Shown here: piece by piece, positions 1 through 45,584 of the stretch
How the letters are laid out: each line of letters begins with the position of its first letter
How positions within the stretch are numbered: position 1 is the first letter of the stretch
Assembly: GCA_018715645.1 (NCBI GenBank)
Contig: DVLE01000029.1
Coordinates: 1-45,584 of the forward strand
DNA: 45,584 bases
From: Candidatus Merdisoma merdipullorum
GTDB taxonomy: Bacteria > Bacillota > Clostridia > Lachnospirales > Lachnospiraceae
Direction of reading: 5' to 3'
Notes under the pieces: generated by a model
What the model saw: only the letters and a program-made list of their open reading frames with translations
Told to the model about the DNA's origin: nothing
The model's database searches: none
Translations under genes and position numbers: made by a program

Positions 1-431
1 AATACATTGAGAAATATTTTGAAACTTATCCGAAGATCAAGGAATTTCTGGACGGCTGTGTAGAGAAGGCGAAAAAGGAAGGTTACGCGGAGACGATGTT
101 TGGCCGCAGGCGGCCGGTACCGGAGCTGAAGTCCTCAAACTTTATGCAGAGATCCTTTGGGGAACGGGTGGCGATGAACGCCCCGATCCAGGGAACAGCC
201 GCGGACATTATTAAGATCGCGATGATCCGGGTGGACAGAAGACTTCGCGGAGAGGGACTTAAGTCCCGGCTGCTTCTGCAGGTACACGACGAGCTTTTGG
301 TGGAAACAGACCAGGCAGAGCTTGACCAGGTAAAGAGAATCCTGGCTGAGGAGATGCAGGGAGCGGCAGAGCTTTCCGTTCCGCTGGAGATCGATATGAA
401 ACAGGGAACAGACTGGTATGAGGCCCATTAA
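1..431 (+). CDS. polA: DNA polymerase I, C-terminal part (5' end outside window)
   Basis: This is the last 142 codons of a family A DNA polymerase, reading in frame from base 3. The polymerase palm/fingers end is visible: the FGRRRPVPEL segment, then AERVAMN-like ERVAMNAPIQGTAADIIK, which is the conserved motif following the O-helix region, and the metal-binding LLLQVHDELLVE motif C (His-Asp-Glu) around codons 98-109. The protein ends with a normal stop at 429-431, so only the N-terminus is missing because of the window edge. The enzyme fills gaps and removes primers in replication and repair. coaE follows directly and its possible upstream start overlaps this stop, so the two are probably co-transcribed. 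Confidence 0.95.
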   Translation, partial: YIEKYFETYPKIKEFLDGCVEKAKKEGYAETMFGRRRPVPELKSSNFMQRSFGERVAMNAPIQGTAADIIKIAMIRVDRRLRGEGLKSRLLLQVHDELLVETDQAELDQVKRILAEEMQGAAELSVPLEIDMKQGTDWYEAH

Positions 432-432
432 G

Positions 433-1059
433 ATGAAAGTGATAGGAATTACAGGCGGAGTGGGAGCCGGGAAAAGTACAGTGCTGGCTTATCTTCAGGC
501 ACTTCCCGGCGTGCGCGTCGTGCAGGCAGATGAGGTCGGACATCTGGTTATGGAGCCGGGAACCGATGCCTTTCGGAAGATACGGGAGCATTTTGGGACA
601 GGAATCCTTACCGGAGATGGGAAAATTGACAGGGCGGCTCTGGCCAGGATTGTATTTTCAGACAGCCGGGAGCTGGACTGGCTGAACAGCGTGATCCACC
701 CGGCCGTCAAACAATGGATTCGCGGAGAAATCAGGAAGGCGGAAAGCGGCGGAGACTGCCGGCTTTTTGTGATAGAGGCAGCTCTTTTGCTAGAAGATCA
801 CTATGAGGAGCTTTGTGAAGAATTTTGGTACATCTATACGAAGCCGGAACTTCGCAGAGAACGGCTGAAAGCGTCCAGAGGTTATCAGGATGAAAAGATA
901 GACGCGATTTTTGCGAACCAGCAGACGGATGCGGTATTCCGCTCCTGCTGCCAGGAAGTGATCGACAACAGCAAAAGTCCGGAGGACACTGTAAATCAGG
1001 TCAAGCGGCTGCTGGCGAAAAAGGGATTATACGAAGGAAAAGGGGATATGGACAGATGA
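433..1059 (+). CDS. coaE: Dephospho-CoA kinase
   Basis: CoaE phosphorylates the 3'-OH of dephospho-CoA, the last step of coenzyme A synthesis. The P-loop GGVGAGKST lies at residues 8-16, the adenylate-kinase-like fold continues with DEVGH and the HPAV segment typical of the family, and the lid-region arginines (RRERLKASRGYQ) are near residue 145. I start at ATG 433 because family members begin MKVIGITGG. An in-frame ATG at 418, inside the end of polA, would add five residues (MRPIK) and has a similar weak upstream AGGGA. The stop overlaps the start of the next gene (ATGA at 1056), indicating translational coupling. Length (208 residues) is normal. Confidence 0.95.
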   Translation: MKVIGITGGVGAGKSTVLAYLQALPGVRVVQADEVGHLVMEPGTDAFRKIREHFGTGILTGDGKIDRAALARIVFSDSRELDWLNSVIHPAVKQWIRGEIRKAESGGDCRLFVIEAALLLEDHYEELCEEFWYIYTKPELRRERLKASRGYQDEKIDAIFANQQTDAVFRSCCQEVIDNSKSPEDTVNQVKRLLAKKGLYEGKGDMDR

Positions 1060-1853
1060 GAATGTGCAGCATCGCCAGCGGAAGCAGCGGCAACTGTATT
1101 TACATAGGCTCAGACAATCATCATATTTTGATCGATGCAGGAATCAGCGGAAAACGGGTGGAAGCGGGGCTTAAGGATTTGGGACTTTCCGGAAGCGACC
1201 TTGACGGCATCCTACTCACCCATGAACACTCTGATCATATCAAGGGACTCGGCGTCATCGCCCGCAAATATGACCTTCCCATCTATGCGACGCCGGGAAC
1301 GGTGGCGGCGGTGAAGTCCATGAGCGGTCTTGGGAAGATTGATGCCGGCCTTTTTGTAGAGATCCACGGAGATCAGGATTTCCAGATTGGAGATCTTGCG
1401 ATTTCTCCGTTTTACATTTCTCATGACGCGGCGGAACCCGTAGCTTACCGGGTGGCCTGCGGGGAGAAAAAAATGGCTGTGGCTACGGATCTTGGAGTGT
1501 ACACAGATTATACGGTCGAGCATCTGAAGGGACTGGACGCGCTTCTCCTTGAGGCGAACCATGACATCCATATGCTTCAGGTGGGAGGCTATCCCTATTA
1601 TCTGAAGCAGCGCATTTCCGGCGATCTCGGTCATCTCTCCAACGAGACGGCAGGCAAGCTTCTGTGCGAGGTGCTTCACGACGATCTCAAGGCGATTATG
1701 CTGGGGCATCTGAGCAAGGAAAATAATTACGCGGAGCTGGCCTATGAGACGGTCAGACTGGAAATGCTGCTGGGCGATACGCCTTATAAGCCCGATGATT
1801 TTCCTTTAAGCGTGGCCAGCCGTGAGGAACGGTCGGCCTGCATTGAAATTTAA
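1056..1853 (+). CDS. Metallo-beta-lactamase-fold hydrolase, YycJ/WalJ type
   Basis: The protein carries the metal-binding signature THEHSDH at about residues 52-58, an N-terminal CSIASGSSGNC strand typical of YycJ/WalJ proteins, a further metal ligand in ISHDA near residue 123, Asp in ATDLG, and the LLEANHD and LGHLSKEN segments near the C-terminal half. In Bacillus the family member sits with the WalRK operon and has been linked to DNA metabolism and cell-wall homeostasis; the substrate here is unknown. The start codon overlaps the coaE stop by four bases. A second in-frame ATG six bases downstream would start directly at MCSIAS. A cytoplasmic enzyme with no signal peptide is expected. Confidence 0.88.
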   Translation: MRMCSIASGSSGNCIYIGSDNHHILIDAGISGKRVEAGLKDLGLSGSDLDGILLTHEHSDHIKGLGVIARKYDLPIYATPGTVAAVKSMSGLGKIDAGLFVEIHGDQDFQIGDLAISPFYISHDAAEPVAYRVACGEKKMAVATDLGVYTDYTVEHLKGLDALLLEANHDIHMLQVGGYPYYLKQRISGDLGHLSNETAGKLLCEVLHDDLKAIMLGHLSKENNYAELAYETVRLEMLLGDTPYKPDDFPLSVASREERSACIEI

Positions 1854-1890
1854 AAAAATAAAATTAAATGTTTGTATAAGGAGGAGCGTT

Positions 1891-2160
1891 ATGAAAAGAA
1901 CAATCATTACGGTAGTGGGTAAGGACACGGTAGGAATCATTGCAAAGGTATGCACCTACCTTGCTCAGAATGGTGTGAATATCCTGGATATTTCCCAGAC
2001 CATTGTGCAGGGCTTTTTCAACATGATGATGATCGTAGATACGGGCAATGTAAAATCCTTTGAGAATCTTTCCCATGAGCTGGAGCAGATCGGCGAGGAG
2101 ATCGGCGTGGTAATCAAGTGCCAGAATGAGGAAATCTTTGACCGGATGCACAGAATCTAA
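1891..2160 (+). CDS. ACT-domain protein, UPF0237 family
   Basis: This 89-residue protein is a single ACT domain with the beginning MKRTIITVVGKDTVGIIA, the classic ligand-binding Gly-Ile turn and the NILDISQTI strand. I set the start at ATG 1891 because AAGGAGGA lies just upstream; an open frame extends further upstream but has no matching ribosome binding site. UPF0237 proteins nearly always neighbour a UPF0210 gene, as here (21-base gap), so the two probably act together, with the ACT domain as an amino-acid or small-molecule sensor. The ligand is not known. Inference: this gene and the next form one functional unit inside the coaE-yycJ transcript. Confidence 0.9.
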   Translation: MKRTIITVVGKDTVGIIAKVCTYLAQNGVNILDISQTIVQGFFNMMMIVDTGNVKSFENLSHELEQIGEEIGVVIKCQNEEIFDRMHRI

Positions 2161-2181
2161 GCGGTTTGAAAGGAGCTTGCG

Positions 2182-3546
2182 ATGATTAATTTATATGAGG
2201 TAAGAGAAACAAATCAGATGATTGAGCAGGACAATCTGGATGTGCGTACGATCACGCTGGGAATCAGCCTGCTGGACTGCATTGACGCAGATCTGGAACG
2301 CTTGAATCAGAAGATTTACGATAAGATTACAAGGGTGGCGAAGGATCTCGTCAAGACCGGAAAGGCCATTGAGCGGGATTACGGGATACCGATCGTAAAT
2401 AAGAGAATCTCCGTGACGCCGATTGCCCTGGTAGGCGAGGCGGCCTGCAAGACGCCGGAGGACTATGTGACCATTGCCAGGACTCTGGATCGGGCGGCCA
2501 AGGAAGTAGGCGTCAACTTTATCGGCGGCTTTTCCGCTCTGGTTTCCAAGGGAATGACAAAGGGCGAGGAAAATCTCATTCGTTCTATTCCGGAAGCTTT
2601 GGCAAAGACGGATCGCGTATGCAGTTCTGTCAATGTGGGTTCCACAAAGACGGGCATCAATATGGATGCTGTGCGCCTGATGGGCGAAATGGTGGTAAAG
2701 ACCGCCGAATATACAAAAGAACAGGATTCTCTGGGCTGCGCGAAGCTTGTGGTATTCTGCAACGCCCCGGACGATAATCCGTTCATGGCAGGAGCCTTCC
2801 ACGGGGTGACGGAGGCGGATGCCGTCATCAATGTGGGCGTCAGCGGTCCGGGTGTAGTAAAGCACGCTTTGACCAAGGTGCGGGGAGAGAGCTTTGAGGT
2901 ACTCTGCGAGACCATCAAAAAGACGGCTTTCAAGGTGACGCGTGTGGGGCAGCTTGTGGCTCAGGAGGCGTCCAAGCGTCTTGGAATCCCCTTTGGAATC
3001 GTGGATTTGTCTCTGGCGCCGACTCCGGCCATTGGAGACAGCGTGGCTGAAATTCTGGAGGAGATCGGACTGGAACGCTGCGGAGCGCCCGGAACGACGG
3101 CGGCTCTTGCCCTTTTAAACGACCAGGTAAAGAAGGGCGGAGTCATGGCTTCCTCCTACGTGGGCGGCTTGAGCGGAGCCTTTATTCCGGTCAGCGAGGA
3201 TCAGGGCATGATTGACGCTGTAAAAGCAGGCGCTCTGACGCTGGAAAAACTGGAAGCTATGACCTGCGTATGTTCGGTGGGACTTGATATGATTGCGGTT
3301 CCGGGCGATACGAAGCCCAGTACCATCGCCGGAATCATTGCGGACGAGATGGCCATTGGAATGATCAATCAGAAGACGACGGCTGTCCGTCTGATTCCCG
3401 TGATCGGAAAAGGAGTCGGCGAGATGGTAGAGTTTGGCGGGCTTCTTGGCTACGCGCCGATTATGCCTGTGAATCAGTTTTCCTGCGAAGCTTTTGTGAG
3501 CCGAAAGGGACGGATTCCCGCGCCGATTCATTCCTTTAAGAACTGA
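2182..3546 (+). CDS. UPF0210 (PFL/DUF711) family protein
   Basis: The 454-residue product matches the UPF0210/DUF711 family throughout: the N-terminal [14 protein letters not shown] start, the Gly-rich central [12 protein letters not shown] and [15 protein letters not shown] segments, and the C-terminal [20 protein letters not shown]. Structures of relatives resemble the glycyl-radical-enzyme fold, which gave rise to the PFL-like name, but I do not see the C-terminal glycyl-radical RVxGY motif, so radical catalysis should not be assumed. An AAAGGAG ribosome binding site precedes ATG 2182. It follows the ACT-domain gene, its usual partner. The biochemical role is unknown. Confidence 0.9.
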
Positions 3547-3573
3547 TTGGAAAACAACTGTAAATTGCTCTTG

Positions 3574-3596
3574 GCGGCCGGGAAAATCCCGGCCGC
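3574..3596. terminator. Perfect 10-bp GC-rich stem-loop after the UPF0210 gene
   Basis: GCGGCCGGGA (3574-3583) pairs perfectly with TCCCGGCCGC (3587-3596) around an AAA loop, 28 bases past the UPF0210 stop. There is no T-run on either side, so it may act as an mRNA 3'-end stabiliser, a weak or factor-assisted terminator, or a processing site rather than a classical intrinsic terminator. Confidence 0.6.
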
Positions 3597-3629
3597 GCTG
3601 ACGAGGACATTTCATATACGGAGGATAAG

Positions 3630-4286
3630 ATGAAGACATACCGGCATCTGGTTTTTGACATCGACGGAACGATCATAGATTCTGCAAATATCAATATGCT
3701 CTCCTTGCAGGAAACGATACGGGAGCTGCGCGGAGAGGTGATGCCTCTGGAGGAACTCTATTTTTCTTTTGGAATTCCTGGTATACGGACTATGGAAATC
3801 CTGGGAATACCGGAGCCCCAAAAGGCTTTGAAACTCTGGATTCAAAATTATACGGCTTTTGCCGAGCGGCTGGGAATGCCGCTGTTCCCTGGGATGAGAG
3901 AGACGCTTGAAAAGCTTCAGAGCCAGGGAGTGTCTCTTGGAATTATCACATCAAAGATACGGGAGGAGTATGACGACTGCTTTGGAAAGCGTCAGCTTCT
4001 TGAGTTTTTCCCCTGCGTAGTGACCGCCAGCGATACGCCGAAGGGAAAGCCTAACCCGGATCCCATGCTGGAATATTTAAAACGTACCGGAGCTTCCCCG
4101 GAGGAAGTACTCTATTTTGGAGACACAGCCTACGATATGGACTGCGCCCGCCTTGCGGGAGTGGACCACGCGCTTGTTCTCTGGGGATGTATGAATCCGG
4201 AGGGAATCGAAGCGACCTACAGGCTGGAGCGGGTGGAAGACATTCTGCAGTTCGCTTCCAAAAAGCAGCCGGATGCCGAAGCCTGA
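3630..4286 (+). CDS. HAD-superfamily phosphatase (PGP/PpaX-like)
   Basis: The product is a 218-residue HAD hydrolase of subfamily IA. Motif I is FDIDGT (residues 9-14, nucleophile and acid/base Asp), motif II is the Ser/Thr in IITSK (about residue 108), motif III the Lys in KGKPNPDP, and motif IV FGDTAYDMDCA. The alpha-helical cap between motifs I and II fits phosphoglycolate phosphatase or pyrophosphatase PpaX, but the substrate cannot be read from the sequence. A CGGAGGA ribosome binding site lies just before ATG 3630. It is the last + strand gene before the convergent tmcAL. Confidence 0.88.
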   Translation: MKTYRHLVFDIDGTIIDSANINMLSLQETIRELRGEVMPLEELYFSFGIPGIRTMEILGIPEPQKALKLWIQNYTAFAERLGMPLFPGMRETLEKLQSQGVSLGIITSKIREEYDDCFGKRQLLEFFPCVVTASDTPKGKPNPDPMLEYLKRTGASPEEVLYFGDTAYDMDCARLAGVDHALVLWGCMNPEGIEATYRLERVEDILQFASKKQPDAEA

Positions 4287-4331
4287 AGAATAAAACGAGC
4301 GGAGGAAAGGACAGAAGACACCTGCATCCCG

Positions 4332-5618
4332 TCAGCCGATCACAATCGGGGAGCGGGTATATTCGTGAATCATGGAGGCGTTTCTGCGGCCTTCTTTCAC
4401 TGTTTCATATACATGGGAGGCAAATATATCCTGCTCAAACAGGGCAAGCTGCTCCTTGGACAAAAGAGAAGGGGCGTCGGCCGCTTTCACAAGAAGCGGA
4501 GAGGCGCTTCTTTTTTTTATACTGCCAAGGAGCGGGCGGGCAGACTCGCGAAAGCCCAGAGCGCGCAGATATGCGGGCCAGCCTGCTGCCTTACGCGCGT
4601 CCAGATCTGACTGTTTCAGGTTCAGAAGAATATGGCAAAGCGCGCGGGTGAGCCGTGTATGGGTGAGCTGCCGTGTCTTCAGAAGATCTGCAAATTCCTC
4701 TGCGGTCGTGAATTGAAAACGAAGGTTCTCCATGCGCGCGGCCAAATCATCGCCCACATCCTGAAAATCCGCCAATTCATCCCTTGACAGAGACAGGAGA
4801 CGGTAAGACAGAATCGAGGAAAAATCATTCAGGCGCATCGGGGCGGAAGACGTCAGGGCTGTACGCAGCAGCTTCTGGCAGGAGGCTGGAAGCTGTGCGA
4901 GAACGGATCCCTTAAGCGAAGCAGAGTCCTGACCGGATATTGCCTGGCGGATAGCGGAAGCGGAGGCCATCTCTGCATCCAGAGACAGATCGTGATAGCC
5001 GGAGGAGCGGCGCCGGAGAGTCAAAGGCTTTATCGAGCTGTTCCGGCGAAGCAGAGCCCGGCAGTACTCGATGCCAAGGATGTTGTTAGGCTCATCCAGG
5101 ACAGAAGGCGTGCGGCGGCAGTCTGCGTCGTCGGCGCAGCAGGGCAGAATCCGTTCTGTGACGTTTTGGTATTCCAAAGCCGCGCGGCTCCTGGCCGCCG
5201 GGAAGCTGAAGCCCTGGCGAAGAAAATCCTGAAGAAGCTCCTGGTAGAAGGGAGGCTCCTCCTCAAAAAGCCGCGCATAGGACAGAAGCATATCGAGTCT
5301 TCCTTCCTCGCTTCCAAAGCAAAGGGCGTCTACGCAGCCCAGAGCTTCCAACACAGAGAGCGCGCCCTGCGCGAAGGCTTCCGCACTTCCGGTGGCATAG
5401 CAGACAGGAAGTTCCACAACCAGATCTGCGCCTTCACGCAGAGCCATTTCCGCGCGGATATATTTATCCACGATAGCGGGAGCTCCCCGCTGTACAAAGC
5501 TGCCGCTCATCACGACGACCGCATACTCCGCATTCGCCAGCTCCTTCGCTTTTTGGAGATGGTAGGCGTGGCCTTTATGGAAAGGATTGTATTCAGCGAT
5601 AATTCCGACAGTTTTCAT
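4332..5618 (-). CDS. tmcAL: tRNA(Met) cytidine acetate ligase
   Basis: TmcAL (YlbM) uses acetate and ATP to form N4-acetylcytidine at the wobble base of elongator tRNA-Met. The nucleotidyltransferase fold is evident: GIIAEYNPFHKGH at residues 5-17 contains the HxGH nucleotide-binding motif, followed by VVVMSGSFVQRG and the PVCYATGSAEAFAQGA segment; LDEPNNILGIEYC is also typical of the family. I chose ATG at 5618 because AAGGAG lies 10 bases upstream and relatives begin MKTVGIIAEYNP; an in-frame ATG 48 bases further upstream lacks support. The 428-residue length is normal. The gene is convergent with the HAD gene and has its own promoter at 5685-5713. Confidence 0.93.
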   Translation of the reverse strand: MKTVGIIAEYNPFHKGHAYHLQKAKELANAEYAVVVMSGSFVQRGAPAIVDKYIRAEMALREGADLVVELPVCYATGSAEAFAQGALSVLEALGCVDALCFGSEEGRLDMLLSYARLFEEEPPFYQELLQDFLRQGFSFPAARSRAALEYQNVTERILPCCADDADCRRTPSVLDEPNNILGIEYCRALLRRNSSIKPLTLRRRSSGYHDLSLDAEMASASAIRQAISGQDSASLKGSVLAQLPASCQKLLRTALTSSAPMRLNDFSSILSYRLLSLSRDELADFQDVGDDLAARMENLRFQFTTAEEFADLLKTRQLTHTRLTRALCHILLNLKQSDLDARKAAGWPAYLRALGFRESARPLLGSIKKRSASPLLVKAADAPSLLSKEQLALFEQDIFASHVYETVKEGRRNASMIHEYTRSPIVIG

Positions 5619-5652
5619 GAACGGCTCTCCTTGGATGTGGTATTGGCTGCGG

Positions 5653-5681
5653 GAAGAATTTCGCAAGCGAAATTCTTTTTT
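5653..5681. other. Stem-loop with T-tract in the tmcAL leader
   Basis: AGAATTTCGC (5655-5664) and GCGAAATTCT (5667-5676) form a perfect inverted repeat, extended by an A-T and a G-T pair. On the + strand it is followed by six T, so it has the form of an intrinsic terminator on that strand although no + gene ends here. In the tmcAL mRNA (- strand) the same stem lies between the promoter and the ribosome binding site, about 35 bases before the start codon. Confidence 0.65.
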
Positions 5682-5684
5682 ATA

Positions 5685-5713
5685 ATCTTATCACAGGGAA
5701 GAAGGGAGGGCAA
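5685..5713 (-). promoter_or_regulatory. Sigma-A promoter for tmcAL
   Basis: On the - strand TTGCCC (-35, 5708-5713) and TAAGAT (-10, 5685-5690) are separated by exactly 17 bases, which places transcription start about 60 bases before the tmcAL ATG. Confidence 0.6.
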
Positions 5714-5756
5714 GGCAGAACACGCCGCCGGAGAAGCACCTGGAATAACCGGGACA

Positions 5757-5880
5757 CGTATGGTATAATGTCGACAGACATTATACCAGCGCCGGTCCGG
5801 CGCCGACCGTAGGGAGGCGATTCCCTGCCGGACCGTGTGCATCAATTTACCATGTCCGCAGGACATGGTATAATATTGAG
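5757..5880. repeat. Dense inverted-repeat block with two extended -10 motifs
   Basis: Four palindromic units occur in about 125 bases. GGTATAATGTC (5762-5772) pairs with GACATTATACC (5777-5787). GCGCCGG/CCGGCGC sit on either side of one T at 5790-5804. CGGTCCGGC pairs with GCCGGACCG (about 5794 and 5828), enclosing AGGGA/TCCCT. ACCATGTCC (5849-5857) pairs with GGACATGGT (5861-5869). Both ends carry TGGTATAAT. The layout could be a promoter/operator region, a small structured RNA, or a short palindromic (REP/MITE-like) element; sequence alone does not decide. Confidence 0.6.
5846..5874 (+). promoter_or_regulatory. Extended -10 promoter with a palindrome in the spacer
   Basis: TTTACC (5846-5851), a 17-base spacer and TATAAT (5869-5874) preceded by TGG form a plausible promoter for the zinc-ribbon membrane protein gene. 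A 9-bp inverted repeat with a 3-base centre (5849-5869) fills the spacer exactly, the position of a repressor or MerR-type activator operator. Confidence 0.55.
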
Positions 5881-5909
5881 AAACAATGACTGAGGAGGGA
5901 GCGCAGAAA

Positions 5910-6419
5910 ATGCTGGATGAATTGAGAGAACAAATGCTTGCGGAGCAGGCGGAGCGTATTGCCCGGCTGGAATTAAGAAATGAGATCTGGTTTGCTGGCC
6001 TCGTAGTGTGGGGAGTACTTTTGCTTGGCTGGCTGATATTCTGCTCCGTGCGGTTGATTAGGGAGATGAAGCGATCTGCGGCCATTCAGTCAGGAACGCT
6101 GACCTTTACCTGCGAGACCTGCGGCAGTATGTTTGAGGTTTCGGCGACCTATCTGGCAAATCATCCGTTTATCTCCAAGAAGACGGTGAGAGCGGGAGCA
6201 GGAGGCATTGAGGGGACGGTTCGTCTGTCCCGGCAGCTTGCCTGTCCGACCTGTGGGAAAAAGACATGGTGCCGTCAAGACATGGGAGAAACCGGACAAA
6301 TCGCCGGGAATATACTCCGGGAAGTGCTGGGCGGAAACATTTTGAAATTTTTGATTGGAGCGGCGATTCTGGCGGCGGCGGGCGGCGTCTTTTTTGCCGT
6401 GCTGAATATCGTTTTTTAA
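5910..6419 (+). CDS. Zinc-ribbon membrane protein of unknown function
   Basis: The 169-residue product has a short charged N-terminal helix (LREQMLAEQAERIARLELRN), a first membrane segment near residues 27-46 (FAGLVVWGVLLLGWLIFCSV), a soluble domain with two CxxC knuckles (CETCG near residue 70 and CPTCG near residue 113), and a C-terminal membrane segment (FLIGAAILAAAGGVFFAVL). Four cysteines in two pairs 40 residues apart fit one zinc-binding site. The start is ATG 5910, ten bases after GAGGAGGG; an in-frame ATG at 5886 lies upstream of that ribosome binding site. I do not recognise a family. It is driven from the inverted-repeat promoter block just upstream. Confidence 0.75.
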   Translation: MLDELREQMLAEQAERIARLELRNEIWFAGLVVWGVLLLGWLIFCSVRLIREMKRSAAIQSGTLTFTCETCGSMFEVSATYLANHPFISKKTVRAGAGGIEGTVRLSRQLACPTCGKKTWCRQDMGETGQIAGNILREVLGGNILKFLIGAAILAAAGGVFFAVLNIVF

Positions 6420-6496
6420 GAACTGTCAGAGTGCGGAGAAATTTATGAAGATAAAATCCGGAGAAAAAGCAGATGGGAAAAGGAGGAAAGGACGGA

Positions 6497-6997
6497 ATGG
6501 AGAAATTGACAAGGCTTTGTGATGAAAGTATGCCTGTGCTTTGCTGGGACAGAACAGAAGAAAACAGGGGATATAGCGTCATATGGAGAGGGGGCAGGCT
6601 CATTTCCGCAGGAACAACGGTATATTCTATGAGCAAAGAATATAGGGATGCGGAATATGAACGCTATGCCAGGGATTACGGCATTCACTTTATCTTTGAG
6701 GACAGACTTCCCACTATTGATTTCTACATGGTCCCATGGGTGGACATTTTTGCGGAGGACGGCATCGGAGGATATTTGGGAAGCTCATTTGGCCTGCAGG
6801 ACGGTGAATCCATCTGTTATATCGATAAAGACAGAAACTGCTTTCTGGCAGCGGAGAATATGGAGAGCTTTCTTGAGAAGGCCCCTGTGTGGAAACAGGA
6901 GCTGAAGCCTATGGAACAGATAAAAATTTATGCGTCCAAGGCGGAGGCTGAGAAAGAGTACGAGTTTTGGCAGGAGGAAGAACTGCTGAAAGAATAA
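6497..6997 (+). CDS. Hypothetical protein, 166 residues
   Basis: A convincing start is ATG 6497, eleven bases after AGGAGGAAAGG. The product is acidic, soluble and without signal peptide or membrane segment. It is rich in aromatic residues (for example FYMVPWVDIFAEDGIGG near residues 75-91) and ends in a charged helix (ASKAEAEKEYEFWQEEELLKE region). I do not recognise the family; the overall character is reminiscent of small SUKH/SMI1-like or immunity-type proteins, but no motif proves it. The following alpha/beta hydrolase begins 17 bases after the stop with its own AAGGAG, so the two are likely co-transcribed. Confidence 0.7.
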   Translation: MEKLTRLCDESMPVLCWDRTEENRGYSVIWRGGRLISAGTTVYSMSKEYRDAEYERYARDYGIHFIFEDRLPTIDFYMVPWVDIFAEDGIGGYLGSSFGLQDGESICYIDKDRNCFLAAENMESFLEKAPVWKQELKPMEQIKIYASKAEAEKEYEFWQEEELLKE

Positions 6998-7014
6998 GGG
7001 AAGGAGTCTGGAAA

Positions 7015-7707
7015 GTGGACGTCAGTTTGCATTACAGAGAAAAGGGGACGGGATACCCGCTGATCCTGCTGCATGGCAACGGAGAAAACGGAGATTATTT
7101 TGAGAAACAGATCGCGTATTTTTCAGAAAAGTACCGGGTGATTGCGCCGGACACGCGAGGTCACGGCCAGACGCCGAGAGGAATGGCGCCTTTTACCATC
7201 AGCCAGTTCGCGGATGATTTGAATGCCTTTCTGGAGGAGCGCGAAATCACACAGGCGATCGTTTTAGGTTTTTCAGATGGAGCCAATATCGCCATGCGCT
7301 TTGCGCTCAAATATCAGGAAAAGCTAAAGGCCCTGATTTTAAACGGAGGCAATCTGAACGCGGGAGGAGTGAAGGCTTCCGTTCAGATCCCGATTGAACT
7401 GGGGTATGGGATGACAAAGCTGTTCGGTCACATCTCGGACAAGGCCAAAAGAAATCACGAGTTGCTTCGTCTTATGGTGAAAGATCCGAATATAGAACCG
7501 GCAGAGCTTAAAGCGATCCATGTTCCTGTTCTTGTGATCGCGGGAACGAAGGATATGATTAAGGAGGAGCATACGAAGCTTTTGGCGGCGAGTATACCGG
7601 GGGCAAAGCTGCGCTGGATAGAGGGCGATCATTTTATTGCCGCAAAGGCGCCGGAAGAATTTAATCAAGCGGTCGGCGCTTTTCTGGCTGAGCTGCCCGG
7701 AGACTGA
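7015..7707 (+). CDS. Alpha/beta-fold hydrolase
   Basis: The 230-residue product shows the alpha/beta hydrolase core: oxyanion-hole HGNGENG near residue 19, the nucleophile elbow GFSDGA (Ser near residue 84), acid Asp in AGTKDMI near residue 181, and catalytic His in GDHFIAAK near residue 206. It resembles small carboxylesterases and C-C bond hydrolases, but the substrate is not deducible. The likely start is GTG 7015, eight bases after AAGGAG (7001-7006); the open frame continues upstream into the previous gene without a ribosome binding site. It is cytoplasmic (no signal peptide). Confidence 0.88.
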   Translation: MDVSLHYREKGTGYPLILLHGNGENGDYFEKQIAYFSEKYRVIAPDTRGHGQTPRGMAPFTISQFADDLNAFLEEREITQAIVLGFSDGANIAMRFALKYQEKLKALILNGGNLNAGGVKASVQIPIELGYGMTKLFGHISDKAKRNHELLRLMVKDPNIEPAELKAIHVPVLVIAGTKDMIKEEHTKLLAASIPGAKLRWIEGDHFIAAKAPEEFNQAVGAFLAELPGD

Positions 7708-7760
7708 GGCCCTGACCGGCTAATGGGCAGGGAGAGGCAGGAAAGGAGCGAAAGATTGTC

Positions 7761-8711
7761 TTGGAAAAAAGAATCGCCCAAAAGGTAAGTGAGGAAGACG
7801 CCGGAATGGTTTTGGGACAGTTTTTGCGTTCCCGTATGGCTTTGAGCAAAAAGGAGATCAGCCGGAGCAAATTCCTGGAAGATGGGATTTGTGTGAATGG
7901 AGTGCGAAAAAAGGTGACGGCTGTCCTGGGAGAGGGAGAGCTTGTGGAGGTGCGTCTTGAGAGCGGAGAGAGGACTTCGCCCCAGCTTGCATCTTCAGAA
8001 AACGAACTTGTGATCCTTTACGAGGATGAGGACGTGATAGTCCTTGATAAACCTGCAGGGCTGGCTGTTCACCCTGCGGGAAGGAGTTCCCTTGCAGGCG
8101 ATACGCTGGCGAACCGCCTGGCCTGTTACCTGCGGGCGAAGCATGAGGATGGGGTGATTCGGATCTTTGGCCGTCTTGACAAAGATACCTCCGGCGTGGT
8201 TCTGGCGGCCAAGAGCCGGACGGCTGCCGGAAGGCTGGAAAGGCAGAGAGAGGCCGGGAGCCTGACGAAGACCTATCTGGCTGTCTGCTGCGGCGTTCCC
8301 CCGGAGATGGAAGGAGAGATCTGTGCGCCTTTGAAGGCTTCACCGGAGAACAGAAGCAGGATGCTGGTGTCCGAGGATGGAAAATATGCGCGGACCTGGT
8401 ATCGGGTACTGAGAAGCTGGGAGAAGAATGACGAATGCGGAGAGGCTTCTTGGAAGTATTCCCTGGTCCGTCTCAGACTGGAGACAGGGCGTATGCACCA
8501 GATCCGGGTTCATATGGCGTATATCGGCTGTCCCTTGCTTGGAGATCTGATATACGCAGATGCGGCGAATAGGAAGCCGCCCTTGATAGACCGGACGGCC
8601 CTTCATGCGGCGGAGCTTAAGTTCTGCCAGCCGTTTACGGGAGAGAGGGTGCAGGTTTTGGCTCCGGTTCCGAAAGACATTGCCAGAATCCTGGATGTTG
8701 TGATAGAATAG
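7761..8711 (+). CDS. RluA-family pseudouridine synthase
   Basis: An N-terminal S4-like RNA-binding domain (about residues 14-75: GQFLRSRMALSKKEISR... FLEDGICVNG) precedes a pseudouridine synthase catalytic domain. The catalytic Asp is in GRLDKDTSGVVL (about residue 137). LDKPAGLAVHP and the RMHQIRVHMAYIGCPLLGD segment are family hallmarks. The target could be 23S rRNA or tRNA (RluC/RluD/YlyB-like) and cannot be fixed from sequence. The only well-placed start is TTG 7761, 13 bases after AAGGAG (7742-7747). The length of 316 residues is usual. Confidence 0.9.
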   Translation: MEKRIAQKVSEEDAGMVLGQFLRSRMALSKKEISRSKFLEDGICVNGVRKKVTAVLGEGELVEVRLESGERTSPQLASSENELVILYEDEDVIVLDKPAGLAVHPAGRSSLAGDTLANRLACYLRAKHEDGVIRIFGRLDKDTSGVVLAAKSRTAAGRLERQREAGSLTKTYLAVCCGVPPEMEGEICAPLKASPENRSRMLVSEDGKYARTWYRVLRSWEKNDECGEASWKYSLVRLRLETGRMHQIRVHMAYIGCPLLGDLIYADAANRKPPLIDRTALHAAELKFCQPFTGERVQVLAPVPKDIARILDVVIE

Positions 8712-8743
8712 ACCGGAAACTGACGGTGACGAAGCGAGGAGTT

Positions 8744-10771
8744 ATGGGAAAATCATTATATATTGCCGAGAAGCCCAGCGTGGCCCAGGAATTTGCCAAG
8801 GCTTTGAAGCTGGGCGTCTCCCGGCGGGACGGGTATCTGGAGGGAGAGGACAGCATTGTGACCTGGTGCGTAGGTCATCTGGTGACCATGAGCTACCCGG
8901 AAGCCTATGATGAGAAATATAAAAAATGGAGTCTGCAGACACTTCCGTTTCTGCCGAAGGAATTTAAGTACGAGGTTATTCCTTCGGTCAAGAAGCAGTA
9001 TGAGATTGTCAAAGGGCTTCTGAACCGGCCTGACGTAGAGACCATCTATGTCTGTACCGACTCCGGGCGGGAGGGAGAATACATTTACCGCCTGGTGGAA
9101 CAGATGGCAGGAGTTCATGGAAAGAAGCGCAGACGCGTCTGGATCGACTCGCAGACAGAGGAGGAGATTCTGCGCGGCATCCGTGAGGCGAAGGATCTGT
9201 CAGAGTATGACAATCTGGCCAGCGCAGCATACTTAAGGGCCAAGGAGGATTATCTGATGGGAATTAACTTTTCCCGCCTCCTGACGCTGAAGTATGGAAA
9301 TACGATTTCCAATTACCTGAACACAAGATACACTGTGATCTCAGTCGGCCGTGTGATGACCTGCGTGCTTGGCATGGTGGTCCGCAGGGAACGGGAAATC
9401 CGTGAATTTGTAAAGACGCCCTTTTACCGGGTGCTTGGGGATTTCGGTCTTCACGGAAGAAAGTTCGAGGGAGAATGGCGGGCCGTGTCGGGTTCCCCAT
9501 TCTGCGCGCCGCATAAACTGTATAAGGAAAACGGTTTTCAGAAAAAGGAGGACGCGGAAAGCCTGGTTCGTTTCCTGGAGGAAGAAAAGCCGGTGCAGGC
9601 GGTCTTATCTTCGCTGGAACGGAAAAAGGAAAAGAAGAATCCTCCCCTTTTGTTCAATCTGGCGGAGCTTCAGAATGAATGCTCCCGGCGTTTCAAGCTG
9701 AGTCCCGATGAAACGCTGCGGGTGGTACAGGAGCTGTACGAAAAGAAGCTTGTCACATATCCGCGAACAGACGCCAGAGTGCTTTCCACTGCAGTGGCAA
9801 AGGAGATTGGGAAAAATCTGTCTGGCCTACGTTCCTACGGAAAGGTCTCACAGTTTGCCGCAGAGGTGCTTGGAGGAACGGCCTGGAAGGGGATTGCGAA
9901 GACGCGCTACGTGAACGACAAGCAGATCACGGATCATTATGCGATCATTCCTACCGGACAGGGCTTGGGAGCTTTAAAGAGCCTGTCCCCTGTGTCGGAG
10001 CAGATCTACGAGGTGATTGCCCGCAGGTTTCTCGGAATCTTTTATCCGGCGGCGGAATACCAGAAGGTGCAGCTTGTGACGGAAGTAAGGGGAGAACGGT
10101 TTTTCTCCGGTTTTCGTGTTCTGCTTCAGGAAGGCTGGATGAAGGTGCAGCCTCAGAACTTCGACGGAGGAAAGAAGAAGAACGATGAGGACGAGACGGA
10201 GGATATGCGCGTGGACGCGGAATTTCTGGAACTCCTGAAGGGACTTAAAAAGGGAGCGCCCGTCGAGGTATCCGGGTTTCGGATCAAGGAGGGAGAGACC
10301 TCGCCGCCGAAGCGTTACAATTCCGGTTCGATGATCCTCGCCATGGAAAACGCGGGGCAGCTCATCGAGGACGAGGAACTGCGGGCGCAGATTAAAGGGA
10401 GCGGAATCGGAACCAGCGCTACCCGTGCAGAAATTCTGAAGAAGCTTGTCAATAATAAGTACATAGCGTTGAATAAGAAGACGCAGATGATCACCCCCAC
10501 TCTTTTAGGGGAAATGATCTACGACGTGGTGCGGGCCTCGATCTACAGCTTATTGAATCCGGAGCTTACGGCAAGCTGGGAAAAGGGACTTACTCAGATG
10601 GCGGAGGGAAGCATCACGGAAGAAGTATATATGCAGAAGCTTGAAAAATTTATCACCGACAAGACGCAGGGCGTCCTGAACGCAGATTATCGGAGGGCTT
10701 TACGTCCCTGCTTTGACGCGTCGGCGAAATTTTATAAGAAAAATGAGAAAAAGGAGCAAGCAAAGAAATGA
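8744..10771 (+). CDS. topB: Type IA DNA topoisomerase (topoisomerase III-like)
   Basis: The 675-residue protein begins with a Toprim domain (SLYIAEKPSVAQEFAKAL), whose acidic motif reads TDSGREGE, the D-x-G variant seen in many Gram-positive TopB proteins rather than D-x-D. The active-site Tyr is in VTYPRTDARVL (about residue 344), and the GIGTSATRAEILKKL segment near residue 555 is the conserved C-terminal gate element. SVGRVMTCVLG replaces the more usual SVGRVQTP. There are no C-terminal zinc fingers, which fits topoisomerase III rather than TopA. The start is ATG 8744 after GCGAGGAG. The enzyme decatenates and relaxes DNA. The stop overlaps the next start by four bases. Confidence 0.92.
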   Translation: MGKSLYIAEKPSVAQEFAKALKLGVSRRDGYLEGEDSIVTWCVGHLVTMSYPEAYDEKYKKWSLQTLPFLPKEFKYEVIPSVKKQYEIVKGLLNRPDVETIYVCTDSGREGEYIYRLVEQMAGVHGKKRRRVWIDSQTEEEILRGIREAKDLSEYDNLASAAYLRAKEDYLMGINFSRLLTLKYGNTISNYLNTRYTVISVGRVMTCVLGMVVRREREIREFVKTPFYRVLGDFGLHGRKFEGEWRAVSGSPFCAPHKLYKENGFQKKEDAESLVRFLEEEKPVQAVLSSLERKKEKKNPPLLFNLAELQNECSRRFKLSPDETLRVVQELYEKKLVTYPRTDARVLSTAVAKEIGKNLSGLRSYGKVSQFAAEVLGGTAWKGIAKTRYVNDKQITDHYAIIPTGQGLGALKSLSPVSEQIYEVIARRFLGIFYPAAEYQKVQLVTEVRGERFFSGFRVLLQEGWMKVQPQNFDGGKKKNDEDETEDMRVDAEFLELLKGLKKGAPVEVSGFRIKEGETSPPKRYNSGSMILAMENAGQLIEDEELRAQIKGSGIGTSATRAEILKKLVNNKYIALNKKTQMITPTLLGEMIYDVVRASIYSLLNPELTASWEKGLTQMAEGSITEEVYMQKLEKFITDKTQGVLNADYRRALRPCFDASAKFYKKNEKKEQAKK

Positions 10772-11433
10772 AAGAACTGGAAGTAAAGGAACTCTATACC
10801 CTGTCTGAGACGCTGGCTGCGCCGCTTCTTGCGTCCGTGACCTATCCCTGGGAAGCTTTGCCGAAGATCGGCGCCTTTATCCTGGAGCTTGGGGCAACCT
10901 TAAGCGAGGAGGAGTATGAAAAGCGCGGGGACAATGTCTGGATCGCCCGCTCCGCGAAGGTGGCGCCTACGGCTTCCATTACCGGTCCCTGCATCATTGG
11001 AAAAGATACGGAGGTCCGCCACTGCGCGTTTATCCGCGGAAATGCCCTGGTAGGAGACGGGGCTGTGGTAGGAAATTCTACGGAGCTTAAGAACGTGATT
11101 CTCTTTAACAAGGTGCAGGTTCCCCATTACAACTATGTGGGAGATTCCATTTTGGGCTACAAGTCCCATATGGGCGCCGGTTCTATCACCTCCAATGTAA
11201 AGTCCGACAAGCTTCTGGTCAAGGTGCATACGCCGGAGGGCGATATTGAGACGGGAATCAAGAAATTCGGCGCCATGATCGGCGACGAGGTGGAGATAGG
11301 CTGCGGTTCCGTGCTGAATCCGGGAACCGTAATCGGAAAGAACACCAACGTCTATCCTCTTTCCTCCGTGCGCGGCGTGATTCCGGCAGATTCGATTTAT
11401 AAAAAGCAGGGCGAGGTTGCAGAAAAGAGATGA
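10768..11433 (+). CDS. Left-handed beta-helix (LpxA/GlmU-like) transferase-fold protein
   Basis: After an N-terminal helical part (residues 1-50), the protein consists of hexapeptide repeats: VWIARSAKVAPTASITGPC, VGDGAVVGNSTELKN, the MGAGSITSNVKSDK segment and VEIGCGSVLNPGTVIGKN. The MGAGSI...NVK element resembles the acceptor/CoA-binding loop of GlmU, so this could be a GlmU C-terminal-like acetyltransferase or sugar-nucleotide acyltransferase. There is no nucleotidyltransferase domain. It overlaps topB by four bases and the TraX-like gene overlaps it by four bases, so the three are translationally coupled. The substrate is unknown. Confidence 0.85.
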   Translation: MKELEVKELYTLSETLAAPLLASVTYPWEALPKIGAFILELGATLSEEEYEKRGDNVWIARSAKVAPTASITGPCIIGKDTEVRHCAFIRGNALVGDGAVVGNSTELKNVILFNKVQVPHYNYVGDSILGYKSHMGAGSITSNVKSDKLLVKVHTPEGDIETGIKKFGAMIGDEVEIGCGSVLNPGTVIGKNTNVYPLSSVRGVIPADSIYKKQGEVAEKR

Positions 11434-12176
11434 ACCAGAGAGAGGCAATGCCCTTTTCAGGAAGCGTTCTGAAATGGATGGCCATCATCATTATGCTCAC
11501 CGATCACATCGGAGCCAGCCTTTTAGAGGTCTTTGTTCTGGATTATTACGGGGCTTCTCCTCTGGCCGCCTATCCGGCCGGAAACGGATATTTCTGGTAT
11601 GAGGTGGACACGGTTCTGCGCTATATCGGCCGTTCTGCCTTCCCGATTTTTTGTTTTCTTCTGGTGGAGGGCGCCGTGCATACGCGCAGTCCGAAAAAAT
11701 ATCTGATGCGTCTGGCAGCCTTTGCGGTCGTATCCGAGATTCCCTTTGATCTGGCTCTGCGCGGAAGCTTCTTTTACTGGGGAGCGCAGAATGTATTTTT
11801 CACGCTTCTTCTCGGCCTCCTGGTGATTCAGGTCTTTCAGAATTATCCCGTGGAGTCCTGGAAGGGAGTCCTGGCGTTGGGTGTGCTGGGAGCGGCGGCG
11901 GAATTTTGCGGTACAGACTATGGAGCCGCAGGCGTGGCTGTCATTGCCGTCATGTATCTTCTGCGGGATCGGCCCTTGGCGTCTTCAGCGGCTTCGCTGG
12001 TCATTCTGGTGCTGATGTCGCCTGTGGAGATTTTCAGCATTCCGGCATTCCTTGCGATTTCGCTCTACAACGGAAAAAGAGGACGCCAGCCGAAATACTT
12101 TTTCTATGTATTTTATCCGCTCCATCTTCTGATCCTTTGGGCGGTGGGGAATTTTGTGCTGCCTGCGGCCGTATAG
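11430..12176 (+). CDS. TraX-family integral membrane protein
   Basis: The protein has about eight hydrophobic segments, with the N-terminal motif LKWMAIIIMLTDHIGA near residues 11-26 and RYIGRSAFPIFCFLLVEG near residues 65-82, both hallmarks of the TraX family. F-plasmid TraX N-acetylates pilin; chromosomal Firmicute homologues are of unknown role and no conjugation genes are present here, so a pilin substrate should not be assumed. It overlaps the beta-helix gene by four bases (ATGA). Given the neighbouring acyltransferase-fold protein, an envelope acylation role is a plausible inference only. Confidence 0.88.
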   Translation: MNQREAMPFSGSVLKWMAIIIMLTDHIGASLLEVFVLDYYGASPLAAYPAGNGYFWYEVDTVLRYIGRSAFPIFCFLLVEGAVHTRSPKKYLMRLAAFAVVSEIPFDLALRGSFFYWGAQNVFFTLLLGLLVIQVFQNYPVESWKGVLALGVLGAAAEFCGTDYGAAGVAVIAVMYLLRDRPLASSAASLVILVLMSPVEIFSIPAFLAISLYNGKRGRQPKYFFYVFYPLHLLILWAVGNFVLPAAV

Positions 12177-12187
12177 ACGGATTTTGC

Positions 12188-12216
12188 TTGACAAACAGGC
12201 TGCAGTCCGCTAAGAT
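12188..12216 (+). promoter_or_regulatory. Strong sigma-A promoter for the riboswitch transcript
   Basis: TTGACA (12188-12193), 17 bases, TAAGAT (12211-12216). Transcription would start near 12223, about 56 bases before the aptamer P1 stem. Confidence 0.75.
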
Positions 12217-12278
12217 AGTAGCGTTGGCGTGTCAGGGAAGCAAGAGCGTTCTGGTGTGCCGGCGTTACAGATTTGAGA

Positions 12279-12386
12279 CTTATATAAATTCATAATCGGT
12301 TGAATGTTTCTACCAACTGCCGTAACAGTTGACTATAAGCCTCCCTTCGGGGAGAGACTATACACTGCCGCGGCAGTTGGTTTTTT
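12279..12386 (+). ncRNA. Purine-riboswitch-like leader (guanine-type C74) with overlapping terminator
   Basis: The three-way junction aptamer is readable: P1 CTTATA (12279-12284)/TATAAG (12334-12339), J1/2 TAA, P2 ATTCA/TGAAT (12288-12292/12301-12305), J2/3 GTTTCTACC (12306-12314), P3 CAACTG/CAGTTG (12314-12319/12326-12331) and L3 CCGTAA. In xpt numbering U22, U47, U51 and C74 are present, which predicts guanine-type recognition. L2 is eight and L3 six bases, each one off the usual seven. The terminator pairs ACCAACTGCCG (12312-12322, inside J2/3, P3 and L3) with CGGCAGTTGGT (12371-12381), followed by T. Aptamer and terminator are therefore mutually exclusive, so ligand should allow read-through (ON). 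The fit to the family is strong but the ligand is inferred. Confidence 0.8.
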
Positions 12387-12419
12387 GCTGCCGTCAGACA
12401 AATGTCAGGAGGTATTTTT

Positions 12420-13826
12420 ATGAGAAAAACGGATGTATTGATTATCGGCGCGGGACCTGCAGGAATCTTCACGGCTCTGGAACTTCTGAAGAACGGAAGT
12501 AAAAAGAGTATCATGATTGTGGAGAAGGGACGGCCTGTGGAGAAGCGTTCCTGCCCGAAGACAAAGACGAAAAAATGTGTAAATTGTAAGCCTTACTGCA
12601 ATATCACGACGGGATTTTCCGGCGCAGGAGCCTTTTCCGATGGGAAGCTGTCCTTAAGCTGCGAGGTAGGCGGCGATCTGCCTTCTCTGATAGGAGAAGA
12701 TTTCGCCCAGGAGATGATTCATTATACGGATAAGATTTATCTGGAGTTTGGAGCGGATACCAAAGTGGAAGGCGTCGGAAACGAAAAAGAGGTCAAGGAC
12801 ATCCGGAAGCGTGCCATCCAGGCGGGCTTAAAGCTGGTGGACTGTCCGATCCGCCATCTGGGAACGGAAAAGGCCCAGGAGATTTATTACCGGATAGAAC
12901 AGTATCTGCTGGAAAAGGGCGTGGAAATCCTCTTTGGCTGCCATTGTCGGGATCTGATTGTGGAGAATGAGGTCTGTAAGGGAGCGGTTCTGGAGGATGC
13001 GGCAAAGCACACAGACGAACAGATCGTTTACGCGGAGCATGTGATCGTGGCCACCGGAAGAAAGGGAGCCGACTGGCTGGAAAAGCTCTGCGAGCAGCAT
13101 GATATTGCGCATGTACCCGGCACGGTGGACATCGGCGTGCGCGTGGAGGTACGCAACGAGATCATGGAGGATGTGAACAATATCCTTTATGAATCGAAGC
13201 TTATCGGTTATCCGCTGCCCTTTAAGAATAAAGTGCGTACCTTCTGTCAGAATCCGGGCGGCTTTGTGAGTCAGGAAAACTACGACAACGATCTGGCTGT
13301 GGTAAACGGACATTCCTACAAGGATCTGAAATCCAACAACACGAATCTGGCAATCCTCTGCTCCCACAACTTTACCCATCCCTTCAATCAGCCTATCGCC
13401 TACGCGCAGAAGATAGGAGAACTGACAAATATGCTGGGAGATGGAAGGATTCTGGTGCAGCGGTACGGGGACATTCTTGGCGGCAAGCGCACCTGGCAGA
13501 AGGAGCTTTCCCAGTCCAACGTCAAACCCACGCTGCCGGACGCGGTGGCGGGAGACATTACGGCGGCCATGCCCTACCGCGCCATGACGAACATCATAGG
13601 CTTTATCCAGGCTGTTGATCATGTGGTTCCGGGATTTGCCGCCAACGAAACCCTGCTTTACTCGCCGGAACTTAAATTTTACAGCAACCGCATCAAGATG
13701 ACGCCGGATCTGGTGACGAATATCAAGGGACTTTACTGCCTTGGAGATTCCAGCGGCTGGACAAGGGGACTAATGATGGCATCGGTTATGGGCGTGCTGA
13801 TGGGAAGAAAGCTTTCACGGAGCTGA
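12420..13826 (+). CDS. FAD-dependent oxidoreductase/dehydrogenase (COG2509-like)
   Basis: The protein starts with a dinucleotide-binding Rossmann motif, VLIIGAGPAGIFTALEL (residues 6-22), and ends with a second FAD-contacting motif, GLYCLGDSSGWTRG (near residue 440). A cluster of cysteines, CPKTKTKKCVNCKPYC (residues 42-57), follows the first motif and is characteristic of this uncharacterised FAD-dependent dehydrogenase family. GAFSDGKLSL is also conserved. The start is ATG 12420, eight bases after AGGAGG. The substrate is unknown. Its transcription is apparently governed by the purine-type riboswitch and terminator directly upstream, which suggests a link to purine or nucleotide status (inference). 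Confidence 0.88.
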   Translation: MRKTDVLIIGAGPAGIFTALELLKNGSKKSIMIVEKGRPVEKRSCPKTKTKKCVNCKPYCNITTGFSGAGAFSDGKLSLSCEVGGDLPSLIGEDFAQEMIHYTDKIYLEFGADTKVEGVGNEKEVKDIRKRAIQAGLKLVDCPIRHLGTEKAQEIYYRIEQYLLEKGVEILFGCHCRDLIVENEVCKGAVLEDAAKHTDEQIVYAEHVIVATGRKGADWLEKLCEQHDIAHVPGTVDIGVRVEVRNEIMEDVNNILYESKLIGYPLPFKNKVRTFCQNPGGFVSQENYDNDLAVVNGHSYKDLKSNNTNLAILCSHNFTHPFNQPIAYAQKIGELTNMLGDGRILVQRYGDILGGKRTWQKELSQSNVKPTLPDAVAGDITAAMPYRAMTNIIGFIQAVDHVVPGFAANETLLYSPELKFYSNRIKMTPDLVTNIKGLYCLGDSSGWTRGLMMASVMGVLMGRKLSRS

Positions 13827-13836
13827 AAAAAGAGAC

Positions 13837-13864
13837 TTGACATTCTCAGGAATTATGGTATAGA
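13837..13864 (+). promoter_or_regulatory. Sigma-A promoter for pheST
   Basis: TTGACA (13837-13842), 16 bases, TATAGA (13859-13864); a shifted -10 TAGAAT gives an 18-base spacer. It starts a leader of about 320 bases carrying the T-box. Confidence 0.7.
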
Positions 13865-13871
13865 ATAAATC

Positions 13872-14128
13872 TCGATATGAGAAATGCATAGAAGGTGCAC
13901 AGTAGGCGTTTGTTCTTCTTTCAGAGAGAGACCGTCACCGGCTGAAAGCGGTCTTAAGTTCAGACAGGCGTTGAAATTCCCACCGGAGCAGCGCTGCTGA
14001 AGCAGAAGAATAGGCGGCGACGTATCCTGCACGTTACGCAGAAGATGAGAGCCTGCAAGAGCAGGAATCAGGGTGGTACCGCGGATTAGATATTTTGACT
14101 CCGTCCCTTTGGGGACGGGGTTTTTTTG
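13872..14128 (+). ncRNA. T-box leader (Phe specific) with terminator
   Basis: The T-box sequence AGGGTGGTACCGCGG lies at 14070-14084, preceded by the stem III hairpin CCTGC/GCAGG. Stem I contains the AGAGAG...GGCTGAAAGCGG segment, and the specifier loop GAAATTCCC offers TTC (13977-13979), a Phe codon, matching the downstream pheST. The terminator is CCGTCCC (14101-14107)/GGGACGG (14112-14118) followed by seven T. Uncharged tRNA-Phe would pair with the specifier and T-box bulge and stabilise the antiterminator, allowing pheST expression. Confidence 0.93.
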
Positions 14129-14193
14129 ATCCTGAAAAGGAGGCCGCGTCAGAAAACATCCATTTGGAAAATCAGGAAAGGTGAGCAGAGGGA

Positions 14194-15213
14194 ATGAAAG
14201 AAAGATTGCAGAAAATCCGGGAAAACGCAGTTGAAAAGATCCAGGCTGCAGTAGATTTGAATGCGCTGAATGACGCGCGCGTGGCGATTCTCGGAAAAAA
14301 AGGAGAACTGACCAGCGTATTAAAGAGTATGAAGGATGTAGCCCCGGAGGACAGACCGAAGGTGGGGCAGCTCGTGAACGAGACGAGAGAGGAGATCGAG
14401 AAGCTTCTGGATGAAGCGAAGAACAGAATGGAGACCGCAGCCAGAGAGGCGAAGCTTAGGGCTGAGGTGATCGATGTGACTCTTCCCGCCAAGAAAAACA
14501 ATGTAGGTCACCGTCATCCCAATACAATCGCTCTGGAAGAAGTAGAACGCATATTCATCGGAATGGGCTATGAAGTTATGGAGGGACCGGAGATCGAATA
14601 TGACCTGTACAATTTTGAAAAGCTGAATATTCCGGAAGGTCATCCGGCAAAGGATGAGCAGGATACCTTTTATATTACCAAGGATATTCTGCTGCGTACC
14701 CAGACTTCTCCCTGCCAGGCGCGCGCTATGGAGACGGGAAAACTGCCGATTCGTATGATTTCTCCGGGACGTGTGTTCCGCTCGGATGAGGTGGATGCAA
14801 CCCATTCTCCCTCCTTCCATCAGATAGAGGGACTTGTGGTGGATAAAAATATTACCTTTGCGGATTTGAAGGGAACTCTTGAGGAGTTTGCAAAGGAACT
14901 GTTCGGACCGGAGACAAAGACAAAATTCCGTCCCCATCATTTCCCGTTTACGGAGCCCAGCGCCGAGGTAGATGTAAGCTGCTTCAAATGCGGCGGAAAG
15001 GGCTGCCGTTTCTGCAAGGGCAGCGGTTGGATTGAGATCCTTGGCTGCGGTATGGTGCATCCTCACGTACTGGAAATGTGCGGCATCGATCCGAAGGAAT
15101 ATACAGGTTTTGCATTCGGCGTCGGCCTGGAACGTATCGCCCTGCTGAAGTATGAGATCGACGATATGCGCCTGCTTTATGAAAATGACATCAGATTTTT
15201 AAAACAGTTTTAA
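14194..15213 (+). CDS. pheS: Phenylalanine--tRNA ligase alpha subunit
   Basis: PheS carries the class II aminoacyl-tRNA synthetase core. The N-terminal coiled-coil region (residues 1-85) binds tRNA; motif 2 is around [20 protein letters not shown]-like residues 194-212 and motif 3 is [14 protein letters not shown] near residue 308. The insert [17 protein letters not shown] (about residues 263-279) is the usual cysteine-rich loop of bacterial PheS. ATG 14194 follows GGTGAGCAGAGGG at normal spacing, after the T-box terminator. The 339-residue length is standard. PheS pairs with PheT as an alpha2-beta2 enzyme. Confidence 0.97.
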
Positions 15214-15228
15214 TAGGGGAGAAGAAAA

Positions 15229-17649
15229 ATGGATACATCTTTATCATGGATTAAAGCATACGTGCCGGAATTGGATGTTACGGCACAGGAATATACCGAC
15301 GCAATGACGCTTTCCGGAACGAAGGTGGAAGGTTATAAGGCTCTGGACGCGGACCTGGACAAGATCGTGATCGGTCAGATCTTGAAGATTGAGCGGCATC
15401 CGGATGCGGATAAGCTGGTGGTCTGCCAGGTGGATATAGGAAAGGAAGAACCGGTTCAGATCGTGACCGGAGCGCCGAATGTAAAAGAAGGCCAGAAAGT
15501 TCCGATCGTACTGGACGGCGGCCGCGTGGCAGGAGGCCATGACGGAAAGCTGACGCCGGGCGGCGTGCAGATCAAGAAGGGAAAGCTCCGCGGCGTAGAG
15601 TCAAACGGCATGATGTGTTCCATCGAGGAGCTTGGCCAGACGAGAGAGCTGTTTCCGGAGGCTCCGGAATATGGAATCTATATCTTCCCGGACGACGCCA
15701 GGGTAGGGGAGAGCGCGATTAAGGCTCTTGGATTGGACGATGTGATCTTTGAGTATGAGATTACCTCCAACCGGGTGGACTGCTACAGCGTGCTTGGCAT
15801 CGCAAGGGAGGCGGCGGCTACCTTCCGCAAGAAGTTTGTGCCTCCGGTTGTGAACGTGAAGGGATCCGGCGGAGATGTGAACGATTACATCCGTGTAGAT
15901 GTGAAGGACGCAGATCTTTGCCCCCGCTACTGTGCGAGAGTGGTAAAGAATATTAAGCTTGGACCGTCTCCGAAGTGGATGCAGCAGAGACTGGCGGTCA
16001 ACGGAATCCGTCCGATTAATAACATCGTTGATATTACAAACTACGTTATGGAAGAATACGGCCAGCCTATGCACGCCTATGACTTGGATACGATTTCCGG
16101 ACATCAGATCCTTGTACGCCGGGCGGAGGAAGGCGAAAAGTTCGTAACCCTGGACGGCCATGAGCGTACGATGGATGAGAACGTGCTGATGATCTGCGAC
16201 GGCGAGAAGGCCATCGGCATCGCCGGGATCATGGGAGGCGAAAATTCCATGATTACCGACAACGTAAAGACAATGCTGTTCGAGGCGGCCTGCTTTGATG
16301 GGGTAAATATCCGTCTCTCCGCAAAGCGTATCGGCCTCCGCACAGACGCTTCCGGAAAGTTTGAAAAAGGCCTGGATCCAAACAACGCCCAGGCGGCTAT
16401 CGATCGTGCCTGCCAGCTCGTGGAGGAGCTTGGCGCGGGAGAGGTCGTGGACGGCATGGTGGATGTCTACACAGGGGTAAAGGAGCCTGTAAGGGTGCCT
16501 TTTGACGCAGAGCGAATCAACGCTCTCCTTGGAACGGACATCAGCAAAGAGCAGCAGCTCGCGTACCTGAAAATGGTGGAGCTGGAATATGACGAGGCTG
16601 CAAACGAAATCGTTGTTCCCACCTTCCGCCAGGACGTCAAATGCCTTGCGGATCTGGCTGAGGAAGTGGCGCGCTTCTATGGGTATGACAATATACCCAC
16701 CACGCTTCCGAAGGGAGAGGCGACGACCGGAAAGCTTCCGTTCAAACTCCGTGTGGAGGCTGTGGCGAGAGACATTGCGGAGTTCTGCGGCTTCTCTCAG
16801 GGTATGACCTACTCCTTTGAGAGTCCGAAAGTATTCGATAAGCTGCGGCTGGACGCGGACGATCCGCTCAGAAAGGCGATTAAGATCGCGAATCCTCTGG
16901 GAGAGGACTTCAGCATCATGCGCACCATTTCCCTGAACGGAATGCTGACTTCTCTGGCTACCAACTACAACCGCAGAAACAAGAATGTACGTCTCTATGA
17001 GCTGGGAAATATTTATCTTGCGAAAGAACTCCCGCTGACGGAGCTTCCTGACGAGCGGATGCAGTTCACCCTCGGTATGTATGGAGAAGGCGATTTCTAC
17101 AGCATGAAAGGCGTTGTAGAGGAGTTTTTTGATAAGCTGGGTATGAAAAAGCGTCCCCACTATGATCCCCAGGCAGGCAGAAACTATCTGCATCCGGGAC
17201 GCCAGGCAAATATCTGGTATGACGGAAAGCTCGCAGGCTATCTGGGAGAGGTACATCCTGCGGTAACAGATACTTACGGAATCGGAGAACGCGTATATGT
17301 GGCGGTTCTGGATATGCCGACGGTGACAGAGTTTGCCACCTTTGACCGCAAATACGAGGGAATCGCGAAATATCCTGCGGTTACCCGCGATATTTCCATG
17401 ACGGTTCCCAAAGACGTACTGGCAGGACAGATCGAGGAAGTCATCGAGCAAAAGGGAGGAAGCCATCTGGAAAGCTACCAGCTCTTTGATATTTACGAAG
17501 GCAAGCAGATCAAGGAGGGCTATAAGTCCATGGCTTATTCTATCGTATTCCGCGGTAAGGATAAGACCCTGGAGGAGAACGACGTGGCTTCCGCAATGAA
17601 GCGGATCCTGAAAGGTCTGGAAGGCCTGAAGGCAGAGCTGCGGCAGTAA
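15229..17649 (+). CDS. pheT: Phenylalanine--tRNA ligase beta subunit
   Basis: The 806-residue PheT contains, in order, an EMAP/OB-fold tRNA-binding domain (about residues 40-150, KIERHPDADKLVVCQVDIG), the B3/B4 editing domain (residues 210-385), the B5 DNA-binding-like domain (about 410-480), a class II-like core and a C-terminal FDX-ACB anticodon-binding domain (about 713-805, from KYPAVTRDISMTVP). It starts 15 bases after pheS with a GGGGAGAAG ribosome binding site, so both subunits come from one mRNA controlled by the T-box. A strong hairpin terminator follows at 17708. Confidence 0.97.
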   Translation: MDTSLSWIKAYVPELDVTAQEYTDAMTLSGTKVEGYKALDADLDKIVIGQILKIERHPDADKLVVCQVDIGKEEPVQIVTGAPNVKEGQKVPIVLDGGRVAGGHDGKLTPGGVQIKKGKLRGVESNGMMCSIEELGQTRELFPEAPEYGIYIFPDDARVGESAIKALGLDDVIFEYEITSNRVDCYSVLGIAREAAATFRKKFVPPVVNVKGSGGDVNDYIRVDVKDADLCPRYCARVVKNIKLGPSPKWMQQRLAVNGIRPINNIVDITNYVMEEYGQPMHAYDLDTISGHQILVRRAEEGEKFVTLDGHERTMDENVLMICDGEKAIGIAGIMGGENSMITDNVKTMLFEAACFDGVNIRLSAKRIGLRTDASGKFEKGLDPNNAQAAIDRACQLVEELGAGEVVDGMVDVYTGVKEPVRVPFDAERINALLGTDISKEQQLAYLKMVELEYDEAANEIVVPTFRQDVKCLADLAEEVARFYGYDNIPTTLPKGEATTGKLPFKLRVEAVARDIAEFCGFSQGMTYSFESPKVFDKLRLDADDPLRKAIKIANPLGEDFSIMRTISLNGMLTSLATNYNRRNKNVRLYELGNIYLAKELPLTELPDERMQFTLGMYGEGDFYSMKGVVEEFFDKLGMKKRPHYDPQAGRNYLHPGRQANIWYDGKLAGYLGEVHPAVTDTYGIGERVYVAVLDMPTVTEFATFDRKYEGIAKYPAVTRDISMTVPKDVLAGQIEEVIEQKGGSHLESYQLFDIYEGKQIKEGYKSMAYSIVFRGKDKTLEENDVASAMKRILKGLEGLKAELRQ

Positions 17650-17707
17650 GTAGTATACGTGCAGAAATAGATAGTGGAAAGTCTGGCCTGAGATCAGGGC
17701 GAGATGT

Positions 17708-17739
17708 AAAAATGGGATGCGCAACGCGTCCCATTTTTA
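17708..17739 (+). terminator. Intrinsic terminator of the pheST transcript
   Basis: A 14-bp stem (17708-17721 with 17725-17738, one G-T pair) with a CAA loop. The A-rich 5' arm and T-rich 3' arm make it able to terminate in both directions. Confidence 0.85.
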
Positions 17740-17843
17740 TAGTCGCAAAAGGAGCTTCTTCTTTCCAAGCGAAAGACTGTATGATAGAATGAAGAAAAAG
17801 TTAAGGTTTGGCCATACGAAGAACCGGGAGGGAAGGCGACGAA

Positions 17844-18815
17844 ATGAGAGAGAGAATGAGAGTGGGAATTGTAGGAGCGGGAATGACAGTTCCCTGGTTT
17901 TTGGATGCGGCGGCTCTGATTCCGGAAATGGAAATAGGAGCGCTGTTTGCGAGGAAGGAAGAAAAGCGCAGGGAGCTTTGCGAAAGATACCAGATACCGG
18001 AAGCTTATGACAGCTATGAAAAGCTGCTGGCGGATGCTTCTCTGGACGTGCTGTATCTGCCCCTGCCTAATTCTTTGCATTACAGTTTCACAAAGCAGGC
18101 CCTTGAGGCAGGCAAGCATGTGATCCTGGAAAAGCCGTTTACGGTAACCTATGCGGAGGCAAAGGAACTTGCCGATTTGGCCAGGGCAAAAGGATTGATT
18201 CTTTTTGAGGCCATCACAAACCAGTATAATCCCAACTATGAAAAGGTGAGGGAACTGCTGCCGGGCCTTGGAGACATAAAAATCGTACAGCTTAACTATT
18301 CTCAGTATTCCAGCCGCTACGACGCTTTCAAGCAGGGGATTGTCGCCCCGGTTTTTGATGCAAAAAAGGCAGGCGGCGCTCTGATGGATCTGAATGTTTA
18401 TAACATTCATTTTGTGACAGGGCTTTTTGGCGAGCCCTCCGGCGTTCATTATTATCCGAATATGGAGCGTGGCGTGGATACTTCCGGCATCCTGATTCTG
18501 GAGTACCCCACATTTCAGTGCGTCTGCATTGCCGCAAAGGACTGCGGAGCGCCCCTGTCTGTGAATATTCAGGGAGACAAGGGCTGCATATTCAGCCATT
18601 CCAATGCAGGACGCTTTGAAGAATTTTCTTATCAGGAAAATAAAAAAGAAAGCGTACCCTATGCTCTTATTAAAGAGGAGCCCATCTTCTATGATGAACT
18701 GCGTGCGTTTGCAGATTATTATGAAAAGAAAGACATGGAGGCGTTTCAGAAACGCCTGGACCAGAGCCTTCTTGTCATGCGGATTCTGGACAGAGCCAGA
18801 GGCATAGAGAACTGA
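17844..18815 (+). CDS. Gfo/Idh/MocA-family NAD(P)-dependent oxidoreductase
   Basis: The N-terminal Rossmann fold opens with VGIVGAGMTVPWFLDAA (residues 7-23), and the family signature EKPFTVTYAEAKEL lies near residues 95-108, with the catalytic Lys in EKP. The C-terminal domain includes GGALMDLNVYNIHF, corresponding to the substrate-binding (D)xxxxxxH region near residues 178-190. Relatives oxidise sugars, inositol or dihydrodiols; the substrate here cannot be told. I start at ATG 17844, 12 bases after GGAGGG; ATG 17856 is an alternative. It stands alone between the pheST terminator and the convergent GNAT gene. Confidence 0.9.
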   Translation: MRERMRVGIVGAGMTVPWFLDAAALIPEMEIGALFARKEEKRRELCERYQIPEAYDSYEKLLADASLDVLYLPLPNSLHYSFTKQALEAGKHVILEKPFTVTYAEAKELADLARAKGLILFEAITNQYNPNYEKVRELLPGLGDIKIVQLNYSQYSSRYDAFKQGIVAPVFDAKKAGGALMDLNVYNIHFVTGLFGEPSGVHYYPNMERGVDTSGILILEYPTFQCVCIAAKDCGAPLSVNIQGDKGCIFSHSNAGRFEEFSYQENKKESVPYALIKEEPIFYDELRAFADYYEKKDMEAFQKRLDQSLLVMRILDRARGIEN

Positions 18816-18841
18816 GAAAGGGGACACAGAGCCCATTTTAT

Positions 18842-19333
18842 CTATAGTTCATGATAGTAAGGACAGATGTCTTCATAATGTCCGTCCTTCATCCGGAAAC
18901 CTCCCGGAATGACGCCAAGCTGGGTAAAGCCAAGGCGTTCATACAGATGTCTGGCGTGGGTATTCGTCCGCACGACGGCGTTGAATTGAAGAATGCGAAA
19001 ACCGAAAGCCTTCCCCTGCGCGAGACAGTCCAGCACCAGCTTTTCTCCGATATGCAGGCCGCGGAAGGCTTTGCTTACCGCGTAGCTGGCGTTGCAGATG
19101 TGGCCGCAGCGGCCGACGTTGTTGGGATGCAGGATGTAAAGTCCCAGAATCTGATCGGAGTCGGGGGCTTCTGCGACTCCGCAGAAGGTCTGTTCCGCGA
19201 AAAACGCAGCTCCGGTCTGCCGATCCAGCAGCTCCGTCTGCGGGAATGCGATACCGTCCTCTACAACTTCGTTCCATATAGAGATCATAGCCTCCAGATC
19301 AGATTCTGTATAAGCGCGTACCAGGATGTTCAT
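18842..19333 (-). CDS. GNAT-family N-acetyltransferase
   Basis: The 163-residue product begins ILVRAYTESDLEAMISIWNEV, a typical GNAT N-terminus, and has the acetyl-CoA-binding motif A as FRGLHIGEKLVLDCL near residues 92-106 (R/Q-x-x-G-x-G/A variant with RGLHIG), followed by FNAVVRTNTHARHLYERLGF, the motif B region. The acceptor is unknown. An AAAGGA ribosome binding site lies upstream of ATG 19333. It is convergent with the Gfo/Idh gene (26-base gap between stops) and divergent from corA. Confidence 0.88.
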   Translation of the reverse strand: MNILVRAYTESDLEAMISIWNEVVEDGIAFPQTELLDRQTGAAFFAEQTFCGVAEAPDSDQILGLYILHPNNVGRCGHICNASYAVSKAFRGLHIGEKLVLDCLAQGKAFGFRILQFNAVVRTNTHARHLYERLGFTQLGVIPGGFRMKDGHYEDICPYYHEL

Positions 19334-19487
19334 AAACGTGTAGTCCTTTCTGACAGGCAGTATGCCATTTTTGATTTTTAGTATAACTCTGCGGGAAGAA
19401 TCCTGTCAACTGAGCAATCTTTTCCTTTACCCCGGCGGCAAAACGGTATAGAATAGAACAGGAAGCAAACAAACATGGGAGGGCGTT

Positions 19488-20423
19488 ATGTTTTTTTCGA
19501 TTCACGACAAAGAGATTCGCGAGATTACGCTGGAGCAGCTCGATGAGCATGACATCTGCGTCGGTTATCTGTCGCTGGATGAGCTGCGTAAATGTTATAA
19601 AGAGCTGGGGCTCTCCGAAGTGGCGGTCAAGGACTGCATGACGGACTTCACGCATTTCCGGACAAGCATCGACGTGTATGACGAGTTCAGCTTCGGCATG
19701 ATCAATATTGTAGATATTTTGAATTTGAGCAGCAGGAGAAACCGGATTGGTTTTTTCATCAAAAAGAATCTGTTTATTATGGTGAAGATTATAGACAAGG
19801 ATGATAATATCCGCCAGATGTTCCTGGACGCTATTGGCCGTTTTCGTCAGAATGCGACGATGGAAAAGGTGATTTACGGGGTGCTGGAGCGTCTGCTTTC
19901 CAGTGGGAACAGAGGCCTTGTTATGACAGAACGCCAGATTATCGCCATGGAGCGGGAAGTGGTGGGAGGAAAGACGGACAAGGAGCTGAATACGGAGATC
20001 TTCGATCTGCGGAACCGCCTGTCTACTCTGAAAAACTATTACGAGCAGCTTATCGACATCGGAGAAACCCTTCAGGAAAATGAGAACGATTTGTTTGAGG
20101 AGGAGGATCTGCGGTACTTCAAGATTTTCACGGATAAGTCGGAACGTCTGAGCAACAATACGCAGCTTCTATGCGACAATCTGATTCATCTGCGGGAGGC
20201 TCTGGACGCCACGCTGAATTATAACTTGAACAATACGATGAAGCTGTTTACCATGGTGACGATTATCTTCCAGCCTTTGACGCTTATCGTAGGCTGGTAC
20301 GGCATGAATTTTACGAATATGCCGGAGCTTGGGTGGAAATTTGGCTACCTCTATGTGATTATTTTGAGCGTCATCGTGGTAGGAGGCATTCTGTATTACT
20401 TTAAGAAAAAGAAATATATGTAA
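19488..20423 (+). CDS. CorA-family divalent cation transporter
   Basis: The large N-terminal cytoplasmic alpha/beta domain with a long helix (residues 1-245) is followed by two C-terminal membrane segments. The first ends in the family pore signature YGMNF (GMN near residues 272-274), and the C-terminus is short and basic (YYFKKKKYM). The GMN loop here is followed by TNMPELGW, close to the usual MPE. The protein is expected to form a pentameric Mg2+ (or Co2+/Ni2+) channel in the cytoplasmic membrane. GGGAGGGCG precedes ATG 19488. queA follows 12 bases after the stop, so the two may be co-transcribed. Confidence 0.93.
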   Translation: MFFSIHDKEIREITLEQLDEHDICVGYLSLDELRKCYKELGLSEVAVKDCMTDFTHFRTSIDVYDEFSFGMINIVDILNLSSRRNRIGFFIKKNLFIMVKIIDKDDNIRQMFLDAIGRFRQNATMEKVIYGVLERLLSSGNRGLVMTERQIIAMEREVVGGKTDKELNTEIFDLRNRLSTLKNYYEQLIDIGETLQENENDLFEEEDLRYFKIFTDKSERLSNNTQLLCDNLIHLREALDATLNYNLNNTMKLFTMVTIIFQPLTLIVGWYGMNFTNMPELGWKFGYLYVIILSVIVVGGILYYFKKKKYM

Positions 20424-20435
20424 GGAAATGAAAAG

Positions 20436-21461
20436 ATGAAAACGAGTGATTTTTATTATGAACTTCCCCAGGAGCTGATCGCGCAGGATCCGCTGGAGGA
20501 TCGGAGCAGTTCAAGGCTCCTGGTGCTGGACCGGAAGACGGGAGAGATGGAACACAGAGTATTCCGGGACATTAAAGAATATCTGCGGCCGGGAGACTGC
20601 CTGATTGTGAACGATACAAAGGTAATCCCGGCCCGGCTTATGGGCGTTAAGGAGGATACGGGAGCTGGCATCGAAGTGCTTCTCCTGAAACGAAAGGCGG
20701 ACAATGTCTGGGAGACACTTGTAAAGCCTGGACGAAAAGCGCGCCCTGGCGCACGGATTGTGTTTGGAGACGGACTTCTGAAGGGAGAGGTTTTGGAGAT
20801 AGCGGAGGAGGGCAACCGCCTGATACGCTTTGAATACGAGGGAATTTTTGAGGAGATTCTTGATAAGCTGGGACAGATGCCACTGCCGCCCTATATTACT
20901 CACCAGCTAAAAGACAGAAACCGCTATCAGACCGTATACGCAAAGCACGATGGCTCGGCGGCCGCGCCTACGGCCGGACTTCATTTTACGCCGGAGCTTT
21001 TGAAGGAGATTGAGGAAAAAGGGGTAAAGCTTGCTCATGTAACCCTCCATGTGGGACTTGGAACCTTTCGGCCGGTCAAGGTAGAGGATGTCGCGGAACA
21101 CCATATGCACTCGGAATATTATGTGGTGGAGGAAGAACAGGCAAGGCTGATCAATGAGACGAAAGCGGCCGGAGGCCGTGTAATCTGCGTGGGAACCACG
21201 AGCTGCCGAACACTGGAGTCGGCTGCGGACGAGAACGGGACGCTGCATCCGGGAAGCGGGTGGACGGACATCTTTATTTATCCGGGCTACCGGTTTAAGA
21301 TCATGGATGGACTGGTGACGAACTTTCATCTGCCGGAATCCACGCTTTTGATGCTGGTGTCTGCTTTTGCGGATAAGGAAACCATCATGAAAGCCTATGA
21401 GGAGGCTGTGAGAGAAAGATACAGGTTCTTTTCTTTCGGAGACGCCATGCTCATCCTGTGA
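20436..21461 (+). CDS. queA: S-adenosylmethionine:tRNA ribosyltransferase-isomerase
   Basis: QueA moves the ribosyl part of SAM onto preQ1 in tRNA to give epoxyqueuosine. Family markers are [26 protein letters not shown] at the start (read as FYYELP and IAQDPLEDR), [10 protein letters not shown] near residue 60, [17 protein letters not shown] near residues 171-187 and [14 protein letters not shown] near residue 202. The 341-residue length is standard. No tgt, queF-like or preQ1 riboswitch is visible nearby, so the rest of the queuosine pathway lies elsewhere. Confidence 0.97.
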
Positions 21462-21551
21462 CACAAAAATTATATGTCTGAAAATAAATTTTCTGTTTTT
21501 TTGAGATATAATTGGGAAAACAGAAGACATCTGGGATGGGAGGAAAGAGGA

Positions 21552-22385
21552 ATGCAGAAGATAAAACTGATCGCCCTCGATCTGGACGGAACGACGCTTG
21601 ATGAAAACAGCCGCCTTTCTGAGAGGACGAAAAAGACACTGGAACGGGCGGCGGAGGCCGGAATTTATCTGGTGGTGGCAAGCGGACGGGCGTATACGTC
21701 CCTGCCCTCCGATGTGATGGACATGAAAGGCATAACTTATGCGATCACATCGAATGGGGCGGCCGTCTACGATCCGGGAAAGAGGGAGAGAAGTTTTGCG
21801 TATCCGATGAACCGGTATAAGGTAGAAGCACTTTTGGAGCTTCTTGAGGAGGAGCCAGAGACGGCTTTTGAGGTGTTCTGGCAGGGCATTCCTTATACGT
21901 CCCGGAGTTATCTGGAAGATCCCGAAAGCTATGGAGCACCTTCCAGGGCGGTTCCCTATCTGCGGCAGACGCGGACGCCTGCGGAGGACATCTTTGCGTT
22001 CGCCAGAGAGCATGCGGATGAACTGGACGCTCTTGATATTATTTGTCCGGGGCCTCTTGATAAAGCGGAATGGATAGAAAAAGTCAATGGTTTGGGCGGG
22101 CTGTATCTGACGTCCTCTACGCCGCATTTGCTGGAACTTTCCGGCGAGGAGAGCGGAAAAGGGGCGGCCCTTCGGGAAACGGCCGCCCGTCTTGGCGTCA
22201 GTCCGGAGGAAATCATTGCCTTCGGAAACGCGGAAAACGATATTGATATGCTTCGCTTCGCGGGGATGGGCGTCGCTGTGGCGAACAGTCCGGAAAATGT
22301 AAAGCGCCATGCGGACCGCATCGCTCCGGCCAATACCGAGGAGGGAGTGGCTCAGGTTTTGGAAGAAATCCTGTTCAAATCCTGA
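21552..22385 (+). CDS. Cof-type HAD-IIB phosphatase
   Basis: Motif I is ALDLDGTTLDENS (residues 8-20), motif II the Ser in VASGRAY near residue 42, motif III the Lys in GKGAALRE (about residue 203) and motif IV FGNAENDIDML near residues 225-235. The large C2B cap lies between motifs II and III. The family dephosphorylates sugar phosphates and related metabolites. I chose ATG 21552, preceded by GGGAGGAAAGAGG, over an upstream start that lacks a ribosome binding site. The last 34 bases overlap the 3' end of aroA, which runs in the opposite direction. Confidence 0.9.
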   Translation: MQKIKLIALDLDGTTLDENSRLSERTKKTLERAAEAGIYLVVASGRAYTSLPSDVMDMKGITYAITSNGAAVYDPGKRERSFAYPMNRYKVEALLELLEEEPETAFEVFWQGIPYTSRSYLEDPESYGAPSRAVPYLRQTRTPAEDIFAFAREHADELDALDIICPGPLDKAEWIEKVNGLGGLYLTSSTPHLLELSGEESGKGAALRETAARLGVSPEEIIAFGNAENDIDMLRFAGMGVAVANSPENVKRHADRIAPANTEEGVAQVLEEILFKS

Positions 22386-23635
22386 TAGAAGGCCGGGTAA
22401 GAAATGTTTACGCATTCCGCGCCCTGGATCCTGGTCTCGCCGTCCGCGTTCAGGGCAGCGATGGCAAAGGACATGGCGATCCGGTGGTCCAGATGACTGT
22501 CTATGGCGGCTCCCCGCAAGGGGCGGCCGCCTTCTATGATCAGACCATCGTCAGTGGCCGTGACGTTCGCTCCCATGGCTGCAAGGTTTTCCGCCATGGC
22601 GTCGATCCGGTTTGATTCCTTGACTTTGAGTTCCGCAGCGTCCCGAATTACAGTCGTGCCTTCTGCGAAGCAGGCCATAACGGCGATGATGGGCAGTTCG
22701 TCGATGAGGGTAGGAATCAGTTCCCCTTCGATAACACAGCCCTTCAGAGAGGAACTGCGGACCAGCAGATCGGCGGAGGGCTCTCCGCTTTCTTCCTTAT
22801 AGGGAAGGAGCGTTACATCCGCGTTCATCATACGGCAGACGCGTAGGATTCCGTCACGGGTAGGGTTGACGCCTACGTGTCTGATCAGCAGCTCGGAGTC
22901 CGGCGTAATACAGGCTGCCGCGATAAAGTAGGCGGCGGAGGAGATGTCTCCGGGAACGAGAATTTTCTGACCGGAAAGTCTGGGCCGTGGTTCGATGGTG
23001 GCCGTTGTCCCCTCTGTTTTGATGCTGGCGCCGAAAAGGCTGAGCATCAGCTCAGAATGGTTGCGGGAGAGGGCGGGTTCCGTGACGCTGGTGGGACTGT
23101 CTGCGTAGAGTCCGGCCAGAAGAATCGCGGATTTTACCTGAGCGGAGGCAACCTTGGTGGTATAGTGAATACCGTGAAGCGGCCGTCCTTCTATGCAAAG
23201 GGGAGCGCAGCCGTTTCCGCCAAGGCTCGTGATAGAAGCGCCCATCTGAGTAAGCGGTTCAATGATGCGTCCCATAGGACGCTTTTGAATGGACGCGTCT
23301 CCTGTCAGCGTCGTCTCGAAGGTCTGACCACTTAAGATGCCGGAGATGAGGCGCGTGGTTGTTCCGCTGTTCCCGGCGTCCAGAATCTCCGAGGGGACGC
23401 TTAGTCCGTCAAGCCCTTTTCCGTGGATGGTGATTTGCTCCGGGGTCTCCTCGATAGAAATGCCGAGGCGGCGGAAGCAGTCTATCGTAGAGAGGCAGTC
23501 GGCGCCTCTCAGAAAATTTTCTACAGTTGTGATACCCTGAGCCAGAGAGCCGAACATTACGGCCCGATGAGAGATAGACTTGTCTCCGGGTACGGTGATT
23601 TCTCCTCTTATTCCTTTGATGCGTGTAAATTTCAT
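22352..23635 (-). CDS. aroA: 3-phosphoshikimate 1-carboxyvinyltransferase (EPSP synthase)
   Basis: AroA joins PEP to shikimate 3-phosphate in chorismate synthesis. The N-terminal VPGDKSISHRAVM holds the conserved Lys and Arg ligands; the LDAGNSGTTTRLI signature lies near residues 86-98, and the second signature LKVKESNRIDAMAENL near residues 336-351. The C-terminal DHRIAMSFAIAAL completes the fold. The 427-residue size is normal. It lies 38 bases downstream of tyrA in the same direction, preceded by AAGGAGT, so tyrA-aroA form an aromatic amino acid operon. The 3' ends of aroA and the HAD gene overlap by 34 bases. Confidence 0.97.
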   Translation of the reverse strand: MKFTRIKGIRGEITVPGDKSISHRAVMFGSLAQGITTVENFLRGADCLSTIDCFRRLGISIEETPEQITIHGKGLDGLSVPSEILDAGNSGTTTRLISGILSGQTFETTLTGDASIQKRPMGRIIEPLTQMGASITSLGGNGCAPLCIEGRPLHGIHYTTKVASAQVKSAILLAGLYADSPTSVTEPALSRNHSELMLSLFGASIKTEGTTATIEPRPRLSGQKILVPGDISSAAYFIAAACITPDSELLIRHVGVNPTRDGILRVCRMMNADVTLLPYKEESGEPSADLLVRSSSLKGCVIEGELIPTLIDELPIIAVMACFAEGTTVIRDAAELKVKESNRIDAMAENLAAMGANVTATDDGLIIEGGRPLRGAAIDSHLDHRIAMSFAIAALNADGETRIQGAECVNISYPAFYQDLNRISSKT

Positions 23636-23673
23636 AAAGCAGAATACTCCTTCTGGTTTTTGCGAATGTTTTT

Positions 23674-24771
23674 TTACCGTTCATAGATGGTGTAGCGGTA
23701 TTTCCGAAGCAGAGCCACGGCTTTGTGATAGGCTTCCTCGTCATACAGCTCTACCCGGAGAACGGCTTCCTCAAATTCCCGGTTGTGGACGATGCCGATA
23801 TTACGCAGGCTGATGCCGCCGGACGCAAGAATCGTCGCGAGGGTGGCGATGCCTCCGGCCTCGTCTACCATGTCGCAGTAAAAGGCGTATACCTTTTTGA
23901 GAGGGCCTGAGGAGGCGTCGGGAATAGAATTCCGATACTCTCTGGCGGCGGCGAAGAAATCATGAATCTTAGCGGAATCTTTTTGGATCAGCTCCTGCCG
24001 CAGAGTTTCCAACTGCCCCTGGTAATGCTCCAGGGCCTTTAAAATGTTGGAGGAATTGGTCATGCAGATCTGCTCCCACATCTCCGGCGAGGATGAGGCG
24101 ATTCTGGTAATATCCTTAAAGCCTCCGGCTGCGATCTGCTTCATCAGTTCCTGGGGGCTGTCCAGATCCTTTACCAGCTCTACCAGAGAGGAAGCAATTA
24201 GATGCGGAAGATGACTGACACAGCCAGTGATAAAGTCATGCTGCCGGTAATCCAGCACAAGAGGAATCGCTTTCAGAGAAGCCGTGAACGCGGTAAATTC
24301 CTCTGCGATTCCGGCCGGAAGGTCTTCCCCCGGCGTAATGATATAGTAAGCGTTTTCGATCAAATGCGGTTTGGCATTCTCATAACCTGTTTTTTCAGAC
24401 CCGGCCATTGGATGACCGCCGATAAACTGTCCGGTAAGTCCGAGGGCTTTGACTTTTTCGTGAATGTCGGTCTTGGTGCTGCCCACGTCCGTCAACAGAC
24501 AGGTTTTTGGCAGAAAGGTCTTAAGTTTTTCAAGATAACGGGCGTTGGTGGCTACGGGAGCGCAAAGATAGATAAGATCGCAGGAAGCAAACTCCTGATC
24601 TACGGCCTGACAGGCCAGATCTACGTCGCCTTCCCGAACAGCTTTTTCCAGTGTGTCACGGCTTCGCATGTAGGCCATGATACGAATCTGAGGGTGGTAC
24701 ATTTTAATCGCCTTGGCGATGGAACCGCCGATCAGTCCCAGGCCTATAAATCCAACACTTTCTATCTTCAT
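23674..24771 (-). CDS. tyrA: Prephenate dehydrogenase with C-terminal ACT domain
   Basis: The NAD-binding motif GFIGLGLIGGSIAKAI is at residues 7-22, followed by LTDVGSTK and the GGHPMAGSEKTGYENA segment (near residues 118-133) with the conserved catalytic His, and FITGCVSHLPHLIA. Residues from about 290 to 365 form an ACT domain (IGIVHNREFEEAVLRVEL), suggesting feedback control by Tyr. I start at ATG 24771 because AAGGAGT lies eight bases upstream and the upstream extension is not conserved-looking. A sigma-A promoter for this gene is at 24809-24837. The protein makes 4-hydroxyphenylpyruvate from prephenate. Confidence 0.95.
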   Translation of the reverse strand: MKIESVGFIGLGLIGGSIAKAIKMYHPQIRIMAYMRSRDTLEKAVREGDVDLACQAVDQEFASCDLIYLCAPVATNARYLEKLKTFLPKTCLLTDVGSTKTDIHEKVKALGLTGQFIGGHPMAGSEKTGYENAKPHLIENAYYIITPGEDLPAGIAEEFTAFTASLKAIPLVLDYRQHDFITGCVSHLPHLIASSLVELVKDLDSPQELMKQIAAGGFKDITRIASSSPEMWEQICMTNSSNILKALEHYQGQLETLRQELIQKDSAKIHDFFAAAREYRNSIPDASSGPLKKVYAFYCDMVDEAGGIATLATILASGGISLRNIGIVHNREFEEAVLRVELYDEEAYHKAVALLRKYRYTIYER

Positions 24772-24808
24772 AGCAATACTCCTTTTCAGCCATATCTTCT
24801 GAGTTTCT

Positions 24809-24837
24809 AGTTTAAGGTTTTTCCGGAAAAAAGTCAA
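24809..24837 (-). promoter_or_regulatory. Sigma-A promoter for tyrA-aroA with a palindromic spacer
   Basis: On the - strand TTGACT (24832-24837), 17 bases, TAAACT (24809-24814). The spacer holds TTTTTCCGGAAAAA (24818-24831), a perfect 14-bp palindrome. The intergenic stretch 24772-25099 otherwise holds the divergent promoter of the EF-G-like gene, an AT-rich middle, and no gene that I can support. Confidence 0.6.
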
Positions 24838-24975
24838 TGCTTTCTTGATTTAAAGTGGGAAAGTAAAAAGCGAAGCGCCAGGACAAAGAACAGGAGCTGA
24901 GCTGGCTTGATGTGCATAATAGAGAAAAAAATAACAAAAACGGACGTGAAATCTTGTCAAAATTGTATAAAAGGC

Positions 24976-25018
24976 TTGAACTTTACCTTGAATTTTAGTA
25001 AAATATAGCCATGGCTAT
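24976..25018 (+). promoter_or_regulatory. Sigma-A promoter and 14-bp palindrome before the EF-G-like gene
   Basis: TTGAAC (24976-24981), 17 bases, TAAAAT (24999-25004). Immediately after the -10 lies ATAGCCATGGCTAT (25005-25018), a perfect palindrome covering the expected start site. The string GTAAAATATAG occurs at 24998 and again at 25072, the second time 18 bases after TTGGCA, so a second, weaker promoter is possible. Confidence 0.6.
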
Positions 25019-25099
25019 CCGATGCCTTTCATTTCCTGAATCGTATTTTTGGCAAATGGAATGCCGGAACCGTAAAATATAGTAATCGGAGGAACAGGC

Positions 25100-27178
25100 A
25101 TGAATATTTACACAACTGACAAGATTCGCAATGTAGTACTTCTTGGGCACGGCGGCTGCGGAAAGACCAGTCTGGTAGAAGCAATGGCATATGTGTCCGG
25201 GCTGACCTCCCGCATCGGCAAAGTGACGGACGGGAATACGATCAGCGATTATGATAAGGAAGAAATCAAGAGAAAATTCTCTATCACCACATCTGTGGTT
25301 CCAATTATCTGGCAGGACTGCAAGATTAATATTCTGGACGCGCCGGGATATTTTGATTTTGTGGGCGAGGCCGAAGAAGCCGTATCCGCAGCGGACGCCG
25401 CGATCATCGTGGTATCCGGCAAGGCGGGCGTCGAAGTAGGAACACAGAAGGCGTGGGAACTCTGTGAAAAATATAAGCTGCCGAGAATGGTGTTCGTATC
25501 GGAGATGGACGTGGACCACGCATCCTTCCGTCAGGTTGTGGAGGATTTGACGGAGCTTTACGGAAAGAAGATCGCGCCGTTCTATCAGCCGATTCGTGAA
25601 AACGAGAAATTTGTGGGATATATCAACGTATGCAAGATGGAAGGCCGCCGTTTTACAGACATCGGAAAGCGCGAGCCCTGCGAGATTCCTGAGTATTCCA
25701 AGGAAAACCTTGCGATTTGCCGGGAAGCGCTTCTTGACGCTGTAGCGGAGACTTCCGACGAATTTATGGAGCGGTATTTCAACGGAGAGGAATTTACCTT
25801 CAGCGAGATCCGCGCGGCCATGAAGTTTAACGTATGCGACGGCGACGTGATTCCTGTATCCATGGGTTCCAGCACAGAAATCCGCAACATTCACAATCTG
25901 CTGAACGACATTGTGGAGCTGTTCCCAAGCCCGGATAAGAAGCCCTGCAACGGAATCAATATGAAAACCAATGAGATTTTTGAGGCGAATTACGATTTCT
26001 CCAAAGCGAAATCCGCCTATGTGTTTAAAACCATTGTGGATCCCTTTATCGGCAAGTATTCTCTGATCAAGGTGTCTTCCGGCGTTATCAAGTCAGACGA
26101 CACGCTGTATAACCAGGAGAGGGAGACCGAGGAAAAGCTGAGCAAGCTGTACGTGATGCAGGGCAATAAGCCGATTGAGGTGACAGAGCTTCACGCAGGC
26201 GATATTGGAGCAATCGGAAAGCTTTCCAATACAAAGACGGGAGATACCCTGTCCACCAAGGCTACGCCGATTCTTTATGGAAAGACCGAGATTTCCAAGC
26301 CCTATACTTATATGCGCTACAAGGCGAAGAATAAAGGGGATGAGGATAAGATTTCCCAGGCTCTTGCCAAGATGATGGAAGAGGATCTGACGCTGAAGAA
26401 TGTCAATGATTCCGAGAACCGGCAGACGCTGCTGTACGGCATGGGCGATCAGCATCTCGATGTGGTCGTAAGCAAGCTGGCTGATAAATTTAAAGTGGCC
26501 GTGGAGCTTGAGAGGCCGAAGGTAGCCTTCCGGGAGACTATCCGTAAGAAAGCGGACGTAGACTCCAAGTATAAGAAACAGTCCGGCGGACACGGACAGT
26601 ACGGCCACGTGAAGATGACCTTTGAGCCGTCCGGCGATCTGGAGACGCCCTACGTATTTGAGCAGATCGTAGTGGGCGGAGCGGTTCCGAAGAACTATTT
26701 CCCGGCAGTGGAAAAGGGCGTGCAGGAATCCGTGACAAAGGGTCCTCTGGCCGGATACCCGGTTGTGGGCGTGAAGGCTGTGCTTTATGACGGTTCTTAT
26801 CATCCGGTGGATTCTTCCGAGATGGCATTCAAGACTGCCACGATGCAGGCTTTCAAAAAAGGCTTTATGGAGGCCAGCCCCGTTCTTCTTGAGCCGATTG
26901 TGACGATGACCGTCACGGTGCCTGACAAGTATACGGGAGACGTTATGGGGGATCTGAATAAGCGCCGCGGACGTGTGCTGGGAATGAATCCGGTAGCAGG
27001 CGGCAAGCAGGAAGTTGTGGCTGATGTGCCGATGACAGAGATCTTTGGATATTCCACTGATCTGCGCTCCATGACAGGAGGAAGCGGAGAGTTCTCCTAT
27101 GAATTTGCGCGCTATGAGCAGGCTCCCTCCGACGTACAGGAGAAGGAAGTGGCAGCGAGGGCCGCAGAAGCAGAATAA
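25100..27178 (+). CDS. Elongation factor G-like translational GTPase
   Basis: The 692-residue protein has the EF-G domain order: G domain (P-loop GHGGCGKTS at residues 16-24, G3 DAPGY near 80-84), domain II, domain III (YGMGDQHLDVVVSKLAD near 448), domain IV (QSGGHGQYGHVKMTFEPSG near 494) and domain V (RRGRVLGMNP, then FGYSTDLRSMTGG). The G4 position reads SEMD (about 134-137) instead of the guanine-specific NKxD. G2 is also altered (IKRKFSITTS). It is therefore an EF-G paralogue, not the main fusA. No rpsL, rpsG or tuf gene is near. AATCGGAGGAACAGGC precedes ATG 25100. The role may be ribosome rescue, recycling or drug protection, but none is shown. Confidence 0.88.
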   Translation: MNIYTTDKIRNVVLLGHGGCGKTSLVEAMAYVSGLTSRIGKVTDGNTISDYDKEEIKRKFSITTSVVPIIWQDCKINILDAPGYFDFVGEAEEAVSAADAAIIVVSGKAGVEVGTQKAWELCEKYKLPRMVFVSEMDVDHASFRQVVEDLTELYGKKIAPFYQPIRENEKFVGYINVCKMEGRRFTDIGKREPCEIPEYSKENLAICREALLDAVAETSDEFMERYFNGEEFTFSEIRAAMKFNVCDGDVIPVSMGSSTEIRNIHNLLNDIVELFPSPDKKPCNGINMKTNEIFEANYDFSKAKSAYVFKTIVDPFIGKYSLIKVSSGVIKSDDTLYNQERETEEKLSKLYVMQGNKPIEVTELHAGDIGAIGKLSNTKTGDTLSTKATPILYGKTEISKPYTYMRYKAKNKGDEDKISQALAKMMEEDLTLKNVNDSENRQTLLYGMGDQHLDVVVSKLADKFKVAVELERPKVAFRETIRKKADVDSKYKKQSGGHGQYGHVKMTFEPSGDLETPYVFEQIVVGGAVPKNYFPAVEKGVQESVTKGPLAGYPVVGVKAVLYDGSYHPVDSSEMAFKTATMQAFKKGFMEASPVLLEPIVTMTVTVPDKYTGDVMGDLNKRRGRVLGMNPVAGGKQEVVADVPMTEIFGYSTDLRSMTGGSGEFSYEFARYEQAPSDVQEKEVAARAAEAE

Positions 27179-27198
27179 GACGGAAACAGAATAGCAGC

Positions 27199-27227
27199 TT
27201 GTAAAAACCGCCGCATTAGCGTAAAAT
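27199..27227 (+). promoter_or_regulatory. Sigma-A promoter for the ABC exporter pair
   Basis: TTGTAA (27199-27204), 17 bases, TAAAAT (27222-27227), then a short leader to the AAGGAGG ribosome binding site of the first ABC gene. Confidence 0.6.
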
Positions 27228-27258
27228 ACCCTTGTGCGAGACAAGGAGGATATACGCG

Positions 27259-29052
27259 ATGCGGCGGTTATTGTATTTTCTAAAGGATTATCGGAAAGAA
27301 AGCGTTCTGGGGCCTTTGTTTAAGCTCCTGGAAGCGAGTTTTGAGCTTTTGGTGCCGCTGGTGGTGGCCGACATCATCGATGTGGGAATCGCGGCCGGAG
27401 ATTCTGCCTATGTGCTGGGAAGGGGCGGAATCCTGATACTTTTGGGCCTGATTGGCCTGGCAAGCTCTATTACGGCCCAGTATTTTGCGGCAAAGGCGGC
27501 GGTGGGCTGCAGCACCCGGATGCGGGGAGCCTTGTTCCGCCATCTGAACAGTTTTTCTTATAAGGATCTGGACGCCGTGGGGACTTCCACGCTTATCACC
27601 CGGCTGACCAGTGACATCAATCAGGTGCAGACAGGTGTGAATCTGGTGCTGCGTCTGTTTCTTCGTTCTCCCTTTATTGTGTTCGGAGCCATGATCATGT
27701 CCTTTACCATCGATATGAAGTCGGCTCTGATTTTTCTTGGAGTAATCCCGGTCCTCTTTGTGGCTGTCTTTGGGATCATGGGAATTACGATTCCCTATTA
27801 CCGGAAGATCCAGGGACAGCTTGATCAGGTAACCCTTCATGTACGCGAAAATCTTTCGGGCGTCCGTGTAGTACGGGCATTTAACCGGCAGCAGGATGAG
27901 AAAGAAACCTTCCACGGAGACAGTGGTCTTCTGGTGAAAACACAGCTTTTCGTCGGGAAGATCTCGGCTCTTTTAAATCCCCTTACCTACGCTATCATCA
28001 ATGCGGCGGTGATTCTTTTGGTCTGGACCGGAGGAAAGCAGGTAGACAGCGGGATTCTGACACAGGGGCAGGTGGTGGCTCTGGTCAATTATATGTCGCA
28101 GATTTTGGTGGAGCTTATCAAGCTGGCGAACCTGATTATCAATGTAACGCGGTCTTTAGCCTGTCTGTCCCGGATTAACGCGGTATTTGACCAGGAAGCG
28201 GGCATGACGGAAGGATACTTTGCGCCAACTGAAAAGAATGCGGAAGCGGGGAGAACGTCAGAGGATGCGTCAGATACGGGGATTCGGAAGGACGCTGTTC
28301 CCTGTGTGGAGTTTCGGGACGTGAGCATGGCTTATCAGGAAGGAGCAGAAGCGGCTCTGGAACATGTCAGCTTCCGGGCGTATCCGGGAGAAACTATCGG
28401 CGTTATAGGCGGAACGGGATCCGGAAAGTCAACGCTGGTCAATCTGATTCCCAGGTTTTATGACGTCTCCGCAGGATGCGTGCTGGTGGACGGTACGGAC
28501 GTGCGGGAGTACAGGTTCCAGGAGCTTCGGAAGAAGATAGGCGTGGTACCTCAGAAAGCGGTGCTTTTTTCCGGCACGATCCGGGACAATCTCCTTTGGG
28601 GAAAGAAGGACGCTGCGGACGGGGAACTCCTTGAGGCGCTTGAGACGGCTCAGGGGCTGGAAATTGTGGAAAAGAAGAAAAAGGGGCTTGACGAAGAAAT
28701 TCTGCAGGGAGGACGGAATCTGTCCGGAGGCCAGCGGCAGCGTCTGACCATCGCCCGCGCTCTTGTAAGGAATCCGGAGATTCTGATTCTCGACGACAGC
28801 GCGTCGGCCCTTGATTTTGCCACGGACGCGAGACTGCGCAAAGCTTTGCGGGAGAGACGGAAAAGCGCAGTTGTGTTCCTGGTGTCTCAGAGAGCGGCCA
28901 CAGTCCGGCAGGCGGATCAGATTATTGTGCTTGACGACGGAGAGGTGGCGGGTATCGGAACCCATGAGACCTTATTCCGGGACTGCGCAGCGTACCGGGA
29001 GATCTGTCTGTCTCAGGCGTCGGCGGAGGAGGAAAAGGCACATGAAGCATAA
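27259..29052 (+). CDS. ABC exporter half-transporter with degenerate ATP site
   Basis: Six membrane helices (residues 1-310) precede a nucleotide-binding domain. Walker A is GGTGSGKST (about residue 388), the signature NLSGGQRQR is intact, but Walker B ends ILILDDSASALD with Asp where the catalytic Glu is expected, and the switch His is Gln (VSQRAAT). These changes mark the degenerate site of heterodimeric exporters such as TM287 or BmrC. A charged linker of about 30 residues (AEAGRTSEDASDTG region) joins the two parts. The start ATG 27259 follows AAGGAGG. The stop overlaps the next gene by 11 bases, so both subunits are translated together and probably export drugs, lipids or peptides. Confidence 0.93.
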   Translation: MRRLLYFLKDYRKESVLGPLFKLLEASFELLVPLVVADIIDVGIAAGDSAYVLGRGGILILLGLIGLASSITAQYFAAKAAVGCSTRMRGALFRHLNSFSYKDLDAVGTSTLITRLTSDINQVQTGVNLVLRLFLRSPFIVFGAMIMSFTIDMKSALIFLGVIPVLFVAVFGIMGITIPYYRKIQGQLDQVTLHVRENLSGVRVVRAFNRQQDEKETFHGDSGLLVKTQLFVGKISALLNPLTYAIINAAVILLVWTGGKQVDSGILTQGQVVALVNYMSQILVELIKLANLIINVTRSLACLSRINAVFDQEAGMTEGYFAPTEKNAEAGRTSEDASDTGIRKDAVPCVEFRDVSMAYQEGAEAALEHVSFRAYPGETIGVIGGTGSGKSTLVNLIPRFYDVSAGCVLVDGTDVREYRFQELRKKIGVVPQKAVLFSGTIRDNLLWGKKDAADGELLEALETAQGLEIVEKKKKGLDEEILQGGRNLSGGQRQRLTIARALVRNPEILILDDSASALDFATDARLRKALRERRKSAVVFLVSQRAATVRQADQIIVLDDGEVAGIGTHETLFRDCAAYREICLSQASAEEEKAHEA

Positions 29053-30778
29053 ATCGACTTTGAAACGGATTCTTCAGTATATTGCGGATTACCGGCTGTA
29101 CCTGGCAGCCTCTCTCTTGTTTGCGGTATTGACGGTGGCGCTGACGCTCTACGCTCCGGTTCTGACCGGAGACGCCATCGACTATATGATAGGAGAAGGA
29201 AGGGTGGATTTTGAAGCTCTGGCGGTTCTCCTTTGGCGGCTGGGAATTGTGATTGGACTGACGTCTCTGTTCCAGTGGCTGATGAATCTGTGCAACAATC
29301 ATATGACCTACCGTGTGGTTATGGACGTTCGGACAGAAGCCTTTGATCATATGCAGGAGCTGCCCTTAAGCTATATCGACAGTCATCCCCAGGGAGATAT
29401 TGTAAGCCGCCTGATTGGGGATATTGATCAGTTTTCTGATGGACTTTTAATGGGGTTCACCCAGCTTTTCACAGGAGTTATGACCATTCTTGGAACATTG
29501 TTGTTCATGCTGTCTGTCAATGTGTGGATCACTCTGGTGGTAGTCTGCGTGACGCCCGTGTCTTTCCTGGTGGCCAGTTTTATTGCAAAGAGTACCCACA
29601 AGATGTTTCGTCTTCAGTCTGAGACCAGGGGAGAGCTGACCGGGCTGATCGATGAGATGGTGGGAAACCAGAAGGTAGTCAAAGCCTTCGGATATGAGGC
29701 GGAATCCATATCGCGTTTTGACGAGATTAATAAAAGGCTGGAAAAGCACAGCCTGCGCGCTATTTTCTTTTCTTCTATTACGAATCCGGCCACTCGTTTT
29801 GTCAACAGCCTGGTATACGCGGGAGTGGGCGTGGCTGGCGCCTTTGCCGTGATTCGGGGGGCTTTAAGCGTCGGACAGCTTTCCTGCTTCCTAAGCTATG
29901 CAAACCAGTACACGAAGCCTTTCAACGAAATATCAGGAGTGGTGACAGAGCTGCAGAATGCTCTGACCTGCGCGGCCCGCGTCTTTGATTTTATCGATCA
30001 GAACCCCATGACGCCGGATCCGGAGGATGCTTTGCGGATTGAGAAGGCAGAGGGACGGGTGGAACTGGAAAACGTGGCGTTTTCTTATACGAAGGAGCGT
30101 CCTTTGATTCAAAATCTGAATCTTGACGTAGAGCCGGGGCGGCGGATCGCCATTGTGGGACCTACAGGCTGCGGAAAGAGTACGCTGATCAATCTTCTGA
30201 TGCGCTTCTATGATGCGGACGAAGGAAGAATCGCTGTGGATGGTCTTGACATCCGCAGTCTTACCAGACAAAACCTGAGAGAACAGTATGGCATGGTACT
30301 CCAGGAGACATGGCTGAAAGCGGCCACGGTCCGGGAAAACATTGCCTATGGCAGACCGGACGCTTCAGAGGAGGAAATTGTGCAGGCGGCAAAAGCTTCC
30401 TACGCTCATAGTTTTATCCGCCGACTGCCGGAGGGATATGATACCGTACTGTCAGAGGACGGAGGAAGTCTGTCTCAGGGACAGAAGCAGCTCCTGTGCA
30501 TTGCGAGAGTCATGCTTTGTCTTCCCCCTATGCTGATTCTGGACGAGGCTACGTCTTCCATAGATACCCGGACCGAACTGAAGATCCAGGATGCCTTTGC
30601 AAAAATGATGAAGGGCAGGACCAGTTTTATTGTGGCGCATCGTCTCTCGACGATTAAAGAGGCGGATCAGATTCTGGTCATGCGGGACGGACAGATCGTA
30701 GAACAGGGTACCCATGAAAATCTGCTAAAAAAGAATGGTTTTTATGCGGAACTGTATAACAGTCAGTGGAAAGTGTAG
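29042..30778 (+). CDS. ABC exporter half-transporter with canonical Walker B
   Basis: This 578-residue subunit has six membrane helices and an ATPase domain with Walker A GPTGCGKST (about residue 375), signature SLSQGQKQL (Q for G at the third position), Walker B MLILDEATSSID with the catalytic Glu, and switch His in VAHRLST. It complements the degenerate site of the preceding subunit, as expected of a heterodimer with one active and one inactive ATP site. ATG 29042 lies inside the end of the upstream gene after GAGGAGGAAAAGG. The substrate is unknown; no regulator gene is adjacent. Confidence 0.93.
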   Translation: MKHKSTLKRILQYIADYRLYLAASLLFAVLTVALTLYAPVLTGDAIDYMIGEGRVDFEALAVLLWRLGIVIGLTSLFQWLMNLCNNHMTYRVVMDVRTEAFDHMQELPLSYIDSHPQGDIVSRLIGDIDQFSDGLLMGFTQLFTGVMTILGTLLFMLSVNVWITLVVVCVTPVSFLVASFIAKSTHKMFRLQSETRGELTGLIDEMVGNQKVVKAFGYEAESISRFDEINKRLEKHSLRAIFFSSITNPATRFVNSLVYAGVGVAGAFAVIRGALSVGQLSCFLSYANQYTKPFNEISGVVTELQNALTCAARVFDFIDQNPMTPDPEDALRIEKAEGRVELENVAFSYTKERPLIQNLNLDVEPGRRIAIVGPTGCGKSTLINLLMRFYDADEGRIAVDGLDIRSLTRQNLREQYGMVLQETWLKAATVRENIAYGRPDASEEEIVQAAKASYAHSFIRRLPEGYDTVLSEDGGSLSQGQKQLLCIARVMLCLPPMLILDEATSSIDTRTELKIQDAFAKMMKGRTSFIVAHRLSTIKEADQILVMRDGQIVEQGTHENLLKKNGFYAELYNSQWKV

Positions 30779-30851
30779 AAATTTTTGTGAAAAGAATTTA
30801 GAAAATACAGGAAGTATCTTTACAAATTCCCCAAAGAAATTTATACTTAAT

Positions 30852-30881
30852 TTGACATGTTTCATCACTAAATGATATGGA
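30852..30881 (+). promoter_or_regulatory. Promoter ahead of the zinc-ribbon cluster
   Basis: TTGACA (30852-30857), 18 bases, TATGGA (30876-30881), 17 bases upstream of the first start codon. The -10 is weak. No terminator with a T-run is obvious between the ABC gene and this point. Confidence 0.5.
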
Positions 30882-30898
30882 TAGGGAGGTAGAGTGTG

Positions 30899-31672
30899 AT
30901 GTTTTGTAAGTACTGTGGTAGGCAGCTTCAGGAAGGTGAAGTTTGCAGTTGTCAAATGGAGACTTCTCAGTCTCAGGAGCCGGTAAATCAGCAGCCTCAG
31001 GGAGGACAGCAGCAGTTCCAGGGACAGACCGCGCAGACGAAGGCGTCTCAGGAAAACGTAAATAAGGCTATGGGCCTGGTGAAAGGTTTTCTGAAAAGCC
31101 CTATGGATGTTCTTAACGAGGCGTACGCGGAAGGCAGCGCGACGGCTCAGCTCTTTTTGGGAATTTTATATCCTGTAGCCGTTCTTTTATTTGTGTTAAT
31201 CCTGATTATGCGGGTAGGGTCTATGCTGGACGTAGGCTTTGGAACCGCTTTCGGACCGGCTTTCGGGCTGGCTGTGTTTGCCGCCGTCATTAAGGCGGCA
31301 TATATCGCGGCAAGCTATCTGGCTTCGGATAAGAGCAAATCATTCCAGGCCGTCGCAGGGATTTACTGTCTGGCAGCCGTACCGGAGACGGCGTGCTATG
31401 TTCTTCTTGCAATTCTTTCTCTGCTTGGAACATCCGCGCTTTCCATAGTTTTCGCACTGTTTGTGGTTGCGCTGTTTGCAGGCGCCGTTTCCAATTTTAC
31501 CGCCAGCCAGGTGGTGTTTGCGGGAAACAGAAATAAAGGATACTGGGTTCATCTGATTGCGACGGTGATCGTCGTGATCGTCGGACTGCTGATCATGAGA
31601 ACGGTCCTTGTCAATATGATTATGGACATGGTACAGAATATGATATATTCCGGCATGGGTTCATTTTTCTAA
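30899..31672 (+). CDS. Zinc-ribbon membrane protein (Yip1-like topology)
   Basis: The N-terminus MFCKYCGRQLQEGEVCSC (residues 1-18) is a zinc-ribbon half or full knuckle, followed by a Gln-rich linker (residues 25-55) and about five membrane segments from residue 83 on, the first being ATAQLFLGILYPVAVLLFVLI. The hydrophobic arrangement resembles Yip1-type membrane domains, but no specific motif confirms it. ATG 30899 follows GGGAGG at 10 bases; the GTG directly before it is an alternative. It opens a run of related zinc-ribbon genes and is separated by 40 bases from the next one. The function is unknown. Confidence 0.8.
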   Translation: MFCKYCGRQLQEGEVCSCQMETSQSQEPVNQQPQGGQQQFQGQTAQTKASQENVNKAMGLVKGFLKSPMDVLNEAYAEGSATAQLFLGILYPVAVLLFVLILIMRVGSMLDVGFGTAFGPAFGLAVFAAVIKAAYIAASYLASDKSKSFQAVAGIYCLAAVPETACYVLLAILSLLGTSALSIVFALFVVALFAGAVSNFTASQVVFAGNRNKGYWVHLIATVIVVIVGLLIMRTVLVNMIMDMVQNMIYSGMGSFF

Positions 31673-31712
31673 AGGGAAATTTTGAAAACAGAGGGAAAAG
31701 GAGGAAATTGTT

Positions 31713-33254
31713 ATGTTTTGTGAAAAGTGTGGCGCCAAGCTTCGGGACGACGCGCAGTTCTGCGAGCAGTGCGGGGCTCCCGTAAGCCAGTCAGAAGAAC
31801 AGGTACAGCCGGCACATGCGGAGGCGGTCCAGCCGCAGCCAGGAGAGTCCCAGGCAGCCCAGACGGCAGCCAATGTATCTGCCGCCGCGCAGAGGGGCAT
31901 GGAGAATGCAAAGGAGTCTTTGGATAAAGGCGTAAGCAAGTTTAAAGCCCTTCCCCAAAAGACACAGTATATCATCGGCGGCGCAGTGATTGTGGTAATC
32001 CTGCTTCTTATTTTCGCGCTGACCAGAAAGACTACGATCGATCTGAATCAGTATGTGACCATCTCCAGCAGCGGATATAACGGCTATGGAACAGCTTATG
32101 TGGAGTTTGACACGGAGGCGTTTGCCAGCGACAATAAAAACAAAATAGAACTGAAGAAAGAATATATGGAAGGCTTTGAGGAAGAAATGTCCATGCTGGA
32201 GGGATTGGATATGAACATCGCATCCCTTGTGGCGGACTCTCTTCTGGACGGTGATCTGGACGTGAGTTCAGGCCTTTCCAACGGAGACGTTGTGACCTTC
32301 ACCTGGGGCTTTGACGAGGAAGAACTGAACGAGGTCTTTGACTGCAATTTTAAGTTTTCTGATATTACCTATACGGTAGAGGGGCTGGAAGAAGTAGGAA
32401 CCTTCGACGCCTTTGAAGGTGTGGAAGTGGTGTTTACAGGAATGGCTCCCTATGGCCGCGCGGAGCTTCAGATTAATTCTTCTGATGAGAAGATACGTTA
32501 CTTAAGTTATGAATTGTCCCAGTATGAGGACCTTGACAACGGAGATACTGTGGAGGTCAGCATTTCCAACTTCTATGCGGAGAGCTTTGCGGAGCAGTAC
32601 GGCATGGTTCCGGCAGAGATGACAAAGACCTATACGGTGGAAGGCCTGGGAAGCTATATGACGAGCATGGAGCAGATTCCGGCGGAGCTTATGGAAAGCA
32701 TGAAGGCCCAGAGCGAGGATGTGCTTCGCGCACATGCGGCAGGTGACTGGGATGAGGAAGTGACGCTTTCAGGTCTTAATTATCTTGGAAATTATTTCCT
32801 CACCCCGAAGTCCGGAGTGGACACAGGCGTAGCGAACCGCATCTATATGGTTTACGAGATGTCGGCCGACATTAATCTGGAGGAGTATGGCGTTCACACG
32901 TTTACCTTCTATACGTATGTAAGCTACGACGATCTGGTTCTGATGGAGGATGGCACGGGTTCCGTGGATCTGAGCAGCTATGAGAGATGCAGAAATCAGG
33001 TAAATACAGACTCTTATCAGACCGGGGAAAACTCCTGGAATACGCGAACCTATTATTTCTATGGATATAGTGATTTGGATTCCATGTTCAATCAGTGTGT
33101 GACGGCGCAGATTGCAGATTACAGTTATGAGACATCTGTAGAAGCGCCTGCGGCAGAAGCGCCCGCGGATCCGGCGGCTGAAGGAACCGAGGAACCTGCG
33201 GCTGAAGAGCCTGCGGAAGGCGCGGAAGCTGAAGATTCAGGAGACGCGGCCTGA
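31713..33254 (+). CDS. Zinc-ribbon, single-pass protein with large extracytoplasmic region
   Basis: The 513-residue protein begins with a complete double-knuckle zinc ribbon, FCEKCGAKLRDD with FCEQCGAPV (residues 2-24), then a Gln/Ala-rich linker, one membrane segment (YIIGGAVIVVILLLIFAL, about residues 88-106) and a long acidic, Tyr-rich domain of about 360 residues. The C-terminus (about 475-513) is an Ala/Glu/Pro-rich low-complexity tail. The topology places the ribbon in the cytoplasm and the rest outside. AAAAGGAGGA lies just before ATG 31713. I do not recognise the extracytoplasmic domain. It is followed within 33 bases by the frameshifted YARHG gene. Confidence 0.85.
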   Translation: MFCEKCGAKLRDDAQFCEQCGAPVSQSEEQVQPAHAEAVQPQPGESQAAQTAANVSAAAQRGMENAKESLDKGVSKFKALPQKTQYIIGGAVIVVILLLIFALTRKTTIDLNQYVTISSSGYNGYGTAYVEFDTEAFASDNKNKIELKKEYMEGFEEEMSMLEGLDMNIASLVADSLLDGDLDVSSGLSNGDVVTFTWGFDEEELNEVFDCNFKFSDITYTVEGLEEVGTFDAFEGVEVVFTGMAPYGRAELQINSSDEKIRYLSYELSQYEDLDNGDTVEVSISNFYAESFAEQYGMVPAEMTKTYTVEGLGSYMTSMEQIPAELMESMKAQSEDVLRAHAAGDWDEEVTLSGLNYLGNYFLTPKSGVDTGVANRIYMVYEMSADINLEEYGVHTFTFYTYVSYDDLVLMEDGTGSVDLSSYERCRNQVNTDSYQTGENSWNTRTYYFYGYSDLDSMFNQCVTAQIADYSYETSVEAPAAEAPADPAAEGTEEPAAEEPAEGAEAEDSGDAA

Positions 33255-33286
33255 GAAAGCGGATCAGGCGAAGGGGGAATTAGAAC

Positions 33287-34176
33287 ATGTATTGTTTTAA
33301 ATGCGCAGGAAGCTGACGGAAGGCTCACGGTTCTGCAGCGGATGCGGAGCGCGGATAGAGCCGGAGCAAAAGGTTTCTGTTCCCAGAACGCCTGCGCCGG
33401 AGCAAAGGGCTTCTGTTCCCAGAACGCCTGCGCCGGAGCAAAGGGTTTCTGTTCCCAAAACGCCTGCGCCGGAGCAAAGGGCTTCTGTTCCCAGAACGCC
33501 TGCGCCGGAGCAGAAGGGTTCAGTTCCCGGAGCGCCCGTACAGGGGGCAAGGACTGAGAGACCTCGTCCGGTTTCGCCGGTTCCTGAGAAGAAAACAGAT
33601 AAAAACCTGATTTTAATCGGTATTCTGGGGTTGGTCATTGTCGCTTTGATCGTTGCGCTTGCGGTTCTTCTTATGTCTGGAGGAAGTTCGCCTTCCGGCA
33701 ATGAGAGTCTGTCTTTATCCGGCGCAGAAACAGAAGCCGAGGAGACGCTTCCTGTTCCGGAGGAAGAGGAACAGACCGGAGCTGACAGCGCAGAGACGGG
33801 GCAGAGCCTGGAAGATGAGGACACCTATGTTCAGGAGACTCCGGAGGAAACGGCTGTGGAAACGGTCCCTGAGGAAGCAGAGCAGACAGAGGAGGAAGAT
33901 CCGGCTTATATCCTTCCGGACAGTGACAAAGAATATTTAACCAGAGCCGATCTGGAAGGACTGACGCAGGAGGAGCTGCGTCTTGCGCGCAATGAGCTTT
34001 ATGCGCGTCACGGAAGAAAATTTGACGACGAAGGGCTTCAGGCATATTTTGAAGGCCTGGACTGGTATGTTCCTTCGATTGAACCGGAAGATTTTACAGA
34101 GGATATGCTGAGTGAGGTTGAAGTATACAATCGGGATCTGATCACAGAGTACGAAGAGGAAATGGGCTGGCGGTGA
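33287..34176 (+). pseudogene. Zinc-ribbon YARHG-domain membrane protein, frameshifted at its start
   Basis: The expected start ATG 33287, nine bases after GGGGGA, reads MYCFKCAGS and then stops. From 33301 another frame continues RKLTEGSRFCSGCGARI, the rest of the same zinc ribbon, for 291 codons. One missing G in TGCG(G)CAGG at about 33304 explains this and would restore CFKCGRKL. The remainder is intact: four 12-residue PEQKVSVPRTPA-type repeats (about residues 20-68 of the longer frame), a membrane segment (LILIGILGLVIVALIVAL), an acidic linker, and a C-terminal YARHG domain (LARNELYARHGRKF). Either the strain is a frameshift mutant, the base was mis-called, or translation starts at ATG 33301 without a good ribosome binding site and with only half a ribbon. 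Confidence 0.75.
33361..33540 (+). repeat. 36-bp tandem repeat, four near-perfect copies plus one diverged
   Basis: Copies lie at 33361-33396, 33397-33432, 33433-33468 and 33469-33504, each starting CCGGAGCAAAGG, with a diverged fifth at 33505-33540. Each encodes PEQ(K/R)(V/A)SVP(R/K)TPA. Differences are one to three bases, which suggests recent expansion, and the copy number may vary between strains. Confidence 0.95.
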
Positions 34177-34354
34177 TTAGATAAATCGTTTTTCTGTGAT
34201 TTTCCGGCAGAATGGAAAAAGAAATGATTTTCAGACGGAAGCTGCTGCAGAATATATGACGATCTTATATTTTGCAGCGGCTTTGTTTATGCCTTTGTCC
34301 GCCGAGGACAGGACGGATCTGAGGTGCGAAGATCATGAAAAGGAGGAGAAGAAT

Positions 34355-35518
34355 GTGAAAAGGAAACTGAAGAAGGCAGGGAAATTGATGCTGATTCTGC
34401 TTCTGGCGGCTCTGCTGACATCCTGCGGAAATTTAGAGAACGGGGCGGAGTCTGTGAACCAGGAGGAGACGGAAACCGGAGAGACCTCCGCAGATGAGGA
34501 GAAAACTGACGAGGTGTCCGCAGACGAGAAGGACGAAGCTGACGAGGTATCCGCAGATGAGGAAGACGAAAGCGGCGAGACGTCTGCAGCTCAGGAGGGG
34601 ACGGAAACCGGCGAGACCTCCGCAGACCAGGAAAATGCAGCGGAGGAAGGAGCGGATACCGCTCAGGAACCAGAAGGAACTGCTATGTATACGACTACCT
34701 CTGTGAACGTGAGGACGGAGCCTTCTACGGAGGCGGAGATCTATACGCTGCTGGAGGGACACACCGAGGTGCAGAAGATAGGAGACGAGGGAGAGTGGAG
34801 CCAGATCAGGCTGGATGGGAATATTTATTATATCTCCAGTCAATATCTTCGGGAAAAGATAGAGGGGCAGAATGGCTTCCTGGTGGCTATCGACGCGGGA
34901 CATCAGCAGAGAGGCAACAGTGAGCAGGAGCCTGTGGGACCTGGAGCCAGTGAGACGAAGGCTAAGGTGGCAGGGGGAACCTCCGGCGTGGTAAGCGGAC
35001 TGGCCGAGTATGAACTGACGCTTCAGGTGGCGCTGAAGCTGGAGGAGGAGCTTATCGCCCGTGGGTATGAAGTCCTTATGATTCGTACAACGAACGATGT
35101 GAACATCAGCAATGCGGAGCGGGCGCAGATGGCAAATGACGCTGGCGCGGATGCTTTTATTCGGATCCACGCCAATGGTTCCATAAACGCGTCGGCAAAC
35201 GGCGCGATGACCATCTGCCAGACAGAAACCAATCCGTACAACGCTTCTCTTTATTCATTGAGCAGGGAGCTTTCGGACTGCGTTCTGGACGAACTGACGG
35301 CCGCTACGGGCTGCAAAAAAGAGTATGTCTGGGAGACTGACAGTATGAGCGGTATCAACTGGTGCCAGGTTCCTGTGACGATTGTGGAAATGGGATATAT
35401 GACGAATGCCCAGGAGGATGCAAAGATGGCGTCGGAGGATTATCAATATCAGATTGTCGCGGGGATTGCAAACGGTATTGACAAATTTCTTCTGGATGAT
35501 TATGATAAAATGCAGTGA
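34355..35518 (+). CDS. Lipoprotein N-acetylmuramoyl-L-alanine amidase with SH3b domain
   Basis: The 387-residue product starts with a lipoprotein signal, basic KRKLKK, a hydrophobic core, then the lipobox LLTSC (Cys 24). A low-complexity acidic region with repeated TSAD/VSADE units follows (residues 30-105), then a bacterial SH3 domain ([21 protein letters not shown]), then an amidase_3 domain with Zn-ligand His in AIDAGHQ (about residue 180), ARIHAN-type IRIHANGS and catalytic Glu in VEMGYM. It should cut the amide between MurNAc and L-Ala outside the membrane. GTG 34355 follows AAGGAGGAG; an upstream in-frame extension reads poorly as protein. Confidence 0.9.
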
Positions 35519-35585
35519 GAGTCCGCCGGAATAGGCCTTGGAGCAAATGTTGTTCCGGTGAAAAAACAAGAGGAGTGTAAGAAAA

Positions 35586-38000
35586 ATGGCAGTACCCTTT
35601 AACCACCGTGCGGTGGAAGAAAAATGGCGTAAGAGATGGGAAGAACATCCGGTGAACGTCAACGACGGAAAGAAGCCGAAATACTATTGCCTGGATATGT
35701 TTCCCTATCCGTCCGGCAACGGCCTTCATGTGGGCCACTGGAGAGGCTATGTAATCAGCGATGTGTGGAGCCGCTACAAGCTGATGCAGGGGCATTATAT
35801 CATCCATCCCATGGGCTGGGACGCGTTCGGCCTTCCGGCAGAGAATTATGCGATTAAAATGGGGATTCACCCGGCTGTTTCCACAGCGGAGAACGTAAAG
35901 AATATCAAGAAGCAGATCAATGACATCGCTGCTCTTTACGACTGGGATATGGAGGTCAATACGACCGATCCGAAGTTCTATAAATGGACCCAGTGGATCT
36001 TTGTACAGATGTTCAAGAAGGGCCTGGCTTACGAGAAGGAGTTCCCGATTAACTGGTGTCCTTCCTGCAAGACCGGTCTTGCGAACGAGGAGGTTGTAAA
36101 CGGCGTCTGCGAACGCTGCGGAACCCCTGTGACAAAGAAAAATCTGCGTCAGTGGATGCTGAAGATCACGGCCTACGCCGATCGTTTGCTGAACGATCTG
36201 GACAAGCTGGACTGGCCGGAGAAGGTTAAGAAGATGCAGACCGACTGGATCGGCAAATCCTACGGCGCCGAGGTGGATTTCCCGGTAGAGGGACGTGGGG
36301 AGAAGATTACGGTCTATACGACGAGACCGGATACTTTGTATGGAGCTACCTTTATGGTTCTTGCTCCCGAACACGCCCTTGCAAAAGAGCTGGCTACGGA
36401 TGAGACGAGAGCGGCCGTGGAGGATTACATTTTCAAGTCTTCCATGCGTTCCAATGTGGATCGTGTGCAGGACAAGGAGAAGACGGGCGTATTTACAGGC
36501 AGCTACGCCATAAACCCGATGAACGGAGCAAAGCTTCCGATCTGGCTGTCCGACTATGTACTGGCCGATTACGGTACGGGAGCCATCATGTGCGTTCCGG
36601 CTCATGACGACCGTGACTTTGAGTTCGCGAAGAAGTTTGACATTCCGATCATTCAGGTTATTGCGAAGGACGGAAAAGAGATTGAAAATATGACGGAGGC
36701 CTATACGGAGGCCAGCGGAACCATGATCAATTCCGGAGACTGGAACGGCATGGAGTCTGCGGTACTCAAGAAAGAAGCGCCTCATATTGTGGAGAAGATG
36801 GGCGTCGGAAGAAAGACGGTCAACTATAAGCTGCGTGACTGGGTATTCTCCCGCCAGCGTTACTGGGGCGAGCCGATTCCGATCATCCACTGCCCGCACT
36901 GCGGCAATGTTCCTGTGCCGGAGGATCAGCTTCCCCTGGAGCTTCCGGATGTGGAAAGCTATCAGCCTACAGGTACGGGAGAGTCTCCGCTGGCGGCCAT
37001 CGACGAGTGGGTAAATACCACCTGTCCGGTCTGCGGAGCGCCCGCAAAGAGAGAGACGAACACGATGCCTCAGTGGGCCGGTTCCTCCTGGTATTTCCTG
37101 CGTTACGTGGACAATCACAACGACAAGGAGCTGGTGAGCCGGGAGAAGGCGGACAAATATCTGCCGGTGGATATGTATATCGGCGGTGTGGAGCATGCGG
37201 TGCTGCATCTGCTCTATTCCCGTTTCTATACGAAGTTCCTGTGTGACATTGGTGTGATTGATTTTGACGAGCCCTTCACGAAACTGTTCAACCAGGGTAT
37301 GATCACAGGAAAGAACGGAATCAAAATGAGCAAATCTAAGGGAAATGTGGTATCTCCCGATGATTTGATCCGTGATTACGGCTGCGATTCCCTGAGAATG
37401 TACGAGCTGTTCGTGGGACCGCCGGAGCTGGACGCGGAGTGGGATGACCGCGGAATCGACGGCGTATCCCGCTTCCTGAAGCGTTTCTGGAATCTGGTTC
37501 TGGACAATAAAGATAAGGAAACGAAGGAAACGCCGGAGAGCGTAAAGCTGCGTCATAAGCTTGTATACGACATCACAAGCCGTCTGAACAGCTTCAGCCT
37601 GAATACGGTAATCTCCGGATTCATGGAGTACAACAACAAGATGATCGATCTGGCGAAGCGTCAGGGCGGAATCGACAAGGAGACGCTGGAGACAGCCGTA
37701 ACCCTGCTTGCACCCTTTGCTCCCCATGTGGCGGAGGAACTCTGGGAACAGCTTGGCCACAGCGAGACTGTCTTCGGACATGGCTGGCCGGATGCGGACG
37801 AGGACGCTATGAAGGACGACGAGATCGAGATTGCCGTTCAGGTCAATGGAAAGACGAGGGGTACGGTGACGATCCCCACCAGCATTTCCAAGGAGGACGC
37901 GCTTGCGGCCGGTAAGGCTGCGGTGCCGGAATGGCTGAAGGGAACCATCGTAAAGGAGATTTACGTACCCGGAAGAATTCTCAATTTTGTAGTAAAATAG
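35586..38000 (+). CDS. leuS: Leucine--tRNA ligase
   Basis: The 804-residue class I synthetase has the HIGH motif as HVGHWRGY (about residues 47-54), the CP1 editing domain with GTGAIMCVPAHDDRD near residue 329, and KMSKSKGN near residue 580. Zinc-binding type pairs NWCPSC, CERCG, HCPHCG and TCPVCG are present. The C-terminal anticodon domain ends VNGKTRGTV...GRILNFVVK. AAGAGGAGTG precedes ATG 35586. Only 67 bases separate it from the amidase gene and I see no T-box there, so it lacks the tRNA-sensing leader common for leuS in this group, or is regulated further upstream. Confidence 0.97.
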   Translation: MAVPFNHRAVEEKWRKRWEEHPVNVNDGKKPKYYCLDMFPYPSGNGLHVGHWRGYVISDVWSRYKLMQGHYIIHPMGWDAFGLPAENYAIKMGIHPAVSTAENVKNIKKQINDIAALYDWDMEVNTTDPKFYKWTQWIFVQMFKKGLAYEKEFPINWCPSCKTGLANEEVVNGVCERCGTPVTKKNLRQWMLKITAYADRLLNDLDKLDWPEKVKKMQTDWIGKSYGAEVDFPVEGRGEKITVYTTRPDTLYGATFMVLAPEHALAKELATDETRAAVEDYIFKSSMRSNVDRVQDKEKTGVFTGSYAINPMNGAKLPIWLSDYVLADYGTGAIMCVPAHDDRDFEFAKKFDIPIIQVIAKDGKEIENMTEAYTEASGTMINSGDWNGMESAVLKKEAPHIVEKMGVGRKTVNYKLRDWVFSRQRYWGEPIPIIHCPHCGNVPVPEDQLPLELPDVESYQPTGTGESPLAAIDEWVNTTCPVCGAPAKRETNTMPQWAGSSWYFLRYVDNHNDKELVSREKADKYLPVDMYIGGVEHAVLHLLYSRFYTKFLCDIGVIDFDEPFTKLFNQGMITGKNGIKMSKSKGNVVSPDDLIRDYGCDSLRMYELFVGPPELDAEWDDRGIDGVSRFLKRFWNLVLDNKDKETKETPESVKLRHKLVYDITSRLNSFSLNTVISGFMEYNNKMIDLAKRQGGIDKETLETAVTLLAPFAPHVAEELWEQLGHSETVFGHGWPDADEDAMKDDEIEIAVQVNGKTRGTVTIPTSISKEDALAAGKAAVPEWLKGTIVKEIYVPGRILNFVVK

Positions 38001-38110
38001 TCCAAGATGCGCTGACGTGAAGTCAGACTATATATAGGCTTGGAAATGGAGGCTGAAGCTTTGGAACTGCTTTGGGCTCCATTTTCCGTGCAGCCTGGCG
38101 GGTGTGCGTT

Positions 38111-39421
38111 ATGAGTGAGAAAAAAGAATGGAAGGAAGAAGAATTAAAGGAGATTGTCCCGCAGCTTGAGGAACGGTTTCGCGTTACGATCTGGAACCGC
38201 CTGCTTATGCTGGCGCGCTGGCTCGTCTTCGCGGCGCTTACCGGGATTCTGCTGGGACTTGTGGGTACTGCGTTTGGAAAGGGCGTGGAGCTGGCGACAA
38301 AGCTTCGCGGCTCTTATCCTTGGCTTTTGTTCGGTCTGCCGTTTGGCGGCATGGCCATAGTCTGGATGTATCACTGGGAAAGGAAGCAGGAGAGAAGCAG
38401 TACCAATATGGTATTGGACGCGATTCATGCGCAGAGGGAGATTCCCCTTAAGACGGCGCCGCTGATCTTTGCCTCCACGATTCTGACGCATCTTTTTGGA
38501 GGCTCCGCGGGGCGCGAGGGAGCGGCTCTGCAGCTTGGCGGCAGTATCGGGAATTTCCTGGGAAAGTGTCTGAGAATAGACGAAAATGACAGACGTGTCA
38601 TGATTATGTGCGGCATGAGCGCGGCCTTTGCGGCGCTGTTTGGCACGCCCATGGCAGCGGCGGTCTTTTCCATGGAAGTCGTCAGCGTTGGGATTATGTA
38701 CTATGCGGCGCTTGTTCCCTGTGTGGTATCTTCCTATACGGCCTATGGGATAGCCTGCTATTTTGGCCTTACCGGGGAACGCTTTGCGCTGGGCGTCCTG
38801 CCGGCTTTTGATCTGCTGAATGCGGGGAAGGTCCTGATTCTCGGCCTTTGCTGCGCGGCAGTCAGCATCCTTTTCTGTGTGACGCTTCACAAGCTGGAAG
38901 AACTCTTTGCGTCGAAAATTACAAACGCCTATCTGAGGGCCGTAATATCGGGCTGTCTGATCATAGTTTTGACACTGGTTCTTGGAACCACGGATTATCT
39001 GGGAACGGGTATGCAGGTGGTGGAGCGGGCTGTCGTGGAGGGAAGCGCCTTCTGGGGAGCCTTTCTTCTGAAAATTCTGTTTACGGCGATTACGCTGTCG
39101 GGAGGTTTCAAGGGCGGTGAAATCGTACCTTCCTTTTTTGTGGGAGCTACTTTCGGCTGTCTGCTGGGACAGATTTTACATCTCTCCCCATCGCTTGCGG
39201 CGGCCTGCGGCATGGCCGCGGTCTTCTGCGGCGTTACGAACAGCCCGATTTCTTCTCTGCTTATCAGTCTGGAAATGTTCGGATTCTCCGGCGCGCCTTT
39301 CTTTTTCCTGGCGATTGCAGTCAGCTATATGCAGTCCGGGTATTATGGGCTGTACCGGAGCCAGAAGATCATGTATTCAAAGGTAAAGACCAGATTTATC
39401 AACAGAAATGCAAAAGAATAA
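38111..39421 (+). CDS. ClC-family chloride channel or H+/Cl- antiporter
   Basis: The protein has about ten to twelve membrane helices and the ClC selectivity signatures: GGSAGREGAALQLGG (about residues 131-145, GREGP variant with Ala for Pro), GMSAAFAALFGTPMAA near residue 177, and GGFKGGEIVPSFFVGA near residue 330. The glutamate in GREG corresponds to the gating/proton Glu. There is no CBS domain. I start at ATG 38111 (MSEKKEWKEE), although its ribosome binding site is weak (GGCGGG); a TTG 39 bases upstream is an alternative. It follows leuS by 110 bases, with a partial stem-loop GGAAATGGAG...CTCCATTTTCC in between. Confidence 0.88.
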   Translation: MSEKKEWKEEELKEIVPQLEERFRVTIWNRLLMLARWLVFAALTGILLGLVGTAFGKGVELATKLRGSYPWLLFGLPFGGMAIVWMYHWERKQERSSTNMVLDAIHAQREIPLKTAPLIFASTILTHLFGGSAGREGAALQLGGSIGNFLGKCLRIDENDRRVMIMCGMSAAFAALFGTPMAAAVFSMEVVSVGIMYYAALVPCVVSSYTAYGIACYFGLTGERFALGVLPAFDLLNAGKVLILGLCCAAVSILFCVTLHKLEELFASKITNAYLRAVISGCLIIVLTLVLGTTDYLGTGMQVVERAVVEGSAFWGAFLLKILFTAITLSGGFKGGEIVPSFFVGATFGCLLGQILHLSPSLAAACGMAAVFCGVTNSPISSLLISLEMFGFSGAPFFFLAIAVSYMQSGYYGLYRSQKIMYSKVKTRFINRNAKE

Positions 39422-39443
39422 GCGGAATACCAAAAGACATAGA

Positions 39444-39471
39444 GCCGGCCTTTCCTGTGGGAATGGCCGGC
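39444..39471. terminator. GC-rich stem-loop between convergent genes
   Basis: GCCGGCCTTTCC (39444-39455) pairs with GGAATGGCCGGC (39460-39471), one mismatch, TGTG loop. It lies between the ClC stop and the stop of the - strand gene at 39477, and could serve both, though neither side has a long T-run. Confidence 0.55.
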
Positions 39472-39476
39472 CCGCA

Positions 39477-39866
39477 TTATTTCATGAAGCTTTTCGCAAG
39501 CTGAACCATTTGTTCCATCCGTGCGACTTCTTCGGCTGATTTTCCCTGTTTCAGAGCTTCAAAGAGCTGATTGAATTCGTCCTGTGTCATCTGGTGATCG
39601 GACTGTCTGGCTGCGTTCATAAGTTTCTGAAAATCATTTGGATTCATCGCTTCACTCCCTTCCGGCGGAGACTGCGAAAAGGCTTCGGCATCTCCGGACG
39701 GCCCTGCCTGCGCGCCGGCCTGAAATTCGGACATCATATTGGAATACTGGATGTAGGTGGTGATCATCTCCATAATCCGTATGATAGAATCAATTTTGCG
39801 ATTCAGCTCGTTGCATTTTTTCTGCACGTCGTAGAGTATCCGATAGCCGTCGTTTCCAAGGCTCAT
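39477..39866 (-). CDS. Small coiled-coil hypothetical protein
   Basis: The 129-residue product has a helical N-terminal part (YDVQKKCNELNRKIDSIIRIMEM, about residues 9-31) with coiled-coil character, a Gln/Pro/Ser-rich middle, and a C-terminal helix pair (FNQLFEALKQGKSAEEVARMEQMVQL). No Cys, no signal peptide and no membrane segment. I start at ATG 39866, with GGGAGGAG ten bases upstream; an ATG 15 bases before lies within that ribosome binding site. I do not recognise the family. The gene is convergent with the ClC gene and divergent from the small + strand gene at 39951. Confidence 0.7.
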   Translation of the reverse strand: MSLGNDGYRILYDVQKKCNELNRKIDSIIRIMEMITTYIQYSNMMSEFQAGAQAGPSGDAEAFSQSPPEGSEAMNPNDFQKLMNAARQSDHQMTQDEFNQLFEALKQGKSAEEVARMEQMVQLAKSFMK

Positions 39867-39950
39867 ACAGTCTCCTCCCATTCCCTACAGTATATGTGCA
39901 AAAAACCGGAGTATGAATATAATAAGGAGATGAATGTTCGGGAGAAAGAT

Positions 39951-40118
39951 ATGATGAGTCGTCTGATCATAGAGGAAACAAGTGTCTACGAGCTGGATGA
40001 GGAATGTATGCGAAGAAAGACGGCAGAAAGAATGAGGGAGAAGAAAGACAGCAAACCCTGTACAAAGGAATTTAAAAAAGCGAAACAAGGTGTGCAGGAC
40101 GGACAAACGCTTACTTAG
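39951..40118 (+). CDS. Possible small basic protein (55 residues)
   Basis: An open frame starts at ATG 39951 or 39954 after CGGGAGAAAG, and encodes MMSRLIIEETSVYELDEE followed by a strongly basic C-terminal half (KEFKKAKQGVQ). TATAAT occurs near 39917 in a suitable position for a promoter. It fits exactly between two - strand genes and the acidic-then-basic pattern looks like a real small protein, as seen in several Lachnospiraceae. There is no recognisable domain. It may also be started at ATG 39930, where AAGGAG sits too close to the codon. Confidence 0.5.
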   Translation: MMSRLIIEETSVYELDEECMRRKTAERMREKKDSKPCTKEFKKAKQGVQDGQTLT

Positions 40119-40130
40119 GCTGTATAGAAA

Positions 40131-40162
40131 AATCCGGGAATCCCAGAAGGGATTCCCGGATT
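40131..40162 (-). terminator. Intrinsic terminator of the Cys/Gly-rich protein gene
   Basis: A perfect 14-bp stem, AATCCGGGAATCCC (40131-40144) with GGGATTCCCGGATT (40149-40162), and an AGAA loop. On the - strand it is followed by TTTCT after the stem's own TT, giving a U-tract 17 bases past the stop of the 40179-40421 gene. The small + strand gene also ends here. Confidence 0.85.
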
Positions 40163-40178
40163 AACGCTTTTACAAGCA

Positions 40179-40421
40179 TTAGCAGCCGCATCCGTTTCCG
40201 CCGAAGAAACCGTTGTTTCCGCAGCCTCCGCCGCAGCAGGCCAGCAGAAGAATGATCCACAGGCAGCTATTGTCTCCGCATCCGTTTCCGCCGAAGAAGG
40301 AACCGTTTCCGTTTCCGCAGCAGGAAGAGAGAAGAAGGAGCCAGATCAGGGTATTGCAGCAGCTATTGTTGCCGGAATCGGAGCAGCCGCATCCACAGTT
40401 TGTCGCAGTTAAATCACTCAT
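40179..40421 (-). CDS. Cys/Gly-rich small protein (HCB13-like)
   Basis: The 80-residue product is extremely rich in Cys, Gly and Asn, and contains two hydrophobic stretches (LIWLLLLSSCC and CLWIILLLACC), each followed by a Gly/Asn segment with FFGGNGCG. The two halves look like an internal duplication. Similar proteins in Clostridia are annotated 'chorion class high-cysteine HCB13' by composition only, and their role is unknown; a spore-coat or envelope cross-linking role is a guess. GGAGG lies just before ATG 40421. A - strand CATACTAT at 40459-40466 resembles a sporulation sigma (E/K) -10 element, but the -35 is unclear. Confidence 0.75.
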   Translation of the reverse strand: MSDLTATNCGCGCSDSGNNSCCNTLIWLLLLSSCCGNGNGSFFGGNGCGDNSCLWIILLLACCGGGCGNNGFFGGNGCGC

Positions 40422-40603
40422 GAGAAATCCTCCAGAAAAAATAATTATTTACAATCACATAGTATGTGAGAGAGAAAAAAGTGTGACTTGTAGCTGAATC
40501 GGCGGCTTACAAGAAATTTACTTGTATAACAGAGGATTTTATGAGAGAATAAAAAGCTGAGAGGGGAACAAAATTAGAATATGACAGGAAAGGAAGCGTA
40601 ACA

Positions 40604-41392
40604 ATGCCGGCAGTATATGCACATTATAAATTTGGCAAAGAGGTTTACCGGGCGCTGCCAAAGGATATTCGGCAGATGGTAAAGGAGAATGGTCCTGCGT
40701 ATCTTTTGGGACTGCATGGTCCTGATTTGTTGTTTTACTATCATCCCTATGGCAAAAACCGGGTGAATCAGCTCGGTGTTCGGATGCACAGAGAGTCTGC
40801 CCGATTTTTCTTTGAAAAGGGGAGAAAGGCCTATCAGAGACGTCCGAATTATGTTCTGCTGTCTTATCTCTGCGGCTTTATGTGTCACTTTATGCTGGAC
40901 AGCGAGTGTCATTCTTATATTAATCGTTATATGAAAGAATATCGGCTTGGCCATCTGGAGATTGAAACGGATTTTGACCGAAAACTTCTGAAAGAGGATG
41001 GCTTTGATCCGGTGACACATAATTGTACCAGACATCTGATCCGGGATTTGGATACGGAAGAGGCTATAGCCTCCGTACTGGAAAATATTACGGCGGACCA
41101 GGTGGACAAGTGTATCTTGGGATTTCACAGCGTCATACGTTTATTCCAGTGTCCGGGAGCAGGAAAAGCGGGATTTCTGAAGGGATTCTTTACGCTGATC
41201 GGACAGAAAAAGGGCCTGGGAGGTCTTGTAATGACCGGAAAGGAGAATCCGAAATGCCAGAAAAGCTGCAGGGAGCTTGAAGAACGAATGGAAAGCGCGG
41301 TAAAGCCCGCCGCCTGGGAAATCGAAAGGTATGTCCGGGCCATTGCAACGGACGAGCCTCTGAGTATCCGTCTGAACCGGGATTTTGAATAA
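40604..41392 (+). CDS. Zinc-dependent phospholipase C family protein
   Basis: The 262-residue protein begins MPAVYAHYKFGKEV and contains GLHGPDLLFYYHP near residues 36-48 and LCGFMCHFMLDSECHSY near residues 88-104: the His/Asp pattern of the zinc-dependent phospholipase C (S1/P1-like) fold. There is no signal peptide, which is common for these Firmicute homologues, so secretion is doubtful. GAAAGGAAG precedes ATG 40604. It is separated by 182 bases from the divergent HCB13-like gene. The substrate is unknown; the fold assignment rests on the motifs. Confidence 0.85.
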   Translation: MPAVYAHYKFGKEVYRALPKDIRQMVKENGPAYLLGLHGPDLLFYYHPYGKNRVNQLGVRMHRESARFFFEKGRKAYQRRPNYVLLSYLCGFMCHFMLDSECHSYINRYMKEYRLGHLEIETDFDRKLLKEDGFDPVTHNCTRHLIRDLDTEEAIASVLENITADQVDKCILGFHSVIRLFQCPGAGKAGFLKGFFTLIGQKKGLGGLVMTGKENPKCQKSCRELEERMESAVKPAAWEIERYVRAIATDEPLSIRLNRDFE

Positions 41393-41464
41393 ACAAGGAC
41401 GGGAGACTCCGGCGGATTTGCCGGGTTTCGGATAGAGAAAAACGGGAAACAGGAGATTTGTGTT

Positions 41465-42700
41465 ATGAATAAGCTGACAAAGCTTGAAAAACGGTGGATT
41501 ATGTACGATATTGGCAATTCAGCCTTTGTCCTTCTGACATCTACCATCATACCGATTTATTACAAAAATATTGCTGCGGCAAGCGGAATCTCGGATTCTG
41601 ATTCGACGGCCTTCTTTGGTTACGCCACGTCTCTTGTGACGATTCTTGTGGCAATTCTGGGACCGGTGCTGGGAACTCTGGCTGATACGAAGGGATTTAA
41701 AAAGCCGGTGTTTACATTTTTTATGATGCTGGGCGTGCTGGGCTGCGCAGGACTGGCGCTGCCGAAGACCTGGGTGGTTTTTCTGGCTGTCTATGTGCTG
41801 GCTAAGACAGGGCTGAATGCGAGCCTTGTGTTCTATGACGCGATGCTTCCGGATGTGACGACGGATGAACGGATGGATGTGGTGTCGGCTCAAGGATATG
41901 CCTGGGGCTATATAGGAAGCTGTATTCCTTTCATCATCAGCCTTGTCTTTGTGCTGTGCGCGGATATGATCGGAATATCCGGAAGCATGGCAATGGCGCT
42001 TGCCTTTTTGCTCAACGCGGCCTGGTGGTTTCTGGTCACGCTGCCTTTGCTGAAAAGCTATGAGCAGAAGCATTATGTGGAACGTACGCCGCATCCGGTG
42101 CGCGACAGCTTTGCCCGTCTTAGCAGAGTGTTTTCAGAGGTAAGGCAAAAACCGGAAATCTGGTATTTTCTGCTGGCCTTTTTCTTCTATATCGATGGGG
42201 TGTACACTATCATTGATATGGCGACCTCTTACGGCAAGGATGTGGGGATCAGCGATACGAATCTTTTGCTGGCCCTGCTTCTGACGCAGGTGGTGGCTTT
42301 CCCGTGTTCGATACTTGTGGGCCGGCTGTCAAAAAAATTACGGAATACCACTCTGATACAGATTTCCATTGTGGGATATTTCTGCATCGTACTCTTTGCC
42401 CTTCAGCTGGATAAGGCATGGGAGTTCTGGTTCCTGGCGGTCTGCGTGGCCGTGTTCCAGGGAGCGATTCAGTCGCTGTCCAGATCTTATTTTGCCCGGA
42501 TTATACCAAAGGAGAAATCCACAGAATTTTTCGGCTTTTTTGACATCTTTGGCAAAGGAGCAGCTTTTATGGGGACGATGCTGATGGGAATATCCACGCA
42601 GCTTTTTGATACCTCCAGAGCGGGAGTGGCGCTGCTGGCAGTTATGTTTGCAGTAGGTTTTGTCCTGTTCGGAATGGCAGTAAGGCGGGCGGAAGCATAA
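41465..42700 (+). CDS. MFS transporter, UMF1/Atg22-like
   Basis: The protein shows about 12 membrane helices, and the start LEKRWIMYDIGNSAFVLL (residues 7-24) is typical of the UMF1/Atg22-like branch of the major facilitator superfamily. A cytoplasmic loop between helices 6 and 7 (KSYEQKHYVERTPHP) is of usual length. GGPVLGTLADTKGFKKP near residue 68 corresponds to the MFS loop 2-3 motif. Yeast Atg22 exports amino acids from the vacuole; bacterial members are uncharacterised. A CAGGAG ribosome binding site lies upstream of ATG 41465. It is followed within 30 bases by the first subtilase. Confidence 0.88.
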   Translation: MNKLTKLEKRWIMYDIGNSAFVLLTSTIIPIYYKNIAAASGISDSDSTAFFGYATSLVTILVAILGPVLGTLADTKGFKKPVFTFFMMLGVLGCAGLALPKTWVVFLAVYVLAKTGLNASLVFYDAMLPDVTTDERMDVVSAQGYAWGYIGSCIPFIISLVFVLCADMIGISGSMAMALAFLLNAAWWFLVTLPLLKSYEQKHYVERTPHPVRDSFARLSRVFSEVRQKPEIWYFLLAFFFYIDGVYTIIDMATSYGKDVGISDTNLLLALLLTQVVAFPCSILVGRLSKKLRNTTLIQISIVGYFCIVLFALQLDKAWEFWFLAVCVAVFQGAIQSLSRSYFARIIPKEKSTEFFGFFDIFGKGAAFMGTMLMGISTQLFDTSRAGVALLAVMFAVGFVLFGMAVRRAEA

Positions 42701-42730
42701 GCTAATAGAAAACGTCAGGAGTTTTCTGTT

Positions 42731-43639
42731 ATGAATCGTGTGCGAGAGCTCGTGGGAGCTTTCCCTGCGTATGCACAGGGAATCTACGGAGCCGGAATCG
42801 GCGTTGCGGTGCTGGATTCCGGCGTCAACGACAGGCATCCGGACCTGCAGGGCAGGCTGGTTTATTCTTATAACTATCTTACCGGTTCTGCAGAAAGGGC
42901 TGATGACTGCGGTCACGGCACCCATATCTGTGGAATCATAGGCGGAACGGGAGTGGCATCCGGCGGCAGGTATCAGGGACTTGCGCCGAGGTGTCATTTT
43001 CTTTCTCTCAAGGTGCTTGATCAGGAGGGAAACGGAAACAGCGGTTCTCTTGTTCAGGCCTTATACTGGCTTATCGATCACAGGAAAGAATATGATATTC
43101 GGATTGTAAACATTTCTGTGGGAAGTACAGAGATTCGGGGGAAAAAGAAGTCTGGACTTCTGAAAGCAGTGGAGGATGCCTGGGACGCCGGGCTTGTCGT
43201 CTGCGCGGCTGCGGGAAATCAGGGGCCTGCCCGTTCCAGTATTACCGTACCCGGAACGAGTCCGCGGGTGATAACCGCAGGATCCTCCGATGACAGCCGT
43301 GCCGTTCGCTTTATGGGGGTACGGCGTGCAAATTATTCCGGAAGGGGACCCACCTCCGCCTGTGTGTGCAAACCTGACGTGGTCGCGCCGGGCGCTTATA
43401 TAAAATCCTGTAATGCGGATTTTGAAAGGTCCGGAAAAGGTTATTATACCGAAAAATCAGGAACTTCTATGGCTACGCCTGTCGTCTCAGGGGCTCTTGC
43501 TCTGCTTTTATCCAGAGACAGAGAACTGACCAATAAGCAGGTAAAGCTGAAGCTGCGTGCTTCCTGTCTCGACCTGGGGCTTCCGCGTAACCAGCAGGGC
43601 TGGGGACAGATTTGGATTCCTGGTCTGCTTTCTCTTTGA
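42731..43639 (+). CDS. S8 family serine peptidase (intracellular-subtilisin-like)
   Basis: The catalytic triad is complete: Asp in VLDSGVNDRHPDL (about residue 34), His in CGHGTHICGI (about residue 61) and Ser in GTSMATPVVSGA (about residue 244). The oxyanion Asn is in AAAGNQGP near residue 160. There is no signal peptide or long propeptide, so it is like intracellular or sporulation subtilisins. The 302-residue size fits. GTCAGGAG precedes ATG 42731. A second, larger subtilase follows 115 bases downstream. Confidence 0.92.
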   Translation: MNRVRELVGAFPAYAQGIYGAGIGVAVLDSGVNDRHPDLQGRLVYSYNYLTGSAERADDCGHGTHICGIIGGTGVASGGRYQGLAPRCHFLSLKVLDQEGNGNSGSLVQALYWLIDHRKEYDIRIVNISVGSTEIRGKKKSGLLKAVEDAWDAGLVVCAAAGNQGPARSSITVPGTSPRVITAGSSDDSRAVRFMGVRRANYSGRGPTSACVCKPDVVAPGAYIKSCNADFERSGKGYYTEKSGTSMATPVVSGALALLLSRDRELTNKQVKLKLRASCLDLGLPRNQQGWGQIWIPGLLSL

Positions 43640-43754
43640 TTCGGGGAAAGGCGCTCCCTGGCTGCTGAGGAAAGAGAAAGAGCGGCGAATTCCGCCGGGA
43701 ATGAAATGAAAAAGCGGGCATAAGCTTAAGAAAACGGGTTTTAAAGGTAATTCT

Positions 43755-45452
43755 ATGGCGGAGGATTGCAGAGAACAGATAGTGTCGGAGGATTTTGTGG
43801 ATTTTATCTGGCAGTCAGGCTGGAGCGAGGAGGAACTGGACAGATTTTTCCCTAATATTTGCAGACAGACAATCAATAATTTTTACGTAGCTTTTTATGT
43901 GGATAAAAAATATCTGAAGAACGGTTATGACGGGGGATACGGTTACGAAACTCTGCCGATGCTGTATACGCCGCTGCAAAACGAAAGTCTGGAAGCCAGC
44001 AATATCCTTCAGATCCAGAACCAGCCGGTGCTTGGGCTTAAAGGGGAGGGAGTGCTGACCGGATTTATTGATACAGGAATCGATTATACCAACGACTGCT
44101 TTCGGGATTTGTCCGGCAAAAGCCGGATTCTTGCCATCTGGGATCAGACGGATCAAAGCGGAGAGACGCCGGAAGGAATCGGTTATGGAACAGTGTACGG
44201 ACAGGAGGAAATCAACCGGGCTCTGGAGAGCGAGGCTCCCTTTTCTGTCGTCCCAAGCCGTGACGAATCAGGACATGGAACGAGACTTGCGGCTATTGCG
44301 GCCGGGAGCGAAAACAGAGCAACGGGTTTTATCGGCGCGGCTCCGCTGTCTCAGATCGCGGTCGTGAAGCTGAAACCGGCGAAACAGTATCTCCGGGATT
44401 ATTTTATGGTAAAAACAGAGGCGGAGGCGTATCAGGAGAATGACATTATGCTGGGGCTGAGGTATCTTCATGAGCTGGCTCTGCGGGAAAAAAAGCCTCT
44501 TGTGATTTGCATCGGACTGGGAACCAATATGGGAGGACATTCCGGGACCTCCCCTCTGTCTTTTTACCTTAATACGATAGCCTCCGCTGCCGGCCGCTGC
44601 ATTGTCATCGCTGGTGGAAATGAGGCGAACCAGGGGCATCATTTTTACGGAAGCCTGCTGGCGGACGAAGGATACCAGGATGTGGAGCTTCGGGTGGCCG
44701 AACAGGAGCGGGGATTTATGATGGAGATGTGGAGCAATACGCCGGACGTGTTTTCGGTATCCCTGATTTCGCCTTCCGGGGAAGAGGTTCCGCGGGTGAC
44801 TTCCGGCATGAAAAGCCTGAAATTTGAATTCCTGTTTGAGAAAACGATAGTCTATGTAGATTTTCAGACTCTGACGCCTTACAGCGGAGATCAGCTTATT
44901 GTCATCCGGATGTCAGAGCCTACGGCCGGAATCTGGCGTCTGCGCGTCTATGGTGAAAATGTGATCAATGGAATCTATAACGTCTGGCTGCCGGTGAGAG
45001 GGTTCCTTTCTGCGGAAACGATTTTCTTAAATCCAAATCCGGATATTACCCTGACCGAACCTGCCAACGCGGAGATCCCGATCACAGCGGCAGCTTACCG
45101 CGTACAGAACGAGAGCATTTACATCGATTCCAGCAGGGGATATACGAGGAAGGGAAGAATCAAGCCGGATCTGGCCGCGCCGGGCGTAGAAGTGATCTCC
45201 TACGGACCGGGAAATACACTGACAGCCGTGACAGGTACGAGCGCGGCTGCAGCCGTGACTGCCGGCGCGGCCGCGCTGATGCTGGAGTGGGGAATCGTGC
45301 GGGAACGCCGTCTCACTTTGGGAACGCTGGAGATCAAGCAGCTTATGATACGGGGGGCGGGCAGGAGCGCGTCGCAGCTTTATCCGAACCGTTCCTGGGG
45401 TTATGGAACCCTGGATCTCTATGCGGCATTTGCGGCTCTCGGACGATTTTAG
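43755..45452 (+). CDS. S8 family peptidase, Csp-like (with jelly-roll insert)
   Basis: The 565-residue protein has an N-terminal extension of about 95 residues (prodomain-like), catalytic Asp in FIDTGIDYTND (about residue 105), His in SGHGTRLAAI (about residue 173) and Ser in GTSAAAAVTAGA (about residue 494). The oxyanion Asn is in IAGGNEANQGHH. An insert of about 130 residues between 300 and 430 (ELRVAEQERGFMMEMWSN to YNVWLPVRG) matches the jelly-roll domain of Csp germination proteases. All three catalytic residues are present, so it should be an active CspB-type enzyme that could process SleC-like hydrolases, but no sleC or cspC is in the window. No signal peptide is present. Confidence 0.88.
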   Translation: MAEDCREQIVSEDFVDFIWQSGWSEEELDRFFPNICRQTINNFYVAFYVDKKYLKNGYDGGYGYETLPMLYTPLQNESLEASNILQIQNQPVLGLKGEGVLTGFIDTGIDYTNDCFRDLSGKSRILAIWDQTDQSGETPEGIGYGTVYGQEEINRALESEAPFSVVPSRDESGHGTRLAAIAAGSENRATGFIGAAPLSQIAVVKLKPAKQYLRDYFMVKTEAEAYQENDIMLGLRYLHELALREKKPLVICIGLGTNMGGHSGTSPLSFYLNTIASAAGRCIVIAGGNEANQGHHFYGSLLADEGYQDVELRVAEQERGFMMEMWSNTPDVFSVSLISPSGEEVPRVTSGMKSLKFEFLFEKTIVYVDFQTLTPYSGDQLIVIRMSEPTAGIWRLRVYGENVINGIYNVWLPVRGFLSAETIFLNPNPDITLTEPANAEIPITAAAYRVQNESIYIDSSRGYTRKGRIKPDLAAPGVEVISYGPGNTLTAVTGTSAAAAVTAGAAALMLEWGIVRERRLTLGTLEIKQLMIRGAGRSASQLYPNRSWGYGTLDLYAAFAALGRF

Positions 45453-45459
45453 CCGCTAG

Positions 45460-45584
45460 TGTAAAGTTTTATTCGGAAAATAAGGTAGAGGACACCCCTT
45501 TGTGATAAAGTATTTAAGGCTGACAACCAAAATACAAACAAAGGAAGGTGTCCTCTATGCTTAACAGTATAAGATATTTTGAAG
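45460..45584 (+). mobile_element. Possible left end of an insertion sequence (truncated by window)
   Basis: Base composition turns AT-rich just after the peptidase stop, beginning TAGTGTAAAGTTTTATTCGG. An 11-base inverted repeat, TAGAGGACACC (45486-45496) and GGTGTCCTCTA (45547-45557), encloses AAGGAAGG and ends on the A of a start codon. The pattern of terminal AT-rich end, structured leader and start codon is that of many insertion sequences, but the family and the true boundary cannot be told here. Confidence 0.35.
45557..45584 (+). CDS. Start of a reading frame, cut by the window (possible transposase)
   Basis: ATG 45557 follows AAGGAAGG and opens MLNSIRYFE before the window ends. Nine codons are too few to identify. 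It is given only because of the ribosome binding site and the hairpin that would pair across it. Confidence 0.4.

Follow-up and report, generated by a model that had tools for sequence, protein, structure and literature searches.

A guanine-class purine riboswitch on a predicted ON platform ahead of an uncharacterised flavoprotein gene

The pbuE adenine riboswitch of Bacillus subtilis follows an ON logic: the 5' arm of its terminator lies in the aptamer, which has a U at position 74 and senses adenine. Guanine-I riboswitches are exemplified in the same species by that of xpt, the gene for xanthine phosphoribosyltransferase. As set out in the sections of PMC9295807 on these classes, known guanine-I riboswitches commonly lower the expression of genes for purine synthesis, salvage or uptake, and their aptamers discriminate merely ~10-fold against hypoxanthine and xanthine. 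The same sections describe variants of the scaffold that sense xanthine, 2'-deoxyguanosine (2'-dG) and 8-oxoguanine. Xanthine-II carries a U51G change together with insertions in J2-3 and J3-1, and guanine-II, from Paenibacillus, has a one-base insertion in J2-3 and mostly precedes phosphoribosyltransferase genes; both are predicted to be ON switches, and an ON direction is thus already predicted for one guanine aptamer, guanine-II (PMC9295807, same sections).

We analysed the leader of a gene for an uncharacterised FAD-dependent protein in a stretch of 45,584 nucleotides from Candidatus Merdisoma merdipullorum (the window). Its aptamer resembles guanine-I in architecture, in U22, U47, U51 and C74, in the invariant CC of L3 and in keeping the GG of L2, but differs from known guanine-I switches in a terminator that overlaps P3/L3 and in a target gene that encodes an uncharacterised flavoprotein. 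The OFF direction that is usual in guanine-I, without defining it, is the opposite of what this overlap of terminator and aptamer points to. The leader has the pbuE-like ON platform, with the terminator 5' arm inside the aptamer and exclusive with P3, and differs from pbuE in carrying C74, not U74, and in its target gene. With guanine-II, as characterised in the sections cited of PMC9295807, it shares a guanine-class pocket and a predicted ON direction, whereas its J2/3 has normal length and that of guanine-II an insertion. With the 8-oxoguanine and xanthine-II variants of the same source it shares the three-stem scaffold, and xanthine-II is also predicted to be ON, but the pocket changes of xanthine-II are absent from the window aptamer. 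From the sequence, the leader probably acts on transcription as an ON switch, built on a canonical guanine-class aptamer, which would induce the flavoprotein at purine base excess. It would be a guanine-class aptamer on a pbuE-like platform, one of a predicted set in its bacterial family.

The aptamer and its overlapping terminator

An Infernal search of the whole window identified a purine riboswitch (RF00167) at 12260–12355 on the forward strand, with 46.7 bits against a gathering score of 37 (E = 8.4e-5). Because only the top match is retained where members of a clan overlap, RF00167 is the best of its clan at this position. No second purine riboswitch was found in the host genome (2.87 Mb in 97 contigs, 87% complete). 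The features of the locus are as follows.

12188–12216 (+): sigma-70-type promoter, TTGACA-17-TAAGAT (10/12 matches)
12225–12261 (+): 5' leader hairpin ahead of the aptamer (forms when the leader is folded with the aptamer pairs imposed)
12279–12339 (+): guanine-class purine riboswitch aptamer core (RF00167, pair check, family covariation)
12279–12284/12334–12339 (+): P1 (all standard pairs)
12285 (+): U22 equivalent in J1/2 (invariant in 36/36 aligned aptamers)
12288–12292/12301–12305 (+): P2 (all standard pairs)
12307–12311 (+): J2/3 segment from U47 to U51, UUUCU (U47 and U51 invariant in 36/36)
12312–12322 (+): terminator 5' arm, common to aptamer J2/3-P3-L3 (11/11 pairs with 12371–12381)
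12314–12319/12326–12331 (+): P3 (all standard pairs)
12333 (+): C74 equivalent in J3/1, the ligand-pairing base, where C predicts guanine (invariant in 36/36)
12341–12354 (+): CUCCC-UUCG-GGGAG hairpin within the linker from aptamer to terminator 3' arm (sequence reading)
12371–12386 (+): terminator 3' arm (12371–12381) and U tract (12381–12386, T6) (sequence, pair check)
12407–12412 (+): ribosome-binding site AGGAGG (sequence reading), 7 bases ahead of the ATG at 12420
12420–13826 (+): gene for the uncharacterised FAD-dependent protein, 468 aa, with Cys 45, 53, 56 and 60 (Pfam matches)

An earlier note, made from the letters of the window, had proposed a purine-riboswitch fold with its four pocket bases at 12285, 12307, 12311 and 12333, and had suggested a search with RF00167; the match above the gathering threshold agrees with this fold, and the four positions are correct. 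The loop sizes that it called non-standard were measured as given: L2 has eight nucleotides and L3 six, and both are closed differently from the model. We aligned 36 aptamers, our choice from the 69 found in the same bacterial family. The CC of L3 and the four pocket columns (U22, U47, U51, C74) are invariant in this alignment. Each of the 17 core pairs in P1, P2 and P3 changes at both of its bases somewhere in the set, which gives the pairings covariance support; 94.6% of the cells pair across the three stems, and the covariation score is 0.704, compared with 0.271 in shuffles and 0.06–0.12 when slid. Since the stems scored are those of a known family, the covariation confirms the membership of the aptamers and no new structure.

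The strand 12312–12322, which runs from A52-C53 through the 5' half of P3 into L3, forms 11 unbroken Watson–Crick pairs with 12371–12381, followed by T12381–12386, just as the note had described. This pairing and P3 are mutually exclusive. The terminator arm pairs with the aptamer region at −22.7 kcal/mol, compared with a minimum of −18.1 in dinucleotide shuffles (0/100 as good) and with −7.1 for its best downstream-only partner. Folded with no ligand, the leader reaches −61.1 kcal/mol with the terminator and −51.3 with P1, P2 and P3 forced; with the terminator fold ~10 kcal/mol better, switching would depend on the energy of ligand binding and on kinetics during transcription.

Because the terminator overlaps J2/3-P3-L3, ligand binding should prevent termination. 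Without ligand, strand A12312–G12322 would quit the aptamer and pair with 12371–12381, and the terminator so formed would run into T12381–12386 and halt transcription before the FAD gene. With guanine bound (or possibly hypoxanthine or xanthine, at higher levels), P1, P2 and P3 would retain this strand, the terminator would be blocked, and the gene at 12420 would be transcribed. Its product would be a redox enzyme tied to xanthine/guanine handling and induced when purine base is plentiful.

In the rest of the leader, the promoter is the one promoter-like pair found, against a shuffle mean of 0.6, which is weak evidence on its own; a same-genus relative (L059) has TTGACA-N17-TAATAT directly ahead of its aptamer. 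The hairpin at 12225–12261 has a single match in the host genome, and the relative, with only 15 bases from the −10 box to P1, has no room for a hairpin of this type.

Recurrence ahead of flavoprotein genes and predicted switch direction

The survey covered 250 genomes from the same family, sampled evenly out of a larger group and scored under strict filters, so that the counts are lower bounds. It yielded 69 purine aptamers in 55 genomes, several of which have more than one. As target we took the longest frame starting at most 700 bases behind the aptamer, and 67 of the 69 had one: 27 guanine deaminase-like genes, 14 homologues of the FAD protein, 7 NCS2/AzgA-type permeases, 4 BMP-type lipoproteins, 3 MATE, 3 XDH, 3 xpt, 2 uracil/xanthine permeases and 4 singles. 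With 14 of the 69 aptamers, the FAD-protein homologues rank second among the target classes, behind guanine deaminase; by chance, ~0.014 pairs would be expected if a genome has 3,000 genes. They are 37–100% identical to the window protein and make up three subfamilies (about 78–100, 51 and 37–41% identity). A purine aptamer does recur before these genes in other genomes of the family, a point that the earlier note had proposed to check. Outside this survey, a model built from the family aptamers was run on 534 kb surrounding 80 homologues from GTDB genomes, the best of at least 590, and gave 5 matches. All five are on the gene's strand and within 200 bases ahead of the protein match; the carriers are Lacrimispora amygdalina, L. 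defluvii, Clostridiales bacterium 38-18, an Eubacteriales MAG and Clostridium beijerinckii HUN142.

The protein search found 148 homologues in 147 of the 250 family genomes, of which 14 carry the aptamer and 134 have no such aptamer found; the upstream regions of 51 of the other family homologues (sets of 40 and 20, with nine in both) contain none. Since most homologues are without it, the enzyme does not need aptamer control. We inferred a tree, by a quick method, of 68 FAD proteins, 19 with the aptamer and 49 without (29 drawn from the 75 GTDB loci that lack it, and 20 family genes). The aptamer label needs 12 changes on this tree, and branches with good support force at least 9 of them. With shuffled labels the mean is 16.9 changes, and at most 2 of 500 shuffles are as low, so the label is clustered. 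The 12 changes and the clustering indicate repeated gain or loss of the coupling, together with some inheritance.

Direction was studied with a duplex scan, which takes the arm just ahead of each U tract and locates its best partner in the leader. It replaced an earlier terminator finder that allowed any closed structure and proved too permissive, scoring most loci as overlapping, multiloops included. The partner lies inside the aptamer in 15 of the 19 FAD-linked leaders: in the J2/3-P3-L3 strand (the window, L059, L066, L127, L024, L046 and L047), around L3-P3' (L009, L028 and L051), in P3'-J3/1-P1' (L013, L022 and L067), from P1' onwards (L118), or, weakly (−11.6), on the aptamer 5' side around P2 (L007). 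The four FAD-linked leaders in which the scan gave no overlapping terminator are L040, where it is distal, L125, where it is very weak, and L143 and L148, which have no U tract. Compared with shuffled aptamers, at most 5 of 100 were as good in 14 of the 16 leaders tested (6 for L067, 16 for L040). The leaders keep the overlap while differing in its exact register, a pattern for which selection for ON logic is the best explanation. The FAD-linked aptamers at L143 2896–2965, L148 2884–2953 and L125 2875–2953 have very short leaders with no strong terminator, and are perhaps translational switches.

In 25 leaders, terminator pairs change on both sides (aptamer position 56, A-U in 12 and G-C in 6; position 59, A-U in 17 and G-C in 5); these leaders were chosen for overlap in that part and the duplexes are those of lowest energy, so the count leans towards pairing. 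Between the window and L059, A12316 is replaced by G and its terminator partner U by C, while its P3 partner stays U.

The overlap also differs between groups of targets, which serves as a partial control. Among scored leaders, those of FAD, guanine deaminase, MATE and XDH genes show it in 35 of 37 cases and those of BMP, xpt and UraA genes in 3 of 8 (p 0.0008), a comparison that omits seven NCS2/AzgA permease leaders, one adenine deaminase and five others. The permease leaders comprise 4 overlapping, 1 distal and 2 weak; with the five scored ones placed in the second group, the comparison is 35/37 versus 7/13 (p 0.002). The counts leave aside three weak leaders (two guanine deaminase, one FAD) and those with no U tract (9/27 guanine deaminase, 2/19 FAD, 1/3 XDH and 1/2 UraA), several of which were called so because the scan goes no further than the earliest potential start codon. 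Two of the three xpt leaders, expected to be OFF, were scored as overlapping, with close runners-up. Direction calls at single loci are therefore unsafe, and the evidence is the difference between groups.

Ligand class and alternative readings

With C12333, the window aptamer is outside the adenine class, which has U at 74; in the part of PMC9430930 on one guanine switch, a C-to-U change gave no adenine response. The guanine-I sequence features are all present: C74, U22, U47 and U51, with J2/3 and J3/1 free of insertions. The one-base insertion of guanine-II is absent, J2/3 (GUUUCUAC) being of normal length, and so are the U51G change and the J2-3 and J3-1 insertions of xanthine-II, since U51 is kept and the lengths are normal. 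By sequence, then, the aptamer is neither guanine-II nor xanthine-II. The loci were read with a regular expression that anchored P2 wrongly in most rows, and J3/1 wrongly in a few, at least L065 and L008. What we took from it is restricted to J2/3, L3 and J3/1 of the window aptamer and to rough counts; L2 was measured separately. As the letters of U47, U51 and C74 are built into this expression, their invariance rests on the 36-aptamer alignment.

In known structures, the loops L2 and L3 sit away from the ligand pocket. L2 has 6 or 8 nucleotides in 23 of the 27 guanine-deaminase-linked aptamers, and GG occurs in L2 of 19/19 FAD-linked ones. A short L2 being usual before guanine deaminase genes, we take the loop sizes to be a lineage trait. 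The interpretation offered in the earlier note has therefore to be divided. Its idea that the loop sizes leave room for another ligand gains no support, and we rejected them as evidence on this point, given the 23/27 count and the canonical pocket. The other two parts stand, both as predictions: ON wiring of a C74 aptamer, through the overlap in 15 FAD-linked leaders, this one included, the shuffle tests and the tree, and control of an uncharacterised oxidoreductase, through the 14 family and five GTDB aptamers ahead of such genes.

The leader could also be an ON switch for some other purine (8-oxoguanine, xanthine, 2'-deoxyguanosine or hypoxanthine), with a guanine-like pocket that has been retuned. 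The target is no classical guanine gene, and in the sections of PMC9295807 on variants, scaffolds for xanthine, 2'-dG and 8-oxoguanine exist, xanthine-II looks ON, and guanine-I discriminates only ~10-fold against hypoxanthine and xanthine, for which reason the effective signal could be broader than guanine. Retuning of this kind is nevertheless unlikely, given that U22, U47, U51 and C74 are unchanged, that J2/3 and J3/1 have normal lengths, that the U51G change and insertions ascribed to xanthine-II in those sections are absent, that RF00167 is the clan member reported, and that the short loops also occur in guanine-deaminase leaders. An ordinary OFF guanine riboswitch, in which ligand-stabilised P1 would free the terminator-forming strand as in xpt, would accord with the usual lowering of expression at plentiful guanine (PMC9295807, same sections) and with the four guanine riboswitches of Clostridium difficile described as OFF in the relevant part of PMC11477304. 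We consider it improbable for this leader, whose best U-tract stem uses aptamer bases 12312–12322 and far exceeds the downstream-only alternative (−22.7 versus −7.1 kcal/mol). The 5-bp hairpin at 12364–12377 stops three bases short of the T run and was judged too weak, and 15 of the 19 leaders found ahead of this gene and its homologues share the overlap.

Finally, the purine aptamer might travel with its leader and have no special tie to the FAD gene, as the many homologues without an aptamer and the lack of a conserved operon around the gene would allow. This we regard as very improbable: 14 of the 69 family aptamers precede a FAD gene versus ~0.014 expected, the pairing involves three subfamilies and 12 label changes on the tree, and the place and sequence of the terminator differ between subfamilies with the overlap kept. 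Varied terminators with a constant overlap argue against the recent copying of one leader.

Position 73, beside C74, is not A in ~10 of the 27 guanine-deaminase-linked aptamers (U in ~7, C in 3) and in 2 of 14 FAD-linked ones, counts from a pattern match that was mis-anchored at a few loci. In the guanine deaminase leaders the change is possibly a tuning of the pocket.

The flavoprotein and the other genes behind these aptamers

The FAD protein matches FAD_binding_2, Pyr_redox_2 and FAD-depend_C above the Pfam cut-offs; no NCBIfam model is above its cut-off, and the matches there are far below. We take it to belong to COG2509, an assignment made in the earlier note. Its sole relative in the PDB by sequence is VP0956 (3NLC), an uncharacterised protein (phmmer E 6.3e-24), which is also the first Foldseek match to the predicted model (pTM 0.90), with TMq 0.79. 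The next among the 50 Foldseek matches listed are fumarate-reductase-like and other generic flavoproteins (TMq 0.37–0.54). By sequence and fold similarity to 3NLC, the protein is thus a VP0956-like flavoprotein. Cysteines 45, 53, 56 and 60 (CX7CX2CX3C in the window) are invariant in 31 aligned sequences, and four cysteines with other spacing are also present in two members of the 37–41% subfamily. Judging by this motif, an iron-sulfur site is possible.

The gene has no conserved operon partner, the commonest same-strand neighbour family being present in just 5 of 80 homologue loci. It lies at most 1 kb from xpt on the same strand in 3 of the 107 family genomes that have both genes, compared with ~0.07 expected under random placement, a proximity that gives independent support to a purine role of the protein. 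The gap between the two is 42 bases in G050, 367 in G219, with a riboswitch in between, and 660 in G183, where we read the intervening gene as a signal peptidase. At L077, xpt lies 15 bases behind the FAD gene, and at L148 it is ~870 bases away on the other strand. The two genes are thus within 1 kb of each other in five separate genomes (G050, G219, G183, L077 and L148), in four of them on the same strand. Across the family, co-occurrence with the FAD gene holds for xpt (odds ratio 4.2, p 1.3e-7) and not for guanine deaminase (odds ratio 1.15, p 0.76), both uncorrected for kinship and completeness. These figures cover 147 of 154 xpt genomes and 57 of 58 guanine deaminase genomes, leaving out the fragments of G053 and the second fragments of G033 and G202. 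The guanine deaminase query had no match in 11 of the 14 genomes with an aptamer-linked FAD gene, the host included, so no guanine-degrading regulon is visible in those genomes.

For four of the target groups (guanine deaminase, XdhA, MATE and Xpt), a single representative was compared with NCBIfam. Guanine deaminase was the best match of the first, with 359.5 bits against a cut-off of 375.4. XdhA (partial query) and Xpt (60-residue query) were likewise the best matches of their representatives, below cut-off, and one MATE model was above cut-off. NCBIfam gave no match for the permease representative; the names BMP, permease and adenine deaminase are our reading of the sequences. The aptamers before guanine deaminase-like genes are L012, L014, L016, L018-L020, L023, L025, L029-L036, L038, L042, L045, L048, L050, L052, L056, L057, L060, L062 and L065. 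An aptamer-overlapping terminator is present at 15 of these 27 loci, each predicted from its leader to be a guanine-class ON switch for guanine breakdown. The same aptamer precedes xdhA (L010, L043 and L044) and MATE genes (L006, L058 and L061), with an overlapping terminator in five of the six leaders, the five that could be scored.

If the ON reading is right, a common guanine aptamer has been wired ON many times in one bacterial family, and the genes so wired are those that break down or export purines. Purine would then be a functional lead for a widespread flavoprotein family for which we found no assigned reaction, and this lead would make the substrate of the enzyme directly testable. 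The recurring pairing of sensor and gene in relatives ties the FAD enzyme to purine handling. In the open-access literature, with subscription papers mostly outside the search, we found no description of guanine-class switches ahead of genes for guanine deaminase or COG2509 proteins. The same literature yielded no ON guanine-I aptamers before degradation, efflux or COG2509 genes, their absence being unproven. More tentatively, and with considerable doubt, the four-cysteine COG2509 proteins may represent an iron-sulfur flavoenzyme, so far unrecognised, that acts in the anaerobic metabolism of purine bases, and the C74 ON switches may form a separate purine-excess regulon of Clostridia. In that case, the enzyme would act upstream of Xpt or next to it, in a redox step whose substrate is guanine, xanthine or hypoxanthine, and the regulon would include guanine deaminase, XDH, MATE efflux and the FAD enzyme, with a sign opposite to that of the classical guanine regulon.

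Behind the FAD gene, the window also contains a T-box leader (RF00230, 111.1 bits) at 13880–14111, before frames 14194 and 15229, which are presumably phenylalanyl-tRNA synthetase genes.
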